From: Polyangium fumosum
GTDB lineage: Bacteria; Myxococcota_A; Polyangia; Polyangiales; Polyangiaceae
Reading direction: 5' to 3'
Assembly (NCBI RefSeq): GCF_005144585.1
Contig: NZ_SSMQ01000028.1
Location: 62,001-126,000, forward strand
Length of the DNA: 64,000 nucleotides
Part shown: in pieces, positions 1 to 64,000 of the stretch
Layout: each line of letters begins with the position of its first letter
Numbering within the stretch: position 1 is the stretch's first letter
Position numbers and translations under genes: made by a program
Notes under the pieces: generated by a model
What the model was told of the DNA's origin: nothing
Seen by the model: the letters and a program-made list of their open reading frames with translations, nothing else
Database searches by the model: none

Positions 1-172
1 CCTCGTCGAAAAAGACGAGCAGGTTCTTGCCCCGCGCCTCGACCTTGGTGACGAGGTGGCCGGCGAGCCTTTCGATCGACTGGTGCCGGAGCACGAGCGC
101 GCGCACGGGCTGTCCCACGAGCCGCGGGCCGAGCGCGCTGGCAATGCGGTGGAGGGTATCGCCTTCGGGCAC
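1..172 (-). CDS. nei: Nei/Fpg-family DNA glycosylase, N-terminal fragment
   Basis: The first 57 codons of a base-excision-repair DNA glycosylase/AP lyase that removes oxidised bases; the rest lies beyond the window edge. The protein opens with fM-PEGDTLHRIA. This is the family signature, in which the exposed Pro2 is the Schiff-base nucleophile and Glu3 the general acid. A conserved 'EARGKNLL' stretch follows near residue 50, holding the phosphate-contacting lysine. The start is a GTG at 172, with AGGA about 8 bases upstream. Processing to Pro2 requires exactly this start, so it is secure. The zinc-finger and H2TH domains are off-window, so Nei and Fpg cannot be fully separated; 'PEGDTLHR' favours Nei. 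The gene is co-directional with the TOPRIM-like gene that ends at 229. Confidence 0.85.
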   Translation of the reverse strand, partial: MPEGDTLHRIASALGPRLVGQPVRALVLRHQSIERLAGHLVTKVEARGKNLLVFFDE

Positions 173-228
173 AGGTTTGTCCTATCAGCGCCGAGGAGAA
201 TCGACAAGCGGGCGACGGGGAGCGCGCA

Positions 229-895
229 TCACTCGGGCTCGCGCCTGGCTCCCTTGGCCTTCTTCACGCGGTGTAGGACATCCCGTGCCTTGCCCACGAA
301 CCGACCTAGCTCGGGGAGTTGCCGCAGACCCTTGGCTTCGCCGAGGACACGAGCGAGCGCGCCCGCGAGCTCTGCATACCGAACCGGGCTCTTGTGGATC
401 CCCCGCTCCGTCATCGGGACGAGCCCGGCGTCGGCCAGCGCCCGAGCGGGCGCCTCGATGAATTCCACGTTCTTTTGGCGCGTATGCACGGCAAGGAGCC
501 AGGCCTCCGTTGCCTCGCGCGGCAGCGTGATGATCGCAGACGGCGGCACACCTCCGGCCATCCACGACTTGATGTGCGTACACAAGGGCGAGAGTTCGTC
601 CACGGAGTCGTCGTGCAGGAGGTGGACACGAATCTCGGGCTCATGTCGCACATCGGCATCAACCTGCACGACGATCAAGTCGTACCTCGCGACCGTGACG
701 GGAAACGCGACGCTTCGCAGGTACTTTTCTCACCGCCTGCCAGCCGGTTCCCTGCGACATCTGCCCTTGCCGAAGTGCGTCGAAATTGGGCTGAAGAGGG
801 GTGATGACGAGCTGGGGCTCACGGACGAGTCCACGAACGATTCTCTCGAGGACCGCAAAGTCCGTCGAGCCCTCGCAAACGATACCGACGCGCAT
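229..895 (-). pseudogene. TOPRIM-like partner of the AAA ATPase, disrupted by a one-base insertion
   Basis: Two overlapping reading frames form one protein of about 222 aa. Frame one (from ATG 895) gives 'MRVGIVCEGSTDFAVLERIV' to 'GWQAVRK'. The match then continues one base over as 'YLRSVAFPVTVARYDLIVVQVDADV' and runs to the stop at 229. The switch lies in an A4 run on the coding strand (TTTT at 725-728); with A3 the frame is continuous. An acidic 'CEGSTD' near the N-terminus and a later 'VDAD' fit the Glu...DxD layout of TOPRIM-type nuclease domains (DUF4276/RloB/OLD-partner-like). The start is 3 bases after the ATPase stop, so the two are an operon. The frameshift may be real decay, a phase-variable tract or a sequencing error. 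The TOPRIM call is from motif pattern only. Confidence 0.65.
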
Positions 896-898
896 GGG

Positions 899-2074
899 TC
901 ACCAGATGTTCGGAACGCCACCGCCGAGCGCTCCCTGGACCCATAGCTGTGACAACGTCATGCCTTGCTCCTCGGCTTTGTGGATGGCATCCGTGTAAGC
1001 GACCCGCTCGACGCGTGTTTGCCCCTGCTCGGTGCGGTCGACGAGGAAGAGACGCACGCCGTCGTCCGCGAGCGGAAGGCCGTCGAGGACGAGGGGGTTA
1101 TGCGTCGTGAGGATGACTTGTTTGGCCTGCGAAGATGTGGAATCAGCCATCTTGCGGACGAGCGCACGAGCAAGGCGCGGGTGCAGCGCATGATCGATGT
1201 TCTCGATGGCAAAAAATTTCGGGGCACGCGAATGGTACAAAAGCGCGAAAGCGAAGAGCACGTAGAGGGCTCCCTCGCTGGCATCATACGCCGAGAGGCG
1301 ATTGCTCCCTCGCCTCATGTAGCGGTCGGTAAAACGAACGATCTCGCGTACGGCTGGAATCGTAGGCGACAAGAGGTCGGGAGAGGGGGGCTCGCTGCCC
1401 ACGTCGGCGACCCAATCGAGGAGTTCGAGGAGTTCATCCTTCGGCAAGCGAGCGCCCATCGGACCGATCGCCTCAGCCAGGCGCCCTCCCTGGAGCCCCA
1501 GCGGATCGGATTGGTACAAATCCGCCTGCGTGCCACGAAGCACGGATGTCTGCGGGTCGTAAATGACGAAATGAGCAAGAGCATCGAAGAGACGCGTCGC
1601 CTCGGGGGGAATACCAAAAGGGTGCGACGCCGCGAGACCACGAGCCGGATCGCTCGGCATGAACCGTATCGGATCAGCCTGGTTCTCGTGGTAACTCGCA
1701 CCACCAGGCCAGCGCGTGAAGATCGTCTCTCCCGCGCTTTCGAGCGTCTCGTTGTTGAATCGCCACGGGCTTGCCGGAATCTTCCCGGGATCCATGGACG
1801 CTCGATACAGGGCCTGTTCTGAGGACACGGCCTCGAGGACGATCGTGCGCTCTTTCCTCCCGCCGAAGTTGCTCTTGTAAAGTCGCGGTACACCCGGACG
1901 AACGCCCCGGCGCAAAAGGGCCGCGTCGTCCACGCGCGCGTCTGCAGCCGCCCCGAGAACGCCAATCGCTTCGAGCACGGCGGTTTTCCCCGACCCATTC
2001 GCCCCGATGAGAACGTTCAAGCGCCCGAGGTCGATGGTCTGATCGACGATCGTCTTGAACCCCTTGATGGTCAC
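899..2074 (-). CDS. AAA-family (AAA15/AAA21-like) ATPase of a two-gene defence-like unit
   Basis: An ABC/SMC-type P-loop ATPase of 391 aa. 'ASVTIKGFKTI' leads into 'LGRLNVLIGANGSGKT', with Walker A at residues 24-31. A Walker-B-like 'FFAIENIDHALHP' and the H-loop 'VILTTHNPLVLDGL' lie in the C-terminal third. This is the order seen in OLD/AAA15/AAA21 ATPases that pair with TOPRIM nucleases. The frame stays open to 2245, but the extra N-terminus is encoded by a 24-bp tandem repeat, so I place the start at GTG 2074; no clear ribosome-binding site decides it. The downstream TOPRIM-like gene begins 3 bases after the stop. Family analogues (Gabija, PARIS, OLD) sense phage and activate the nuclease; that role is inference here. 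Confidence 0.8.
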   Translation of the reverse strand: MTIKGFKTIVDQTIDLGRLNVLIGANGSGKTAVLEAIGVLGAAADARVDDAALLRRGVRPGVPRLYKSNFGGRKERTIVLEAVSSEQALYRASMDPGKIPASPWRFNNETLESAGETIFTRWPGGASYHENQADPIRFMPSDPARGLAASHPFGIPPEATRLFDALAHFVIYDPQTSVLRGTQADLYQSDPLGLQGGRLAEAIGPMGARLPKDELLELLDWVADVGSEPPSPDLLSPTIPAVREIVRFTDRYMRRGSNRLSAYDASEGALYVLFAFALLYHSRAPKFFAIENIDHALHPRLARALVRKMADSTSSQAKQVILTTHNPLVLDGLPLADDGVRLFLVDRTEQGQTRVERVAYTDAIHKAEEQGMTLSQLWVQGALGGGVPNIW

Positions 2075-2120
2075 GGAGGCGATGGTCGCCGGCCAAGGAG
2101 TCTTGCCGGCTGCTCGCGGT

Positions 2121-2192
2121 CTCGCCCCTGGTCCTACGCGAGGCCTCGCCCCTGGTCCTACGCGAGGCCTCGCCCCTGGTCCACGAAGCCCC
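2121..2192. repeat. 24-bp tandem repeat, about 2.7 copies
   Basis: A 24-bp unit (CTCGCCCCTGGTCCTACGCG + AGGC) occurs twice exactly at 2121-2144 and 2145-2168, with a partial third copy to 2192. It sits just upstream of the ATPase gene and before the divergent lipoprotein gene, so it lies in the shared 5' region. In the ATPase frame it would encode a Gly-Ala-Arg-Pro-Arg-Val repeat, probably not translated. Confidence 0.8.
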
Positions 2193-2327
2193 TCGCGTAG
2201 CAGGCCTGTCTTCGCACTTCTTCCCATACGCCGATCCCGCGCCACCGTGCCCCGGTGCGACGTGGCATGTCAAGTTGGGCTGTCGTCGCCCCTTCCCATC
2301 TTCCGGGAAAACCCGGACACTCGAGCC

Positions 2328-3419
2328 GTGCGTCGAGGGCTCAGGATGCTCGTCGGGGGGATCGTCGCCGCAGCCGGCTGCGGCGCGCCCGCCCCACCGC
2401 CCCACCGAACAGCGGCGCCCGCTCCCGCGCCCGCTTCCGCTTCCGCTTCCGCTTTCGCCCCCGCTTCCGCTCCCGCTCCCGCTCCCGCTCCCGCTCCCGC
2501 TCCCGCTCCCGCTTCCGCTCCCGCTTCCGCCCCACCGCCGAAATCCGCGCGCGCCGAGGCAGCCGAGCGTGTCCTTTTCCTCGCGACCCACCTGCGCACG
2601 ACCGAACTCCGCGAAGCTTGCCCCGAGACACTCACCGAAGCGCCGCGCGTGCGCTGCTTGCTCTCGCTGCGGTACGCGGACAACGCGCCCTCGAAACAAC
2701 TCGCGCTCGACCTCTACGAGGAGACGGGCTCACTCGCGGGGCTCTTGCCCGAGGAGGAGACCGAGGACGGGCGTGGGCAGAAGGTGCGGCTCCGGCCCGC
2801 GCGGCCCGTGGGGCAGAACCGCGACCACCTCGTCTGGATCCTCGCGGCGATGCGCGGGTACGCGCGCTTCTTCGCGGCGCTCGAGGCCCGCACGGGCAAA
2901 CACGTGACGATGCGGGATCGGCCGCTCGATTTTCGATTTTTTTACACCGAGAAGGGCGGCGCGCCGAGCGCGTTCGCCGTGAACCAGAACATCGGGTACA
3001 ACCTGTTCGGCGCGGTGAACGTCTCCGAGGAGGCCGTGCGCGACACGTTGTTCCACGAGATCTTCCACCTGAACGACGCCTGGCACGAGCAGTGGTCGAC
3101 CCGCGCCCTCGGCGCGCTGCACGAGGGGATCGTCGCGCGCTGCAAGGACAACCGGCGTTGCCTCTTGCCCTACGCGCCGACGGACACGACGCTGAACGGC
3201 AGGCTCTACGCGTTCCTGCCCCGCGGCGGCGTGCGCGAGTACGCGGCCGAGCTCGCGCTGCGGTTTTTCCGGGAGCAACGGCTCGTGCTGGAGGGCAAAC
3301 CCCTGCCCGCCCCGCCCTTCAAGTGCGGGCCGCCGGAGAACGCCGAGGCGATGCGGCTGCTCGCGGGCGAGTTCTTCGGGGGCGCGGACCTCGTGCCCGC
3401 GTGTGACGCCGCGCCTTAG
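2328..3419 (+). CDS. Lipoprotein with HEXXH metalloprotease-like motif
   Basis: A 363-aa exported protein. A basic VRRGLR n-region and a short hydrophobic stretch end at a lipobox-like 'AAGC'. An Ala/Pro linker of about 40 residues follows, encoded by a CCGCTC/CCGCTT hexanucleotide tract. The C-terminal domain contains 'DTLFHEIFHLND', an HEXXH zinc-binding motif, plus several further cysteines. No named peptidase family is recognised, so activity is inferred from the motif only. GTG 2328 supplies the basic n-region; ATG 2346 has a better ribosome-binding site (GAGGG) but leaves a signal peptide without charge. It converges with the methyltransferase, whose stop is 2 bases away. Confidence 0.7.
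   Translation: MRRGLRMLVGGIVAAAGCGAPAPPPHRTAAPAPAPASASASAFAPASAPAPAPAPAPAPAPASAPASAPPPKSARAEAAERVLFLATHLRTTELREACPETLTEAPRVRCLLSLRYADNAPSKQLALDLYEETGSLAGLLPEEETEDGRGQKVRLRPARPVGQNRDHLVWILAAMRGYARFFAALEARTGKHVTMRDRPLDFRFFYTEKGGAPSAFAVNQNIGYNLFGAVNVSEEAVRDTLFHEIFHLNDAWHEQWSTRALGALHEGIVARCKDNRRCLLPYAPTDTTLNGRLYAFLPRGGVREYAAELALRFFREQRLVLEGKPLPAPPFKCGPPENAEAMRLLAGEFFGGADLVPACDAAP
2415..2540. repeat. CCGCTC/CCGCTT hexanucleotide tract inside a coding region
   Basis: About 20 units of CCCGCT/TCCGCT in frame inside the HEXXH lipoprotein gene, read as an Ala-Pro/Ala-Ser linker. The same hexamer on the opposite strand forms intergenic tracts elsewhere in the window (about 19890, 24955 and 27340), so this is one member of a dispersed microsatellite family. 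Confidence 0.85.
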
Positions 3420-3420
3420 A

Positions 3421-4194
3421 TCAGCCGTCTTTTTCGGCGAAGAGGATCATGCGGTTGTGGGCGAGGCCGATCGGATCGCCGTCCCAGGTGCCAAAGGCCT
3501 CGGTCACGTGCAGGCCGACGCTGGCGAGCAACGCGCGAAGCTCGGTGAAATGGTAGAGGCGCACGGAGAAGCGGGCCTCGCGGGTCCGGCCGTCGCGCAC
3601 GAGGATGCGGTAATCGACGAGGCGGCCCGAGAGCGGGTCGAAGACGTGCCGGTCGATCATGAGATCCGCGCCCTTTTGCAGGATCGTGACGGGCAGGAGC
3701 GCGCGCACCATCCAGTCGCGGTTGCGCACGTCGAGGCAGAGCTTGCCCCCGGGCCGGAGCGCGCGCGTGATGCGGCGGAGCACGTCGAGGTTCTCGTCGT
3801 CGCGGTGCAAGCCGAAGACGTCGAAGAGGCAAAGGACGCGGTCGAACGAGGCGTCCTCGTCGAGCGAGCGGAGGTCGGCGACGCGGTAGTCGACGGGCAG
3901 GCGGGCCGCCTCGGCTTCGCTGCGGGCGAGCTCGACGAAGCCCTCGGTGCGGTCGATGCCGACGACGTCGAAGCCACGCCGCGCGAGCTCGAAGGCGTGC
4001 CGGCCGTGGCCACAGCCGAGGTCGAGCACGCGCATGCCGGGCATCATGCCGAGGTGCGAGACGAGGACGTCGACCTGATGGTCCGTGCGCTCGGCGCGCA
4101 GGGTGTCCTCGTAAAAGTGGAGGTAATCGTCGACGTCGAAGACGGCGTCCCAGTCGAAGACGTAAAACCTCTCGTCATCCAGGTTCTGGCTCAT
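3421..4194 (-). CDS. Class I SAM-dependent methyltransferase
   Basis: A 257-aa soluble enzyme. Motif I 'VLDLGCGHGRH' lies near residue 55, followed by the acidic end of beta-2 ('VVGIDRTEG') and 'LRPGGKLCLDV' near residue 150. These are standard features of Rossmann-fold methyltransferases (Methyltransf_25/11 type). The N-terminal 'FYVFDWDAVFDVDDYLHFYED' is shared by a subgroup of small-molecule methyltransferases, but the substrate cannot be read. The gene stands alone, convergent with the HEXXH lipoprotein gene and divergent from the next membrane protein. Confidence 0.85.
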   Translation of the reverse strand: MSQNLDDERFYVFDWDAVFDVDDYLHFYEDTLRAERTDHQVDVLVSHLGMMPGMRVLDLGCGHGRHAFELARRGFDVVGIDRTEGFVELARSEAEAARLPVDYRVADLRSLDEDASFDRVLCLFDVFGLHRDDENLDVLRRITRALRPGGKLCLDVRNRDWMVRALLPVTILQKGADLMIDRHVFDPLSGRLVDYRILVRDGRTREARFSVRLYHFTELRALLASVGLHVTEAFGTWDGDPIGLAHNRMILFAEKDG

Positions 4195-4292
4195 GGGGGT
4201 CGGTTTCCGGGCCGCATGCTAGCCGACCCGGCCCATGCAGGGAACGCGCGAAGCGCTCGCGTCTCATGGCCTGTCGTGGTTAGGTGTGCGCG

Positions 4293-5165
4293 ATGAGCGA
4301 CGAACTCAACCCCTACGCGCCGCCGGAAGCCGGGCCGGGGGAGCGGGCGACGAAGAAAAAGAAGAAGCAGAAGCGCCCCGCATCGGACGCGATCGCCGAG
4401 GCGCTCGCGCGGCTGAATCGGCACATCGACGACGCGTCGGCCGTCGCCGTGGACCAGAAGGAGGCCGGCGGCAGGCTGCGCGGCGTGACGGTCGTGTTCG
4501 TCGCGCTCGCCGTGGCCGCGATCGTGAGCATGATCCTGGCGGTGCAGACGATCCCGTCGCGGGATCCCGCCTTCGCCCTCCTCATCATCTTCCCGATCCT
4601 CTTCGGCATCCTCGCGGTGGCGCTCGTCGCCGTGGACCTCACGGTCGTGCCGCGGGGAACGCCCGCGCGCCCCGAGGCGACGCTGCGGAGCTTCCTCAAG
4701 GCGATGACGATGGGCCGGCAAGGGTACGCCTGGGCGTGCCTCAGCCCGACCGCGCGCGCGCAGACCGTGGTTCCGCCGATCCTCGGCGAGATCCCGATCG
4801 GCTCGGGGTCCTTCTCGCTCGCCACGCCGTCCGGCCTCAAGGACTGGTCGTCCACGTTCATCCGCATCGGGCACGGGCAGATCCGAAGCGTGCAGGTGAA
4901 GCGCGTCTCGATCGCGCGCGAGGACGGCGACGTGGCCGAGGTCGAGGTGCACGCGATCTTCCAGGCGTGGCCTCAATGGGCGAACATCGTGGCCGCGGTC
5001 GCGTTCGTCGTGATCCGGCTCCTCGGCGCGCTCCTCTACCTCGTGCTCTTCCTCGCGCTGCGAAAGCGGCACGAGGTCACGTTCCGAAAGACGCTCCTGC
5101 GCGGCAAGAATGGGCTCTGGTACGTGTACGCGGGGGATTTCTTCGAGAACGAAACCGCGCGCTGA
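4293..5165 (+). CDS. Membrane protein of unknown function
   Basis: A 290-aa protein starting MSDELNPYAPPEAG, followed by a lysine-rich stretch. Two adjacent transmembrane helices lie near residues 65-115 (VVFVALAVAAIVSMILAV and LLIIFPILFGILAVALVAV) and one near 235-260. A soluble loop of about 120 residues separates them. 'NPYAPP' N-termini are common in small membrane proteins of this phylum. A GTG at 4284 is possible, but ATG 4293 is preferred. No family function is recognised. Confidence 0.75.
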   Translation: MSDELNPYAPPEAGPGERATKKKKKQKRPASDAIAEALARLNRHIDDASAVAVDQKEAGGRLRGVTVVFVALAVAAIVSMILAVQTIPSRDPAFALLIIFPILFGILAVALVAVDLTVVPRGTPARPEATLRSFLKAMTMGRQGYAWACLSPTARAQTVVPPILGEIPIGSGSFSLATPSGLKDWSSTFIRIGHGQIRSVQVKRVSIAREDGDVAEVEVHAIFQAWPQWANIVAAVAFVVIRLLGALLYLVLFLALRKRHEVTFRKTLLRGKNGLWYVYAGDFFENETAR

Positions 5166-5174
5166 ACACGGAGA

Positions 5175-5211
5175 CGCCGCTCCCGCCCCGGCGCGCCGAG
5201 CGGGAGCGGCG
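5175..5211. terminator. Bidirectional terminator hairpin
   Basis: A 12-bp perfect stem (CGCCGCTCCCGC / GCGGGAGCGGCG) lies between the stop of the membrane protein gene (5165) and the stop of the convergent CsbD gene (5223). There is no U-tract, as is usual in this GC range. The position between two convergent genes supports a terminator for both. Confidence 0.65.
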
Positions 5212-5222
5212 CCCCGAACCGT

Positions 5223-5519
5223 TTACTTGTTGATCTTCTGGCGAATCTCGCCCTTCATCTCCTCGAACTTCCCTTCGGCCTGCTTTCGCTCGTCGCCCGA
5301 GAGCGCGCCCGCGGCGCCCTTCACGCGGCCGCCGGCCTTCTCGAAGGTGCCCTCGACCTGCTCGGCCGCCTTCTCGGCGTCCTGCCGGCCCTGTCCGCGG
5401 CCCTGATCGGCGATGCCTTCGCGGCGAAGCCGTTCATCGTCGGTCAGGTTGCCGAGGGCCTCCTTGGCCTTGCCACCGAGCTCCTCCGCGGCGCCTTTGA
5501 TCCGGTTTCCAATTCCCAT
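5223..5519 (-). CDS. CsbD-like stress protein with duplicated motif
   Basis: A 98-aa hydrophilic, Gly/Glu/Lys-rich protein. 'MGIGNRIKGAAEELGGKAKE' followed by 'ALGNLTDDERLRREGIADQG' is the CsbD (UPF0337) signature. A second, degenerate copy ('GGRVKGAAGALSGDERKQAEG') fills the C-terminal half, so the protein is about one and a half times the usual CsbD length. CsbD proteins are general-stress proteins of unknown mechanism. The start ATG 5519 has GAAGGGA 6 bases upstream; the longer open frame to 5663 is not used. Confidence 0.85.
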   Translation of the reverse strand: MGIGNRIKGAAEELGGKAKEALGNLTDDERLRREGIADQGRGQGRQDAEKAAEQVEGTFEKAGGRVKGAAGALSGDERKQAEGKFEEMKGEIRQKINK

Positions 5520-5671
5520 GGTTTCCCTTCTCGGATCCCAGCGGATCCGATGTGAGGGGTTCGGGTCGGCAATCGACGTGCCGGCGCGTCTGGCGCCAAA
5601 CCTGCACATCCGGACGAGCCCATCCGCGATGGTTTCCCCCGAGCGGCCGAATGGAGTCATCATGGGGCCGA

Positions 5672-6616
5672 ATGCACCCCGATCCGCCGGCCGAATCTCC
5701 GTACGCCGCGCTGCCCGAGGATCTCCGCGAGACGATCGTGCGCTCGTTCGTGGACCGGCTGGCCGGCGCGGCGGGCACAGCGCAAAACCTGATGTTCGGG
5801 TTCCGGGATCCCGCGCCGAAGACCGCGTGGGACGCGCTCGATCACCTCGGGCCGATGGCCATGAACCTGCTCGTGCGGCTGTTCCACCGCATCGAGGGCA
5901 TCGATCACACGGGCGCGACCTTCCGGGAAATCCTGTGGATCCGCAATCAATGGTGGGGCGGCAGCGCCGGCATCAAGGTCGTCTACCGGAATCCGGCCGC
6001 GATGCGGCGGCGGCTCGACGAGATGCTCCTGGGGCCACACGGCAAACGCGTGGTGCGGGACGCCTACATGGGCGGGCTCGAACACCAGCTCCGCCCCGCG
6101 ATCAAGCTCCTGCCGCGCGCCTTGTTCGGGGCCGCGCGCGCGGAGCTGCCCGACGCGGATACCTGGCGTGAGGTCGACGTGCCCTTGCAAGAGGGCACGC
6201 ATTTCTGCGTCGGGAAGGGGGATCTGCGCGGGTTCGAGCGGCCGGAGGGGCGCCCTGCGGCGCTCGACGACATCCATCTCGATTGGACGTCGCCGGTGGA
6301 GGGGGTCGACGAGCCCACGGGCCGCTGCAACTACCTCGAACCCTGGGAAGGAAGCGTGATGCACTGGCTCGAAGCGAAGCTCGGCCACGGCGCGCCGGTG
6401 TTCACGTTCGAGGTGGCCCGCAAGGTGATCACGCGGGGAAAGGAGCTCGCCCGCGCGTCGGCCCGCGGCGCCGGGGTCTCGCGTTTCCAGGCGATTGCCA
6501 CGCGCTGGGCCCGCGACGAGATGGCCTTCGCCGTGCGCGGGCGGTTCGGCTACGAGGCCTCGAAGGCGCGGCTCGACGAGATCGAGCGCGCCGTGCGAGC
6601 GCTCGATCCGCGCTGA
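5672..6616 (+). CDS. Conserved hypothetical protein, 314 aa
   Basis: Starts MHPDPPAESPYAALPEDLRE. A soluble protein rich in Trp and Arg, with a helical N-terminal part (a Leu-rich segment 'LGPMAMNLLVRLFHRIEG') and no signal peptide, membrane helix or nucleotide-binding motif that I can identify. Codon usage is normal for the window, so it is a real gene. The start at 5672 follows GGGG 5 bases upstream; in-frame ATG 5651 and an earlier GTG are alternatives. Function unknown. Confidence 0.6.
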   Translation: MHPDPPAESPYAALPEDLRETIVRSFVDRLAGAAGTAQNLMFGFRDPAPKTAWDALDHLGPMAMNLLVRLFHRIEGIDHTGATFREILWIRNQWWGGSAGIKVVYRNPAAMRRRLDEMLLGPHGKRVVRDAYMGGLEHQLRPAIKLLPRALFGAARAELPDADTWREVDVPLQEGTHFCVGKGDLRGFERPEGRPAALDDIHLDWTSPVEGVDEPTGRCNYLEPWEGSVMHWLEAKLGHGAPVFTFEVARKVITRGKELARASARGAGVSRFQAIATRWARDEMAFAVRGRFGYEASKARLDEIERAVRALDPR

Positions 6617-6619
6617 TCC

Positions 6620-6991
6620 TCAATCCGAGGCGCGCCCCCGCAGCGCGCCCACGCCGAGCAGGATCGGCACGAGCGTGAGGAAGATGCCGCCGAGCGCGCC
6701 GGGGCGGCTCGCTTCTTTCAAGCCGATGAAGAAGGTGCGCGTGATCTCCGCGTCGGGGACACGCTGCGGGTCTTCGAGGTACGAGCACACGGCGGCGACG
6801 TTCGTCCACGTCGCGTGCGCCGTGACGGTCACGAGGGTGAGCCACATCGCGCCCGTGAAGGCGAGGCGGCGGGGCTCGGGGCGGCGCGCGAACCAGGCGG
6901 CGGCGCCGACGGCGAGGACGCCGAAGAGGAGCGTGGACCACATCCCCCAGCCGCCCTCGACGAAAAACGCCCACAAACTGAAGCCTTTCAT
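6620..6991 (-). CDS. Small three-helix membrane protein
   Basis: A 123-aa inner-membrane protein beginning MKGFSLWAFFVEGGWGMW. Three hydrophobic helices are visible, near residues 15-35, 45-65 and 100-118. The 'F...GGWGMWSTLLFG' opening resembles the first segment of MotA/TolQ/ExbB-like proton-channel proteins common in myxobacteria, but the length is well below that family, so this is only a resemblance. GAAGGAG lies upstream of ATG 6991. It is divergent from the ECF sigma gene across a palindrome at 7071-7093. Confidence 0.65.
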   Translation of the reverse strand: MKGFSLWAFFVEGGWGMWSTLLFGVLAVGAAAWFARRPEPRRLAFTGAMWLTLVTVTAHATWTNVAAVCSYLEDPQRVPDAEITRTFFIGLKEASRPGALGGIFLTLVPILLGVGALRGRASD

Positions 6992-7070
6992 GACCTTCGT
7001 TCTCCTTCGCTCGGCGCGGACGGGCGAGGCGCCGTCCCCATGCCACGAAGAACTCCGGGGGGCGGCGGAC

Positions 7071-7093
7071 GTGACAGGTTTTTTTTCTGTCAC
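7071..7093. promoter_or_regulatory. Inverted repeat between divergent genes
   Basis: GTGACAG, then a 9-base T-rich spacer (GTTTTTTTT), then CTGTCAC: a perfect 7-bp dyad with a T8 run in the centre. It lies 33 bases before the ECF sigma ATG and 79 bases before the divergent membrane-protein start. Position and symmetry suggest an operator or promoter element shared by both genes. Confidence 0.5.
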
Positions 7094-7125
7094 GCCTGGG
7101 CTACTTCCGTGTTCGAGGGGACGAC

Positions 7126-7689
7126 ATGGACCGAGCCGAGGAAGCAGCGCTCGTCGCACGCCTGCGCGAGGGAGACAAGGCCGCGCTGCGGGTCGTGTAC
7201 ACGTCGTTCTCGGACCGGCTCTTCGGGTTCCTCTTGCGGCTGTCGCGGCGGCGCGACGTGGCCGAGGATCTGCACCAGGAGACGTGGGTGTCCGTCGCCC
7301 GCCACGCCGAACGGCTCGCCGACGGCACGGACCTCGCGGCCTGGCTCTTCACGATCGCCCGAAACAAATTCCGATCGTGGCGGCGCTGGGCCGCCCTCGA
7401 CTTCACGCGGTTCGTGGGAGACGCGGAGGGCGCCGAGCCGGAGGGGCCTTCGGCGCGTCCGGACGCGGGGGACGAGCTCGTCGCGCTCGAAAAGGCGCTC
7501 GAAGCGCTGCCCATGGCCCACCGCGAGGTGCTCTTGCTCGTGGGGGTCGAGGGGCTCGAAGCGAAGCAGGCCGCCGAGGTGCTCGGGATCCAGCCGGAGG
7601 CCTTTCGGCAAAGGCTCTCGCGGGCGCGCGCGGCGCTCTCGGAAAAGCTCGATGGACCGGCGCGGAAAGACGCCGCCGTGATAGGATGA
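7126..7689 (+). CDS. ECF sigma factor
   Basis: A 187-aa extracytoplasmic-function sigma factor. Region 2 spans roughly residues 10-90 ('DVAEDLHQETWVSVARHAERL...AWLFTIARNKFRSWRR') and region 4 about 120-175 ('ALPMAHREVLLLVGVEGLEAKQAAEVLGI' with helix-turn-helix, then 'FRQRLSRARAALSEKL'). It would direct RNA polymerase to a specific regulon. Start ATG 7126 follows GAGGGG. The next gene starts 8 bases after the stop and encodes a small membrane protein in the usual position of an anti-sigma factor. Confidence 0.92.
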   Translation: MDRAEEAALVARLREGDKAALRVVYTSFSDRLFGFLLRLSRRRDVAEDLHQETWVSVARHAERLADGTDLAAWLFTIARNKFRSWRRWAALDFTRFVGDAEGAEPEGPSARPDAGDELVALEKALEALPMAHREVLLLVGVEGLEAKQAAEVLGIQPEAFRQRLSRARAALSEKLDGPARKDAAVIG

Positions 7690-7697
7690 GGTGAACG

Positions 7698-7958
7698 ATG
7701 AACGGCCGTGACGACGATCCGCTCCTCGAAAAGCTCCGCGGTTTGCCCGCGCAATCGCCCTCGCCCGCGCGTCGGGCAAAGACGCTCGACGCAGCGGAAG
7801 CAGCGCTCGAAGGCAAACGTCGCGCTGGGTTTCGGTGGCCCGAGCTCGCGCTCGCGTCGGTGCTGGCGCTGGCCGGCGCGCTTTATACCGTCGAATCGTT
7901 TGCCCGGATCGGGCACATTTATGGGCGGGGCGAGGTCGCGTCGGCGGACGGAATGTAG
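7698..7958 (+). CDS. Small single-helix membrane protein, candidate anti-sigma factor
   Basis: An 86-aa protein with a charged N-terminal half (MNGRDDDPLLEKLRGLPAQ...) and one transmembrane helix near residues 52-70 ('ELALASVLALAGALYTVESF'). It has no zinc-binding HxxxCxxC motif. Its position directly after the ECF sigma gene (8-base gap, same strand) suggests a membrane anchor or anti-sigma role. That is inferred from context, not sequence. Confidence 0.65.
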   Translation: MNGRDDDPLLEKLRGLPAQSPSPARRAKTLDAAEAALEGKRRAGFRWPELALASVLALAGALYTVESFARIGHIYGRGEVASADGM

Positions 7959-7961
7959 GAA

Positions 7962-8510
7962 TCAACCTTCCTGGAGGAGCTTTTGCACGAGCGCGCGGCC
8001 CTCGGGGATCCGATCGCGCGCGGGATTCGTCCCGTGCCCGGGGGGTGTGGGGGCACAGCCCGGCTCGCCGGGCGGAGCCCCCACCATCAAACATGTCCAG
8101 CTCATGTCGACTTCGAGGCGGTAGGAGCCCTCGAAGGCGTGTGGCGGCGCGCCGCCCCATTCCGCGGGGGAGAGCATCGAGAAATAAAGGTCGTCCTCGC
8201 TGCGCCGATAGAGGTGATAAACGCGGCCGGGGATCTTGCGGAAGCTGCAACGCGCGCGGTGGAGGCGCGCCGAGATACGCGCCTCGTCGAGCAGGCGCCG
8301 CGCCTCTTCCTGAAGCGCGCGCATCTGGTCGCGGATGACCTCGAGCTTCCCTCCGACGACCATGCCGAGCGCCTGATCGGCCTTTTCGATCTCCTGGGCC
8401 ATGTCGACCAGGTCGATACGCGCGGCGAGCCGGCTCGTGGGGTACGGGACGGCGCGGGTCGTGGCGAGGTCGGCGGAGGGGGTATCTTTGGGGTCTTGTT
8501 CGAGGGCCAT
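7962..8510 (-). CDS. DUF2452 family protein
   Basis: A 182-aa soluble protein. 'IDLVDMAQEIEKADQ', 'KLEVIRDQMRALQEEA', 'LHRARCSFRKIPGRVYHLYRR' and 'YFSMLSPAEWGGAPPHAFEG' match the DUF2452 pattern; function is unknown. The last 40 residues, rich in Pro and Gly, are encoded by GC-rich sequence with short palindromes and look like a later extension of the usual C-terminus. ATG 8510 fits the family N-terminus; the frame is open further upstream but unlike the family. It ends 3 bases from the convergent anti-sigma candidate. Confidence 0.8.
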   Translation of the reverse strand: MALEQDPKDTPSADLATTRAVPYPTSRLAARIDLVDMAQEIEKADQALGMVVGGKLEVIRDQMRALQEEARRLLDEARISARLHRARCSFRKIPGRVYHLYRRSEDDLYFSMLSPAEWGGAPPHAFEGSYRLEVDMSWTCLMVGAPPGEPGCAPTPPGHGTNPARDRIPEGRALVQKLLQEG

Positions 8511-8619
8511 GGTGCAAGGTCGGAGGCGCGTCGGGATCTTCGAGGTGGTACCCTCGTCATGGGCGCGATGCAACCCGTGCGCTCAGCCCGAGCTACCTCG
8601 GCGACGTGCAATGGGTGAT

Positions 8620-8934
8620 CGCCCGGGGCGCCGCCCCGGACCCCGCGGGGGGCTGTCCGCCCCCTCGACCCCGGACCAGCGAGGCGCTGGACCCCAGGGT
8701 TGAAAAACTGCGCTACGCGCAGTTTTTCAAACAGGCCGACGAAGAAGCCGGGGGGCCAGCCGAACCAGCAGCGCGGCGGTCTTGGTTGGCAACGCCGCGG
8801 CTGGTCTTGACAGGGGCCTGTTCGATGAACTGCGCATCGCGCAGTTCATCGAGCTTGGGTCCAGCCCCTGGCTGGTCCGGGTGCAGGGGCGGACAGCCCC
8901 TGCTGGGGCCTGGAGCAAAGCCCCAGCGAAGCGG
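8620..8934. repeat. Composite palindromic element: two inverted ~110-bp arms around a conserved core
   Basis: The left arm (8620-8733) holds four hairpins in order: GGGGCGCCGCCCC, GGGGGCTGTCCGCCCCC, CCAGCGAGGCGCTGG and a long stem ending in CTGCGCTACGCGCAG. The right arm (8818-8934) is the same element inverted. The roughly 85-base spacer contains GCGGTCTTGGTTGGCA. A second composite at 50306-50646 has the same arms and the same spacer motif in opposite orientation; solo arms lie at 11228 and 59622. No ORF is convincing inside. It occupies most of the interval between the DUF2452 and GH48 genes. Confidence 0.8.
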
Positions 8935-8958
8935 CTTCATGAGGAGACCCATGCCTGG

Positions 8959-11127
8959 TCAGGGGAACAACCAGCCGTACGTGGCGTAGGCGAGCGCGAT
9001 ATGGGTCTGCGCCCAGAACCTGTGGTAGGTGAAGGTCGGCGCGGGCCCACCCTTCAGATAGGCCTCGACCTTCGCCCAGTCAGGGTCCTGCTTGTATTTG
9101 GAGCGGATGCTCGCGAACGTCGAGCCGTTCTCGATGACGTCGCCGTTCGGCATCTTCCCCTTCCAGCCCGTGGGGAGATGCAGCGCGTCGTTGAAGCGCT
9201 TGTAGTCCTTGCGTGTCTCGATGTTGGAGAGCCCCTTCGGATCGCGGAACTTCGCCCACATCCGGTCGAGCAGCTCCTTGGCGAGCTTCTGCGTGTCCTT
9301 GTCGTTGGCCTTCGCCGCGTAGAAGGTCAACGTATGCACGAGCCCCGCGGTCGTCCCGACATCCGGCGTGGTGCTCGTGACCTTCACGTGCAGCCCTGCG
9401 TTGAACGTCTTGTCCGAGCCATTGAAGTTCTGCGTCTGGTCGTTCCAATCGAGGGAAGGTTGTCCCGTCCATTGCAACGACGATGGGATCTCGTACGTGC
9501 CATCCGGCTTGAGCTTCGTGTTCGCCTTGACCCAGGCCACCCATTTGTCGAGGATGACCTTCGCGCCCGCGTCGCCCGTCACGTAATAGTACTCGGCGAC
9601 GCGCTGCACCGACCAGACCTGGAAACCGAACCAGTCGTTGCTCGGCGGGTCCGAGAACACCGGCGCCGACTGGTAGGCCATTCCGTAGAACGTCTTCGCG
9701 TCCGCAGGCGGCGCGTCGTACCGGCCCTTCCAGCTATTGGTCGCGCCGCCGGCGATCCCGCCCTCGGCCGATTGGAGCCAGCGGTAGAACTCGATCTGGC
9801 GCCTCGCGCTCGTGGCCCAGTCGCCCGCTGCCTTGGGCGACTTTGGCCGGAGCGGAGCGAACTGGGCGAGCACATGGGCTGCCAGCGGGTTCTGATACCC
9901 CGAGTGGTTGTGGCTCGACCCGATGCGCCAAGACCAACCGCCCGAGCCGGGCGCCGCCCCACCCCACGCGTAATACCAGGAGAGCAGGTAGTGCGCCGAC
10001 GAATAATCCGAGGCGGCCGCGCAGCTCGGGCTCTTGCAAGGGATCACCTTGAAGTACTTGTCGAAGAGCGAATACCGAAGGTAATCGCCCATCTTCGCAG
10101 CCTTCTCGGTGTTCGCGTCGACGCTCGTGTTGCCTCCCTGCTCGTCCGCCCACTTCTTGGCCCAGTACATGGCCTGGACCGCGCGCGCGTCCGCGTCGGG
10201 CGCGTTCGTGTACTTCCACTGCTTCGCAAAGCCGGTCCCCTTCTGGAAGATATCGAGGAAGCCGTTCGGCCCGCCCCCCACGAACGCGTCCCAGGAGGGC
10301 TGCGGGATCGCCTCCCACACCGACTCCTCCGGGCCGCGCTGGAATGTATTGATGTACGCCCCCCGGCTCTTGCCGTCCCCTCGCTTGCCGAACCCGTAGA
10401 AATTGTCCACGTCGAGCAACCAGTGCATCCCGTAGATGGGCGCCGGCCCGTACGTGGTCTTGAGCTCCTCGCCGATCGGATCCACCCCGATCGGAATTCT
10501 GCTATCCAGCGCGACCGGGTAGTCTTGCGGCAGATCACCCTCCGGCGCATAGGTCGCCGCCTTGCGCGGCGAATACCCCTTGATCGTCGGCTGATCGGCG
10601 AGCGACGGGATGATGTAGTATTCGGCGTTCGCCCAGGCGCGGTCCAGGTGGCTCCAGTCCTTGGTGACGCGCCCGTACATGGCCTCGAGCCACATCCAGT
10701 AGCTATACGCTTCGGAAGTCGTCTCGTGCCCTTGATCCGGCGCCTCCACGAGCAGCGTCTCCACCGCGTGGTACGGGATCCCCTCCGGGCTGAAATAGCC
10801 GTTGGAGAGCTTGTGGATATCCGTCCACAACTCGAGGAAGTGATCGGTATAGACGTTGCCGGTATTCTTGACCGGCGGCTCCGGCGCGGCGGGAGGCGCG
10901 GGCGGAGGCTTCACCTCGTCCTGCGCAGCCACAGCCGGTTGTCCAGCGGCCCCCGCGGGTCCTGTCGGCCCCCCTGGGCTCACCGCGCCCGTTCCCGTGG
11001 GCTCGATGGGAACACAAGCCGCCATCACGAGGAGGGCGGCGGGCCCCAGCACGAGCGTCGAGGCAAACTTTTGTGTTCGTGCCGCACGGGCAGCCAGGGA
11101 ACGGAACATCGTCGAGCCGAACTTCAT
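8959..11127 (-). CDS. GH48 family cellulase (reducing-end cellobiohydrolase), lipoprotein
   Basis: A 722-aa secreted cellulase. '[20 protein letters not shown]', '[20 protein letters not shown]' and the [21 protein letters not shown] segment are hallmarks of glycoside hydrolase family 48, processive exoglucanases acting from the reducing end of cellulose; the Glu in 'VEAP' is the likely acid. The N-terminus ([10 protein letters not shown], basic region, hydrophobic run, 'VMAAC') is a lipoprotein signal with Cys38 as anchor. A Pro/Ala/Gly linker of about 50 residues leads to the catalytic domain. No carbohydrate-binding module or dockerin is present, unusual for GH48. Start ATG 11127 (a TTG at 11139 is in frame) has no strong ribosome-binding site. 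Single-gene unit. Confidence 0.93.
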
Positions 11128-11227
11128 AGGTTGCACCAATGGGGTTCAATTGGAAATCGGATGCCGCGCAGCCTATCGGCCGACCCACCGGGCGTCTAGG
11201 AAAATCAAAACGGCAAACTCGGAGGCG

Positions 11228-11341
11228 CTTTGCTGGGGCGTTGCCCCAGACCCCAGCAGGGGCTATCCGCCCCTGCACCCGGACCAGCGAGGCGCTGGAC
11301 CCAGGATCGATGAACCGCGCGATGCGCAGTTCATCGAACGA
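11228..11341 (+). repeat. Solo copy of the ~110-bp four-hairpin element
   Basis: The hairpin order matches the left arm of the composite at 8620: GCTGGGGCGTTGCCCCAG, AGGGGCTATCCGCCCCT, CCAGCGAGGCGCTGG and a terminal GATGAACCGC/GCGCAGTTCATC stem. It lies between the GH48 start and the stop of the immunity-like gene, where it could also act as a terminator. Confidence 0.75.
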
Positions 11342-11363
11342 CCCTCGAGCAAGCCCAGCGGCT

Positions 11364-12248
11364 CTATTCGTCCACGACCCGGATCGGGATCCAATCGAAC
11401 CCGGTGGCGCCTGCGTCGCGGAAGATGCGACGGATCTTGGGGGTGACGAGGAAGAGGGGGAACGGGAGGACGGAGTCGTACACGTCGCCGTTGAAATTCA
11501 CCTCGCCAAACCATTCCCAGGTCACGTTCACGTCGCGGATATCGGCGAGGTCCGAGGCACGGTACACGAGGCGGGTGGGGATTTCTCTCGGCGTGGTGAA
11601 GCTGCTACGCCTGCAAGTGCACGGCTTGTAGGGCTCGATCCCGGTCGAGCGCGGCGACATGGGCGGCATCGTATGCGTGGCGCACAGTTGCCGCCACGGG
11701 AGCTGGAAGTGGCCCCGCCCCTCGAACGCGGCGAAGACGCCCCGGAACGTGATTCCCGTCGCGCCGCTCTGCGCGAGCGCTCCGGCCAGCTTCTCGTCGA
11801 CGAGCATGTCGTTGTAGCAGGTCGCGGCCGCACGCCGGCCCTCGATAACGTGGAGTTCCTGGCCATCGACGACCATCGCGGACGTCTGCCGGGCTCCGGC
11901 GCCGCAACGCATGCACGCCTTACCCATGTCGTATTTCGTACCTACCCGCGGTCCCGCGAAGATGCTGCCCGCGGGGGAAAAATATTCCATGGCAAGCAGG
12001 CGCGCCGATTCCAGTTCCTCGTCGGTGAAGCGGTCGCGGCGTCGCTCGATCCAGGTGATGCCACGCTCCTTGAGTAAGCTCAAGAGGAGCGGCAGGCGTT
12101 CATCCTTCTCATCGAGCGTAATGTCGGTCCAGTAGTCTCCTTCATCGGCGACCGCGACGTCAGGACCGCACTTCGCAAGACCGAGGACCGTTTCCGGCCC
12201 ACCCGGAATACGGTCATTGATGACCGTAATTTCTACTTCCGTCCGCAT
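11364..12248 (-). CDS. Probable immunity protein with CxxCG motif
   Basis: A 294-aa soluble protein beginning MRTEVEITVINDRIPGG. It has a CxxCG knuckle ('ACMRCGAG', near residue 128) and a later cysteine pair 'PCTCRR', a possible zinc-binding site. Such paired motifs occur in Myxococcus SitI-type immunity proteins, but the match is not close enough for a family name. The gene starts 19 bases after the toxin gene stop, with GGAG upstream, so the two are co-transcribed. It probably neutralises the toxin in the producer. A general companion role cannot be excluded. Confidence 0.55.
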   Translation of the reverse strand: MRTEVEITVINDRIPGGPETVLGLAKCGPDVAVADEGDYWTDITLDEKDERLPLLLSLLKERGITWIERRRDRFTDEELESARLLAMEYFSPAGSIFAGPRVGTKYDMGKACMRCGAGARQTSAMVVDGQELHVIEGRRAAATCYNDMLVDEKLAGALAQSGATGITFRGVFAAFEGRGHFQLPWRQLCATHTMPPMSPRSTGIEPYKPCTCRRSSFTTPREIPTRLVYRASDLADIRDVNVTWEWFGEVNFNGDVYDSVLPFPLFLVTPKIRRIFRDAGATGFDWIPIRVVDE

Positions 12249-12267
12249 GTCGCGTCTCCGTGCGAGA

Positions 12268-13617
12268 TCACTTTCCAAAATACGGCTTGATCGCATCAAG
12301 CCAGTGGGGGAATGACTTGTAGACCTCTTCGTAGGCCTTCCACACATCCTTCGCCTCCAATTTCGGAGGACGCTTCGCGTTCAGCAGCCGCGTGATGTTC
12401 TTGTGCTGCGCCTCCGTCAAGATCACGGCGGGCAGCTTGTCGAAGTTCTTCGCCAGCCCCAGCTTCCTCGCCATGGCCTCCTCCAGGATGTGATGCGCCT
12501 GGTACGCCCCGCCGAGGTTCTTCGTGAACGCGCGCATCACTTCATAACTTGCGATGGCCCCGTTCTGCTCCAGCGCGGCCGCGATGTCCGCCCCGTACTG
12601 CTTCGCCAGGAGCTCCGCCGTCTCCTTGGACAGTTCCTCCGCTCCTTGCAGGATCAGCGGCGCCTTCTTCGCACAGGCCTCCTCCAGCTTCTTCGCGAAC
12701 TTATCCGCCTGCCCGACGAGCACCGCCGACGCGACCTGCGTGATCGCCGCCGCGGCCTGAACAATCGCGTTGTCGACGCCGTCCTCGTCGTCGCCGCCGA
12801 TGATTCCGAACCGCTTGCCGTCCTTGCGCGCGAGGTCGTGGTTGAACTCGCCGTTCAACATCGCCGACGCTATCGCCAGCTCGCGAACCATCCGTTCGAG
12901 CGGCGTCAGGGCTTTGCCTTTGCCCGTCCCCTCCCCCTTTCCCTTGCACCCCTCCTTCACCTGCTCGCACAGGACCACGCTGACCAGCGGCCTCCCGGGC
13001 CGATGCTCTATCTCCGGCAGCGCGCCTCCCCGATCCACGTGGGAGCATTCCGCGTCCACGCACGTCCGCGGGTGCACTTCCTCCCGCTTCGGCAAGACGC
13101 TCTCCTGTCGCAAGACGCCCTCCCGCGGCAAAAAGCTCTCCCGTGATACCTTGGGCGGCTCCTCTTTCTGCGCCGGAGCACGATGCTCCTCCACGCGCTT
13201 TTCGACGCTCTCCGGCGCGTCCGCTTTCTTCTCCTCCTTTCGCGCCTCTTTCGGTGGTGGCGCGGGGGGCGCGGGCGGCGCCGGGGCCTTTGCGGCGGGC
13301 GACTCCGGCTTCTTCGGAGGCGGGGGCGTGCACGCCGACGGCCGCGATTTCGACGGGATCCGCGCGAGGCTCTCCGGGCCGAGGTTCGGATTGTATCGAA
13401 GCACGACCCGGCGATGGGCCTGCTTCCAGAACTCATGCGCATTGAGAATCACCAGCGTGCCGCCGGTCTTCTCCTCGATCACGGCGAACGTATCCACGTC
13501 CGCAGGCAGCCCCGACGGCTTCCAGCAAACGTCCACGGGCGTCTGCCCGAAGGCCACCGGTATGCGGCACGCCAGCACGAACACCACGACGCAAACGATC
13601 CAGGCTCCGCGCGTCAC
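12268..13617 (-). CDS. Lipoprotein polymorphic toxin with AHH/HNH-like nuclease C-terminus
   Basis: A 449-aa exported protein. The signal is 'TRGAWIVCVVVFVLAC' with lipobox VLAC. Next come an N-terminal domain of about 75 residues ending near 'PSKSRPSAC', a Pro/Ala/Lys/Glu-rich linker, a helical middle part and a C-terminal 'AYQAHHILEEAMARKLG' followed by 'LTEAQHKNITRLLN'. The AHH pair plus a downstream histidine resembles HNH/AHH nucleases found as polymorphic-toxin tips. Outer-membrane lipoprotein toxins with such tips (SitA family) are swapped between Myxococcus cells; a similar use here is inference. GTG 13617 is chosen because GAGGGAG lies just upstream and it gives a perfect lipoprotein signal; the frame is open to 13689. 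The immunity-like gene follows after 19 bases. Confidence 0.65.
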   Translation of the reverse strand: MTRGAWIVCVVVFVLACRIPVAFGQTPVDVCWKPSGLPADVDTFAVIEEKTGGTLVILNAHEFWKQAHRRVVLRYNPNLGPESLARIPSKSRPSACTPPPPKKPESPAAKAPAPPAPPAPPPKEARKEEKKADAPESVEKRVEEHRAPAQKEEPPKVSRESFLPREGVLRQESVLPKREEVHPRTCVDAECSHVDRGGALPEIEHRPGRPLVSVVLCEQVKEGCKGKGEGTGKGKALTPLERMVRELAIASAMLNGEFNHDLARKDGKRFGIIGGDDEDGVDNAIVQAAAAITQVASAVLVGQADKFAKKLEEACAKKAPLILQGAEELSKETAELLAKQYGADIAAALEQNGAIASYEVMRAFTKNLGGAYQAHHILEEAMARKLGLAKNFDKLPAVILTEAQHKNITRLLNAKRPPKLEAKDVWKAYEEVYKSFPHWLDAIKPYFGK

Positions 13618-13716
13618 TTCTCCCTCTGGATCCTTGTGCACCAGGTTGCACGACCGGCGCAAGATGGCTCTCGCGTCGTCATCGACCACCGACCCGCGCG
13701 TCGAATACCTTCACGA

Positions 13717-14105
13717 CCTGTGTCGACAACCTCCCCAGCCGTTGCCGACAAGCCCGGCGCGCATGCCTTCAACCTCCCAGCCGTTGCCGACAAGCCCGAC
13801 GAGCATCTCGACAACCTCCCAGCCGTTGCCGACAACCCCGGCGCGCATGCCGACAACCTCCCCAGCCGTTGCCGACGAGCCCGGCGAAGATGTCGACAAG
13901 GACCCCAGCCCTTGCCGACGAGCCCGGCGAGCATGTCGACAACCTCCCAGCCGTTGCCGACAAGCCCGCCGACCATGTCGACATAGCCCCCAGCCCTTGC
14001 CGACGAGCCCGGCGAGCATGTCGACAACCTTCCCAGCCGTTGCCGACAAGCCCGCCGACCATGTCGACGAACCCCCCGGTCGTTGCCGACGAGCCCGGCG
14101 AGCCC
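13717..14105. repeat. ~42-bp tandem repeat array, about 9 copies
   Basis: Degenerate direct repeats of about 42 bp, each containing GTCGACAACCTCCCAGCC, then GTTGCCGACAAGCCCGGCGA. Two subtypes alternate (ACAAGCCCGCCGACCATG and ACGAGCCCGGCGAGCATG). The array fills nearly all of the space between the toxin start and the stop of the Hsp70-operon TPR-like gene. The period is not a strict multiple of three throughout, so it is non-coding. It is the toxin gene's 5' region. Confidence 0.85.
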
Positions 14106-14116
14106 GCCCCGCCCCT

Positions 14117-15592
14117 TCAGCGCCCCCGCGCGCCGTCCTTGGCCGCCGCCGCGAGGTGCTCCTTCGCCTCGAGGAGCGCCGCGATCGCGAGCTCACGCTG
14201 GCCACGCGCCGCCAGCGCCCAGCCCTGCTCACGAAGGATCATGCCGAGGAGAGAGCGTGCGCCGGGCTCCTTGCCCGCCACCGCGTCCCGCGCCGCCCGC
14301 ACCGCGAGATCCGGCCGCCCCGCCCGCGCGAGCGCCACCGCGAAGGCCGAATGCCCGCCCGGCGGCGTCGCCGCGGGCCCCTGCAGGAGGACCTCGCAGA
14401 GCTTGACGCCCGCCGCCCGCGCGAGCGGATCGGCGCTGTCGAGCGCGGCGCGCGTGGCGGTCCACACGGGCGCAGGCACCCCCACGCCCCCCTTCGTGAC
14501 GAGCTCGGCCGCCTCGTCGAGCGCCCCCGCCGCGTCCTGCAGCCGGCCCTGGCCGAGCGCCACGAAGGCCGAGAGCCCGAGCGACGCGAGGCGGAGTGAC
14601 GGTGACGCGGGCTCCGTGGAGCGCGACGGACGCGGGGCCTCGTCGACCTGGCCGCCGCCCGTGAGCGCGGCCCGCGCCCGACGAACCAGCGCGGCGATCT
14701 CGGGCGCGAGCTCGCCCGCCCGCGTGACCGCCTCCGCCTGCGCCTCCCCTCGCGACGCAGCAATCGCCTGCGCCGCGGCGAGCCGCGCGAGGGCGTTTTC
14801 CCGCGCCGCATCGTCGGGCACGTGGCCGAGCGTAGCCGCCACGCGATCGGCCTCCAGCGGCGTGAGCGCGTCGCCGAGCGCATCGGCGTGCTCGGCCGCG
14901 AGGCGGATCGCGTGCCGGCCGAGCGAGGTCGTCGGGTCGCGGCCGAGCTCCTCCAGGAGCGAGAGGCCCGAGGCCCGCACGAACCGGCTCGGCGAGCGCA
15001 GCCGGCCGAGCGCGATCACGAGCTTGTGCTCGGGCGGCGCGCCCGTGGGATCGGCCGACGCGGCGTCGGCGACCGCGAGCGCGGCCGTGCTCCGATCGCC
15101 GAGCAGCCGCTGGACGCGCCACGCGCGGGCCGCGACCGCGACGTCCGCCGCGCCTTTCTCCTCGTCGGCCCGCGTGGCGGCCTGGACGAACACCACGAAC
15201 GCCGCGTCCCCCTCCCCCATGAGTTCGAGGCAACGGCCGTACAGGTAGAGCGCGCGGGCCGTCGGCGCGCGCTCCGTCTCGGCCTGCGCGAGCGCGAGCG
15301 CCGCGCTCTTCCGCCCGACCCGCGCGAGCAGGCGGCACAAATCGAGGATGGCCGGGAAGTGCGGGCCGCTGCCGGAGAGCGTGCTCCAGTACGCCGCGAT
15401 GTCCCCGATGTCTCGCTCGTCGCTCCCGAGGCGCACCACGCACCGGAGGGCGCCGAGCGCGGCGCGCGCGGCGAACGAGGGTTCGGCCGTGCGCACGAGC
15501 AGCCGCCGGTACGCCGGGAGCGCGACGAAGGGCCCGACGGAGGTTTCGAGCTTCTGCGCCGCGCTGAGGCCGATTTCGTCGACGAACTTCAC
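14117..15592 (-). CDS. Helical-repeat protein, last gene of the Hsp70 operon
   Basis: A 491-aa Ala/Leu/Arg-rich, almost wholly helical protein beginning VKFVDEIGLSAAQKLE. No catalytic motif is visible; the regularly spaced Ala/Leu helices resemble TPR/HEAT-like scaffolds, though no repeat fits the TPR consensus cleanly. It has no signal peptide. GTG 15592, 19 bases after the Hsp70 stop and preceded by AAAGG, is the only reasonable start near that stop. It probably works with the Hsp70 as an adaptor or client-binding partner. Function unknown. Confidence 0.65.
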   Translation of the reverse strand: MKFVDEIGLSAAQKLETSVGPFVALPAYRRLLVRTAEPSFAARAALGALRCVVRLGSDERDIGDIAAYWSTLSGSGPHFPAILDLCRLLARVGRKSAALALAQAETERAPTARALYLYGRCLELMGEGDAAFVVFVQAATRADEEKGAADVAVAARAWRVQRLLGDRSTAALAVADAASADPTGAPPEHKLVIALGRLRSPSRFVRASGLSLLEELGRDPTTSLGRHAIRLAAEHADALGDALTPLEADRVAATLGHVPDDAARENALARLAAAQAIAASRGEAQAEAVTRAGELAPEIAALVRRARAALTGGGQVDEAPRPSRSTEPASPSLRLASLGLSAFVALGQGRLQDAAGALDEAAELVTKGGVGVPAPVWTATRAALDSADPLARAAGVKLCEVLLQGPAATPPGGHSAFAVALARAGRPDLAVRAARDAVAGKEPGARSLLGMILREQGWALAARGQRELAIAALLEAKEHLAAAAKDGARGR

Positions 15593-15611
15593 GCGCCGAG
15601 GGCCCTTTGGA

Positions 15612-18197
15612 TCACGCGCCTCCCCGCTCCGTGACGAGGCCGAGCGAAGGCAGGCGCTCGCGCGCCCCATCGATCCGCGAGGTCTCCGCGTTGATCGCCT
15701 CGAGCTTGCGCCGGAGCGCCGCCGCGTCGGTCGTGTCCGCCGTGAGGTTCGCGAGCGGCGCGAGGACCTTCTCCTGGAGCTGCGCGACGAGTTTGTCGCG
15801 CTCGGCGATCTGGAGCGAGCCCACGTCGGAGGACGAGGGGACGAAGTCGACGAGGTGCCGCTCCACGCTCTGCGCGTAGTACCGCTCGTTCCGCAGCCTG
15901 CGCTCGAGGTAGGCCGGATCGTCGAGGCGCATCTGCGCGAACTCCTCCTGCATCGCGGTCTCGTCGAGGGCCTGCACCTCGTTGAAGACGCGGCGCCAGG
16001 CCACGGCGTCGGAGGCCTCGTACGCCGCCATCGCGCGCGCCTCGATCTCGGCGAGCCGCTTCTCCCACGCGGACCGATCCATGCCGTAGAGGTTGCCCGA
16101 GGCGCGGTAGACGCGGCGGCGCAGCTCGTTGAGCTCGGCCTCGAAGCGGGCCATGGGCGGCGAGAGCGTCTCGTTCGGGTCGCCGCGGTACCAGTCGACG
16201 AGCAGGCGCAGCTTTTCGCAGAGCGCCTGCAGCTTGTCCGGATCCGTCGCGACGACCTCGCGGATGCCGGCGACGAGCATGTCCGCCTCGGCCCGGTAGC
16301 TCGTCGCGCTCGAACCCCAGAGCGACTTGCTCGTCGCCTCGGCCTCTTCGAGCAGCGCCTCCACGGCGCCCGCGGGATCAAAGCGCGGCGCGGCGGGCGG
16401 CTCGACCTGCGCCCAGAGCTCCTGCCCCGCCACGACCGCGCGCGCCTCCATCCGCATCGCGTCGTCGCACCGGAGCGTGAGATCCACGGGCGTGCCCACG
16501 GGCAGCTCGCGCGGGACCTGGAGCAGGAGCGCCTTGATCGGCATGCGGTTCTGCAAGAGCCGGAGCACCACGGCCCCGCTCTGATCCGCGGTGAAGAAGC
16601 GGCTCTTCACCTCCGCGGGCAAGCCCGCGCCGCGCGCGATGAGCACACGCCGCTCGCGCCGGCCCGCGCGCACGACCTCGATGGAGAGGTCCTTGGCCAC
16701 GACCGAGGGCCGCGAGAGCGCGCTCGCCCGCGGCCGGACGTCGCCGCGGTAGAGCGCAAACGGGAGCTCCGCGAGCACCTCGCGCTCGACCGAACGCAGG
16801 GCCACGCGCGACGCGTGCTCAGGCTCCTCGCCGAGCGGGACGTCGAGCCGCACGACAGCCCCCGCCGCATCCGGGAGCGCCGCCTTCGCGACCTCCTCGG
16901 CGCCGCTCATCCCGCGCAGGACCGCGATCTCCGCCGCGCCCTCCGGCGCCTGCTCGACGCGCACGCCGAGCCGGATCTTCGAGCCCTGGCTGACGAGCGG
17001 CGTCGTGAACGAGACCGTGATCTTCCGCTCGGGCTCGCCGATCCGCAGGCCCCCGAGCTGCGCCGCGTGGATGGCCGCGCCGAGCGCGACGCACGTGTCC
17101 ACCTCGTCCTGGAGCGGCTTCTCCGAGCGGCTCTTCTTGCAGATCGCCTCGGTCACGCGGCGGACGACCATCGGCACGCGGGTCGAGCCGCCGACGAGCA
17201 CGACGTGATCGATCTGCCCGAGATCCACCGACGAGGTCTCCGCGCTCCGCGCGAGGGCCCGCTCGCAGCAGGTGATCGTGGTCTCGACGAGATCCCCGAT
17301 CGCCTTCTCGTAGTCGGCGCGCCCGATGTCGCCCTCGAACGAGACGTTCTCGCCGCTCTTGTCCTGCATGAAGTCTTGCTTGGAGACGCTGACGACCTCG
17401 GAGGTCGAGAGCGACTCCTTGATCTCCTGCGCGAGGTGCACGAGGCGGCTGAAGCGCTGCCGATCCTCTTCATCGCCGCGGACGTCGAGGTCGAGGGCGT
17501 AGCCGCGCGCGACGAGGATGCCGCGGAGCTTCTCGGCGAAGCGCCGATCGAGGTCGTCGCCGCCGAGGTAGTTGTCGCCGTCGATCGCGAGCACCTGGTA
17601 CTCGCCGCCGAGGCAACGCAGGATCGAGACGTCGAACGTGCCGCCGCCGAGGTCGTAGACGAGGAAGTTGCCGTCGCCGAGGCGGCTCTTCCAGGTGTGG
17701 TAAATGGCCGCGGCCGTGGGCTCCTGGAGGATGCCGATGACGTCGAGCCCCGCCATCTCGCCGGCCTTGCGCGTGGCCTCGACCTGCGGCGCGTCGAAGT
17801 AGGCGGGCACCGTGATCACGGCCCGGTCGACGCGCACCTCGATGCCCTCGGACGCCTGTTTGCCGAGGTGCTCGCTCATGCGCGCGCGGAGCTCGGCGAG
17901 GATCTTGGCGCTCACGTCCTCGGGCGCGAGCGCGTGCGGGCCGACGTCGACCTTCGCATTTTGCCCCATCTTGCGCTTGATGGACTCGACGGGCGGAGGC
18001 GTCTTGCCGCGGCGCTGGCGCGCGGCGTGGCCGACGAGGAACGCCTCGCCCTTGGGATCCCAGGCGACCGCGGAGGGGACGGTGCGCCGGCCGAAGCGGT
18101 CGGCGTAGATGTGCAGATCGCGCTCGGACGGGTCGAGCATGGCGATCTCCGAGTTGGTCGTGCCGAGATCGATTCCAACGGGACGGTCGACGAACAT
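15612..18197 (-). CDS. Divergent Hsp70 (DnaK-type) chaperone
   Basis: An 861-aa Hsp70. The ATPase domain is well conserved: 'GIDLGTTNSE' (8-17), 'VITVPAYF' (127-134), 'EPTAAAIY' (159-166), 'DLGGGTFDVS' (182-191) and adenosine motif 'VVLVGGSTRVP'. The substrate-binding half departs strongly from DnaK: an Arg-rich beta region and then about 300 residues of helices with Trp-rich segments, giving more than 200 residues beyond the usual 640. There is no EEVD-like tail. It lies third in a four-gene operon, 3 bases after the small J-like gene. The operon context (two helical scaffold proteins, no dnaJ or grpE) suggests a specialised Hsp70 machine rather than housekeeping DnaK. Confidence 0.9.
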   Translation of the reverse strand: MFVDRPVGIDLGTTNSEIAMLDPSERDLHIYADRFGRRTVPSAVAWDPKGEAFLVGHAARQRRGKTPPPVESIKRKMGQNAKVDVGPHALAPEDVSAKILAELRARMSEHLGKQASEGIEVRVDRAVITVPAYFDAPQVEATRKAGEMAGLDVIGILQEPTAAAIYHTWKSRLGDGNFLVYDLGGGTFDVSILRCLGGEYQVLAIDGDNYLGGDDLDRRFAEKLRGILVARGYALDLDVRGDEEDRQRFSRLVHLAQEIKESLSTSEVVSVSKQDFMQDKSGENVSFEGDIGRADYEKAIGDLVETTITCCERALARSAETSSVDLGQIDHVVLVGGSTRVPMVVRRVTEAICKKSRSEKPLQDEVDTCVALGAAIHAAQLGGLRIGEPERKITVSFTTPLVSQGSKIRLGVRVEQAPEGAAEIAVLRGMSGAEEVAKAALPDAAGAVVRLDVPLGEEPEHASRVALRSVEREVLAELPFALYRGDVRPRASALSRPSVVAKDLSIEVVRAGRRERRVLIARGAGLPAEVKSRFFTADQSGAVVLRLLQNRMPIKALLLQVPRELPVGTPVDLTLRCDDAMRMEARAVVAGQELWAQVEPPAAPRFDPAGAVEALLEEAEATSKSLWGSSATSYRAEADMLVAGIREVVATDPDKLQALCEKLRLLVDWYRGDPNETLSPPMARFEAELNELRRRVYRASGNLYGMDRSAWEKRLAEIEARAMAAYEASDAVAWRRVFNEVQALDETAMQEEFAQMRLDDPAYLERRLRNERYYAQSVERHLVDFVPSSSDVGSLQIAERDKLVAQLQEKVLAPLANLTADTTDAAALRRKLEAINAETSRIDGARERLPSLGLVTERGGA

Positions 18198-18200
18198 GGT

Positions 18201-18635
18201 CTATCGCTTCCTCTCGGGGGACGTAGGGGCTGCTTCTGCGGCAAGCACGGGATCTTCATCGAGCGAGAGCACGCTTCGCGGCCCCCGCTCGGCCCCGCGG
18301 GAAAGGAACGTCGCGAGCGCGAGCGCCACCGAAGGACGCGGCGCGAGATCGGCGAGCCCGACGGGTTCGGCCGCGGGGGATTTGCGCATCTTCGGCGGCG
18401 CCTGCGCCGGGCCCGAACGATCGAGCGCGGGGTGGCGTGGGCGGGCGCCGATCGCGGCGCGCAGGCGGCGCAGCGGGTGCAAGGTGAGCTCTTCCCAGGC
18501 GGCGCGGATGGACGCGCGCTCGCTCTCGCCCGCGTCCTCGGCGAGCTCGCGCAGCCGCTCCGTGATGGCGCGCGGGCCCTCTTTCGGATCGAGGTCGAAG
18601 CGTTCGAAGGGGTTTTCCGGGGGGTGGTCGCTCAT
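18201..18635 (-). CDS. Small Hsp70-operon protein, possible degenerate J-like partner
   Basis: A 144-aa protein starting MSDHPPENPFERFDLDPKEG. The first 65 residues form charged helices ('AITERLRELAEDAGESERAS', 'AWEELTLHPLRRLRAAIG') with the size and feel of a J domain, but there is no HPD motif, so it cannot stimulate Hsp70 in the canonical way. The Pro/Ala-rich rest ends in a hydrophobic helix with low-complexity sequence. Its ATG overlaps the stop of the preceding 409-aa gene (ATGA), and the Hsp70 start is 3 bases after its stop, so all are translationally coupled. Confidence 0.65.
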   Translation of the reverse strand: MSDHPPENPFERFDLDPKEGPRAITERLRELAEDAGESERASIRAAWEELTLHPLRRLRAAIGARPRHPALDRSGPAQAPPKMRKSPAAEPVGLADLAPRPSVALALATFLSRGAERGPRSVLSLDEDPVLAAEAAPTSPERKR

Positions 18636-19861
18636 GACGAGATCCCGAGGAGCTTTTTGGCCTCGCCGAGGCGCTTCTTGGCCTCCGGGAGCCGCGTGGC
18701 CCCGGGGTAGAGCTGCTCGGCGCGGTCGATGAGGGCCACGGCCTTGTCGTGATCGTGGCGCGTGGGCGCGCGCGCGCCGGGCAGGAGGCGGAGCGCCTGC
18801 TCGCAGAGCGTGTTCGCCTTCATGAGCCGCGCGTTCCGGTGCGTCGGGCAGATCGCGATGGCCCGATCGAGCAGCTCCAGCGTCTCGCGCTCGGTGCGCA
18901 CGACGTCCGAGCGGAACACGAGCATCTGCGCCGCGCGGGCCGCGTACGCGAGCTTCGACGGATCGTCCTCGATACGCCGCGCGAGCGAGTCGACGAGCGG
19001 CGTGAGGGGGCTGATGATCTCCCGGAGCGCGTCCCAGCGGCTCGCGCGGTAATGGGCCCAGGCGAGCGGCGTGGCCTGCTCGATCGCGGCGTGCTCGACG
19101 CTCTCGTCCTCGCCGGACCAGCGCCACACCGCGACGAACCGCCCGAGCATCGCCGCGCCCTCCGCGGCGCTCGGCTCGCCCTTCGTGGTGACCTCGGCGA
19201 ACACGGCGAGGACGGGCGCGAGCGCCTCCTCGACGGCGACCGCGACGAGCGACGAGGCCCGGCGCGCCGCCCGCTCCGCGAGGGCCTCGGGGGCACGGGC
19301 GATCCGCGCGGCTTCCTGGACGCGTCTGAGTGCGACGAGCGCGCGTTGTGCGGAGGACGTGAGATCCCGCGCGCCGGTGCGCGCCCGCTCGCCGAGGTCG
19401 TCGATGCACCAGAGCGGAGCGTCGGCGAGGGCGCGATCGAGGTCCTGCCGCGCGAGCGCGCTGCCGGTGACGGCCTCGCCGAGGTCGCGGAGGTAGGTCT
19501 CTTCGCGGCCGAGGGCGAGCCAGGCGGTGATCGATCGGACGAACGCGTCGGGGGAGGTCGCCGGGAGGTCCGCGAGGGAGGCGTGGTGGAGGGCGAGGTG
19601 GTGGAGGAGCTCCGGGGGCGGATCGATCTGGCGCGCGGGTTCGAGGTGTTCGTGGAGGGCGTGGGGGTTGTCGGCGCGCGCGGCCTCGACGGCGTCACTC
19701 CCGCCGGGCAAACGCCGCAGGACGGCGCAGAGGCCGGCGCCGCGGGCCGGGGGGCGGACGTCCGGTCCGGCCTGGGCGCGGAAGAGGCGCTCGAAGGCGA
19801 TCTCGTCCGTGAGCCGCGCGAGCAGCGCTTCGTCCTCGTCTCGCCACACGGGAGGCATCAT
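18632..19861 (-). CDS. Helical/TPR-like protein, first gene of the Hsp70 operon
   Basis: A 409-aa protein beginning MMPPVWRDEDEALLARLTDE. The C-terminal third contains TPR-like pairs ('RAIAICPTHRNARLMKANTLCEQALRLLPG' split by 'HDHDKAVALIDRAEQLYPGATRLPEAKKRL'). The first two thirds are helical and rich in Ala, Arg and acidic residues, with no catalytic motif. It heads the operon and overlaps the next gene by 4 bases. A short copy of its N-terminal codons and upstream region is found at 31619-31713. No good ribosome-binding site; start 19861 or 19858. Confidence 0.75.
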   Translation of the reverse strand: MMPPVWRDEDEALLARLTDEIAFERLFRAQAGPDVRPPARGAGLCAVLRRLPGGSDAVEAARADNPHALHEHLEPARQIDPPPELLHHLALHHASLADLPATSPDAFVRSITAWLALGREETYLRDLGEAVTGSALARQDLDRALADAPLWCIDDLGERARTGARDLTSSAQRALVALRRVQEAARIARAPEALAERAARRASSLVAVAVEEALAPVLAVFAEVTTKGEPSAAEGAAMLGRFVAVWRWSGEDESVEHAAIEQATPLAWAHYRASRWDALREIISPLTPLVDSLARRIEDDPSKLAYAARAAQMLVFRSDVVRTERETLELLDRAIAICPTHRNARLMKANTLCEQALRLLPGARAPTRHDHDKAVALIDRAEQLYPGATRLPEAKKRLGEAKKLLGISS

Positions 19862-19887
19862 CCGCGGGAGGGGCGGATGCGGTCAAG

Positions 19888-20000
19888 ACGGGCGGGAGCG
19901 GGGGCGGGAGCGGGAGCGGGAGCGGGAGCGGGAGCGGGAGCGGAAGCGGGAGCGGAAGCGGGAGCGGGAGCGGGAGCGGGAGCGGGAGCGGGAGCGGGGG
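19888..20000. repeat. GGGAGC hexanucleotide tract
   Basis: About 18 units of GGGAGC with a few GGAAGC and GGGGGC variants, between the stop of the borosin methyltransferase gene and the start of the Hsp70 operon. It is the 5' region of that operon. Read on the minus strand it is the same CCGCTC tract seen in coding regions at 2415 and 57712. Confidence 0.9.
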
Positions 20001-20054
20001 CGGAGTCGCCGCAACGGTACCGCGCGGAGGATCATCCGCGGGCGGGAGGCGCGC

Positions 20055-20846
20055 TTATCGGTCTGCCGGCTCGAACCCGAGCCAGGAGGCGGTGGCGGGA
20101 TCGATGCGGCTCTTGCGCACGGGGGGAATGTAGAGCGTCGAGGCTGGCGTGACCCTGGCTTCCGCGAGCTTGCCGAGGCGCAGCCGCTCGATACGCGGCG
20201 CGCAGCCAATGTAGATCGCGGCCTCGTAGATCGTCACGGCGTGGTCGGCAGGGTATTCCTCGCAGAGCCGCGCCACGAGGAAGGGGAGCTTGTGGTTGCT
20301 CGCGCCTTCGCGACGGTACGTGTTGTCTCCGAACGACCCGATCTGCCAGAGCACGAGCGCCGTTGTGGGATCGATGCGCTTTCGATGAAGCACGAAATGC
20401 GACGCCTCGTAGCTCTGCATGCCCTGGTGACCAGGATCGATGCCGAGGTCGGCGAACAGGCAATCCTCCGCCGAGATCGCTGGCAGCATGGTCGCCGGAT
20501 ACCCCTCGTCACGCGCGCGCTCGATGGCCAGGTGCCCCGGATAAGCGAACACGCCCGGATGCCCGTAGAGCACCACGCACGTCCGATGGCCCCCCCTTAC
20601 CGAGTCAAGAATGCGGTCCACCATCGCGTGATACGTCTCTCCACGCGGCTTGCCCTCCCCGTAGAGCACCGTGAGCGACTCGGCCGACGGCGATAGCTCC
20701 TTGATCACACGCTCGGCGACGAGATCCGCGACCACGTAGAGAACCTTGTCCGACGCCTTGATCCAGGCGATCGCATTTCCCGTGAGATGCTCGGTCGTCC
20801 TGATTCCGGTCCCCACGACGACGAGCGAGCCATTCCCTTCGATCAT
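20055..20846 (-). CDS. Borosin-type peptide-backbone alpha-N-methyltransferase (split type)
   Basis: A 263-aa member of the tetrapyrrole-methylase superfold that matches borosin methyltransferases such as SonM. Signature stretches are 'GSLVVVGTGI' (SAM site, residues 6-15), 'LYGEGKPRGETY', 'VLYGHPGVFAYPGHLAIERA', 'AISAEDCLFADLGIDPG' and 'LVLWQIGSFG'. Tyr62, Arg68 and Tyr72 have the Tyr-x5-Arg-x3-Tyr spacing of the borosin catalytic site. Borosin enzymes methylate main-chain amides of a ribosomal precursor; this one lacks the C-terminal core that fused fungal enzymes carry. ATG 20846 is chosen because GGAGG lies 6 bases upstream (20858 is the alternative). It follows the kinase gene by 73 bases on the same strand; the precursor-like gene lies beyond the kinase. 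Confidence 0.9.
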   Translation of the reverse strand: MIEGNGSLVVVGTGIRTTEHLTGNAIAWIKASDKVLYVVADLVAERVIKELSPSAESLTVLYGEGKPRGETYHAMVDRILDSVRGGHRTCVVLYGHPGVFAYPGHLAIERARDEGYPATMLPAISAEDCLFADLGIDPGHQGMQSYEASHFVLHRKRIDPTTALVLWQIGSFGDNTYRREGASNHKLPFLVARLCEEYPADHAVTIYEAAIYIGCAPRIERLRLGKLAEARVTPASTLYIPPVRKSRIDPATASWLGFEPADR

Positions 20847-20919
20847 CCATTCCTCCATCCCTCGCCCCGACGTCGAGGCACGTATGATCATCCGATGAGA
20901 GCCGGCGACAGCACCCGGG

Positions 20920-23871
20920 CTAGTCCTGGCAGCCGAGCGCCGTCGCGCGTTGCGCCGCGGCCTTCGCGGTCGTCGACGCGTCCGCCTGGCCCCACCGCCG
21001 CAGGACCACCTTGTACGCCGCGCACGCCTCCGCCTTCTCCTTGAGCCTCTCGCGCACGACGCCGAGGCGGTACGTCGCAAGGGTGTGCCTCAGCGGGGCG
21101 TCGAGCGCCGTGCACGAGCGCGCCGCCGATTCGAGGCGGGGCAGCGCCTCGTCGTACCGACCCGCGAGGAACGCGACCTCCCCGAGCACCGCCGTGACCA
21201 TCGAGACGTCTGCCTGCGGATAATGCAGGTGCGGGCGCTTCAGCACGCTCCCCGCGAGCGCATCGCGGCCCTGCTGCGGGGTGCTCGCGGTCGCGGCCGT
21301 TCCTATCAGCCAGAGCACGCTCGGATCCGCCTCCTTGCCCTGCCACTCACGCTCCCACCCCGCGCGAGCCGCCTCGTACGCCGCCGCGTCCAGCCGTCCC
21401 GCCCGTTGTTTGGCCTTCAAGAGCAATGCCTGGGCATCGTCCCAAGGCCTCCACATCAAAGGACGACCCCACGCAGCTCGCTGCGAGAGGAACTGCTCGG
21501 CCACCTCCCCCGCCTTCCGGTCCTGCCCCATCTCCCAATAAAGCCGCACCAGCGCGAGCGCCGGCACGGCGTGCTTCTCCTCCTGCGGTTCGCCGATGAT
21601 CTCCCGATCGAAATCCTTCGCGAGCCGCTCGGCCTCGTCGAAATGGCCAGAGAGGATCGCGAGGTTGATCCGGAGCTTCACCGCCGCCTCCGGCATGCCC
21701 GCCTCGCGGAACCGCCGGACCGCCTGATCCACCGCCGCGCCCACCGCGCTGAGCGGCTGGCCCGAAGCCTCCAGGGCCACCGCCAGCTCCTGGTACGCGA
21801 ACGGCGACGCCTGCTCTTTCGTGATCCACCGGCGCGCGTCCGGCTCGAGGCGGCTGCACCTGCCCATGAGCTTCTGGAAGCGCAGCCGCTCGATGACGCA
21901 GTCCGTCGCCAAGGGCGCCAGCTCCACGCAACGATCGAGCGCATCGATCGCTTCGGGAATGCGCTCGTCGCGGAAGAGCGCCAGCGCGCGCGCTTGCCAG
22001 CAGTCCGCATACCGCTGATCCAGCTCGAGGCAGCGATCCACGAGCGCGAGCGTGTGCTCGGGCGAGGCATCCGGCTGCACCGCGTGGAGCAGCAAGACGA
22101 GCTCCGCGTCGCCAGGGAAGCGCCGCGTGGCCGCTTCGAGCCGGGCGGTCGTCGCGGCCTGATCGGGCGGATCGCGCTGGATCAGCGGCTCGAACGCGTC
22201 GAGCAGCACCTGGTCCCGCGCCGGCATCGTCGCGCGCAGCTCCACCGCGCGCTGGAACTCCGCGCGCGTGCTCGTCGTCTTGCCACGAAACCGATCGATC
22301 ACCGCGAGCCGCAGATGAGCCGCCCCGAGCGTCGGGTCGAGCTTGGCCGCCCTCTCGAACGCGTCGTACGCGAGCCCCCAGGAGGCGTCGCGGATGCTCT
22401 GCAATCCCTGGCGATAGGCCGCGAGCGCCTCGGGGCTCGCGCTCGAGGGCAGCTCGAGCTCGGTGACCGCGGTGGGCGTCGTGGACGGCGCCGCCGACGC
22501 CGACGCCACCGGCTGCGCCGCCGACCTGCGGCGCAGCCGCGACACGATGCCCGTGGAGAGGACGGCCAAGCCGGTGATCGCGAGCGTCACCGCCGCCACG
22601 AGCTGCCACCGACCCTGCACCGACGCCCGAAGCGTGGGCCCGACCGCCACGGCCGTCGGCGACTCCACCGTGTTCGCCAGCGGCGGGCGCTCGGGTGGTG
22701 CCGGCGCCGGTCTCTCGATCCGCACCGAGGGCGGCTCGAAGGGCTTCGCGCGCTTGCCCGTGACCGGCGAGGGCGACCGGATCGTGTTCATCGGCGCGCT
22801 GCCCGCCTCGGGCCTCGGCGTGGCGGAGCGAGACGTCGAGGCCGCGAGCGGGCGAGGCGCTTCGAGCGTCTCCGGTTCGTGTCCGACCGCGGGCGCGCCC
22901 GCGCGCGTCGCCGAGGGCGCGTTCGGGCCCTCCTCGGCATCCGCGTCGACGATACGCACGACGTCGGGGATGGCGAGAAACTCGCCCGTCACGAACGGTA
23001 CGAGCGTCTCGATGACGTGGTCCATCGACGGGAAGCGGTCGGCGGGGCGCTTCGACACCGCGCGGCGCAGGGTCCGCTCGACCGTGGCCGGCACGATGCC
23101 GTCGAGCGACGGCGGGTCGTCGGCGAGGATCGCGGACAGGAGCCGCACCCCATCGAGGCCCGGGCCGAAGGGGACCTCGCCCGTGAGCAGCTCGTACGCG
23201 AGCACGCCCCAGCCGAACTGGTCGATGCGCGCGTCGACCGCGTCGCCGCGGAGCTGCTCGGGCGCCATGTACGCGGGCGTTCCCACCATCATCCCCTCGC
23301 CGGTGAGCGTGTCGCTCTTGGGGTTCGAGGGCGGATCGAGATCGTCCTCGCCCGGCGTGGACCCGCGCGTGGAGAGCCCGACGCGCATCCTGCGCGCGAT
23401 GCCGAAGTCGAGCACCTTGATCGCGCCGTCGTCGCGAAGCATCACGTTCTCGGGCTTGATGTCACGGTGGACGATGCCCTCGCGATGCGCCGCCGAGAGG
23501 GCCCGCGCGACATCGACGAGCCAGCCGAGCCGGCGTGAAGAGGTCGTGCCGGCCGCGATGAGCTGGCGGAGCGAGACACCGTCGACGAACTCCATCGCGA
23601 GGTACGGCGCGCCATCCAGCTCGCCGATGTCGTAGATGGCGACCGTGTTCGGATGGCTCAACGCAGCGGCGGCGCGCGCTTCGCGGAGCATGCGGCCCTC
23701 GGCGCGCTGCCAGGCCTCCGGCTCCGCGGTGCCCTGCTTGCGCAAGAGCTTGAGGGCGACGCGGCGTTCGAGCCGCGTGTCGCGCGCCTGATACACGTCG
23801 CCCATCCCCCCCTCGCCGAGGGGGGCTTCGATGACGTAACGATCGACCGTATCGCCTGGGCGCAGGCGCAT
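20920..23871 (-). CDS. Membrane Ser/Thr protein kinase with TPR sensor domain
   Basis: A 983-aa PknB-type kinase. The kinase domain spans about residues 12-290: Gly-loop 'LGEGGMGDVY', 'VALKLL' lysine, 'HRDIKPENVM', 'DFGIARRM' and 'GTPAYMAPEQ'. Next come a Pro/Arg-rich linker, one transmembrane helix ('WQLVAAVTLAITGLAVLSTG', about residue 430), then some 500 periplasmic residues of TPR-like repeats such as 'WGLAYDAFERAAKLDPTLGAA' and 'AIDALDRCVELAPLATDC'. It starts 156 bases after the stop of the borosin precursor-like gene and ends 73 bases before the methyltransferase. Kinases of this type are very common in myxobacteria, so a link to the borosin genes is suggested only by position. Confidence 0.92.
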   Translation of the reverse strand: MRLRPGDTVDRYVIEAPLGEGGMGDVYQARDTRLERRVALKLLRKQGTAEPEAWQRAEGRMLREARAAAALSHPNTVAIYDIGELDGAPYLAMEFVDGVSLRQLIAAGTTSSRRLGWLVDVARALSAAHREGIVHRDIKPENVMLRDDGAIKVLDFGIARRMRVGLSTRGSTPGEDDLDPPSNPKSDTLTGEGMMVGTPAYMAPEQLRGDAVDARIDQFGWGVLAYELLTGEVPFGPGLDGVRLLSAILADDPPSLDGIVPATVERTLRRAVSKRPADRFPSMDHVIETLVPFVTGEFLAIPDVVRIVDADAEEGPNAPSATRAGAPAVGHEPETLEAPRPLAASTSRSATPRPEAGSAPMNTIRSPSPVTGKRAKPFEPPSVRIERPAPAPPERPPLANTVESPTAVAVGPTLRASVQGRWQLVAAVTLAITGLAVLSTGIVSRLRRRSAAQPVASASAAPSTTPTAVTELELPSSASPEALAAYRQGLQSIRDASWGLAYDAFERAAKLDPTLGAAHLRLAVIDRFRGKTTSTRAEFQRAVELRATMPARDQVLLDAFEPLIQRDPPDQAATTARLEAATRRFPGDAELVLLLHAVQPDASPEHTLALVDRCLELDQRYADCWQARALALFRDERIPEAIDALDRCVELAPLATDCVIERLRFQKLMGRCSRLEPDARRWITKEQASPFAYQELAVALEASGQPLSAVGAAVDQAVRRFREAGMPEAAVKLRINLAILSGHFDEAERLAKDFDREIIGEPQEEKHAVPALALVRLYWEMGQDRKAGEVAEQFLSQRAAWGRPLMWRPWDDAQALLLKAKQRAGRLDAAAYEAARAGWEREWQGKEADPSVLWLIGTAATASTPQQGRDALAGSVLKRPHLHYPQADVSMVTAVLGEVAFLAGRYDEALPRLESAARSCTALDAPLRHTLATYRLGVVRERLKEKAEACAAYKVVLRRWGQADASTTAKAAAQRATALGCQD

Positions 23872-24027
23872 GGCGTCATGGTATCGCGAACTCGTGACGA
23901 TTCGCGAAGATCCGCTCTCGATGGTTCCTGGACAACCTTGTGGGCAACCTTGGGAGACGCGCGACGTGCGATGTGGGGCACGTACGCCAACTCTTCATGA
24001 TTCCCCTCGCCGCTCGATCAAGGAGGA

Positions 24028-24540
24028 TCAGGAAAACTGGCGGCTGTCCGGGGAGCGGACCGATATCGGCGCGCGTACGGATGCGGGCCCGGTATCCGGA
24101 GAGCGTGACGACATCGGGCCGCGTACGGAGTCCGGAGAGCGCGTGGACAACGGGCCGCGCACGGACAAGGGGTTGGGGGGATCGGAGGTTCGGCTCGACA
24201 AGGGCGCACGGGTCGAGAGGGGCGCGCGGGTCGACAGGGGCGCGCGGGTCGACAGGGGCGCGCGCGTGGACAACGGGCCAGCGTCGGAGGCGCGTGCCGC
24301 CATCGTGGGGCAGCCGAGCAGGTACGGGCACGACCACGGCGAATGCATTGAGGCAGCATCCGGGTTGTCGGCCCGAAGGCGCTCGAAGATCGCTTGCGGT
24401 TGCCCCGAGTGTACGGCCTCTCGATCGACATCCGAGACGCCCGCGATGCGCATGGTCTCGTCAGGATTGAGGTAAAACCTCGCCAACAAGGAGTGGTCGA
24501 GGGCCATGTCCGCAAAAAACGCGAGGAGGGACTGTGTCAT
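24028..24540 (-). CDS. Borosin precursor-like protein with repetitive core region
   Basis: 170 aa. Residues 1-57 form a helical leader: 'LLAFFADMALDHSLLARFYL', 'NPDETMRIAGVSDVDREAVH' and 'SGQPQAIFERL'. This matches the pattern of the SonA borosin-binding domain (FF..L..D..L...Y..NP...MR..GL.....AV..G). Residues 60-85 include a hydrophobic WSCPYLLGCPTM patch. Residues 87-170 consist of short Arg-ended units: PLSTRA five times (last PLSSRT), then SPDSVR, GPMSSR, APISVR and similar, ending SPDSRQFS. The tail is encoded by 18-bp DNA repeats that keep the frame. ATG 24540 has AGGGAG 8 bases upstream and a palindrome at 24559-24572. It is the likely substrate of the methyltransferase at 20055; which segment is the core is not certain. 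Confidence 0.75.
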   Translation of the reverse strand: MTQSLLAFFADMALDHSLLARFYLNPDETMRIAGVSDVDREAVHSGQPQAIFERLRADNPDAASMHSPWSCPYLLGCPTMAARASDAGPLSTRAPLSTRAPLSTRAPLSTRAPLSSRTSDPPNPLSVRGPLSTRSPDSVRGPMSSRSPDTGPASVRAPISVRSPDSRQFS

Positions 24541-24558
24541 CTGTTCGCTCCCTACTAA

Positions 24559-24572
24559 CTACGATCTCGTAG
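24559..24572. promoter_or_regulatory. Palindrome upstream of the borosin precursor-like gene
   Basis: CTACGA-TC-TCGTAG, two perfect 6-bp arms with a 2-base centre, 18 bases before the ATG of the precursor-like gene and overlapping the expected start region of its transcript. A possible operator; no known family site recognised. Confidence 0.4.
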
Positions 24573-24950
24573 GTGGTGCTGGCGGCGGAGCGTGGCGTAC
24601 GCGAAGCGCGTAGAGAATACCTGCCAGCAGCCCGAGGATACGGGTCTCTCCAGGCCGTCGCAAGCCCGGGAGAACGGCGTCGCGCTTTCTTTTCGCGCGG
24701 TTGTTCTCAGGGCGCGCCCGTTTGCGTCAGAGCGCTGTCGGATCTGCGTGCTTCTATCCGCGAGCGCAGGATGTCTTCTGCTTGGCAGGACGCATCCCTC
24801 GGGGGACTTGCGTGGGAATCGAGCTTGTCATCGAATTTTCTTGCACTGTGAGGACATGCGTGCTGCAGGGCTGGAGGCCGCGTGAGGCGCCCGGGGAGGA
24901 GAGGCGTGACGCGCTGGCTCGATGCTATCCACGAACGGGGACGTCACCTC
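24573..24950. other. Intergenic stretch without a convincing gene
   Basis: Upstream of the borosin precursor-like gene. Short open frames exist in several phases, but none has the third-position GC bias, a ribosome-binding site and a recognisable product. Local GC is lower than in the neighbouring genes. Probably promoter and leader sequence of the precursor-like gene plus spacer before the hexanucleotide tract. Confidence 0.5.
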
Positions 24951-24951
24951 G

Positions 24952-25103
24952 GGCGCGGGGGTGGGGGCGGAAGCGGGGGCGGAAGCGGGAGCGGGGGCGG
25001 AAGCGGGAGCGGAAGCGGAAGCGGGAGCGGGAGCGGAAGCGGGAGCGGAAGCGGAAGCGGGAGCGGGAGCGGAAGCGGGAGCGGAAGCGGGAGCGGGAGC
25101 GGC
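24952..25103. repeat. GGGAGC/GGAAGC hexanucleotide tract
   Basis: About 25 hexamer units in which GGGAGC and GGAAGC alternate in short blocks, starting as GGGGGC units. Non-coding: it lies between the precursor-like gene (minus) and the epimerase stop at 25423. The remaining 320 bases to 25422 show no gene that I can support. Confidence 0.9.
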
Positions 25104-25422
25104 AGAGAGATCTGGTTGTGTACCGCTGTTGAGGAAGGGGGTAGGTCGAGTGCCGGATGGGCCATGGGCCTTGCCAGGTGTGACGGCGGCCATGGCGGAG
25201 CCCGAAGTGCGCGGGCACGATGCGGTGGCGAAATGTCGCGCTCATACCGGATGCAATTCGCGAAGGATTCGCCCGTGCAGGGCTCTCGGCGCGTGGACCG
25301 CCAATGCGTAAGCGTGTGCCCCTCGGGCAACCCTCGCTGCCCTTCCCAAAAGCGCGCCGGCGAGAGCAGCCCTGATGCGCCGCCTTCGGTGGACTCGTGT
25401 GGTGCGAGGGGCGGCTACCAAA

Positions 25423-26259
25423 CTATGCAATCCCCCTCGCCACGGCATCCCCGAGCCGCGGCACCTCGGGTGAGAAGCCGAGATCTTCGCGGATCCGCTT
25501 TCCATCCATGACGGCCTCGAAGGCCCTCGCACGCTCGGGGGTGGAGCCGTCCGGGGGAGGCTCGCCCACCGAAGCGAACAGCGTGGCGAGATTGGGAGAC
25601 TCGTCGTCCACCAGGTTGTACACGCGATGGGAAGGGGATGGCGCGTCGAGCAAACGCGCGACGGCCTGGGCCACGTCGAGATGATGGCCAATCGACATCC
25701 GTTGCATGGGGGGGAACGTTCGCATGAACGGCACCACGTCGGCGATGTGCGGATCTCCGTCGCCGTAGACGAACGGCAATCGAAGGACGCGCACGTCGAG
25801 GCCTTCGAGCGCGAGCAGGAAGCGCTCGGCGGCGAGCTTGCTCTTGGGATAGCTCTCGATCGGGTAGCAGGAGTCGTCTTCGTGCGAGAGGCGCCCACGA
25901 ACCGCGCTGGGCCCGTAGACGAGTCCGGTGCTCGTGAAGACGAAGCGCTTCACCGAGGCTTCGCGGACCGCCTGGGCGAGGTGCTGCGTGCCGAGGTCGT
26001 TGACCGCGTGCGCCTGCTCCGGCGTCGCGCCACGAAAGAAGGCTGCACAATGCACGACCGCGTCGACCCCGCGCACCGCTGCGGAGAGGGAGCTCGGCTC
26101 GAGCAGATCGCCCAGAGCGAGCTCGATGTGGGCTTCGCGCAGGTCTTTTGCGCGCGCTTCGTCGCGAACGAGGGCACGCACGTGATGGCCGCGCTGAGCG
26201 AGCCGTTTGGAGAGGCGACTTCCGACCTTACCGGTGGCACCGGTGACGAGGATCTTCAT
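25423..26259 (-). CDS. NAD(P)-dependent epimerase/dehydratase (extended SDR)
   Basis: A 278-aa Rossmann-fold enzyme. 'ILVTGATGKVGSRL' (GxxGxxG, residues 3-16), 'VVHCAAFF', 'FVFTSTGLVYG' and 'YPKSKLAAERFL' give the cofactor site and the Ser/Tyr-x3-Lys catalytic set of extended short-chain dehydrogenases. The substrate (sugar nucleotide, or another hydroxy/oxo compound) cannot be read. It is divergent from the AraC regulator, start to start about 100 bases apart, suggesting control by that regulator. Confidence 0.9.
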   Translation of the reverse strand: MKILVTGATGKVGSRLSKRLAQRGHHVRALVRDEARAKDLREAHIELALGDLLEPSSLSAAVRGVDAVVHCAAFFRGATPEQAHAVNDLGTQHLAQAVREASVKRFVFTSTGLVYGPSAVRGRLSHEDDSCYPIESYPKSKLAAERFLLALEGLDVRVLRLPFVYGDGDPHIADVVPFMRTFPPMQRMSIGHHLDVAQAVARLLDAPSPSHRVYNLVDDESPNLATLFASVGEPPPDGSTPERARAFEAVMDGKRIREDLGFSPEVPRLGDAVARGIA

Positions 26260-26360
26260 GCCCCGGACCGTAGTCACCGCGTGTTTTGGCCGATTGGAAG
26301 AAACGGACAAGCACCTCGCCGAGCTTGCGTGCGCCTCGTGCGCGTAGCAAGAGATAGCTC

Positions 26361-27164
26361 GTGCACTCGCCCATCGTTCAAGAGCCTCGTGTCGCGCGGG
26401 CGTCGCTCCCGTCGAGCGGGTCCCCGGTGGCCGAGCTCTCGGTCCTCGAGTGCGACCGAGACGGACAGCGCGTCGCGCTCCCCTATGCCGAGCTTCAGAT
26501 CGTCGCGCGCTTCGGGGTGTCGGCTCGTGGCGGTTTGGATGCGCACGCGATGGGCGTGGGGCAGAGCGCGCGTCGCAAGATGCTCCGGCGCGGGCAGCGC
26601 AGCGTGATGGCGCGCCTTCGGCTGGGCGCGAGCGAGCGCGTGCTCGGCGTGTCGGCTCCGGAATTGACCGGACGAATCGTCGCCCTCGAAGACCTCTGGG
26701 GCAAAGCCGACACTGAGCACCTCTACGAGCGCCTCGCCGGGGCACGAGACACGGTCGCCGCGGCCGCCATTCTGGAGAGTGCCATCGTCGCGCGGTCCGC
26801 ACCCGCCCAGGCGGTCCGCGCCCACACCTCGCTCGCCCTGGAAGCCGCGAAGCGCCTCGCCACGCGAAGTGCGAGCCGCGTGAGCGCCGTCGCCGACGAG
26901 CTCGGGGTGAGCGAGCGTCACCTTCGCCGCCTCTTTCAGGAGACACTCGGTGTCGGGCCCAAGGCTTACGCCAAGCTCACGCGCTTTCACCGCGCCCTGC
27001 GCGCCGCGCGGGAGAGCCGCCCGGCCGGTTGGGCCGGCATTGCCGCCGGAGCCGGCTATTATGATCAAGCGCATCTGATTGCCGAGTTTCGCTCCATTGC
27101 AGGAGTGACCCCGCGCGAGCTACTCGGCGAGCTGCGCACCTCGGGGGCCATCGGCCGAGTGTGA
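26361..27164 (+). CDS. AraC-family transcriptional regulator
   Basis: A 267-aa regulator. The C-terminal 100 residues hold two helix-turn-helix motifs: 'RVSAVADELGVSERHLRRLF' and 'AGWAGIAAGAGYYDQAHLIAE' followed by 'FRSIAGVTPRELL', the AraC signature. The N-terminal half is a ligand-sensing domain of the DUF6597/ArgR-like small beta type common in AraC proteins lacking a cupin. GTG 26361 is the start. Its divergent neighbour, the epimerase at 25423, is the likely target. Confidence 0.9.
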   Translation: MHSPIVQEPRVARASLPSSGSPVAELSVLECDRDGQRVALPYAELQIVARFGVSARGGLDAHAMGVGQSARRKMLRRGQRSVMARLRLGASERVLGVSAPELTGRIVALEDLWGKADTEHLYERLAGARDTVAAAAILESAIVARSAPAQAVRAHTSLALEAAKRLATRSASRVSAVADELGVSERHLRRLFQETLGVGPKAYAKLTRFHRALRAARESRPAGWAGIAAGAGYYDQAHLIAEFRSIAGVTPRELLGELRTSGAIGRV

Positions 27165-27695
27165 CGCGAGGTTCGTCGCGCGTCGAAAGGTCACGCTCGC
27201 GAGCGTGCAGCCTCCGCCTCGAGGCCGAACGGATCGAGCGGCCCGAGTGGCACGATGCCGTTCGGATTGAATGCTTTGATCTTGAACCGACCCGCAGAAC
27301 CGCAGCGCGGGAATCTGGCGATGATGGGAGCCGGAAACAGTAGCGGGAGCGGGAGCGGGAGCGGGAGCGGGAGCGGGAGCGGGAGCGGGAGCGGGAGCGC
27401 TGGCGGGAGCGGGAGCGGGAGCGCTGGCGGGAGCGGGAGCGGGAGCGCTGGCGGGAGCGGGAGCGGGAGCGCTGGCGGGAGCGCTGGCGGGAGCGGTGTT
27501 CAGGGGATCCCGCTCGGGGACGGCGAGCGTACCGTCGTGCTCGGCCTCTTCAAGGCCATGCCGTGCTCGCCGTCCTCGCAGCACTGCGTGCTGCTCCGGG
27601 CGGCTCCGCGCGGTGCTGCGCAGCCTTGAAGAGGCCTGCGCGCGACGGTGTGGGACGGGGGTCCCGGCGATTGGGTCGTCGGGCGGAGGTTCTTT
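27165..27695. other. Intergenic region with hexanucleotide tract
   Basis: No supported gene. The middle (27340-27493) is the GGGAGC tract. The flanks have short open frames that are only extensions of the repeat into Gly-Ser or Ala-Pro polymers. The last 45 bases contain the ribosome-binding site GGAGG for the four-helix-bundle gene. Confidence 0.6.
27340..27493. repeat. GGGAGC tract with GCTGGC higher-order units
   Basis: About 25 hexamers. In the second half GCTGGC interrupts after every two to three GGGAGC units, making an 18-24 bp higher-order repeat. Same hexamer family as 19888 and 24952. Confidence 0.9.
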
Positions 27696-28025
27696 ATGCT
27701 GAGGATTTACGAAGTGGTTTTGGCGATGGCTGCGGACGCGGCGGGCATTGCGGAGCAGATCGAACGACGGGATTCCGATCTGGCTCGGCAAATGCGCAGG
27801 GCCACGCATAGCGTCGCGCTGAATGTGGCGGAAGGGATGGGCAATCACGGCGGGACGAAGCGGCAGCGCTACGCCTCCGCTCTCGGCTCGGCAAGGGAAG
27901 TGCTCGCTTGCGTCCAGGTCGCCCAGGCCATGCGGTACATCGGCGCCGTCGACGCGCAGGCGCTCGACCGAATGGACCACGTCATCGCCACCCTCGGCCG
28001 CCTCGTCTACCGCCGCGCATCGTGA
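27696..28025 (+). CDS. Four-helix-bundle protein (23S rRNA intervening-sequence-protein family)
   Basis: A 109-aa protein. 'MLRIYEVVLAMAADAAGIAE', 'DLARQMRRATHSVALNVAEG' and 'KRQRYASALGSAREVLACVQ' match the four-helix-bundle/IVP family (Pfam 23S_rRNA_IVP), especially 'Q.RRA..S...N.AEG'. Such proteins are frequent in myxobacterial genomes outside rRNA operons; their role is unknown. GGAGG lies 8 bases before ATG 27696. A strong terminator hairpin follows immediately. Confidence 0.88.
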   Translation: MLRIYEVVLAMAADAAGIAEQIERRDSDLARQMRRATHSVALNVAEGMGNHGGTKRQRYASALGSAREVLACVQVAQAMRYIGAVDAQALDRMDHVIATLGRLVYRRAS

Positions 28026-28029
28026 AACG

Positions 28030-28070
28030 AAGGGCGGGCCCTCCTTCCTTCAGGTCGGCCCGCCCTTTCC
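28030..28070 (+). terminator. Rho-independent-like terminator
   Basis: AAGGGCGGGCC / GGCCCGCCCTT, a perfect 11-bp stem with a 16-base loop, followed by TTTCC, 5 bases after the stop of the four-helix-bundle gene. Confidence 0.75.
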
Positions 28071-28270
28071 GTCAGGATCACGGCCCCCATTCCAAGGCCC
28101 CTCGCCCCATTCCCTTGGGATCGCGGGGTCTCCCGCGACGAACCTACGTCTGCATTTGGGGGATTTTCTTCTCCCCCAAGCTGTGCGAGAAAACAAACGA
28201 CGCCAGCCGGCGCTTGCAACACCGACCGGCGTCTGACCCGCAAACCCCGTACACCCGGAGTTCACGAGCT

Positions 28271-28870
28271 GTGAGCAACGTAGACGTCCATCCTGAATCC
28301 GCCAAGAAACCTACACTCCTTCCCTCGCCCGAGGCTTCCTTCGCGCGGTTTTACCGCGAATGCCGGGGGTTCGTCCGCTCCGTCCTTCGCGCCCGCGGCG
28401 TTTCGGCTCGGGAGGCCGACGATCTCGTGCAGGAGGTCTTCATGCTCGCCTGGCAGCGCCACGATCGGCTCGCGCTCGGCGACCAAGCACGACCCTGGCT
28501 CTACACGGTCGCGCTCTACATGGCCTCGAACCATCGCAAGCTCGCCCGGCACCGAGTCGAGGACCTCACGGCCGATCTCCCCGAGCCGCTGGTCTTTCCG
28601 CGAATGATCCAAGCCATGGAGGCGACCCGCCTCCTGGCGAGGGTCCTCGGCAAGCTCGGCCGGAAGGTCGCTGCGGTGCTGATTGCGTACGAGATCGAGG
28701 GGCGCTCGATGGTGGAGATTGCCCGCAGGCTGCGGATACGGTTGAAGACGGCCTACGCGCGGCTGCATCTAGCGCGGGAAAAACTGGTCAGTCTCGCGTC
28801 GAACGGCCTGGAATGTCGACATCGATTGCCCCTCGGGAGCTTGGGTCGAAGGATTCTGGCCAGCGAGTGA
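28271..28870 (+). CDS. ECF sigma factor
   Basis: A 199-aa sigma factor. Region 2 'FYRECRGFVRSVLRARGVSA' and 'READDLVQEVFMLAWQRHDR' are typical, followed by 'PWLYTVALYMASNHRKL'. Region 4 is recognisable ('MVEIARRLRIRLKTAYARLH' helix-turn-helix). No anti-sigma gene is adjacent. GTG 28271 precedes 'SNVDVHPES' with GGAG upstream. Its last 83 bases overlap the end of the convergent NACHT-pentapeptide gene, so the two transcripts are antisense at their 3' ends. Confidence 0.88.
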   Translation: MSNVDVHPESAKKPTLLPSPEASFARFYRECRGFVRSVLRARGVSAREADDLVQEVFMLAWQRHDRLALGDQARPWLYTVALYMASNHRKLARHRVEDLTADLPEPLVFPRMIQAMEATRLLARVLGKLGRKVAAVLIAYEIEGRSMVEIARRLRIRLKTAYARLHLAREKLVSLASNGLECRHRLPLGSLGRRILASE

Positions 28871-31544
28871 GTGGATTGTAGACGGCGCCTCTGAGGTACG
28901 CATCGCTGAGGTTCGCACCGCTGAGGTCTGCACCGCTGAGGTCCGCACCGCTGAGGTCCGCATCGCTGAGGCCCGCATCGCTGAGGTCCGCACCGCCGAG
29001 GTCCGCACCGCTGAGGTCCGCGCGGCTGAGGTCCGTGCGGCTGAGGTACGCACCGCTGAGGTTCGCACCTCTGAGGTTCGCACCGATGAGGTTCGCACCT
29101 CTGAGGTTCGCACCGATGAGGTCCACACCGATGAGGTTCGCACCTCTGAGGTTCGCACCTCTGAGGTTCGCACCGCTGAGGCTCGTACCGCTGAGGTCTG
29201 CACCTCTGAGGTCCGCACCGCTGAGGTCCGCACTTCTGAGGTCCATACCTTCTAGACTAACGCCCTCTGCGCTGATCCACGGCGCACCCAATCGCACCCA
29301 CTCCTGACGCATCCAGAACCATCCCAGCATGGAACGCAGCGCCGGCGTCTCGACCTTCAATGGTTCCAGTCCATGAAGTGAGCATCGGATCGCCAACGCA
29401 GCATGTCGAAGGGGAACGCGCTGGTCATCTCGCCATGACCGTTCCTCCTCGTGCTTGCCCTCGTCAAAATCCGGCCGTTCATCCACGAAGCAGCCCTCCG
29501 CCCAACCCCCAAGGTTCTTTCTTTCGTCCTCCTTCCACTGGACGCCGTTGAGAATGGCCATCAAGAACTCGAAGCTGCGGTTGTCTTCTTCGAGCAACAC
29601 CGCACCATAAAGTTCACGTTCCAGGCTCCTCTGCCTCGATTCTCTGCGCTCCTGGAGGATCGCCCGCAGCCTATCCGCCCACCAGCAAGCCGCCAAGAAC
29701 TCCCCGAAGCTCTTGTGGCCGAACAGGATCACGTGGTTCTGATCCCGCAAGTCTGCCTGCAACACGAGCATGGCTCCCATGCGGATCATCTCCTGGACCT
29801 GCGGCTCTCCGCGGAGGTCGAGCACCTTCCGGAGAAGGTGGTTGACGTCCTGCAAATCGAGATGCTCGCCCCGCGCTTCACGCCTCCGATGCTCCCACGC
29901 AATACGCGACATGAGCCACAACATCGCATCCTCCAGCGAGGCATCTTTTCCGATGTTGCCAAGGTCGCGCAGCTTTTCCCGGAGTTTCTCTGATGCGTCC
30001 GCCACACGAGGATGCCGATCCCGGTCGTGCTTGCACTTCCCGGCGGCGATCTGCTGGAAGAAATGCTCATAGATCGCTACCTGGCTCGTGTCCCCCTGCT
30101 CAATCCGAGTAGGACCCCAGGTGACGGCGCTCATGAAGAGCAGGATGGGCGTCGTCCCCAGCTCCAAAAGTTTAGCGTTCGTTAGCCCCTCGACCGTGAC
30201 GGGCTCGCTTCCGCTGATTTGGTTCCAGCGATCAAGCCAAGCCCCGATCTGATCCTCCTTCCGGAAGGACTGCACATCAATGATGGGGATGCCCCCGAGC
30301 TTGTCCTCCGACGGCAACGCGCCCTTTCGCGAGAACACCACCACCCGATGCCGATCACTCGTCGCCCCCTTCAGCTCCCGAAAGAGCTGCTCCACCTCCG
30401 TGTGCGACAACGCAACCTCGTCCAGCCCATCCACGATGTACACGACCCGCATCGTATCGGCCGGCATCGCCAAAGCATCGTCACTCCGCAGCAGAGAGAG
30501 CCCGATCGCCTCCGCCTGGTTGCGAAGCGCCTCCCGGACCGTCGCAGCAAAGGACTCGCGCTGAAAGTCTCGCGCGCACTTGATGAAGATTGGAAGCACA
30601 AGCTCAGCGGACGGTTGGTCCACGCCCCGCATGTACGTCTGCGCCCACCCAAAGGCGAGCATCCGCGCGGTGAGGGACTTCCCCATACCGAAATCCCCAC
30701 GCACGATGACGATGGGATGCTTCCCGAGCAGGTCGCCGATGAACTCGCGCAGGGGCTTGCGCGTTTTTCCCCAAACGCCATCCGGCTCCACATACATGAA
30801 ACCAAGCGGCATCGTCGGCACGCCCGGCGTGGTCGTCCCGAAGACGTGCCGCCTGTCCGAAATCGACCCATCCTCCATCAACCGCCGCCGAAGCTGCCGC
30901 GCGCGATCCTTGTCGACCTCCAGCAAAAACCGCCCCAGCTCCCGCCCTGCCCCCGTCACCAGCAGCTCGGCATACGCCATCTGAAACGCGCCCTCGAACT
31001 GGAGCCGCGCCCCCTCGCGCCGCATGTCGAGCAACGCCGTGTCCTCGCCCCCCTCGAACCGCCCATCGGCGAACGCCGTATACAACGCCTGATAGATCGG
31101 CGTGGCCATCGGATCGGGATGCAACGCATGCATCGCCGAGAGTCTCTCCGCCGCGGCCCGCTGCTCGAATTCCGGCAGCAGCCACCCCAGCGCGAGCCGA
31201 AGCCGCGTCTGGATCTCCTCCTCCCGCGCGGCCTTCTCGTTCGACCGGAAAGCCCGATGGAGCCAGGGCCGCTCCTGCAACCCGGGCGCCATCCGCTCGT
31301 CCCCCGCCCAGTGCTCGTAGAACGCCGTGCCGAACGCCTGGAGCACGAGCGCCGTATGCAGCGCCGTCATCCGTGTCCGCGGCTTGGCCGTCGCCACCCC
31401 GTGCACGGCACCGAGGGCCTCGAGGACGGCGCTGATCGCGCTGACGTCCGATTCCTCGAAGCCCTGCTTGGCCTCGCCAAGGTAGCTGAACGCCCCCGCG
31501 GCGAAGACCTTGCCGAGCATGGTGACGATCGTGATGGGTTCCAT
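28788..31544 (-). CDS. NACHT NTPase with C-terminal pentapeptide repeats
   Basis: A 918-aa STAND-type protein. An N-terminal helical domain (1-240) is followed by a NACHT-like NTPase: Walker A 'VRGDFGMGKS' (281-290) and Walker B 'VVYIVDGLDEVAL' (367-379). A helical middle leads to about 25 pentapeptide repeats (A(D/N)LxG, about 762-886) forming a right-handed beta-helix, and a 32-residue tail. Bacterial NACHT proteins often act in phage defence; the pentapeptide helix would be the sensor or effector arm. That role is inference. ATG 31544 with GGAGAG upstream is preferred to the open extension to 31685, which runs into duplicated DNA. The repeat section is low in complexity but in frame. Confidence 0.88.
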   Translation of the reverse strand: MEPITIVTMLGKVFAAGAFSYLGEAKQGFEESDVSAISAVLEALGAVHGVATAKPRTRMTALHTALVLQAFGTAFYEHWAGDERMAPGLQERPWLHRAFRSNEKAAREEEIQTRLRLALGWLLPEFEQRAAAERLSAMHALHPDPMATPIYQALYTAFADGRFEGGEDTALLDMRREGARLQFEGAFQMAYAELLVTGAGRELGRFLLEVDKDRARQLRRRLMEDGSISDRRHVFGTTTPGVPTMPLGFMYVEPDGVWGKTRKPLREFIGDLLGKHPIVIVRGDFGMGKSLTARMLAFGWAQTYMRGVDQPSAELVLPIFIKCARDFQRESFAATVREALRNQAEAIGLSLLRSDDALAMPADTMRVVYIVDGLDEVALSHTEVEQLFRELKGATSDRHRVVVFSRKGALPSEDKLGGIPIIDVQSFRKEDQIGAWLDRWNQISGSEPVTVEGLTNAKLLELGTTPILLFMSAVTWGPTRIEQGDTSQVAIYEHFFQQIAAGKCKHDRDRHPRVADASEKLREKLRDLGNIGKDASLEDAMLWLMSRIAWEHRRREARGEHLDLQDVNHLLRKVLDLRGEPQVQEMIRMGAMLVLQADLRDQNHVILFGHKSFGEFLAACWWADRLRAILQERRESRQRSLERELYGAVLLEEDNRSFEFLMAILNGVQWKEDERKNLGGWAEGCFVDERPDFDEGKHEEERSWRDDQRVPLRHAALAIRCSLHGLEPLKVETPALRSMLGWFWMRQEWVRLGAPWISAEGVSLEGMDLRSADLSGADLRGADLSGTSLSGANLRGANLRGANLIGVDLIGANLRGANLIGANLRGANLSGAYLSRTDLSRADLSGADLGGADLSDAGLSDADLSGADLSGADLSGANLSDAYLRGAVYNPLTRWPESFDPSSRGAIDVDIPGRSTRD

Positions 31545-31618
31545 GGGTGGACGCTCTCCATTCACCGGGTTCTGAGCGGCGGCAGCATGGCTCGCGCACG
31601 GGCGTGAGGGCTCGTGGC

Positions 31619-31713
31619 CAGCAACGCCTCGGACTTGTCTCGCCACACGGGAGGCATCATCCGCGGGAAGGGCGGATGCGGTCAAGACGAGCGGGGGCGG
31701 GAGCGGAAGCGAA
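31619..31713 (-). repeat. Duplicated 5' end and upstream region of the Hsp70 operon
   Basis: The segment around 31636-31704 repeats 19838-19907 with few changes: the codons for 'MMPPVWRD' then 'EALLA', the ATGATG start, the upstream GCGGATGCGGTCAAGACG and a short GGGGGC/GGGAGC tract. Here the coding part is broken off after about 15 codons. The remnant sits directly upstream of the NACHT gene on the same strand and may supply its promoter. Confidence 0.75.
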
Positions 31714-31811
31714 TTTCCAGGGGAGCGGGGCCCTGGCGACGCTGGGAATGCCGTAGGGCGGCTGCGCTGCGCAGCATCCGCCCCATGGCTTGACCCCGAT
31801 GGGACGACCCG

Positions 31812-33422
31812 TCATTCGTTCAAGCGGATTTCGCGGACCCTCGTAGTCGTACTGCCATCTTGCCCGTCGCTGATGAACAACCCTTTCGCGTCGCCTGTCC
31901 TGTAGGAAATCGAGGGCCAATAATCCTCGGCGACGACCAACGGCGCGGACACCGTCAGGTCAGGCCGCAGCAGACGTATGTTGAGCTGGTCGATGACGTA
32001 GAATGCGCCTTCGACGAACTTGAACAGCCGATGCGACGTGTAGAGCTCGGCCTGTCCGCCGCCGCCCACCGGTTTTCGGTAGGTCCCGGCGCCACCGCTC
32101 TCGCGCCAATACACGTAACCACCCGTCACGGAGAAACTGGTGACGTTTGCGTCGTGAAAGACGTTCTGGCCCTGGCCCGCGATCGGGGAATAACCGATGT
32201 ACGATCCGGGCTCTTGCCAGTAAATCCGATCTCCATCGATGATGAGGTTCTCCGGGACCTCGCTGCTCTTGAACACCGTGCTCACCGAACCGTCGAGGCC
32301 GATCCGGAGGAGGCCATGGCCATTGGGCCCCGAGAAATCGTAGAGCGCGCAAAACACGTACTGGTCGTTCGCCACGAGCTCCTGGCAAAAGCCCTCCGTG
32401 GATCCCGTGCTCGCCAGCGCCTGCGCGCTGCCTCCGGCCTTCGCCATGCGCCTCAGCGTGCCGACCTCCGACCAGAAGACGTGCGTGCTGTTGATGGCCA
32501 CGCTCTCGACGAACGTGTCACTCAGGGCAACCTGGGTGGCCACGCCCGAGGTGCGATCGATCGTGTATACGGAACCTGGGTCGAAGCCGCCCTGGATGAC
32601 GACGTAGGCGGTCGTATCGTCGAGCGCGATGCCCCCGACAGGCCTCCCCGTGAGGTAGGCATTCCAAAGGGCGCAGCTCGTGCCCCCGCTCGTGCACGTT
32701 CCCACGGCGCACGTGCCGCATGTCGCGCCCATGTAGGAACCACACGTACGGCCCGTGTTCCGACACACGTCACGGCACATACCGGTTTCACAAATGTTGC
32801 CGCTCGGGCAGTCGGCGGCCTGAACGCACTCCTGACAGGCATTCCCCATGACCTCGACGGGCCACGGAGGTGGAAGCGCTTGGCCACAGACCATGTGCAG
32901 CGATGCACAGTCGAGACTGCTCTGGCAGGGGACCGCGGGCACGCAGGAGTGCCCCAGGCAGGCGCCACCGGCCTTGCAATCGACGGCGGCATTGCACTCC
33001 ACGCATCGCTGTCCGACCGTGTCACAGAGCTGCCCCGAGGCCGAGCAATTGAGGTCCGAGGTGCACGACGCCGCGGGAACACAATCACCGTCCTTGCACC
33101 AGTTTCCCGCCGCGCAATCATCCGATGTGCGGCACACGCCGCAGCGGCTCTCCCAGCGGTTGCAGACGAGCGCACCGCCGCATTGCTCCCCTGACGTGCA
33201 GGGCTGGCCGACGAAACCGCCCCCCCCGGATCCCCCCGAGCCCCCAGCGCCCGAACCACCAGACCCACCCGGGTCGACGCAGGCACCGTCCTCGCAGGCC
33301 AGTCCATCATCACAATCGACATCCGTCTCGCATTCGGTCTCGGTACGGTTGCCAGATCCGGCACTACATGCGTAGGCCATCGGGAGCGCAAGCAGAACTG
33401 CCCCGCGAATCCACTTTCCCAT
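31812..33422 (-). CDS. Cys-rich lipoprotein with beta-propeller-like C-terminus
   Basis: A 536-aa outer-surface protein. The signal MGKWIRGAVLLALPMAYAC gives lipid Cys19. Residues 25-230 hold about 35 cysteines in short EGF/dickkopf-like units ('CETDVDCDDGLACEDGACVD', 'CRTSDDCAAGNWCKDG') separated by a Gly/Ser linker near residues 53-70. From about 260 to the end, six or more strands such as 'GIALDDTTAYVVIQGG' and 'DGDRIYWQE' look like a beta-propeller (SMP-30/NHL-like). Such Cys-rich N-terminus plus propeller lipoproteins are a myxobacterial family of unknown function. GGGGAGA precedes ATG 33422. Confidence 0.85.
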   Translation of the reverse strand: MGKWIRGAVLLALPMAYACSAGSGNRTETECETDVDCDDGLACEDGACVDPGGSGGSGAGGSGGSGGGGFVGQPCTSGEQCGGALVCNRWESRCGVCRTSDDCAAGNWCKDGDCVPAASCTSDLNCSASGQLCDTVGQRCVECNAAVDCKAGGACLGHSCVPAVPCQSSLDCASLHMVCGQALPPPWPVEVMGNACQECVQAADCPSGNICETGMCRDVCRNTGRTCGSYMGATCGTCAVGTCTSGGTSCALWNAYLTGRPVGGIALDDTTAYVVIQGGFDPGSVYTIDRTSGVATQVALSDTFVESVAINSTHVFWSEVGTLRRMAKAGGSAQALASTGSTEGFCQELVANDQYVFCALYDFSGPNGHGLLRIGLDGSVSTVFKSSEVPENLIIDGDRIYWQEPGSYIGYSPIAGQGQNVFHDANVTSFSVTGGYVYWRESGGAGTYRKPVGGGGQAELYTSHRLFKFVEGAFYVIDQLNIRLLRPDLTVSAPLVVAEDYWPSISYRTGDAKGLFISDGQDGSTTTRVREIRLNE

Positions 33423-33598
33423 GAAATATCTCCCCGTTCCGTAGCTTCGAACGGAACCGGCGCGACACTACAACGACAGAATCCAAAGGTCCAATGTGAC
33501 TCCAACTTTGCGTCTCGCCTGTGAATTTTGACACATCACATTCGACGCCGCGTTAGACGCCTTTCAGCGTTCGTATACTTACGCCGGATGAGGGAAGT

Positions 33599-33639
33599 GC
33601 CGCTGCCGCCCCCGCTGTCGTAGCGGAAACGGCAGCGGC
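33599..33639. terminator. Terminator hairpin
   Basis: GCCGCTGCCG / CGGCAGCGGC stem with an inner CCGCT/AGCGG hairpin in the loop, 17 bases after the stop of the 261-aa gene on the minus strand. The stem is itself made of the CCGCTG variant of the hexanucleotide. Confidence 0.6.
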
Positions 33640-33656
33640 AGCGCCCGCGCTCGCGA

Positions 33657-34442
33657 CTACGCCGCCGGCACCTCGCCCGCCGGCTCCACCGCCTTCTTCC
33701 GTCGCGTCGCGCGTCCCGCTGCGACCGCCTTTGCATGCGCAATCGCATCATTCAGCGGCGCGAGCAGCGCCCGATTCTCCACCTCGCGCTCCACGTCGCC
33801 CGGAATCTCGCGGCTCTCCACGTACTTCCTCAATCGACCAACGAGGTGCACCCACTCCGCCTCCGCGTTGCGGCCCTTGTGCACGTGTTCCCCCTGCGTC
33901 CCGCGCGCCGCGACGCGCTCGGCATACGCCTGGTCGCTCGCGTCGAGCGCCGCCTCCAGGAAATCGATCCATTCGGGCGGCAACTTGATGCCGACGAGCG
34001 TGGCCGCGTGCTCGGGGGCGCGCAGGACGGTGAGCGTCCCGCGCATCCTCGTGTTCTCGTCCGGAATGCGGTCGTCGAGGAAGCCGAGCCCCGCGGGAAA
34101 GGCGGCGGCATGCAGGGCGCGGGCGGCGGAGGCAAAGGCGCTGTGGCGGCGACGCCCCGCGATGTCGAGGAACGATCCGATGTGCCGCCCCCAGGTATCG
34201 ACCTCGTCGTCGACGATTTCGGCCTTGTCCGCGTGCGCGGCGAGGGCGGCATGGGCCGCCTTTTTGCCGAACACGTGGGCATCGAGCCGGACGGCGATGG
34301 CATCGAGCTGGGGAATGAAGATATCGAGGGCCGGCTCGGCGGGGCCGAGCTGCGCGCGCGCGACGAGCTCATGGTAAAGCTTGCGGCTGATGGTAGCCTT
34401 TTCGACGCGGGAGAGCTTGGCGGGAGACGGATGATTGGCCAT
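33657..34442 (-). CDS. Hypothetical protein, 261 aa
   Basis: Begins MANHPSPAKLSRVEKATIS; a soluble, helical protein. Repeated Ala/His segments ('VFGKKAAHAALAAHADKAE', 'AFASAARALHAAAFPAG') and a basic C-terminus (RATRRKKAVEPAGEV). No family recognised. ATG 34442 is chosen because GAGGTG lies 8 bases upstream; the frame is open to 34652, but that part overlaps the 43-bp repeat array. Codon usage is like its neighbours. Confidence 0.65.
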   Translation of the reverse strand: MANHPSPAKLSRVEKATISRKLYHELVARAQLGPAEPALDIFIPQLDAIAVRLDAHVFGKKAAHAALAAHADKAEIVDDEVDTWGRHIGSFLDIAGRRRHSAFASAARALHAAAFPAGLGFLDDRIPDENTRMRGTLTVLRAPEHAATLVGIKLPPEWIDFLEAALDASDQAYAERVAARGTQGEHVHKGRNAEAEWVHLVGRLRKYVESREIPGDVEREVENRALLAPLNDAIAHAKAVAAGRATRRKKAVEPAGEVPAA

Positions 34443-34554
34443 GGAAGACACCTCGCTGGTTTCGAGCGCGACGACATGTCGCGCGGCGGGTTCGGCAGGT
34501 GTCATGGCAAGGGCCGTGCCCACCCGGAATCCAAGGAAATCCAGGCCTGCGCTC

Positions 34555-34985
34555 CAAAACGGAGTGGCGTGGCGCTCCAAAACGGAGCGGAGGTGCTCCA
34601 AAACGGAGCGGTGACGACCCGAAACGAGGTCCGGGCGGTCCAGATCGGTCATGGGGACGCCCCAAAGCCAGGTCCGGGCAACCGGGATCGGTCATGGGGA
34701 CGCCCCAAAGACAGGTCCCGGCGGTCGGGATCGATCATGGGGAGGCCCCATCGTGAGGTCCGGGCCGTCGGGATCAATCATGGGGAGACCCCATCGTGAG
34801 GTCCGGGCGCTCGGAGTCGGTCATGGGGAAGCCCCATCATGAGGTCCGGGCGCTCGGGATCGGTCATGGGGAAGCCCCATCGTGAGGTCCGGGCGCTCGG
34901 GATCGGTCATGGGGAGGCCCCAAAGCCAGGTCCATGCGCTCGGCAGGGTCTTTGGGGAGGCCCCAAAACGAACCTCCCTGTCGGC
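34555..34985. repeat. 43-bp tandem repeat array with hairpin units, copy 1
   Basis: Eight units with starts at 34643, 34686, 34729, 34772, 34814, 34858, 34901 and 34944. Each contains GATCGGTCATGGGGA and a TGGGG-ANG-CCCCA hairpin followed by GGTCCGGGC. The left flank has three copies of CTCCAAAACGGAG. The period of 43 is not divisible by 3, so it is not coding. It lies between the 261-aa gene (34442) and the stop of the next minus-strand gene (35023). The left flank GGTGACGACCCGAAACGAGG also precedes the array at 46020. Confidence 0.92.
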
Positions 34986-35022
34986 CACCGGAATCAGGGC
35001 ATCAGCGCCGTCGCGCCTCGGA

Positions 35023-35523
35023 TCAATCGAGCACCGCCGTCGCGCTCACCCCGACATGCTCGATCGGAACCCCGCGGGCCTCGAGCTCGCGCTGTAGCTC
35101 GTCGAGGCCGGTCGCCGATTCGGGCAGCCGCTCGATCTCCCGACCCTTCGCCGTGAAGAGCCCCAGCGCGTCCTCCAGCATCTTGGATTCGGTCCAGTTG
35201 TCGTTCCGCGCGAACCGCGCCCGCGCGACGAGGTCCAGCGCATGCCTCGTACGCTTGTCCCCTCGCTGGACGTGAAGGACCCCTTCCGCGAGCGATAGCA
35301 CGCAGGGAACATCGCTCCGTTTGGCGAGGCCACGATACCGGGCGATGAAATGCCAGGGGAGGAGGACCAGGAAGGGCAGAACCGGGGCCACGAGGACCAA
35401 CAGGCCGATGAGCGCGCGGAGCCAGGTGGGGAACCGGCTCTCCAGGAAGATGAACAGCAGGACGGCGGCTATCGCCAGGCTGGCGGCGGTCTCCTTCCAC
35501 ATCGACGGGAGTCCTTTTGCCAT
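35023..35523 (-). CDS. Two-helix membrane protein
   Basis: A 166-aa protein starting MAKGLPSMWKETAASLAIAA. Two adjacent transmembrane segments lie near residues 13-30 and 35-60 ('LLFIFLESRFPTWLRALIGL' spans the turn), then a soluble domain of about 100 residues with 'SLAEGVLHVQRGDKRTRHAL' and a C-terminal beta/alpha tail. No family recognised. It lies 96 bases after the large hybrid kinase on the same strand, possibly in one transcript. Confidence 0.7.
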   Translation of the reverse strand: MAKGLPSMWKETAASLAIAAVLLFIFLESRFPTWLRALIGLLVLVAPVLPFLVLLPWHFIARYRGLAKRSDVPCVLSLAEGVLHVQRGDKRTRHALDLVARARFARNDNWTESKMLEDALGLFTAKGREIERLPESATGLDELQRELEARGVPIEHVGVSATAVLD

Positions 35524-35619
35524 GCGTGTCCAACATGGGGGCCGGCCGGGCCCTCGTCCACGGATGTTGCGTGGACCTTCGCCCCTCAGCAAACCCCATC
35601 CCCCGCGCGAAGGGAGCGG

Positions 35620-38600
35620 CTAGCCGAACGGCAACTCGACCGTGAACGTCGCCCCTTGCCCGGGCTCGCTGCACACGCGGATCGTGCCGCCGTGGGCCTC
35701 CACGATCTGCCGGGCGATGTAGAGCCCCAGGCCGAGGCCGCCGAAGCTGCGGCTCGATACGGCGCGCTCGAAGCGCTCGAAGATCCGGGCCTGATCCTCC
35801 TTGGGGATGCCCATGCCGCGGTCCTCGACCCAGAACTCGGCCCGCGGCCCCACGCGGCGCGCGCCGACCGTGATGGGCTTGCCCATGCCGTACTTGATCG
35901 CGTTCGTCAGCAGGTTGATGAAGACCTGCTCGATGCGGAACCGATCCCACCGGCCCACGACGGGCTCGGAGGCGACGAGCTCGACCGTGCAGCCCGCGGC
36001 GGTGATCTGGTGCTGGCAGCCGTCGATGGCCTCACGCGCCAGCGTCGTGAGATCCACGTCTTCGAGCGATAAGGAGAGCTTGCCGGCGCCGATGCGGACG
36101 ACGTCGAGCAGCTCCCCGACGAGCTTTTCGAGCCGCTCGACGCTGTGGTTCGCGATGTCGAGCAGGCGCGGCAAGCCCTGGAGCTTGGGGTTCGCGGCGA
36201 GCGCGGGGTCCTCCAGGCGCCGGCGCAGGAGCTGCACCTGCAAGCGCAGCGGGGTGAGCGGCGTGTTCAGCTCGTGCGAGGCGATGTTGAGGAACTCGTC
36301 GCGGATCCGGAGCGCCTCCTGGGCCTCGCGCAGCAAGCGCTCGCGCTCCTTCTCCGCCTCGGCACGCTGCGTGATGTCCGTGGAGACCCCGCACACGCCG
36401 TAGGCCGCGCCCGTGGCGTCGCGGAGAGGCACCTTCACGGAGAGATGGGTGTGCAGGCCGTCCGGGAGGGGCACGCTCTCTTCGACCTCCAGCGGCGCCA
36501 TCGATTCGAGGACCTTCCGATCGTTCTTGCTCAGGCTCTCGGCGAGCTCCGCGGGGAAAAGCTCCTCGTTCGTGCGGCCGACGGCGTCGTCGCGGCCGAG
36601 CACCTCCGCGAGCCGCCGGTTGACGAGCAGGTGCCGGCCTTCGAGGTCCTTCACGTAGATGAGCGCCGTGGTGTTGTCGACGACGGCGCGGAGCTGCGCC
36701 TCGCTGCGGTGGAGCGCGTCGTACAGGATGGCGTTTTGCAGGGAGATCGCGGCCTGCGAGGCCAAAAGCTCGACGACCATGAGGCGCTGGCGGGTGAAGG
36801 CGCCGGGGACGAGGTCGTTCTCCAGGTAGAGCACGCCAATGACGTGGGCCTGCTGCACGATGGGCAAGCACAAGAGCGCCCGCGGGCCGTGCGACGCGAG
36901 GTAGGGATCCCTCGAAAAGAGGCTCGGCTGCGCGGCGTCGTCGAGGATCACCGTCTCTCGGCTCCGGCGCACGTAGGTGACGATCGACGCGGGCACGGCC
37001 GACGCCGTCGGGCTGCGGGCAGCGACGTTCACGTGGACCCCCGCCGGGCCGGAGGAGGCCTCGGCCTCGATGCGGAGCTCGTCGTCGCGGACGAGGAGGA
37101 GGAGCCCGCGCTGCGCGCCCGCCCGCTGCACGAGCGCGCGCATCAAGGTCTCGAGGAGGCGCGCGAGGTCGATCTCCGTGGAGATGGCCTGGGAGGTCCG
37201 GAGGACAGCCAGGAGGTCGAGATCCTCGGACCGGGCCATGATGGCGGCGAGCGGCGCAGGGCCGCGGTCGAACACGCCCGGATGAAGGCGCTCGAGCTCG
37301 GCGACCTTGGCGTGGGCGCCCCACTCGGCATACCCGTTCCGGGCCTCGCGCAGGTACGCGGCCCCGCTCGTCTCGGAGCCGCGGCGCAGGTGGAAGCGGC
37401 CCGCGAGCTCGTTGGCGAGGGCCTCGTTCGGGATGTAGCCGTGGCGCCGGGCGGCGCGCGCCGCGTCGTCGTAGGCGCGCATGGCGTCGAGCGGGCGATC
37501 CTCGACGCGGGCGCGCTCGGCCACGCAGAGCGCGTGCTTGTGGCCGAAGTTCTCGGGGCAAACCTCGGCCCACGCGCCGAGCTTGCGCTCGTGCTCGCGG
37601 AGGGCGGCGAGGATCGCCGGGCGCTCGGCGGCGTCCGCGTCGTCGTGGTGGCCGGCGAGCGCGAGCGCGCCGTAATACCAGAACTCGGGCTCCTGGACGT
37701 GGGCCACCGTCGACCAGAGCAGCGCCCGGGCGCGCTCGGCGGCGGCGACGGCGCCGCGAAAATCGCCCGCGAAGACACGCGCGATGAGCTGCATGATGTA
37801 GTGCCAGCACGTGACGACCGCCCAGGGATGGTGATCCATGACGGCGTCGCGGGCGGCCTCGTTCGGCGTCGCGCGCCCGCGCAGGGTGTCGACGAGGTGC
37901 TGGATGTCGAGGATGACCTGCGTCGAGGCGTCGAAGCGCGCCCGCCGGGTGAAGGACAAGCGGCGCTCGGCCTCCTCGAAGACCTGATCGAGCGGGTGGC
38001 CGAGCAGGAGCCGGTCGACGACGATGCGGTTGCAGCAATAACAGGCGAAGGTCACGTCGCCGGTCTCGAGCGCGGCGCGAAAGGCAATGTCCAGGTAAGG
38101 GAGGGACGCCTCCAGGTGGTGCGTCCAGAAGAGCGTGTTGTCGCCGAAGATCACGCTGATCTTGGCCTTGTACGCCGTGCTCCGCCGCCGCTCCATCAGA
38201 TCGTAGCCGAGTTTGCCGAAACGATACCCCTCCCGGTACCGCCCGAACTCCGGGCCGAGGCTCATCCCGAAATAGGCATACGCGAGCGCCGAAGCGTCGG
38301 CGTTGCCGTGGAGCAAGCTCTGGTTGACCATCGAGCAGTAGACCAGGAGCGAGAGGTTGGGGTCGGTGTTCAGGGCCGGCGCGAAGAGGACGGCGAGGAT
38401 GTCCTGCGCCGCGGCGATCTCGGGATCGGTCATCTCCGGCAGGTCGATGAGGGCCTCGATGGGCCGGTCGCCGAGCAGGGCGAAGACACGCTCGTGCTCG
38501 TGCTCGACCTCCGCGCGCGTGGGGTGCGCCGGGATGACGATCCCGAAGAGCGAGAGCCCACGCAGGCCGCGAGCGACGGCCTCGTCGAGGTCGTCGAGGC

Positions 38601-41070
38601 TCGTGTAGAGGTCGACCTCCAGGCGCCGGATCGCCGCCTCCTCCCGCCGGCTCGTGGCGTGGGGCGCGAGCGCCGAGAGCTGCGCGGCCGCGCCGGTGAG
38701 ATCGCCGCAGAGGAAGGTGCAGGTGGCGAGCTCGAAATGGAGATCGTAGGCGAGCGCGTGCGGAGCCCGGAAGGGATCGGGGCCGAGCATCCGCACACCG
38801 GTGGCGAGGTACCCCGTGGCGGACTCGTACGCGGTCGACGCCCGCGCCCGCCGGCCCGCGAGCAGGTCGAGGCGGGCGAGGCGCGCGCGCTCCTCCGGAT
38901 CGTCGAGCAGGGCGCCGCCGAGGTTGTATTGGTGGACGATCGCGAAGATCCGGGCTTCGACCTCCTCCGGCAGCGTCGCGTCGAGCAGGGTGCGGCCGAT
39001 CGCGAGGTGCGTCGCGGGCCGCTGGTCCTCGGGGATCAGGCGATACGCCGCCTCCCGCACACGGTCGTGGAGGAACCGGTACGTGTCGCCCACGCGGCTC
39101 ATGAGGCCGCCGTGGAGCGCGCCCCAGAGGACGCCGTCGAGGGCGCTCGGGGACCTCCGGCTCGCGGCGGCGAGCGTGCCCATGTCCACCTCGCAGCCGA
39201 GGCAGGCGGCCAGGACGACGAGGGCGCGGGTCTCGGGGGGGAGCCTGTCGACCTTGGCCGCCATGAGGTCGACCACGTTGTCGGTGAACGGCGCCGTCCG
39301 GATGGCGGCGAGCTGAAAGGTCCACGCGCGCGCCTCGCGATCGAAGAAGAGGAGCCCACGCTCGTGGAGCGCGGCGAGGAACTGCAGGACGAAAAAGGGG
39401 TTGTTGCCGGTCTTCGCTTCCACGAGGGCCGAGAGCGGGCGCGCCCGCGCGGCGTCGCACTGGAGCGTGTCGGCGACGATCCGGTGGACGTCCTCGGAGG
39501 TGAGCGGGGCGAGGACGATGGGGTGCACCCGCGCGCCGGCCGCGCGGATCGCCGAGATCACGAGGGAGAGCGGGTGCGCCGGCGTGACCTCGTTGTCGCG
39601 ATAAGCGCCGACCACGAGCAGGTGCTTCGTGTCGGGGTGGGTGAGGATGTCCTGGATCAACGCGAGGCTGCCGGCGTCGGCCCATTGCAGGTCGTCGAGG
39701 AAGAGGACCAGGGGCCGCCCCTCGGCCGTGAAGGTCGAGAGGAAGCGGCGAAAGACCAGGTAGAAGCGGTTCTTCTCCTCGGTGAAGGGAAGCGCCGCGA
39801 CGGCGGGCTGCTCGCCGATGACGAGCTCGAGCTCCGGGATGAGGTCGATGAGGATCTGGGCGTTTGGCCCGAGGGCCGCGGAGAGCCGCGCGCGCCACGA
39901 GGCGATCCTCTCCTCGCTCTCCGTGAGGACCCGCCGGATGAGCTCTGCGAAGGCCCGGACGACGGTGGCATAAGGGACGTCGCGCTGGGTCTCGTCGAAC
40001 TTGCCGGCGAGGAAGTTGCCGCGCGTGGTGGCGACGGGCATGTCGAGCTCGCGGACGAGCGAGCTCTTGCCGATGCCCGAATAGCCGGAGACGAGCACGA
40101 GCTCGGGCTCGCCGGTCGCTACGACGCGCTCGAAGCGCGCGAGGAGCGTCCGGATCTCGCGGTCCCGGCCATAAAGCTTCTGCGGGAGGTGAAATTGCTC
40201 CGAGACGTCCTCGCGGCCGCGCGGGAAAGGGCGAATGGTGCCGGCCGCGTCCCATCGCGCGAGGCATATCGCGAGATCATGGGCGAGCCCGCGGGCGGTC
40301 TGATAACGCTCCTCGGCGACCTTGGAGAGGAGCGTCTGCACGAGGGCCGAGAGCGGTTCGGGGATCCGGGGGACGATTTCGTGCGGCGGCCTTGGCGAAA
40401 AGGCGATGTGGCAATGGACCCATTCGAGCAGATCGGCGGCGTGAAAGGGCAGATGGCCCGTGAGCATCTCGTAGAAGGTAATTCCGAGGGAGTAGAGATC
40501 GGTCCGGTGGTCGATGGCCCGGTTCATCCGCCCGGTTTGCTCCGGCGACATGTACGGGAGGGAGCCCTCGATGGAGCGCACCCGATCGGCCTCCTGGTAC
40601 TCGCGCGGCAGGAGCGAGGCGATCCCGAGGTCGGTCAGCCTGACCTGACCGGTCTCGACGTCGACGAGGATGTTGTCGGGCCGGATGTCCTTGTGGATGA
40701 CGTGGTGCTCGTGCAGCCCGGCGAGCGCCTCCGCGGTCTTGACGGCGATCCGGAGGAAGCGGCCGACCTCCATGGGCGGCCCGAGGAGGCGGCGGAGGGG
40801 GACGCCGCGGAAGTCCTCGAAGACCAGGACCGTGCGCTCGGCCCAGCGCGCGAGCGTGATCGGGTGGAGGACGAGGCCCGCGTCGAGGTCGCGGGCGACC
40901 GCGCGCTCGTGCTCGAGCTGGCGCAGGGTCTCGGGCGAAGGGTGCTTGGACGCGGGGTACTTGAGGAGGACCGGCCGATTGCCGTCCTCTTCCCGCGCGG
41001 CGCGCTGGAGGAGGAACCGGTCGTTCACGCGGACGGTGTCGATGATCGTATATCCGCCGAGGGCCTCCAC
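35620..41070 (-). CDS. Hybrid Ser/Thr kinase - AAA ATPase - GAF/PAS - histidine kinase
   Basis: A 1816-aa signalling protein without membrane helices. Order: an atypical kinase domain (about 8-270; K37 in 'VLLKYP', catalytic loop 'HKDIRPDN' at 126-133, DLG at 147-149, 'PYMSPEQTG' activation segment); an AAA_16/ATPase with P-loop 'GYSGIGKSS' (329-337) and 'LVLFLDDLQWAD' Walker B; a long TPR-rich region; GAF (about 1270-1420); PAS ('LRAVVDNTTALIYVKDLEGR'); HisKA with 'NIASHELNTPLTPLRLQ' (phospho-His); and HATPase_c ('FINLLTNAIKYG', 'GMGIPKEDQARIFERFERA'). This layout is well known in myxobacteria and cyanobacteria. The HKD in place of HRD and DLG for DFG are deviations. GTG 41070 start. No response regulator is adjacent. 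Confidence 0.93.
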   Translation of the reverse strand: MEALGGYTIIDTVRVNDRFLLQRAAREEDGNRPVLLKYPASKHPSPETLRQLEHERAVARDLDAGLVLHPITLARWAERTVLVFEDFRGVPLRRLLGPPMEVGRFLRIAVKTAEALAGLHEHHVIHKDIRPDNILVDVETGQVRLTDLGIASLLPREYQEADRVRSIEGSLPYMSPEQTGRMNRAIDHRTDLYSLGITFYEMLTGHLPFHAADLLEWVHCHIAFSPRPPHEIVPRIPEPLSALVQTLLSKVAEERYQTARGLAHDLAICLARWDAAGTIRPFPRGREDVSEQFHLPQKLYGRDREIRTLLARFERVVATGEPELVLVSGYSGIGKSSLVRELDMPVATTRGNFLAGKFDETQRDVPYATVVRAFAELIRRVLTESEERIASWRARLSAALGPNAQILIDLIPELELVIGEQPAVAALPFTEEKNRFYLVFRRFLSTFTAEGRPLVLFLDDLQWADAGSLALIQDILTHPDTKHLLVVGAYRDNEVTPAHPLSLVISAIRAAGARVHPIVLAPLTSEDVHRIVADTLQCDAARARPLSALVEAKTGNNPFFVLQFLAALHERGLLFFDREARAWTFQLAAIRTAPFTDNVVDLMAAKVDRLPPETRALVVLAACLGCEVDMGTLAAASRRSPSALDGVLWGALHGGLMSRVGDTYRFLHDRVREAAYRLIPEDQRPATHLAIGRTLLDATLPEEVEARIFAIVHQYNLGGALLDDPEERARLARLDLLAGRRARASTAYESATGYLATGVRMLGPDPFRAPHALAYDLHFELATCTFLCGDLTGAAAQLSALAPHATSRREEAAIRRLEVDLYTSLDDLDEAVARGLRGLSLFGIVIPAHPTRAEVEHEHERVFALLGDRPIEALIDLPEMTDPEIAAAQDILAVLFAPALNTDPNLSLLVYCSMVNQSLLHGNADASALAYAYFGMSLGPEFGRYREGYRFGKLGYDLMERRRSTAYKAKISVIFGDNTLFWTHHLEASLPYLDIAFRAALETGDVTFACYCCNRIVVDRLLLGHPLDQVFEEAERRLSFTRRARFDASTQVILDIQHLVDTLRGRATPNEAARDAVMDHHPWAVVTCWHYIMQLIARVFAGDFRGAVAAAERARALLWSTVAHVQEPEFWYYGALALAGHHDDADAAERPAILAALREHERKLGAWAEVCPENFGHKHALCVAERARVEDRPLDAMRAYDDAARAARRHGYIPNEALANELAGRFHLRRGSETSGAAYLREARNGYAEWGAHAKVAELERLHPGVFDRGPAPLAAIMARSEDLDLLAVLRTSQAISTEIDLARLLETLMRALVQRAGAQRGLLLLVRDDELRIEAEASSGPAGVHVNVAARSPTASAVPASIVTYVRRSRETVILDDAAQPSLFSRDPYLASHGPRALLCLPIVQQAHVIGVLYLENDLVPGAFTRQRLMVVELLASQAAISLQNAILYDALHRSEAQLRAVVDNTTALIYVKDLEGRHLLVNRRLAEVLGRDDAVGRTNEELFPAELAESLSKNDRKVLESMAPLEVEESVPLPDGLHTHLSVKVPLRDATGAAYGVCGVSTDITQRAEAEKERERLLREAQEALRIRDEFLNIASHELNTPLTPLRLQVQLLRRRLEDPALAANPKLQGLPRLLDIANHSVERLEKLVGELLDVVRIGAGKLSLSLEDVDLTTLAREAIDGCQHQITAAGCTVELVASEPVVGRWDRFRIEQVFINLLTNAIKYGMGKPITVGARRVGPRAEFWVEDRGMGIPKEDQARIFERFERAVSSRSFGGLGLGLYIARQIVEAHGGTIRVCSEPGQGATFTVELPFG

Positions 41071-41366
41071 TTGGATCTTCTACCGCGATCGGGAGCAAAC
41101 GCACAGGTTGTGTCGATCGCGACGGCGTCCGCGCGGACAGGGCCGGCGTGAGCAGCTCGAGGGAGCGCAGAGGCGAGCGTCGTCGGGCTCGGCTGGACGG
41201 AAGCCCACGGGACGGTGAATGGGGCGTCGGGGGACCCGCGGGCTGCTCTTCGGGGCGTGACGCTTCCCATGCTCGTGCTTGCTCCGGGGCACACGCATTG
41301 CAATCAGGCGGGGTTCGTCGGCGCTGCACGGGCGTGCCGGCTCTCGATGAAAGAATGGAGGCAAGC

Positions 41367-41777
41367 ATGCGCAATCATCTTTCCGTGGACCACGCTCTCC
41401 GGAGCGGGTTTGGTATGGCGCTCCTGGCTGCGCTCGCCCTCGCGAACGGCTGTGCGCCGGTGGAAGGCGCTCTGGAAGGCGAGGGGGAAGACTCCATCGA
41501 ACCCTCCAGCGAGGAGGCCGCGGATGAACTACAAACCCGGGCTTCGGTGCGCGCCTTCCGGTGTACCCTCAGCGGGGGATTGGTCTCCGCGTCGATGGTG
41601 GTCTATCCCGGCCCGCAGGGGAAATCGACCTGCACCATCGTCGCGCCGACCCTCGCGCGTTCCTCGCAGAGGTACTGCACCGGCACGGGCATCTTCATGA
41701 CCTGCCCGGATTGCCAGGACCTCCGGGTCGACCTTTCATGCCCCTACCGCGCGCGAAACCGTACGCGGAACCGATGA
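41367..41777 (+). CDS. Six-cysteine mini-lipoprotein 1
   Basis: A 136-aa exported protein. The signal MRNHLSVDHALRSGFGMALLAALALANGC gives a lipid-Cys; an acidic linker follows (EGEGEDSIEPSSEEAADEL), then a compact domain 'FRCTLSGGLVSAS...STCTIV...RYCTG...MTCPDCQDLRVDLSC' with spacing C-x22-C-x14-C-x8-C-x2-C-x8-C. Four paralogues follow in tandem with the same x14, x2 and x8 spacings. The CPDC motif is either a disulfide or a metal knuckle. ATG 41367 has GGAGG 5 bases upstream. Function unknown. Confidence 0.8.
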   Translation: MRNHLSVDHALRSGFGMALLAALALANGCAPVEGALEGEGEDSIEPSSEEAADELQTRASVRAFRCTLSGGLVSASMVVYPGPQGKSTCTIVAPTLARSSQRYCTGTGIFMTCPDCQDLRVDLSCPYRARNRTRNR

Positions 41778-41929
41778 GCCCGACACAATGCTCGCGCGCA
41801 CGCCGGGCGGCGCCGCATCACGCTGTGCCGCCAAAGTACGGATCCCCATGGCATCTCGATTGCAGCCTGGGCGATCGAGGGTCCGGCGCTATCCCAGCGT
41901 GCGGGGCCTCGATTGAAAGGAAGGCGAAT

Positions 41930-42295
41930 ATGAATACTCTGCATCAGATGGGTCGCGCTCTCCGTACCGGCTTCGCCCTCTCGCTGGTGACGGCGTTCGC
42001 CCTCGTGAATGGCTGCGCGTCGGTGGATGTCGACGACGCGTCGGGGCCGTCCGCGGATCCGTCGCGCGGAGAAGCAGCCGAAGCCCTGTCGGCCGTCCCC
42101 CCGGTGGGCCAGTGGGCATGCACCACCGGAGGGGGATTGTTCGAGGCGGTGCTGGTGACCTACGCCGGAGGCGAATGTCATATCTATACCGGCCGGGGCC
42201 GTAGGGGAGACATGTCGTACTGCGTGGGCAGCACCTTCTCGACCTGCCCTGATTGCAGGACCCTCGGGGAAGGTTGGGATTGCTACTGGATCTAG
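41930..42295 (+). CDS. Six-cysteine mini-lipoprotein 2
   Basis: A 121-aa paralogue of the gene at 41367. The signal ends at 'ALVNGC'; the spacer is acidic, then 'WACTTGGG...GECHIY...SYCVG...TCPDCRTLGEGWDC' with C-x18-C-x14-C-x7-C-x2-C-x8-C. AAAGGAAGG precedes ATG 41930. Followed by the next paralogue after about 95 bases. Confidence 0.8.
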   Translation: MNTLHQMGRALRTGFALSLVTAFALVNGCASVDVDDASGPSADPSRGEAAEALSAVPPVGQWACTTGGGLFEAVLVTYAGGECHIYTGRGRRGDMSYCVGSTFSTCPDCRTLGEGWDCYWI

Positions 42296-42391
42296 CCGCG
42301 CTGTCCGACGAACCTCGACCGTGCAGGCGGGCCGGTTCGTGAAAAACGAGGCTCGCCGCCGGTCCCGCCTCGATCGACAAAGGAGCAAACC

Positions 42392-42769
42392 ATGAACGAT
42401 CGACGCGACACGTGTCGCGCGCTTCCAACCCGGCTCGGGCTTTTGCTTCTGACCGTGGTCGTCTTCGTGATGGCCTGTGCGTCGGGAGATGTCGCAGGGC
42501 CCCCCGGGGACGAATCGAGCGACGAGTCCACCGAGGACCTGAGGCTCAGCAATGCCCGCCTCGTCTATTCATGCACCCTCGCAGAGGGGCTGGTGCTCGG
42601 GGCGCTGGAGGTCTTCACCTCCAGCGGCGCGACCCCGACCTGCAGGATGCTCGCCTCGGAGCCCCCCAACGCGTCGAGGAGCTTCTGCTTCCCCGCGCCT
42701 CCATTGCCTGGCACCTGCCCGGATTGTCTGGCCCTCAAGGCCACCCTCGGATGCGCATTCATCCCGTGA
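42392..42769 (+). CDS. Six-cysteine mini-lipoprotein 3
   Basis: A 125-aa paralogue. The signal is 'LGLLLLTVVVFVMAC' (true lipobox VMAC), then 'YSCTLAEGL...PTCRML...SFCFP...TCPDCLALKATLGC' with C-x22-C-x14-C-x9-C-x2-C-x8-C. AAAGGAG lies 6 bases before ATG 42392. Confidence 0.8.
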   Translation: MNDRRDTCRALPTRLGLLLLTVVVFVMACASGDVAGPPGDESSDESTEDLRLSNARLVYSCTLAEGLVLGALEVFTSSGATPTCRMLASEPPNASRSFCFPAPPLPGTCPDCLALKATLGCAFIP

Positions 42770-42943
42770 GCGGCCGGGTTTGATCCGAGGCGAGACGGGG
42801 GCGGCCCCCCTCGTCCCCCGCGTCGAAGGGAGTGATCGTTTTCGACGCGGCGGCTCCGGGGCATCCGCATTGCAACCATGCCTCCGGCGTTCGTCGGCGA
42901 CTGCGCGGGGATGCCGGCGCTCGAGGAACCCATGGAGGCAAGC

Positions 42944-43330
42944 ATGTGTATTTCTCGTCCCGTGGATCACGCCCTCCGGCGTGGGCTCGGTAGGGCGCTC
43001 GTGGCTGCGCTCGCCCTCGTGCACGGCTGTGCGCCGGTGGGCGATGGCGAGGGGGAACCCTCCGTCGAACCCTTCAGCGCGGAGGCCGAAGAGGAGCTGG
43101 AAACCCGGGCTCCGGTGGGCATGTACAGATGCACCCTCAGCGGGGGGTTGCTCTCCGGGACGATGGTGGCCTACCCCGGCCCGTGGGGAAACTCGACGTG
43201 TACGTTCTTCGCCCCGCCGCTCCCGGGTTCTTCGAAGCGCTTCTGTAGCATCCGTGGCCGCTTCATGACTTGCCCGGATTGCCAGGCCCTGCGGATCCAC
43301 CTGGCATGCCCCTTCCGTGATCCGATCTGA
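42944..43330 (+). CDS. Six-cysteine mini-lipoprotein 4
   Basis: A 128-aa paralogue closest to number 1: 'YRCTLSGGLL', 'STCTFF', 'RFCSI', 'TCPDCQALRIHLAC'. Its upstream 80 bases (CATTGCAA..., then ATGGAGGCAAGC) nearly repeat those upstream of number 1 (41285-41367), showing duplication of gene plus leader. The lipobox-like cysteine is in 'ALVHGC'. GGAGG precedes ATG 42944. Confidence 0.8.
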   Translation: MCISRPVDHALRRGLGRALVAALALVHGCAPVGDGEGEPSVEPFSAEAEEELETRAPVGMYRCTLSGGLLSGTMVAYPGPWGNSTCTFFAPPLPGSSKRFCSIRGRFMTCPDCQALRIHLACPFRDPI

Positions 43331-43358
43331 GGCGTTCGAACCAAAGGGGGAGGCCCTG

Positions 43359-43724
43359 ATGAAAACGTGTCATCGAGTTGGTCGTGCCATTCTGACTGGA
43401 TTCGGGCTTTCGCTGGCCGCCGCGCTCGCCTTCGTGAACGGCTGCGCGTTGGAGGACGACGAAGGCGTGTTCGGGCCACCTGCCGAGCCGTCGAACGTGG
43501 CGGCGGCGGCGGATGCCATGCACAACGCGGCGCCCGTGGGCATCTGGACATGCCACCGGCACTTGCAGCCGCGGTCGCTCGTGGTCACGCCCGGACCGCT
43601 CGGGAACAATACCTGCTCGGTCACCGCGACGCTTTTGCCCGGCTCGTCCGATATGTATTGCGGCGAGGATGGTTGCCTGCCGTGCAAGCACCTCCAGGAT
43701 CTCTGGAAGTGCCCCACGACGTAG
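43359..43724 (+). CDS. Six-cysteine mini-lipoprotein 5 (CLPC variant)
   Basis: The 121-aa last member: 'WTCHRHLQ', 'NTCSVT', 'MYCGEDGCLPCKHLQDLWKC'. Same x14, x2 and x8 spacings, but the CPDC is CLPC and the loop before it is only 4 residues. Signal 'AALAFVNGC'. GGGGAGG precedes ATG 43359. It converges with the trypsin-LRR gene. Confidence 0.78.
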   Translation: MKTCHRVGRAILTGFGLSLAAALAFVNGCALEDDEGVFGPPAEPSNVAAAADAMHNAAPVGIWTCHRHLQPRSLVVTPGPLGNNTCSVTATLLPGSSDMYCGEDGCLPCKHLQDLWKCPTT

Positions 43725-43751
43725 CCCGCGCGGCTGTGCGGCCCGCGGATT

Positions 43752-45002
43752 CTACGGCACGAGCTGCGCCTCTCCCCCCGCCACCACGACGCCGCGCGCC
43801 TCGAGCCGTCGCGCCTGCTCCGGCTCGTCCACGCCGTTTGCGGTAACGTCCACCCATTGCAGGTCCGGCAGGCGCTCGAGGGGTGCGAGGGACCGTAACC
43901 AGTTGCCGCGCAGCGAGATACGACGCAGCCCGGCGAGCCCGGCGAGCGGCGAGAGGTCCGTCAATGCGAGGTCCTCGAGCGAAAGCACCTCCGTCGCGGC
44001 GAGGCGCTCCCCGAGGCGCTGGCAATCGGGCGAGCCCGCCGCGGAGACCGGCTCCCCCAGCGCGGCGGCGAGGGCCCGCAGCGTGCGCCGCGGACCGGGG
44101 CCCAGGTTTTTCGCAGCCTCGCATCGCGCGGGAAACGATTCCCCCTCGGGCGTCTCCTGCGAGGAGCGCAAGGGGGGCGCGCAATCCAAATCCCCGCGCG
44201 CGAGATCGACGCCCGATGCTTCCTCGATCCAGCATGCCGTCTCGCGCAGGACGCTCCATTTCCCGGGCTTCGTATCGTCGGCGCAGGGGACGGGACCACG
44301 CGACGCGAGGCCCACGAGCCGGAAAGAGCCGCCTTCCAGGCGCACGAGGGCCGGGCCGCCGCTATCGCCGGCGCAAGCGTCGGCCGCGGCGCCCCCGGCC
44401 CTGAGCTCGGCACGGCCGACGGCGGCGACGTGGGTCCACGCGGCGTATTTGCGTCCATATCGGGCGACGTCCTCCTCGCGGTCCCGAAAACCATATCCGA
44501 GGAGGAGGAGCTCCCGGCCCGGCACGAGGGCCTCCCGGGTCTCGGCGACGTCCGTCAAAAGCGGCACCGTCGCGATGGCATGAAGGGGCTCGGCGAGGAT
44601 CACGAGGCCCACGTCGTATCGCCCGAAGAGGGCTTCGGGCCTGGCTTTTTTGTAGAGCGGATGCATGACCGCCCGTGTGATGCCCACCGTCGGCCGCACG
44701 GCGCCCCCTTCCGCGCCCGGCCCGACATACACGCCGGCCTCCTGCAAAGCCTCCGGATCGCCGAGGCCACGCACGCAATGCGCAGCCGTCACCACGAGGC
44801 GCGGGTGCACGAGCGTGCCCGAGCAGGTGATCATCCCCCCGCGGGTGAGGGCGACGGCGGTCTCCCATTGCCCGGCTGGGACGAGCCTACCGCCGACGAG
44901 CGGCAGCACCAGAGCCTGCGGCTCCTCGGGGGGCGCCCCACAGGCGGCGACCCAAAGGCAGACCAGGACCGCCCTCACGAACGACCGGGAACGTGCGCCC
45001 AT
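43752..45002 (-). CDS. Trypsin-like serine protease lipoprotein with C-terminal leucine-rich repeats
   Basis: A 416-aa exported protein; the lipoprotein signal ends 'WVAAC'. The protease domain has all three catalytic elements: 'VVTAAHCVRG' (His), 'YDVGLVILAEP' (Asp) and 'CAGDSGGPALV' (Ser). The last about 90 residues contain leucine-rich repeats ('LSLEDLALTDLSPLAGLAGL', 'LRRISLRGNWLRSLAPLERL'). S1 proteases fused to LRRs are unusual; the LRRs may recruit a substrate or regulate the enzyme. Only 11 bases separate it from the preceding small secreted-protein gene, so the two form an operon. ATG 45002. Confidence 0.88.
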   Translation of the reverse strand: MGARSRSFVRAVLVCLWVAACGAPPEEPQALVLPLVGGRLVPAGQWETAVALTRGGMITCSGTLVHPRLVVTAAHCVRGLGDPEALQEAGVYVGPGAEGGAVRPTVGITRAVMHPLYKKARPEALFGRYDVGLVILAEPLHAIATVPLLTDVAETREALVPGRELLLLGYGFRDREEDVARYGRKYAAWTHVAAVGRAELRAGGAAADACAGDSGGPALVRLEGGSFRLVGLASRGPVPCADDTKPGKWSVLRETACWIEEASGVDLARGDLDCAPPLRSSQETPEGESFPARCEAAKNLGPGPRRTLRALAAALGEPVSAAGSPDCQRLGERLAATEVLSLEDLALTDLSPLAGLAGLRRISLRGNWLRSLAPLERLPDLQWVDVTANGVDEPEQARRLEARGVVVAGGEAQLVP

Positions 45003-45013
45003 GTCGCGGGAGC

Positions 45014-45370
45014 TCAATCGTAGCAGGGCCCGAGGAGGAGATCGCGCCCCCGCACGGTCGGGTCGATCGTGAGATCACAATGACGACGCGTTTCGGTCAC
45101 GACCTCCAAGTACACCGCGTTCTCGCAACGAGCCATGACCTCCGTTTGACCCACGCTGGAGGTCGTGGCGAGGATGCCGCTGTTGCCGAAGGGGCCGATG
45201 GTCGCCCGCAACGACCCGTTGACCCAGATCTCGCAGGTGCGGTCGAGCTTGCTGATGACCCTCAGGGTATGGAGCCCGCGCTCCACGTCCGCGTCGTCCG
45301 CCGCGCGGGCCGTGAAGCCGGCGGAGGCGAGGCCGAGGAGCAGCATGGAGGCAATGGCGAATCGAACCAT
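45014..45370 (-). CDS. Small secreted protein, first gene of the protease operon
   Basis: 118 aa. A Sec signal peptide 'MVRFAIASMLLLGLASAG' cleaved near 'ARA', then about 90 residues with four cysteines ('RTCEIW', 'ARCENA', 'RHCDLT', 'GPCYD') probably in two disulfides, and a beta-rich pattern 'LRVISKLDRTCEIWVNGSLR'. GGAAGGAG lies 8 bases before ATG 45370. Coupled to the downstream protease; it could be an inhibitor or cofactor, but no homologue is recognised. Confidence 0.7.
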   Translation of the reverse strand: MVRFAIASMLLLGLASAGFTARAADDADVERGLHTLRVISKLDRTCEIWVNGSLRATIGPFGNSGILATTSSVGQTEVMARCENAVYLEVVTETRRHCDLTIDPTVRGRDLLLGPCYD

Positions 45371-45453
45371 CGAGAAACTCCTTCCCATCGGCATGGCGGA
45401 CCCACGTCCCTGCACGAAGCATGGGGGTTCGCATGCACGTCGCAAGCGGGCGC

Positions 45454-45494
45454 CTAGGTGGCTGGTGTTGATCGCGAGCCCATCGACGACGGTC
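45454..45494. repeat. CTAG-ended short element related to the 107-bp MITE
   Basis: CTAGGTGGCTGGTGTT at 45454-45469 is identical to the end of the 107-bp element at 52877, and the segment closes at a second CTAG (45491). GGTCGATGCTCTAG also flanks the 52877 copy. A decayed or internally deleted relative. Confidence 0.6.
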
Positions 45495-45561
45495 GATGCT
45501 CTAGGGGTTCACCGCGATCTCGCTTGACAACCCGCAGACCGTTCTTGCAGAGTCCGAATGT

Positions 45562-45930
45562 ATGCGAAATCCACGCTCCATCGTGTTGCTCTTGCTCTGC
45601 ACGGCATGCGCTGCGCGTGGAAACCACATGGAGCACGAGCCTCGGGCCGAACCAAGGAATGACGTGTCGACAACGTGGATCGGGCTCACGGTAGGCCAAG
45701 TCCTTGCCCAGTGCGGCACGCCGGACAGCGAGCTGCGGATGCAGGACGAACCCCCCGGAAAGCTTCGGGGCGTCGAATTCGATTGCCACGAGAGCGAGCC
45801 CGCGCGGCGCGTGGTTCTGGAGTTCGAGTATCACACCGCATTGTTCTCCGAGGAGCGAGCCTGGGGGAGCGAGTTCGTGAAGGCGCAACGGGTGATTCGC
45901 GTGCTCGAATCGACACGCGTGGAGCCATGA
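45562..45930 (+). CDS. Small lipoprotein
   Basis: A 122-aa protein; 'MRNPRSIVLLLLCTAC' is a short lipoprotein signal (lipid Cys16). The mature part has two further cysteines ('AQCGTP', 'FDCHES') and no recognised domain; 'WIGLTVGQVLAQCGTPDSEL' resembles the start of SmpA/OmlA-like (BamE fold) small lipoproteins, in which 'GMT..QV...LG.P' is typical. Weak assignment. TTGACA stands about 35 bases upstream of ATG 45562. Confidence 0.65.
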   Translation: MRNPRSIVLLLLCTACAARGNHMEHEPRAEPRNDVSTTWIGLTVGQVLAQCGTPDSELRMQDEPPGKLRGVEFDCHESEPARRVVLEFEYHTALFSEERAWGSEFVKAQRVIRVLESTRVEP

Positions 45931-45959
45931 TTGACTGATTTTGCACGCGCGCCGCAGCG

Positions 45960-46371
45960 ACGGCCTCGGGAGGGGTGAAACGGAGGGGCGAAATGCTCCC
46001 AAACGGTGCCGTGACGACCCGAAATGAGGTCCGGGCGGTCGGGATCGGTCATGGGGAAGCCCCCACGTCAGGTCCGGGCCGGCGGGATCGTCTTTGGGGA
46101 AGCCCCAACGCGAGGTCCCGGCGGCCGGGATCGGTCATGGGGAAGCCCCCACGTCAGGTCCGGGCCGGCGGGATCGTCTTTGGGGAAGCCCCAACGCGAG
46201 GTCCCGGCGGCCGGGATCGGTCATGGGGAGGCCCCAACGTCAGGTCTGACCCGGCGGCATGCGTCATGGGGAGCCCCCAACGCGAGGTCCCGCCGGTCGG
46301 GATCGTCTTTGGGGAGGCCCCAAAGGACACCGTGGGCAGCCCCAGGGAATTTTGGGGAGCCCCCAAAGCCG
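45960..46371. repeat. 43-bp tandem repeat array, copy 2
   Basis: Units start at 46043, 46086, 46129, 46172 and 46215, continuing imperfectly to 46371. Two subtypes alternate (GATCGGTCATGGGGAAGC and GATCGTCTTTGGGGAAGC), making an 86-bp higher-order repeat. Each has the TGGGG...CCCC hairpin. Left flank CGGTGACGACCCGAAACGAG-like sequence matches array 1. It lies between the stops of two convergent genes (45930 and 46372) and is non-coding. Confidence 0.92.
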
Positions 46372-47568
46372 TCAAGGCTTGCTCGGAGCGCTTGTCGCCT
46401 CGGTTTTGCACCCGTCGAGCGCGGAGGAAGGCACGCGGAAGGCCGCGCCCTTGGCGGCGACGATCTCCGGGGGCGGGGCCCCGAAGCCGTGGTCCGGGCC
46501 GCGCGGCGCGGCAATACGCGTGTAAGGAGCGGCGCGATCCAGCATGCCGACCCGCGTGCCTTTCCGCACATGGCCCACGGTCACGCGCTCGCCCGCGACC
46601 TCGGCGACGAGAGGCACATCCTCGCTGCAAAGGAAGGACGCCACAGGCTCCTCGTTCGGAGGCCGGTCGATCCCCCTGAGGCCCTGCGTGCGGTATGGAT
46701 TGGACGGCTTCTCCAGGGCCGAAGAAGCGACCCAGCCGAAGACGGTCCCTTCGTCGAGCGTCCACGCAATCCGCGTCGCCTTGCCTTTCGTCTCGACCAC
46801 GCGGACGGACGTGGACGCGCTTGGCGGGTGAAGGCGCGCGACGGCCGGCCCCGCGGGCTCCACGGCGAGGTTGATGGGATTCCCTCCCCGGAGAAGCATG
46901 TACGGGTCCCCTTTCGAGGACGGGAGCACGGAGGGGTCGACGTCGAGCACGGCGGCGTCGAGGGAGAGCTCCGCGCAGGTCAAGCGCTGGGCCGGGAGGC
47001 TCCCGAGGACCTCGACCTCGTTGCCGAAGCGCGGCGCGACCTCGACGCCGGACGACGAGGCGCTCACGACGCGCAAGCGCGTGGGGGCGAGGAAGCCGCC
47101 GAGGGCGCGCGCGCGGACCGGGTGGAGCACGAGCTCGGCGGCGTCGAGGAAACCACGCAGCACGAGGTCGGGGTTCTTGAGGGTGATGCCGACGCTCTTG
47201 GCAGGCCCGTCGAGCAGCACGACGTCCGCCGAGCGGTCCTGGCCGGCCGTGCCGAAGAGGCCGGCCATGCCGCCGACATGTTTCTCCCCGACGATCGCGA
47301 ACGCGGGGCCGTCCGGCGCGAGCCGAAGCGTGAGCCCCGCGCCGCGGAACCCCTGATAGGAGATCCGACAAACGCCCTCCGGGAGCTCCAGGGTGCGAGG
47401 CGGTTGCGATGGCGCGGACGCAGCCGGCGCGGCGGCCGAGGCGCTCGCTCCCGGAGGAGCCGACGTGGAGGACGCGGGCGTGTTGTCGCAGCCGAGCGCG
47501 GGGAGGAGGAGTGCGGCGAGAGAAACGGCGAAGGTGCGTGGGAGAGCCGGGGCCGCAAGGAAGGTCAT
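46372..47568 (-). CDS. Lipoprotein of unknown function, 398 aa
   Basis: The signal 'LAALLLPALGC' gives lipid Cys27, then a Ser/Ala/Pro linker. The mature part is beta-rich with 'VCRISYQGFRGAGLTLRLAP' and further cysteines (in 'LTCAELS' and 'FLCSED'); the C-terminal 'RVTVGHVRKGTRVGMLDRAA' resembles a bacterial SH3-like domain, a weak match. No catalytic motif. It runs divergently from the Gly-rich lipoprotein at 47672, about 100 bases apart. Confidence 0.7.
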   Translation of the reverse strand: MTFLAAPALPRTFAVSLAALLLPALGCDNTPASSTSAPPGASASAAAPAASAPSQPPRTLELPEGVCRISYQGFRGAGLTLRLAPDGPAFAIVGEKHVGGMAGLFGTAGQDRSADVVLLDGPAKSVGITLKNPDLVLRGFLDAAELVLHPVRARALGGFLAPTRLRVVSASSSGVEVAPRFGNEVEVLGSLPAQRLTCAELSLDAAVLDVDPSVLPSSKGDPYMLLRGGNPINLAVEPAGPAVARLHPPSASTSVRVVETKGKATRIAWTLDEGTVFGWVASSALEKPSNPYRTQGLRGIDRPPNEEPVASFLCSEDVPLVAEVAGERVTVGHVRKGTRVGMLDRAAPYTRIAAPRGPDHGFGAPPPEIVAAKGAAFRVPSSALDGCKTEATSAPSKP

Positions 47569-47671
47569 GGAGAGACTCTAAACGTGGTCCTCCCGCAGAT
47601 CGAATCTTCTTGAGGGTCGCGTCGACGAGGTGAAGGCTCTCGACGGAGTCAGAAAGATCAAGGAGGGCAAC

Positions 47672-48400
47672 ATGTCACATCGGAACAAGGTCTGTGCAGC
47701 GGCGGGGATCGCCGCCATGGTCGCTGGGCTCCTTTCCGCCGGATGCGAAGCGGAGCCACGCAACTACGAAAACACGGGCGGGGCGGGCGGCGGCGGCGCC
47801 GGGGGAGGCTCGCAGAGCAGCACGGGGAGCGGCGGCGCGGGCCCCGGGGGGATGGGCGGCATGGGCGGCATGGGCGGCGACGGCGGCATGGGCGGGGGCG
47901 GCACGGGCGGCGGGGGCGGCTCGTGCGCGCCGGCGCTCGATCCGATGATCTATTCGATTGCCAACCCGGAGTGCGGCGCGTTGCCCCTGGCCCCCGAGGC
48001 CGAGGCGATCCCGTTCCTCGTGTTCGGCGGGAACGCCACGTATACGGGCGGCGTGATCCTGCCGGGCCAGTACGAGCAGGTGAAAGCGGAGGTCTCTTAT
48101 GCCGAGGCCCCTTCGAAGACGCAACGTGTCCTCGTGTTCGACGACGCGGGCCTCACGACGTTGAACTTCAAGGACTACGACATCCCCGCGCTCGACGGTG
48201 CCGACCTGCAAGGGTGGGGGCAAGGGACCTACGTGACGAACGGCACCACGCTCACGTCGACCTACTCCGTCTGCAAGAGCACGCACCAGCCGGAGGTGTG
48301 GACGACGTCGTTCACCACGTACACCGAAGGTTGTGACGACTTCCTCGTCGTCGGCACCAAGGACCACCGCATGACGTTGAAGCGACGTCGCGCCCCCTGA
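47672..48400 (+). CDS. Lipoprotein with Gly-rich linker
   Basis: A 242-aa exported protein: signal 'AAMVAGLLSAGC', then a linker of nearly 60 residues of Gly with Met and Ser (GGMGGMGGMGGDGGMGG...), then a domain of about 150 residues with a lipocalin/jelly-roll-like beta pattern and Cys pairs ('GSCAPALDP', 'PECGAL', 'VCKST', 'GCDDF'). Gly-rich linkers after a lipid Cys are typical of myxobacterial surface lipoproteins. AAGGAGGG lies 7 bases before ATG 47672. Function unknown. Confidence 0.8.
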   Translation: MSHRNKVCAAAGIAAMVAGLLSAGCEAEPRNYENTGGAGGGGAGGGSQSSTGSGGAGPGGMGGMGGMGGDGGMGGGGTGGGGGSCAPALDPMIYSIANPECGALPLAPEAEAIPFLVFGGNATYTGGVILPGQYEQVKAEVSYAEAPSKTQRVLVFDDAGLTTLNFKDYDIPALDGADLQGWGQGTYVTNGTTLTSTYSVCKSTHQPEVWTTSFTTYTEGCDDFLVVGTKDHRMTLKRRRAP

Positions 48401-48407
48401 AAGCGCC

Positions 48408-48944
48408 TCATCGCGGCGCCGCGCCGACGGCATAACCGAGGTTCACCGTCCAGAACCCCTCGTGGGGCTGCGAGGTGAAGCGCAGGTCGTATTCGATCCG
48501 CGTCCCGAGGGTGAGCATGCCCGGCGCGCTCACGGGAATGCCGTTCTTCCTTTTGGCCGCGAACCCGACGACCATCCCGACCTCGGCGACAGGAGAGAAC
48601 ATGCCGAACGAAAAAGCCCCATCCGCGCTGCCGAGCTGCAAGAAGTTCGTGCCGCCGAGGAGATAAAAACCGACGGGGTCGGGGTTGTGGAGGTGGAGGG
48701 CGCCGAGGAAAAGCGTGCCGTCCCCCGCGCCCTCCGTGACCTTGCCGCGAATCGCGACGTCGAAGGCCAGGGGGAGGTCACGATCACCGAGGGCGGCTTC
48801 GAGGCCCAACGACCCGCCTTGTCGGCCCTGCGCGAGCGTCGTCGAGGTGGTGAACCCGCCCTCGGCCCGGAGCCACCCGCTACAGCCTGGGAGGAACAGA
48901 AGGAGAAACGGGACGGCTGCGAGAGGAGGAAAACCTTGGTGCAT
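48408..48944 (-). CDS. Lipoprotein, probable beta-barrel-like
   Basis: 178 aa. 'MHQGFPPLAAVPFLLLFLPGC' is a lipoprotein signal (lipobox LPGC). The mature protein is Gly/aromatic-rich with alternating hydrophobic strands ('GGFTTSTTLAQGRQGGSLGL', 'AFDVAIRGKVTEGAGDGTLF', 'WTVNLGYAVGA'), a pattern of outer-membrane barrel proteins. Convergent with the Gly-rich lipoprotein (8 bases). No family recognised. ATG 48944 preferred over 48959. Confidence 0.65.
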   Translation of the reverse strand: MHQGFPPLAAVPFLLLFLPGCSGWLRAEGGFTTSTTLAQGRQGGSLGLEAALGDRDLPLAFDVAIRGKVTEGAGDGTLFLGALHLHNPDPVGFYLLGGTNFLQLGSADGAFSFGMFSPVAEVGMVVGFAAKRKNGIPVSAPGMLTLGTRIEYDLRFTSQPHEGFWTVNLGYAVGAAPR

Positions 48945-49008
48945 CGTCTCAGCGTACATCCTTCTCGCCGAGGTCCCTCGCTTGCAATGCGCGGGCGGGG
49001 TGCATGGG

Positions 49009-50298
49009 ATGCGCACACGTCGGGCCGGGGCCCTCCTCGTTCTGTCGATGATCGCCGGCCTCGCGAGTTACAGCAGCCGCGAGCAAGGCCACGCGCGGGC
49101 CGAACCCACGGAGCCCCGGGAATCCCTGGCCGCGCCCGTCGCGAGGTCGATCCACCTCGATCGCGCCGCGTACACCGAGCGCCTCCGGGCGATGTGGCTC
49201 GGCGGCTGCCTCGCGAACTGGACGGGGCTCCGGACCGAAGGCGTCCGCATCACGCGCCCGTTCTTCACGGACGACGATTGGGGAAAACCCCTCGGCCGCG
49301 ACGGGGCGCCGATCGATTTCGTGTTCCAGGATCCCTGGCAGGCGGACGACGACACCGACATCGAATACGTCTATCTGCACCTCTTGACCGAGGCGCGGAC
49401 GCTCCACCTCCGGCCGGCGCAGATCCGCGACGGGTGGCGGGCCCACGTGAACGATTTCATCTGGGTGTCGAACCGGAGGGCGCGGGACCTCATGGAGCGC
49501 GGGATCCTGCCCCCCGAGACCAGCCATCCCGCGCGCAACCCCGACGCGTTGCAGATCGACGCGCAGCTCACGACGGAGATCTTCGGCGCCCTCGCGCCCG
49601 GGATGCCCGCGCGGGCCCTCGAAATCGCGCATCTCCCAATCCGCACCACCGCCCGCGGCCACGCGGCGCACGCGGCCGAGTTCCACGTGCTCTTGTTCTC
49701 CCTCGCCGCCACGGTCGATCCGAAAAAACCACGGCGCGAGGAGGTCGTGCGGATCGTCCGCGAAGCCAAGGCGTTCCTGCCGGACACCTCGAAGGCCGTC
49801 GACGTCATCGATTTCGTGCTCTCCGCCTACCTCGCGGCGAACGACAAGAACAACTGGGAGAGCACGCGCGACGCCCTCGCGCGGCGGTACCAGGAAGAGG
49901 CCCTGGTGCGCGGCTTCGTGTATCGAGGCTTCACGGAGTCCGCGATCAACCTGGGCACGGGGCTCTTGGCCCTCCTGTTCGGCGAAGGAGACTTCGCGCG
50001 CACGGTGCAAATCGGCACGTTGTCCGGCTGGGACTCCGACAATGGGACGGCGACGATGGGCAGTCTCGTCGCGCTCCTCGGAGGCCTGTCCGAGCTCCAC
50101 GCCGCGTTCCCAGGCGAACGGTGGTCCGACCGGTACCATATCCACCGCACCCGCCCCACCCTGCCCGACCGCCTGCCCGACGATCCCGACGCGGAGGATA
50201 CCTTCACGGAGATCGCACGGCGGATGGCCGATCTGGTGGACCTCGCCGTGAAGGAGGCGGGCGGCGAGGTGACGGCGCGGGGGTGGAGGATCCCGTGA
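49009..50298 (+). CDS. Exported ADP-ribosylglycohydrolase-like protein
   Basis: A 429-aa protein; an N-terminal hydrophobic segment ('RAGALLVLSMIAGLASYSS') and a following Ala/Pro region suggest export. The ADP-ribosylglycohydrolase (ARH/DraG) pattern is present: 'MWLGGCLANWTGLRTEG' near the start, the metal-binding 'ADDDTDIEYVYLHLL' and 'GWDSDNGTATMGSLVALLGG' near residue 340. ARH enzymes remove ADP-ribose from proteins with two Mg ions. An exported one is unusual because NAD-linked modification is normally cytoplasmic. The 'GWDSD' replaces the usual GGDTD, so activity or specificity may be changed. Confidence 0.8.
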   Translation: MRTRRAGALLVLSMIAGLASYSSREQGHARAEPTEPRESLAAPVARSIHLDRAAYTERLRAMWLGGCLANWTGLRTEGVRITRPFFTDDDWGKPLGRDGAPIDFVFQDPWQADDDTDIEYVYLHLLTEARTLHLRPAQIRDGWRAHVNDFIWVSNRRARDLMERGILPPETSHPARNPDALQIDAQLTTEIFGALAPGMPARALEIAHLPIRTTARGHAAHAAEFHVLLFSLAATVDPKKPRREEVVRIVREAKAFLPDTSKAVDVIDFVLSAYLAANDKNNWESTRDALARRYQEEALVRGFVYRGFTESAINLGTGLLALLFGEGDFARTVQIGTLSGWDSDNGTATMGSLVALLGGLSELHAAFPGERWSDRYHIHRTRPTLPDRLPDDPDAEDTFTEIARRMADLVDLAVKEAGGEVTARGWRIP

Positions 50299-50305
50299 AG
50301 GCGCC

Positions 50306-50646
50306 GCGCTGGGGCTTTGCCCCAGGCCCCACCCGGGGCTGTCCGCCCCGGGACCCGGACCAGCGAGGCGCTGGACCCAGGACGATGAACTGCGCTCCGC
50401 GCAGTTCATCGAACAGCCAGGGTCAAGACCCTCCACGATCCTGCCAACCAAGACCGCAGCGCTGACGGCTCGACGGGCAACGCCCCGTCGCCAGCTTGGA
50501 ACCCACGTCCATGGTCTTGCCACCGGCCCGTTGGAAGAACTGCGCACCGCGCAGTTCTTCCACCTTCGGTCCAGGCCGTGCCTGGTCCGGGTCGAGGGGC
50601 GGATAGCCCCCGCGGGGTCCGGGGCAGCGCCCCGGCGCAACGCCCC
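50306..50646. repeat. Composite palindromic element, copy 2
   Basis: Arm D (50306-50416) has the four hairpins GCTGGGGCTTTGCCCCAG, CGGGGCTGTCCGCCCCG, CCAGCGAGGCGCTGG and GATGAACTGCGC/GCGCAGTTCATC. Arm E (50533-50640) is an inverted copy. The spacer contains the reverse complement of GCGGTCTTGGTTGGCA found at 8775, so it is the same composite as 8620-8934 in opposite orientation. It fills the interval between the ADP-ribosylglycohydrolase-like and DUF3089 genes, whose stops face each other. Confidence 0.8.
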
Positions 50647-50654
50647 AGGTCGCC

Positions 50655-51767
50655 TCAAGGCGAAGCGTGCGCCGCCTGGAACGCCTCGACGCGCCGGACG
50701 GCGTTCTTGCGCAGGTTCACGTAGAAGAGCTGGTACTCGATGGGGTGGTAGTTGTCGGGGCCCATGGTCCAGAGGAGGATCCCGCTTGCGGGTCCGCGGG
50801 CTGGCAGGCTCCCCATCTGCGAGATCCAGAGGTTCCCGTCTGGCTGGCAGGCTGCGTCGGCGAACGTTGGGAGGACCGCGGGGGACTCCGTGTCGAAGAA
50901 GAGCGCGCCCTGGTTTTGCGACGCCGGCGCCGCCGCCCCGTCGTTCTTCCAGGTGAGCGGATTGACGCAGATGCGCGCGCCGGTCGCGGGGGCGTCCTTG
51001 AACTCGTATTCGTTGCGCTCGTACCGAGGGCCGCGCGCGTTCCAGCCGACGACACACCCCCATTGGTCCTCGGACGCGCAGATCGGGATGTCCTCGCCGA
51101 TCGTCGCGGGGTGAATCGGGCCGCCGACCAGGTACGCCGCGACGAGGTGTTTTCCAGCGGGTTTGCCCCAGATCTTTTCGCGGAGCAGGCGCGCGGCGAG
51201 CACCGTGCCCTGGCTGTGGGACGCGAGGAGGAAGGGGCGGCCCTCGCCGCGCCGTTCGAGGAAGGCGTCGAACGCGGCGGCGACGTCGGTGTATGCGAGA
51301 TCCACGGCGCGGTCGCCGTCCGGGCTCGGATGTACGAAGGCCTTGCCGCTCGCCTGGCGATACCGCGGCGCGTACACGGCGCAGCACGCGTTGAAGACGC
51401 TCGCCTGGATGAGGGTCGCGCCGCGGGCCGTCGCCTGGACGACGGCGGGGTCGTCGATCGGCGTGTTCCACCGCTTCGCCATGGAGGTCGTCGGGTGGAC
51501 GAAAAAGACGTCGGCCTTGGCGGCGCCGGGCGAGAGGGGCGGGAGCTCCGGCAAGGAGACGTCCGCGTCATCCTCGAGGGTGGGGAGCGCGGCCCAGGCG
51601 GAGGGCTCGGCGTAGTTCGGCGCGGGCGGCGCGGCGCTCGGGTCGAACGGGCCGGGGTCGAGGGCGGTGTAGAGCCATCGATCGAGCGTGAGGAATGCGA
51701 GGGCCACGAGGAAGACGAGGACGCCACAGACCAGCGCCACGATCGACAGGACCTTTTTCCAGCGCAT
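50655..51767 (-). CDS. DUF3089 alpha/beta-hydrolase, membrane anchored
   Basis: A 370-aa protein. One N-terminal transmembrane helix ('VLSIVALVCGVLVFLVALAF'), then a DUF3089 domain: 'ADVFFVHPTT', 'NACCAVYAPRYRQA', nucleophile elbow 'LLASHSQGTVLAA' and 'GPIHPATIGEDIPICAS'. DUF3089 proteins are alpha/beta hydrolases of unknown substrate. ATG 51767 with GGAGG 6 bases upstream; the longer open frame to 52025 covers the pseudogene. Confidence 0.88.
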   Translation of the reverse strand: MRWKKVLSIVALVCGVLVFLVALAFLTLDRWLYTALDPGPFDPSAAPPAPNYAEPSAWAALPTLEDDADVSLPELPPLSPGAAKADVFFVHPTTSMAKRWNTPIDDPAVVQATARGATLIQASVFNACCAVYAPRYRQASGKAFVHPSPDGDRAVDLAYTDVAAAFDAFLERRGEGRPFLLASHSQGTVLAARLLREKIWGKPAGKHLVAAYLVGGPIHPATIGEDIPICASEDQWGCVVGWNARGPRYERNEYEFKDAPATGARICVNPLTWKNDGAAAPASQNQGALFFDTESPAVLPTFADAACQPDGNLWISQMGSLPARGPASGILLWTMGPDNYHPIEYQLFYVNLRKNAVRRVEAFQAAHASP

Positions 51768-51817
51768 GTGTGCCCTCCGGCGCGGTGGAACCGAAGAACG
51801 CCCCGGGTATTCCCGGT

Positions 51818-52104
51818 TCACGGCGCGGGCGCGGCGGGTTTCAGCAGCGTGTAGAAGCCGAACCCCAGCGTGTCGCGGCCCCAGGTGACGTAGGCGTCGT
51901 GCCAGGCGCGGATGCGGGCGGCCATGGCGGGCGCAGCCGGGTGGGCCGGGTTCGCGTCGACCTACCGCTCGATCGCGGCGCAGTAGCGGCCCTCGTAGTC
52001 GTCCCCTTCGTCGTCGCTGGCGCACGCGGTCGAGAGCACGCGCCGCAGCCGATGGCGTGGGCGATCGTCGTGAACACGAGCCGATCGGGGGCGGGGTTGG
52101 TCAT
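51818..52104 (-). pseudogene. Decayed short gene
   Basis: From ATG 52104 the frame gives 'MTNPAPDRLVFTTIAHAI'. After a one-base shift it continues as 'RVLSTACASDDEGDDYEGRY', meets an in-frame TAG in 'GAGCGGTAGGTC', and resumes as 'MAARIRAWHDAYVTWGRDTL' to a stop at 51818. One frameshift and one nonsense codon in a protein-like sequence suggest a degraded gene of about 95 codons. The family is not recognised. Confidence 0.45.
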
Positions 52105-52248
52105 GGGCTTCTTCTGCGGGATGCCTGCGCCGCCGCATGCTCGCCTGTCAAGCGCCTAGCACGCCGCCGCCTCTTCCCGATGCGGCTTGCGCTCCTCGCC
52201 GGCGGGGCGGACAATCGCGCCGCTCACGCCTTTCGCCTCGGAGGCACC

Positions 52249-52740
52249 ATGACGACGAAGCCCGACACCAAGGACAAGGTCTATCAATCCGCCGACTTCG
52301 ACAAGACACCGCCGCGCCCGCGTGTCGTCATGCCGGACAAGCTGATCCACCGTCAGGTCGAGGGCGACGGGCAACGCGACGAATACTCCAAGGAGCGCAA
52401 GCACCCGGTCTTCTTCGTCGATCTGCCCTCGAAGTGCATCAGCATGACGATCGGCCACCTCGACCCGGGGCAGTCCTCGAACCGGCACCGCCACACCTAC
52501 GAGACGATCCTCTACGTGCTCGAAGGCGAAGGTTACTCGGTGGTCCACGACCAGAAGATCGAGTGGAAGACCGGCGACGCCGTCTACATCCCGGTCTGGA
52601 CCTGGCACAACCACGTCAACACGAGCACGACGGGCATCGCCCGTTACCTCGCCTGCGAGAACGCCCCCATCCTCCAGAACCTCGGCGGCGTCGCGCTCCG
52701 CGAGGAGCTGCCCGAGAAGGGCATGAAGGACCCCCCGTGA
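52249..52740 (+). CDS. Cupin-domain protein
   Basis: A 163-aa protein. The metal-binding cupin motif 1 'NRHRHTYETILYVLEGEGYS' (two His, Glu) and motif 2 'VPVWTWHNHVNTS'-like ('IPVWTWHNHVN') form a single small beta-barrel. It resembles cupins of dioxygenase or isomerase type; the substrate is unknown. GGAGG lies 5 bases before ATG 52249, and a strong terminator follows 30 bases after the stop. Confidence 0.85.
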   Translation: MTTKPDTKDKVYQSADFDKTPPRPRVVMPDKLIHRQVEGDGQRDEYSKERKHPVFFVDLPSKCISMTIGHLDPGQSSNRHRHTYETILYVLEGEGYSVVHDQKIEWKTGDAVYIPVWTWHNHVNTSTTGIARYLACENAPILQNLGGVALREELPEKGMKDPP

Positions 52741-52770
52741 ACCTTCCCGGCGCGAAGGCGCGCTAGTCCC

Positions 52771-52795
52771 GAGGGGGACGCCTCGCGTCCCCCTC
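52771..52795 (+). terminator. Terminator hairpin after the cupin gene
   Basis: GAGGGGGACGC-CTC-GCGTCCCCCTC: an 11-bp perfect stem with a 3-base loop, 30 bases after the cupin stop. A second hairpin, GAAGATCGC-TTC-GCGATCTTC, stands at 52833-52853. Confidence 0.7.
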
Positions 52796-52876
52796 TCGTC
52801 CAGGCAAAGCCCGGACGATTCACCCCCCGAGGGAAGATCGCTTCGCGATCTTCTGAGCATCGAACCGGTCGATGCT

Positions 52877-53086
52877 CTAGGTGGCTGGTGTTTTTCGAGC
52901 CGCGACCACCACAGCTAGCGCATGTTCACGCAGCGGCCGCGCTGCAGGTAGCGTGTCCGCTGCGAAAAACACCAGCCACCTAGGTGGCTGGTGTTTTTCG
53001 AGCCGCGACCACCACAGCTAGCGCATGTTCACGCAGCGGCCGCGCTGCAGGTAGCGTGTCCGCTGCGAAAAACACCAGCCACCTAG
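52877..53086. mobile_element. MITE-like element, tandem duplicate of 107 bp
   Basis: Two identical copies (52877-52983 and 52980-53086) share one CTAG. Each begins CTAGGTGGCTGGTGTTTTTC and ends with the exact inverted sequence, a 21-bp terminal inverted repeat. The interior contains GCAGCGGCCGCGCTGC, a near palindrome. CTAG ends shared between copies fit a 4-base target of the IS5/YTAR type, though no transposase gene is present. The element ends 12 bases before the ATG of the YceI-like gene. A short relative is at 45454. Confidence 0.85.
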
Positions 53087-53098
53087 TACGCTGATCGG

Positions 53099-53914
53099 AT
53101 GTCCCGCGCCCGCCCTGCCCTGCTCCGCGCCCTGCCCTTCGTCGCGCTCGTGGCGCTCGCCGCCTCCGGGTGTTCCAAGGACGAGCCCAACCCGAACGCC
53201 GCCCCCGTCTCCTCGTCGCTCGCCCCCGCGAAGCCGAAGACCGAGGCGGGCAAACCCTACGCGGTCGAGGCGCAGGGCGCGAAGGTGAGCTTCACGATGG
53301 ATGCGCCGATCGAGAAGATCTTCGGCGAGGCGGACGGCTCGACCTCCGGCGAGCTCTTCGTCGATCCGGAGGACGTGACGCGCTCGACGGGGCTCTTGAA
53401 GATCGACCTCGACAAGCTCGTCATCTACCAGCAGAAGCGCGCCGACGAGAAGGCGGAGTTCGGCGAGCGGACGAAGAGCGATCTGCAGAACGAGCACGCG
53501 CGCGACTGGCTCGGGATCGGCAAGGACGTCGCCGAGGCGGAGCGGCAGAAGCGCCGCACGATCGAGTTCAAGCTCTCGAAGATCGAGACGGCGGGGCCGA
53601 AGAGCGTCGCGGGGCTCACGGGCGCCGAGCGCACGATGAAGCTCGACGTGACGGGGGACCTCCGGCTGAACGAGCGCACGGCGCCGAAGAAGGCGGAGCT
53701 CGAGGTCACGTTCGTGATGGAGGGCGACAAGGTGGCGGCGGTGCGCGTGAAGTCGACGAAGCCCGTCGCCGTGAACCTCGACGCGCACGACGTGCGCCCG
53801 CGCAATGCCCTCGGCGTGATCCTTCAGAAGACCGCCGACGAGCTCACGACGCTCGGCAAGAAGGTGTCGAAGGACGCGATGGTGTCGCTCGACTTCCAGG
53901 CCAAGCCGAAGTGA
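53099..53914 (+). CDS. YceI-like lipoprotein
   Basis: A 271-aa exported protein. The signal 'LLRALPFVALVALAASGC' gives lipid Cys25, a Pro/Ser linker follows, then a beta-rich domain of about 210 residues with a YceI-like arrangement: 'TSGELFVDPEDVTRSTGLLK' followed by 'IDLDKL', 'RRTIEFKLSKIE' and 'MKLDVTGDLRLNE'. YceI proteins bind isoprenoid-like lipids; here the match is weak. It starts 12 bases after the MITE end, so the element forms its 5' region. Confidence 0.72.
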   Translation: MSRARPALLRALPFVALVALAASGCSKDEPNPNAAPVSSSLAPAKPKTEAGKPYAVEAQGAKVSFTMDAPIEKIFGEADGSTSGELFVDPEDVTRSTGLLKIDLDKLVIYQQKRADEKAEFGERTKSDLQNEHARDWLGIGKDVAEAERQKRRTIEFKLSKIETAGPKSVAGLTGAERTMKLDVTGDLRLNERTAPKKAELEVTFVMEGDKVAAVRVKSTKPVAVNLDAHDVRPRNALGVILQKTADELTTLGKKVSKDAMVSLDFQAKPK

Positions 53915-54047
53915 CGTGATGGGCGCGCCGGGGCGCGAAGCGGTTGGTTCGCGCGCGGGGCTGTGATATTCGTCTTTCCACGTCCGGGCGAAGGCTTCTT
54001 TCCTCTCCTGCGAGAGCGCGCTCCCTCGGCGGACGAACAGGTTCGCG

Positions 54048-55091
54048 ATGAGCTACGTCGTCAAATCGGGGGATACGCTCGGTGCGATCGCCAGCCGCAA
54101 CGGCACGACGGTGCAGGCGATCATGGCGGCAAACCCGCAGATCTCGAATCCGAACGCGATCTCGGTGGGCCAAAAGCTCACGCTCCCCGGCGGCGGCGGG
54201 GGCGGCGGCGCCCTCCCCTCCCCCGCGGCGGCGCCGAGCACGTACACCGTACGCTCGGGCGACACGCTGGGCGCGATCGCGAGCCGGAACGGCACGACGG
54301 TCGACGAGATGATGCGGGCGAACCCGCAGCTCCGGAACCCGAACCAGATCTCGCCGGGCCAAAAGCTCAACCTGCCGGGGAAATCGAACGGAGGCGGGAC
54401 GCCGCAGCCGCAGCCGCAGCAGCCGCAGCCCCAACAGCCGCAGGCGCCCGCGGAAGGCGGGAGCTCCCTCGGCACGCCGCCCGCGACGGGCCCGTGGGAG
54501 CTGCCCGTGCGGGGACCTGCGCGCAGGCTCGCGGCCGGTGATTTTGATGCCGCCGCGCGCGAGCTTCAGTGCGAGTCGGCGGCGGTGCGCGCCGTGGCCG
54601 AGGTCGAGTCCGGCGGGCGCACTGGCTTCGATGATCAGAAGCGCCCGAAGATCCTCTTCGAGATCCACCACTTCAAGCGGCTGACGGGAGGCCGCTACGA
54701 TCGCAGCCACCCGCACCTCTCGGCGCCGTACAAGAGCCCGCTCCGGCGCGCGAGTTACAAGAAGGATCAGTGGGTCGTGATCCGCGAGGCGTTCGCGCTC
54801 GATCCGGACGCGGCGGTGAAGAGCGCCTCCTGGGGCATGTTCCAGGTGATGGGCTTCAACCACGAGCTGGTCGGCTGGAAGAGCGTGCGGCAGTTCGTCT
54901 ACGACATGTACGAGTCGGAGGCGCAGCACATGCGCTCGTTCCTCGGCTTCTGCCGCGGCAACAACCTCGTTCGCCACATTCGCAGCAAGAACTGGGCTTC
55001 GTTCGCGCGCGGCTACAACGGCGAGGACTACGCGTCGAACAACTACCACACGAAGATGGCAAACGCCTACGCGCGTTACAGCCGCGGCTAG
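54048..55091 (+). CDS. LysM-containing N-acetylmuramidase
   Basis: 347 aa. Two LysM peptidoglycan-binding motifs ('[20 protein letters not shown]' and '[20 protein letters not shown]') separated by a Gly-rich linker, then a Pro/Gln-rich linker and a C-terminal N-acetylmuramidase (DUF3380) domain with '[18 protein letters not shown]', '[14 protein letters not shown]' and '[10 protein letters not shown]'. The Glu in 'AEVESGG' is the likely catalytic acid. It starts a T6SS-type cluster; no signal peptide, so delivery by the VgrG/DUF2169 machinery or use as an endolysin is possible. Confidence 0.9.
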
Positions 55092-55112
55092 ACAGGCGCG
55101 CCCCGTCCCGAC

Positions 55113-57416
55113 ATGGACATCGTCTCGTATTGCCCGCTCCGCGTCGCCGCGCGTCCCTTCGTCACGGCGGAGCGCAGGCACGCGCTGCTCGTCGTCTGCA
55201 AAGCGACGTACCTGCTCACCCCGGGCGCGTCGGTGCTGCACGAGTCCCAGGAGGACGTCAACGAGGAGGACAACTTCTGGGACGACGATCCGCGGCGCAG
55301 CGTGTACTCGCCCGGCGATCTCGTGCCGCACAAGCGCGGCGCCGACGTGGTGCTCGTTGGCCACGCGTTCGCGCCGAACGACGTGCCCGTGCGATCGATC
55401 CTCACGCGCCTCTGCGTGGGCGAGATCGACAAGGCGATCGAGGTCTTCGGCGATCGGCACGTGACGCCGATGGGCGAGCTGCGCGAAGGCCCGCGCGTGA
55501 CGCGGGTTCGCCTGCGCTACGAGCGCGCCGCGGGCGGGCCCGGGACGACGAACCCGGTGGGCATGCGGCTCGATCAGACGGATACGTTCGGCGCGATCAA
55601 GCTGCCGAACGTGCAGCCGCCGGGGCGGCACGTGACGGGCCCTGCGGATCTCATGGAGCCCATCGGATACGGGCCGATCGCGGCGACGTGGCCTGCCCGC
55701 GAGGCGCGCCTCGGCCCCTTCGCGGGGCGGTTTTCCCTCGCGCACTGGCACGAGGCGCCGCTGCCCGAGGGGCTCGATCCGCTCTTCTTCAACGTCGCGC
55801 CGCCCGATCAAGAGATCCCGGAGATCCGCCCGGACGAACGGATCGTGCTCGAAGGGTTGCACCCAGAGCACGCGCGGCTCGTGACGAACCTGCCGGGGCT
55901 CCGGCCCGAGGTGGTGATGGAGCGGGCGTCGGGTCGCCGCGAGGCGATCGCGTTGACGGCCGACACGTTGTGGTTCGACACGACGCGCGGGATCTGCACG
56001 CTGGTCTGGCGCGGGCGCGCCGCGCTCGTGCATCCGGCCGAGGCCGGTCGTGTGGTCGTGACGATGGTGGGCCCCGGCTGGGCGAGCGCGCGCGCGGCGC
56101 TCGTGTCCCCGGATCTGCACGCGATCGCGATCGCGCCCGACGATCCCGATGGATCGGTCACGACCGTGGGGTACGCGCCGTCGGGGCCGCACCCGATCAT
56201 GCCCTTCATGACGAGCACGGCGTCCGCGCCGCCGCCGCGCGAGTCAGGCGTGTTCCCGATGGCTCCGGACTTCGATGAGGAGGTGACGTTCGTCGGTCTG
56301 GATGGGCCGGGCGCCGATCCGCTGCCGTTCGCGCGGCCGAAGACGCAAGCGCCGCCGCCTGCGCCGGGGGCCCCCGCGCTGCTGCCATTCGCGCCGCCAC
56401 CACCTCCCCCGCCCATGCCTTTCCAGGCGCGGGATCTGCCGTTCCTGTCGCCGCTCGCGCCGCCGCCGGTGCCGCCGTCGCCCCATCCCCACGGTGGGGG
56501 GCTCCGGTCGGCCCACGAGGTGGGCCTTCCTCTGCCCCCCACACCCCCCGAGCCCGCGCGGGTGCGGCCTCCGTCGCGGCACGATCTGCCGTTTGTCGCG
56601 CCGCCCCAGGGCGGAGGGCTTCGGTCGGCCCACGAGGTTGGCGTTCCTCTGCCCCCCACGGCCCCCGCGGCGCCTCCTCCGCCGGTGCAAACTCCCACGC
56701 CGCCGCCCATCGTGCCGCGGCTCGGCATCGCGCCGCTGGGAGCGCCTCCGCCGTTCGCGCCGCCTGCGCCCGTCACGCCGCCTGCGCCCGTCGCGCCGCC
56801 TGCGCCCGTCCCTGCGCCGGTCGCTCTGGACGACCCGGAGACCGTCGACGCGCCCGCGATGATCGGCCCGCTGGCGACGGCCGAGATGGCCGCGCGCGTG
56901 GCCCCGCCGCCGCTCCCTCCGCCGCCCGAACCGTTGCCTCCGGATTCGCCCGCGGCGGAGGCCCCGAAAACGCCGCCCGCGCCTGCGCTCCCGCTCGACG
57001 ACTACCCCATCGAGCGATGCGCGAAGATCACCGCGTCGATCGCGCGCCGCCGTGACGAGCGCGCCGAGATCCTGGAAGCCGAGGAGCTCGATCTCGCTCG
57101 TTATACGGACCTCGAGCGCCACTGGGCCGACGCCATCCGCGCCGAGTCCGAGCGCGGCAAGACGCGCCTGCTCAAGGCCTTCGACGCCGCGTACGTCGCG
57201 CGCCTCGAAGAAGAGCGGGGACCCATCACCCCGGCCGAGTACGCGCGCCTGGTCGTCGCCGGCGAGCGTGGGCACGCCGAGCGCACGCTCGCCGAGCTCG
57301 GCCTGCCGCGCGCCTCCATGCTCCGCATCGAGCGCGAGATGCTCGCGCGCACGTCCGCGGATCCGTCCCTCGGCGAACGACTCCGCCACGCGATCGAAGC
57401 CGAGCGGGCCGACTGA
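55113..57416 (+). CDS. DUF2169 type VI secretion accessory protein
   Basis: 767 aa. Residues 1-360 are a DUF2169 domain ('RHALLVVCKATYLLTPG', 'DVVLVGHAFAPNDVPV', 'VRLRYERAAGGPGTTNPVGM'). Such proteins sit beside VgrG/effector genes and are thought to help load effectors. A Pro-rich linker of over 200 residues (PPPPPPPMPFQARDLPF and similar) follows, then a helical C-terminus of about 150 residues. The gene is 21 bases after the muramidase, so the two are likely co-transcribed. Confidence 0.85.
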   Translation: MDIVSYCPLRVAARPFVTAERRHALLVVCKATYLLTPGASVLHESQEDVNEEDNFWDDDPRRSVYSPGDLVPHKRGADVVLVGHAFAPNDVPVRSILTRLCVGEIDKAIEVFGDRHVTPMGELREGPRVTRVRLRYERAAGGPGTTNPVGMRLDQTDTFGAIKLPNVQPPGRHVTGPADLMEPIGYGPIAATWPAREARLGPFAGRFSLAHWHEAPLPEGLDPLFFNVAPPDQEIPEIRPDERIVLEGLHPEHARLVTNLPGLRPEVVMERASGRREAIALTADTLWFDTTRGICTLVWRGRAALVHPAEAGRVVVTMVGPGWASARAALVSPDLHAIAIAPDDPDGSVTTVGYAPSGPHPIMPFMTSTASAPPPRESGVFPMAPDFDEEVTFVGLDGPGADPLPFARPKTQAPPPAPGAPALLPFAPPPPPPPMPFQARDLPFLSPLAPPPVPPSPHPHGGGLRSAHEVGLPLPPTPPEPARVRPPSRHDLPFVAPPQGGGLRSAHEVGVPLPPTAPAAPPPPVQTPTPPPIVPRLGIAPLGAPPPFAPPAPVTPPAPVAPPAPVPAPVALDDPETVDAPAMIGPLATAEMAARVAPPPLPPPPEPLPPDSPAAEAPKTPPAPALPLDDYPIERCAKITASIARRRDERAEILEAEELDLARYTDLERHWADAIRAESERGKTRLLKAFDAAYVARLEEERGPITPAEYARLVVAGERGHAERTLAELGLPRASMLRIEREMLARTSADPSLGERLRHAIEAERAD

Positions 57417-57529
57417 GGTCGCGGCCGCGGGGCTCGTGGTGCACTCCGTTCGTCGAGGTCTCGCCCATTCGCAGCGTTCCGGTGTACGCTTGCCTCGCGA
57501 GCTCGTTCGTCGGCTCGTGGATCGGCCGC

Positions 57530-59611
57530 ATGCCCGCACCTCCCAGGCCCAGCTCCCCGGCGGTAGCTACCGCCGCTCCGGCAGCGCCTTCGCGCGCTCC
57601 GAGCAGCGGGGCGCCCGCGCCCGCCGAGCCTGCGCCGACACCTGAGGCCGAGTGGGAGGTCGAGCTCGGCGCGACGCTCGCAGGTGGATTCAACGCGCCG
57701 CCCATCCCGGCGCCCGCTGCCGCTGCCGCTGCCGCTCCCGCTGCCGCTGCCGCTCCCGCTCCCGCTGCCGCTCCCGCTCCCGCTCCCGCTGCCGGTACCG
57801 TTCCTTTTCCCGCTCCCCTTCCCGCCTCCGCGCCCCCCGCGCCTCTGCCAAACCCGGGCCGCACGTCGGCCCCGCCGCTCCCCTTCATCGCGCCTCCGCC
57901 ACCTCCTCCGCCCGCGGCCGTCTCGGCCGGGCGAAGCTCGTCGCCGGGCATGGGGGCGCCGCCGGGCATGAACGGGGAGCTTCGGCGCTCGTCGTCGCCG
58001 AGTTTTCCCGGGGCGCCGCCGCAAGGCGCCGAGGCGCTGCGCCGTTCGGCGTCGGGTTTGCCCGCGGTCGTCCCGCCGGGGCACGACCCGCTTCGCCGCT
58101 CGTCCTCGGGCCTCGCCGCCGTCACGCCGAGCATGCTCGAAGCGCAGCGCCGCTCCTCGCCGGGCATGGCCTCGCAAGGCGACGGCGCGGCGGCGGGCCC
58201 TGTCGCGTACGCTCCTGGCGACATCATCGGCGGCAAGTACCAGCTCCAGCGCGTGCTCGGCCAGGGTGGCATGGGCGCCGTGTGGGTCGCGCGGAACCTG
58301 AGCCTCGACGCGGACATCGCGCTCAAGCTCATCCGCCGCGATCGCGCCACCGAGGAGGCCTCCGCGCGCCTGCTCACGGAGGCGCGCGCCGCTGCGAAAC
58401 TCGGCCATCCCGGCATCGTGCGCGTCTTCGACTTCGGACAAACCGAGGTCGGTGATCCCTACCTCGTGATGGAGCTGCTCACGGGCGAGTCGCTCTCCGC
58501 CATCCTCGCGCGGAAGAAACGGCTCGCGCCGAGCGTCGCGCTCCAGACGCTCTTGCCCGTCGCGGCGGCGCTCGCGGCGGCGCACCTGAAGGGCATCGTC
58601 CATCGGGATCTCAAGCCTGACAACGTCATGCTCACGACGGACGAGTCGGGGAAGATCGTGCCCAAGTTGCTCGACTTCGGCATCGCGCGCGTGCTGCGCG
58701 ACGACGTCGAGCGGCATGTCACGATCGCCGGCGAGGTCCTCGGCAGCCCCGACTACATGTCTCCCGAGCAGGCCCGCGGCGAGGCGGACATCGATCATCG
58801 CACCGACGTCTGGACCTACTCGGTCCTGCTCTACGAGACGCTCACCGGCCGCCGCCCGTTCGACGCGCCGAACTACAACGCGCTCATCGCGGCCATCGTG
58901 GCGAACACGCCGATGCCCACGCATGCGTTCGGCACGGGCGACGCTGCGCTCTGGGCGATCATCGAGCGCGGCCTCGCCAAGGATCGGAGCGCGCGCTGGC
59001 AGTCGCTGCGCGACATGGGCGTCGCGCTCGCGGGCTGGGCGCTCGAGCGCGGGATCCAGCAGGACATCTCGGGGTTGTCTCTCCAGAGCGAGTGGCTCGC
59101 GCCGAAGATGCGCCGCCTGCTCACGGTGCAGCCGGTGGACGTCTCGGGCTTGGTCGCCGCGCGCGCAGCAGCGAACGCGGCCGCGCCGCCGGTCGCGCCG
59201 CCGGTCGCGCTGCCCGTCACGCCTTCCGCGCCGGGCCTCGTGCTTCCGGGCGTCGTGCGTGATGCGAACGATGCGGCGGAGCGGAAACACCTGCGCGGCG
59301 GATCGAACCGGAAGGTGCTGTTCGCCGTCGGCACGGCGCTCGTGCTCGTCGCTTCGTTCTTCGTGGTGCGTGCGCTCCTCTCCGAGCCTGCTGCGCCTGC
59401 GGGCGTGCCTGCTGCGCAGACCGAGGCGCATCCTGCGCCGCCGCCTGCGCCCGCGCCCATGCCGACGCCCTCGGCCACGTCCACGACGACGGCCGAGCCG
59501 CAAGCGCCGCCGACCCCAACTGCAACTGCGACGACAAAGACGACGCCTACGCCCGTGCGAACGACGCAGCAGAAAAAAGCGCCCCCCGTCCCCAAGAACA
59601 TCCAGTTCTAA
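57530..59611 (+). CDS. Ser/Thr protein kinase, Pro/Ala-rich N-terminus
   Basis: 693 aa. About 200 residues of low-complexity Ala/Pro/Ser come first, with CCGCTG/CCGCTC hexamers in frame and Arg-Ser-Ser segments. The kinase domain is complete: 'IIGGKYQLQRVLGQGGMGAV', 'IALKLI' (Lys), 'VHRDLKPDNVML', 'LLDFGIARV', 'GSPDYMSPEQ'. A single transmembrane helix ('KVLFAVGTALVLVASFFVVR') and a Pro/Thr-rich tail end the protein. Located between DUF2169 and VgrG, it may regulate the T6SS as PpkA does; inference. A GTG at 57482 is also in frame. Confidence 0.9.
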   Translation: MPAPPRPSSPAVATAAPAAPSRAPSSGAPAPAEPAPTPEAEWEVELGATLAGGFNAPPIPAPAAAAAAAPAAAAAPAPAAAPAPAPAAGTVPFPAPLPASAPPAPLPNPGRTSAPPLPFIAPPPPPPPAAVSAGRSSSPGMGAPPGMNGELRRSSSPSFPGAPPQGAEALRRSASGLPAVVPPGHDPLRRSSSGLAAVTPSMLEAQRRSSPGMASQGDGAAAGPVAYAPGDIIGGKYQLQRVLGQGGMGAVWVARNLSLDADIALKLIRRDRATEEASARLLTEARAAAKLGHPGIVRVFDFGQTEVGDPYLVMELLTGESLSAILARKKRLAPSVALQTLLPVAAALAAAHLKGIVHRDLKPDNVMLTTDESGKIVPKLLDFGIARVLRDDVERHVTIAGEVLGSPDYMSPEQARGEADIDHRTDVWTYSVLLYETLTGRRPFDAPNYNALIAAIVANTPMPTHAFGTGDAALWAIIERGLAKDRSARWQSLRDMGVALAGWALERGIQQDISGLSLQSEWLAPKMRRLLTVQPVDVSGLVAARAAANAAAPPVAPPVALPVTPSAPGLVLPGVVRDANDAAERKHLRGGSNRKVLFAVGTALVLVASFFVVRALLSEPAAPAGVPAAQTEAHPAPPPAPAPMPTPSATSTTTAEPQAPPTPTATATTKTTPTPVRTTQQKKAPPVPKNIQF
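57712..57815. repeat. CCGCTG/CCGCTC hexanucleotide tract inside a kinase gene
   Basis: In-frame Ala/Pro tract of about 17 hexamers inside the kinase gene, the coding-strand counterpart of the intergenic GGGAGC tracts elsewhere in this window. Length change in steps of six would keep the frame. Confidence 0.85.
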
Positions 59612-59621
59612 ATGCGCCTCT

Positions 59622-59730
59622 GCATCGACCGCATCGCGGTCGATGCACCAGAGGTCCAGGGCTGGCCCTGGTCCGGGTCGAGGGGTGGACAACCCCTCGT
59701 CGGGGTCCGGGGTGACACCCCGGCGCTACG
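59622..59730 (-). repeat. Solo arm of the four-hairpin element, inverted
   Basis: GCATCGACCGCATCGCGGTCGATGC hairpin, then GGTCCAGGGCTGGCCCTGGTCC and AGGGGTGGACAACCCCT hairpins in the order of the right arm at 8818-8934. It lies just after the kinase stop. Confidence 0.7.
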
Positions 59731-59749
59731 CTCCTGCATGGAACGCCAA

Positions 59750-59780
59750 GGCGGCCGCGGACGGGTTCGTCCGGGCCGCC
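59750..59780. terminator. Terminator hairpin between convergent kinase and VgrG
   Basis: GGCGGCC-(CGGAC...GTCCG)-GGCCGCC: a 7-bp outer and 5-bp inner stem, 24 bases after the VgrG stop on the minus strand, followed on that strand by T-poor sequence. Confidence 0.55.
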
Positions 59781-59803
59781 TCTCGTTTGGATCGCATGGC
59801 TGC

Positions 59804-61855
59804 TCAGGTGTTGATCTTGACCATCGGGCCGCCCTTGATGATCACGTCGCCGCCCGAGGACGTCACGCTCACGACGCCGGAGCCTGCGACTTCGATCGTC
59901 GTTGCGGTGATCGTCACCTTGTTGCCTTCGAGCGTGATGCTTGCGCCGCCGGGGGTGCCCAGCGTGATCTTGTCGTGCTCCATCACGTGCGCGGTCGTTG
60001 CGCCGCCGCCGCCTTCGCCGGGGGGCGCGATTTGCACCGAGTGTGTCCCGCCGACCATCGTCGAGTCGATCCCGCCGACTTGCGTCGAGCGGTTCACGCC
60101 GACCACGACGCTGCGGTTCACGCCGGTCACCTCGCGCTCGCTTGCTTGCACCGTCTTCATCAGGTTCTTGCCGATGGTGACGGTCTCGTTTGCCTTGACT
60201 GTCTTTGTCCGATCGTTGCCGATCGTCACGTTCTCGTCGCGCTGGATGACCTTCGTCCGATCGTTGCCGACGGTCGTGTTTTCGTCGCGCTTGACCAGCT
60301 TGTTGTAGTCGCGTTCGGCCTGGAAGCGGACGAGCTCCTTGCCGAGCGCGTCTTCGAACATCATCTCGTTGTAGCCGCCGCTCCCGCCTGTCGAGTTCGA
60401 GCGCAGACCGCTCTGCGTCTTGTTGTCCGGCAGCTTCCACGGCACCTTTTGCAGGTTCGTGAACACGCGGCCTACGATCACGGGCCGGTCGGGATCACCG
60501 CCGAGGAAGTCGACGAGCACTTCTTGGCCGATGCGCGGCAGGTTCATCCCGCCGTAGCCTGCGCCGCCCCAGGGCTGGCTCACGGGGATCCAGCAGGAGC
60601 TGTTGTCGTCCATCTTGGACTCGCGATCCCAGTGGAAGTGCACGCGCACGCGGCCGAACTCGTCGCAGTGGATCTCCTCGCCGGCGGGGCCGACGACGGT
60701 CGCGCTCTCCACGCCGTTCACCTTCGGCCGCTGCATCACGGCCTTCGGGCGGTGCGGGTACTTCGTGCTCTTTGCTTCGCAATGGTGCGACCACTCGCCT
60801 GTCGACGTGCCTGCCATGTGCGACGCGACGACGAGCAGCTTCTTGTCGGACGCGAGGTCTGCGCGCGGGTGATCGAGGAAGCTCGTCACCACGCCGGGCG
60901 CGAGGTCGATGACGTTCGTCGAGAACGAGATCGCCGTGCCGCTGCCGCGCTTTGCTTCGAGGCGCTTCTGCGCGAGCTTTGCGCCCTCGGCCTCGTCCGT
61001 GCGGGCCTTGCCTTTGTCGTCGGCGCTCGGCGTGTCGTCGCCCTTCTCTGCGCCGAAGAGGAACGCGCCGGGCGTGTAGTGGAAGCGCTCGAGCTTGTCT
61101 TCGAGCGGGATCTCGGCGCCGGAGGCTGTGGCTGCGAGGTTGTACGAGGGCGGCCGGCGGTAATCGACGTCGCGCATCGTGTACTTGCCGGGCCGCACCT
61201 TGCGCGCCATGCGCACCACGGTCACGTGCTCGCGGTCGGCGGCCGTGGGGTTGTCCCGGAACGCGATGGACTTGCGCGGCGCGTTCGACTGCGGCGCGTC
61301 CGAGAGCACGAGCTTCGAGCCTTCTTCGGACGGCTCGAAGTAGAAGCTGATCCCTGCGTCCTCCAGCATGCGGCAGATGAACGCGTAGTCGGTCTCCGCG
61401 TACTGCACGCGGTACTTGCGCTTCTTGTAGGCGCCTTTGTCGATCTTGAGGACGGGCTCGATGCCCCACTCGGAGAGCATCTTCACGACGACGTCCGGCT
61501 CCGAGAGCTGCTGGAACATGCGGTGGTTCCGGCGCTGCGTCGCGAGCCAGAGCGTGGGCACGATCGACACGTTGTACGACGACAGGCCCGTCTCCTCGGC
61601 GCCGAGCTGCTCGAGCTCGTTGCAGATGCCGGTCCAGACCCGCGGGGCTGCGCCTTCGCCGTGCCCGCCGTGCATCACGAAGCGCGCGGGCTGGCCGACG
61701 ATGGCCTCGAAATCGACGTTGGGGTTGTCGCTGAGGGCGACGAGGCGCACCTCGAAGAGCTGCGAGATCTTCTCGCTCACCGAGAACTCGCGCACATCGA
61801 AGCCGTCGCCCGACGCGAGCTCGACCGAGAGGTTATGGGTTTTTGAGGCGCTCAT
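59804..61855 (-). CDS. vgrG: VgrG tail-spike protein, full length
   Basis: 683 aa. The gp27/gp44 domain ('AETDYAFICRMLEDAGISFY', 'FRDNPTAADREHVTVVRMAR') is followed by the gp5 OB-fold ('DEFGRVRVHFHWDRESKM', 'PRIGQEVLVDFLGGDPDRPV') and the C-terminal beta-helix with 'DENTTVGNDRTKVIQRDENV', 'NETVTIGKNLMKTVQASERE' repeats and a final 'TITATTIEVAGSGVVSVTSS' strand set. VgrG forms the spike of the type VI secretion tube and carries effectors. ATG 61855; the open frame to 61936 is not needed. Divergent from the shorter VgrG at 61995 (about 140 bases apart). Confidence 0.92.
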   Translation of the reverse strand: MSASKTHNLSVELASGDGFDVREFSVSEKISQLFEVRLVALSDNPNVDFEAIVGQPARFVMHGGHGEGAAPRVWTGICNELEQLGAEETGLSSYNVSIVPTLWLATQRRNHRMFQQLSEPDVVVKMLSEWGIEPVLKIDKGAYKKRKYRVQYAETDYAFICRMLEDAGISFYFEPSEEGSKLVLSDAPQSNAPRKSIAFRDNPTAADREHVTVVRMARKVRPGKYTMRDVDYRRPPSYNLAATASGAEIPLEDKLERFHYTPGAFLFGAEKGDDTPSADDKGKARTDEAEGAKLAQKRLEAKRGSGTAISFSTNVIDLAPGVVTSFLDHPRADLASDKKLLVVASHMAGTSTGEWSHHCEAKSTKYPHRPKAVMQRPKVNGVESATVVGPAGEEIHCDEFGRVRVHFHWDRESKMDDNSSCWIPVSQPWGGAGYGGMNLPRIGQEVLVDFLGGDPDRPVIVGRVFTNLQKVPWKLPDNKTQSGLRSNSTGGSGGYNEMMFEDALGKELVRFQAERDYNKLVKRDENTTVGNDRTKVIQRDENVTIGNDRTKTVKANETVTIGKNLMKTVQASEREVTGVNRSVVVGVNRSTQVGGIDSTMVGGTHSVQIAPPGEGGGGATTAHVMEHDKITLGTPGGASITLEGNKVTITATTIEVAGSGVVSVTSSGGDVIIKGGPMVKINT

Positions 61856-61994
61856 CTCGTCGTCCTGCGCGAAAGGCCCCGGGATCGGGGCTGCACGAGA
61901 GGCTAACACGACTGCCGCGCCGTCGGGGAGAGACATCTGAAAGCCCCACCGTTCTTGTCTTGACGGTCACCCCGCCATTTGGTGTGCTCTCCCC

Positions 61995-63467
61995 ATGCCC
62001 GACGACCTCGTCCACCTCCGGATCGAGTCCGATGATTTCCCCTGCGACGATTTGCAGGTTTTCGAGCTTTCGGGCCGCGAATCGCTCGGAAAGCTCTTCG
62101 CCCTCTCCATCGGCGTTGTCAGCACGAAGCCTCCGGGCCTCGACCTCGCCCTCGTCGAGGGCGCGATGGCGACGCTCGTATTTGAAACACAGGGCCAGGA
62201 CGTACGACGCATCCACGGCATGATCGCCGAGATCCGCGACCGTATCGACACCGAGCCCGACACCCGTTCGTACTACTTCCAGCTCGTCCCGCGCGCCCAT
62301 CGCCTCTCGCTCGTGCGCACGCAGGAGATCTTCATGGAGCTCTCGGTCCCCGAGATCATCCAGAAGAAACTCGAGCTCGTGGGGCTCGGCGCGGACGACG
62401 TGGAGATGCGGCTCACCGCGACGTACCCGAAGCGCGAGTTCGTCGTGCAGTACAAGGAGACCGACCTCGCGTTCGTCTCGCGCCTCGCCGAGCACGAGGG
62501 CATCACGTTTTTCTTCGAGCACGAGGGCGACCGCGACAAGATCGTCTTCACGGACGACAACCAGGGTTTTCCCGTGGCGCCGGGGCACGAGCACGCGGCG
62601 TTCCGGGCGCGCGGCGAGCGCCGCGACATCTTCCACATCGAGGCGACGACCCGCCTCGTGCCGCGGGCCCACGTGGTGCACGATTACAACTATCGTATAC
62701 CGCTCGTCGATCCCACGGGCAGCGCCGACGCGCCGTCCGGGCTCGGCGGCGGCCTCGTCGAGTACGGCACGCATTGCAAGACGCCGGTGGAGGCCTTGCG
62801 GTTCGCGAAGATCCGCGCCGAGCAGACCGAGGCGACGCACCGCGTCTTTGGCCTGGAGAGTGATCTCGGCTGGGTCCGCGCGGGCGGCCGCTTCACGCTC
62901 GAAGGGCACCCCAAGCTCGGCGACGCGAGCTTCCTCGTTACGGAAATCGAGCACGCGGCGCGCCAGCCGGTGGCCCTCTTCGGCGGCAAGCAAGAGGTCC
63001 CGTACACGAACACCTTCCGCGCCATCGAGGGGACCGTTCCGTTCCGGCCCGCGCGCGTCACGCCGAAGCCCCAAATTCACGGCGTTGTCAATGGAGTTAT
63101 CGCGCATGAGATGGAAGGCACCGAGAGCCTCTTTGCGCGCCTCGATGACGAGGGTCGTTACCTCGTCCGGATGATGTTCGATACGTCGCAATCGGGAGAG
63201 CGACAATTCGTCTCTCGCCGTATTCGTATGGCCCAGCCGCATTCCGGCCAGAACTACGGGCACCATCACCCCTTGAAGCCTGGGACCGAGGTCCTCATCG
63301 GCTTCATCGACGGGGATCCGGACCGGCCCATCATCTTGCATACCGTCCCGAACCCGATCACGCCCTCGCCTGTTGCGGCGAATTGCGCTCCGGCACACCG
63401 CATCAAGACGGCGACGGGCATTCTGATCGAGATGAAGGATGCGTTCATCGTGAGCGGCGGCGGATGA
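61995..63467 (+). CDS. Short VgrG-like protein
   Basis: 490 aa. It has the N-terminal VgrG domains ('VVQYKETDLAFVSRLAEHEG', 'HSGQNYGHHHPLKPG', 'GTEVLIGFIDGDPDRPIILH') and the OB-fold end with 'TATGILIEMKDAF', but stops after the first gp5-like part, without the long beta-helix. Compare 683 aa for the neighbouring VgrG. Shorter VgrGs occur with dedicated effectors. The next gene overlaps its stop by four bases (ATGA), strongly suggesting translational coupling with a COMM-like protein. Confidence 0.88.
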   Translation: MPDDLVHLRIESDDFPCDDLQVFELSGRESLGKLFALSIGVVSTKPPGLDLALVEGAMATLVFETQGQDVRRIHGMIAEIRDRIDTEPDTRSYYFQLVPRAHRLSLVRTQEIFMELSVPEIIQKKLELVGLGADDVEMRLTATYPKREFVVQYKETDLAFVSRLAEHEGITFFFEHEGDRDKIVFTDDNQGFPVAPGHEHAAFRARGERRDIFHIEATTRLVPRAHVVHDYNYRIPLVDPTGSADAPSGLGGGLVEYGTHCKTPVEALRFAKIRAEQTEATHRVFGLESDLGWVRAGGRFTLEGHPKLGDASFLVTEIEHAARQPVALFGGKQEVPYTNTFRAIEGTVPFRPARVTPKPQIHGVVNGVIAHEMEGTESLFARLDDEGRYLVRMMFDTSQSGERQFVSRRIRMAQPHSGQNYGHHHPLKPGTEVLIGFIDGDPDRPIILHTVPNPITPSPVAANCAPAHRIKTATGILIEMKDAFIVSGGG

Positions 63468-64000
63468 CGGTCCCCTTGTTTTGCCTCGGCGGCAAGCCTG
63501 CGCCGGAGGCGATCGTGGACGATCTCAAGACCCTCGCGCGGCTGCCCGAGCGGGCCCGCGCGCGATTTTGGGATGCGCTCGGCCCGGCGTTGCCCGATCC
63601 TTTGCCTGCCTCGGTCGAGGCCACGCTCGATACCTTCGCGCGCGCCTTCGAGGCCCCGCCGGACGATCTCGCGCGCGCGCTCAAGGCCTCGCGTTTCCTC
63701 GTCCGCGAGGCGTGCGCGCGCGGCCTCGAGCGCGGGCGATTCGAAGAGGACGTGGTGCGCCTCGCGGGCGGCGCGCTCTCGCCGGAGGCCGCGGTGATCG
63801 CGCCGATCTTGCTCTCGCGGTATGACGCGGTGCGCGCGAGCCTGGGGGCAGCCGCCTACCGGGATACGCTCACTGATCACGGCGTGGTCCTCGAATCGAT
63901 CGAATGGCGGCTCGACGCGGTCCTTGCTTCGAGCCGCGGCGATGCGGGGGCCGCGAAGATCGCGGTCCTCACGCTCGGCTACCGCGACGGGGATCAAAAA
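63464..64000 (+). CDS. COMM-domain-like protein, cut by the window end
   Basis: 179 codons, open to the end. Residues 1-130 are helical ('ALKASRFLVREACARGLERG', 'AAVIAPILLSRYDAVRASLG'). From about 135 the sequence 'LTDHGVVLESIEWRLDAVLA' and 'SSRGDAGAAKIAVLTLGY' resembles the COMM domain of eukaryotic COMMD proteins (L...dWr.dv..sSs...p...l.L). The ATG lies inside the TGA of the short VgrG gene (ATGA overlap). COMM domains are rare in bacteria. The assignment is from pattern alone and the C-terminus is not visible. Confidence 0.55.
   Translation, partial: MTVPLFCLGGKPAPEAIVDDLKTLARLPERARARFWDALGPALPDPLPASVEATLDTFARAFEAPPDDLARALKASRFLVREACARGLERGRFEEDVVRLAGGALSPEAAVIAPILLSRYDAVRASLGAAAYRDTLTDHGVVLESIEWRLDAVLASSRGDAGAAKIAVLTLGYRDGDQK

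Follow-up and report, generated by a model that had tools for sequence, protein, structure and literature searches.

A probable split borosin locus with an intervening protein kinase gene and a conserved repeat tail in Polyangium fumosum

Introduction

Does a three-gene locus of Polyangium fumosum specify a borosin of the split type, which part of its precursor would be methylated, and why is a protein kinase gene found between the genes for precursor and enzyme? The locus was noticed when a 64,000-nucleotide stretch of contig NZ_SSMQ01000028.1 (positions 62,001 to 126,000), here called the window, was interpreted from its letters alone, and we refer to that first interpretation as the sequence-only reading. 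We addressed the questions it raises computationally. Split borosins, their leader and their enzyme are already known, as set out in PMC8429565, PMC11395268 and PMC11285071, and at the time of the description of SonM none of the split borosin pathways had been linked to a final natural product (PMC8429565).

Organization of the locus

The locus occupies positions 20055-24540 on the minus strand, and the coordinates, strand and gene order of the sequence-only reading hold. In the order of transcription it consists of a predicted borosin precursor gene (borA-like, 24028..24540, 170 aa), a gene for a Ser/Thr protein kinase (20920..23871, 983 aa) and a gene for a methyltransferase (20055..20846, 263 aa), separated by 156 and 73 bp; GGAGGA stands directly 5' of the methyltransferase ATG. 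Judged by its sequence, this three-gene unit very probably serves backbone N-methylation of a ribosomal peptide. The explanation we hold with considerable confidence is a split borosin in which leader and core would share one protein and the enzyme would be separate, a short core being methylated, the tail acting as a follower and the kinase being a dedicated partner. The split arrangement had been proposed at the outset, and it is backed by the sequences, the predicted fold of the leader, the catalytic residues and the distribution of precursor genes described below.

The trio forms a block of ~4.9 kb whose surroundings are unrelated among three genomes of the genus. Nucleotide comparison delimits it at 20037..24921 against locus L029 (94.8%) and at 20038-25002 against locus L030 (93.8%); the flanks are unrelated except for simple repeats, with mostly ~50% under forced alignment. 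We identified neither a protease nor an exporter within it; export and a final product we infer rather than observe. The gene 3' of the enzyme (18632-19861) encodes a 409-aa product without a Pfam match at E<=0.001, and a single chance-level match at E<=1.

Hexanucleotide arrays of the GCGGGA type lie just outside both block ends, at about 19892-20003 and 24967-25104, and further ones at 2418-2530, 27342-27496 and 57713-57825. That such arrays help to move the block is only a guess, because the pattern is absent from L029 and the one array in L030 is located elsewhere.

The methyltransferase is a member of the borosin family

When the methyltransferase was compared with the sequences of the PDB (phmmer, E<=0.01), 26 matched and 25 of these were borosin sequences, with E values from 3.6e-63 (SonM) to 2.5e-46 (an OphA variant); the 26th and last was a uroporphyrin methylase at 0.007. 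The search against borosin families that the sequence-only reading had proposed thus came out in its favor, and a generic tetrapyrrole methylase is ruled out by the same distribution of matches. Pfam placed the protein in its superfamily only (PF00590, 5e-20), and no NCBIfam model matched at its cut-off.

The motifs named at the outset, YGHPGVF, AISAEDCLFADLGIDPG and Y62-x5-R68-x3-Y72, are all present. In an alignment with SonM, the methyltransferase of the type IV split borosin of Shewanella oneidensis (PDB 7ltc; PMC8429565, in part), the window enzyme is identical at 121 of 257 aligned positions, and Y58, R67, Y71, Y93, F99, E146 and W166 of SonM are conserved. The available part of PMC8429565 assigns Y58, R67, Y71 and Y93 to the active site and describes F99 and W166 as lock residues; their counterparts in the window enzyme are Y62, R68, Y72, Y94, F100 and W167. 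Unlike SonM, the window enzyme has an Arg at the position of Q178, and its loop corresponding to Y58-R67 is three residues shorter. The methyltransferase of the fused fungal borosins OphMA and dbOphMA is a homolog as well (E about 1e-47 to 6e-53), but enzyme and core are fused there and separate here. By family membership, then, 20055-20846 on the minus strand encodes a SonM-type borosin backbone (alpha-N-) methyltransferase, whose activity is predicted.

Four types of locus in the genus

The enzyme was found in 10 of the 183 genomes of the order, with 21 matches, and in 11 of 377 genomes drawn from the phylum. All 21 neighborhoods were inspected, with genes called by a simple purpose-made gene finder. 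Sixteen of the matches are in six genomes of the genus, and each of these 16 enzyme genes has a leader-bearing precursor beside it.

We defined four types of locus, A to D, by gene order and the enzyme tree. A-type loci (the window, L029 and L030) have the order tailed precursor, kinase, enzyme, and are found in three of the six genomes of the genus. B-type loci, one in each of the six genomes, have a short precursor, the kinase and the enzyme, followed by at least one related kinase; in L035 the contig ends after the first of these. The five C-type loci have the precursor directly before the enzyme with no kinase between, and the two D-type loci (L041 and L042) have the order enzyme, TPR-like protein, precursor. 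The enzyme tree joins A and B as sister groups (98/96) and places C next (91/96); A- and B-type enzymes share 59% identity. Among the five matches outside the genus, L038 has a clear precursor and L043 a weak one (E=0.0017), and no precursor was found at L039 or for either enzyme match of L040.

A TPR-like protein of ~370-420 aa directly follows the methyltransferase in L041 and L042, and also in L039 and L040. Its TPR assignment in the D-type loci is indirect: the L042 protein scored below cut-off and the L041 protein matched no TPR model, but a clear TPR protein of L039 is homologous to each of them. The C-type precursors (L031, L034, L036 and L037) end in aromatic-rich sequence, such as NYNYPYYPNDTGETV and TIYYYSSYPAECAHKV, quite unlike the A- and B-type cores.

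A predicted borosin-binding leader in the precursor

The SonA-like leader pattern described in the sequence-only reading does not reach significance when the window protein is searched by itself (E=0.21 against SonA). It does with a profile of 11 precursor relatives, for which seven SonA sequences scored between 4e-7 and 7e-7, and the predicted fold is in agreement; the profile comprises the 17 aligned precursors minus L031-18907, L032, L033, L035, L041 and L042. The same profile gave weak matches to the clasp region of OphMA (E 0.065-0.11) and to gallate dioxygenase (E 0.13), which we take to carry the LigA region. PF07746 (LigA) was matched by 5 of the 11 members, at best at 1.4e-5; the window precursor had no match in Pfam, PF07746 included.

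The first 62 residues of the window precursor were searched against the inspected loci and retrieved 14 other frames at E<=1, or 13 distinct ones, as L027 and L030 are the same contig. All six B-type precursors, and the C-type ones with a single exception among five, scored 3e-7 to 1e-5, and the L038 precursor 0.022. A profile of 14 of these whole frames recovered four unused ones, L031-11690 (4e-17), L028 (8e-6), L042 (1e-5) and L041 (1e-4), the L028 match being the N-terminus of a fused Flavihumibacter protein; further matches were L027 and, at 0.0075, a frame of 49 aa that overlaps one of the L031 precursors.

AlphaFold predicted five helices within residues 5-58 for the leaders of the window and L027, with a mean pLDDT of 86.9 in the best model and 67-72 in the other four. 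Foldseek returned 30 PDB chains for the leader model, of which 25 were SonA, including all of ranks 1-14, at a best E of 0.53, and a second structure comparison gave SonA a Z of 6.0 and placed SonA in 9 of 10 entries. Each of these structural values is weak taken alone, but because they coincide with the profile match at 4e-7 we regard the assignment as firm. Residues 1-58 (24367..24540, minus strand) are thus the predicted borosin-binding domain of the precursor encoded at 24028-24540.

A chance open frame was also considered for the precursor and is ruled out by the related leaders beside 16 of 16 enzyme genes of the genus and by the codon-position pattern of its tail, given in the following section.

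Given the homology to SonM and SonA, we propose that the helical N-terminal domain of the precursor would dock on the methyltransferase dimer, and that the enzyme, with SAM as methyl donor, would methylate backbone amides in the short putative core behind the leader, at about residues 66-77.

A putative short core and a conserved repeat tail

The sequence-only reading had seen a repeated core in the precursor. The repeats are real: an 18-bp unit is present in 4.6 copies at 24191-24272 and a 36-bp unit in two at 24095-24165, and direct reading of the tail counts 11 S[TSV]R units. Their assignment to the core, however, is not supported by alignment. Each of the six B-type precursors closes with ERGGPASAPWNCP plus 4 to 6 more residues; at the same place the window precursor and its two orthologs have AASMHSPWSCPY(L/M)LGC, followed by 93 additional residues. 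The segment aligned with the B-type core end is HSPWSCPYLLGC, residues 66-77 (24310..24345, minus strand). Because the aligned B-type precursors stop just after the short PW[NS]CP segment, which is near their C-terminal end (SAPWNCP), the APLSTR repeats are best read as an added tail. The putative core would therefore be a short, mostly hydrophobic stretch at about residues 66-77, PWSCPYLLGC, as we infer from this alignment.

The repeat tail proper, rich in Pro, Ser, Thr and Arg, covers residues 89-170 (24031..24276, minus strand). In a model of the full-length protein, residues 71-170 have block means of 42-51 and no secondary structure, and the tail is predicted to be disordered. Its amino acids are under strong purifying selection. 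Between the window and L029 the tail differs by 20 substitutions, distributed 5/0/15 over the codon positions and changing 3 amino acids; against L030 the figures are 19 substitutions, 5/1/13 and 4 amino acids. When the same substitutions were placed at random, the mean number of changes was 13.5 (L029) and 12.9 (L030), and none of 2000 trials was as low in either comparison, which, together with the codon-position pattern, rules out a non-coding minisatellite. The leader is under weaker constraint (0.024 and 0.19 of random trials as low), and residues 63-88 have 4 and 5 substitutions (0.70 and 0.10 of trials), too few to show selection. Over the three pairs, pN/pS was 0.09, 0.14 and 0.40 for the tail, 0.50, 0.39 and 0.18 for the enzyme, and 0.44, 0.52 and 0.50 for the kinase; as the three orthologs are close relatives, these estimates cover one short stretch of evolution. 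We suggest that the tail would be a conserved, disordered follower behind the core.

A different protein with 202-aa frames in L049, L050 and L052, from three genomes of the genus, has a Pro/Ser/Arg tail end (PPSLRGPVSARAPTPATVRIPITPRSP) that resembles the precursor tail. The tail-like segments in these three loci and in L051 scored E 7e-5 to 1e-3 and are composition-biased.

Repeat precursors in a second lineage

In other myxobacteria, family f15 combines a borosin-leader precursor with a kinase gene directly before it in all four genomes inspected (G426, G253, G511 and G496). Five of 30 genomes had a match in the f15 search, and the fifth, G494, had a weak match without a leader start. The f15 kinase has a C-terminal FGE domain (in L058, PF00069 at 6e-25 and PF03781 at 6e-27, with DWG replacing DFG). 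The enzyme follows the precursor in G426 and G496 and lies on another contig end in G253; in G511 the contig ends. The precursor of L058 (G426) contains 23 VVYAA in 309 aa, and tandem repeats of the MVYGA, MVYAAQ and IYASQPA types are present in L078 (G496), L077 (G511), and L079 and L059 (G253). From their sequences, these look like multicore borosin precursors.

Could the window precursor be multicore as well, with its repeats as the main substrate, many APLSTR-like hexapeptides being methylated and perhaps cut at the arginines? The strong selection on the tail amino acids would fit, as would the f15 precursors, in which long tandem repeats of the VVYAAG, MVYGA or IYASQPA type come soon after a borosin leader. 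We nevertheless consider this doubtful: a short core aligned with the B-type core sits between leader and repeats, no loci other than the three of A type showed the tail, and Pro, Ser, Thr and Arg predominate in the repeats, in contrast to the tested borosin cores, which PMC11285071 describes as primarily hydrophobic. Methylation of the short core, with the repeats as a follower, remains the reading we prefer. The conserved tail and the multicore-like f15 precursors may widen the range of substrates that borosin enzymes need to process, and both kinds of precursor are at hand for trials of N-methylated peptide production.

A kinase gene fixed in A- and B-type loci

That a kinase gene stands between precursor and enzyme, unlike in the SonMA pair, had been recognized from the sequence alone, and the observation extends beyond the window: the order precursor, kinase, methyltransferase recurs in all nine A- and B-type loci, so the kinase is a fixed component of these loci and no chance insertion. 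The protein matches PF00069 at 8e-41, and its VALK, HRDIKPEN and DFG motifs are intact. It contains a single hydrophobic segment, and TPR models match above cut-off in the C-terminal half behind that segment. A search with the C-terminal 544 residues, in which each of 107 candidates was scored, found six places in the genome at E<=1e-10. The window locus accounts for one of them and the second borosin locus for four; the sixth is at C179, with no borosin gene found in the 17 kb around it. Five of the six copies in borosin loci do not amount to five independent events, since four are in one cluster. We propose that the kinase would be a dedicated partner which regulates production of the peptide or its precursor, or responds to one of them; the f15 family, with a different type of kinase before a borosin precursor in four of four genomes, was counted in favor of this explanation. 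A kinase family that travels with enzyme and precursor would offer a handle on the function and control of these peptides.

The rivals to this role are not all mutually exclusive. One is that the kinase phosphorylates Ser and Thr of the precursor tail, adding phosphate besides N-methyl groups or exerting control by phosphorylation; its motifs are intact, its adjacency is fixed, and the tail is disordered and rich in Ser, Thr and Arg. The B-type loci, however, keep the same kinase beside precursors without a tail, so the tail is not the general reason for the kinase, and we think this role unlikely.

Equally improbable to us is that the kinase is a bystander, a signaling gene caught between pathway genes and kept by inheritance without a function there. 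Kinases are abundant, with at least 104 kinase-domain matches in the genome; the C-terminal family occurs beyond borosin loci and, with up to 7 candidates per genome scored, was found in 57 of the 183 genomes, against 10 of 183 for the methyltransferase; and the C-type loci, 5 of the 16 in the genus, have no kinase between the genes. Against this stand the concentration of five of the six family members of the genome in two borosin loci (four of them in one cluster), the order of the trio, kept throughout the divergence of A- and B-type enzymes to 59% identity, and the order of the A block, kept in unrelated surroundings. Outside the genus, kinases close to borosin genes (L038-L041) were not counted as evidence, because kinase matches reached the upper limit of the count in 9 of 11 genomes and these kinases may be chance neighbors.

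Borosin and kinase could also be a signaling pair, in which the N-methylated peptide or the precursor would be the ligand of the TPR half of the kinase and borosins of Polyangium would feed a Ser/Thr phosphorylation pathway. This is suggested by the TPR kinase between precursor and enzyme genes in 9 of the 16 loci of the genus, by the separate TPR-like protein in two more (L041 and L042), and by L064, the one B-type cluster scanned to its end, which continues with a GAF-SpoIIE phosphatase. We regard it as quite improbable, and slightly more so because no TPR model matched in L041. No homology was detected between the C-terminal half of the kinase and the separate TPR-like proteins (hhalign probability 1.2).

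In L064, the second borosin locus of the genome, the phosphatase gene after the kinases is followed by those for a 303-aa protein without a Pfam match, a 518-aa frame and an FGE-domain protein. Frames similar in size are present in L068 and partly in L069 and L070.

Comparison with known systems

Types V-X and type 0 of the borosins were reportedly defined by Imani 2022, Cho 2022 and Lee 2024. The locus described here resembles SonM/SonA in its separate 263-aa methyltransferase with the catalytic residues kept, and in a precursor with a predicted five-helix borosin-binding leader and then a putative short core; it differs in the kinase gene between precursor and enzyme and in the repeat tail of ~90 residues behind the core. 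The term kinase occurs in the available text of PMC8429565 solely for a cloning reagent. As in class 3 borosins (PMC11395268, in part), leader (BBD) and core are in one protein and the methyltransferase is separate; the figure legend of that paper gives neither a kinase nor a repeat tail, both of which are present here. Type VIII split borosins (PMC11395268, compared by description only) share a long segment after the potential core, about 160 aa there, but about 90 residues, repetitive and predicted to be disordered here.

A search by titles and the beginnings of abstracts, with the main genome-mining papers outside its range, returned no report on kinases in borosin loci or on Polyangium borosins, and in the literature so covered we came across neither a gene order that includes the kinase nor such a conserved tail of repeats. 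The TOMM system, in which a Ser/Thr kinase is presumably encoded near a RiPP precursor in myxobacteria, offers a parallel with different peptide chemistry. The window kinase matches the TOMM system kinase/cyclase model (TIGR03903) at 134.5 bits over residues 36-320 only, that is, over the kinase part and not the whole protein, far below the cut-off of 705.75 bits.

Other features of the window

A gene at 8959-11142 encodes a glycosyl hydrolase of family 48 (PF02011, 3e-291), which we take to be a cellulase family. At 28788-31682 lies the gene for a NACHT domain protein whose C-terminal pentapeptide repeats fall within a 15-bp array, and at 52877-53086 a 103-bp unit is present in two perfect copies head-to-tail.
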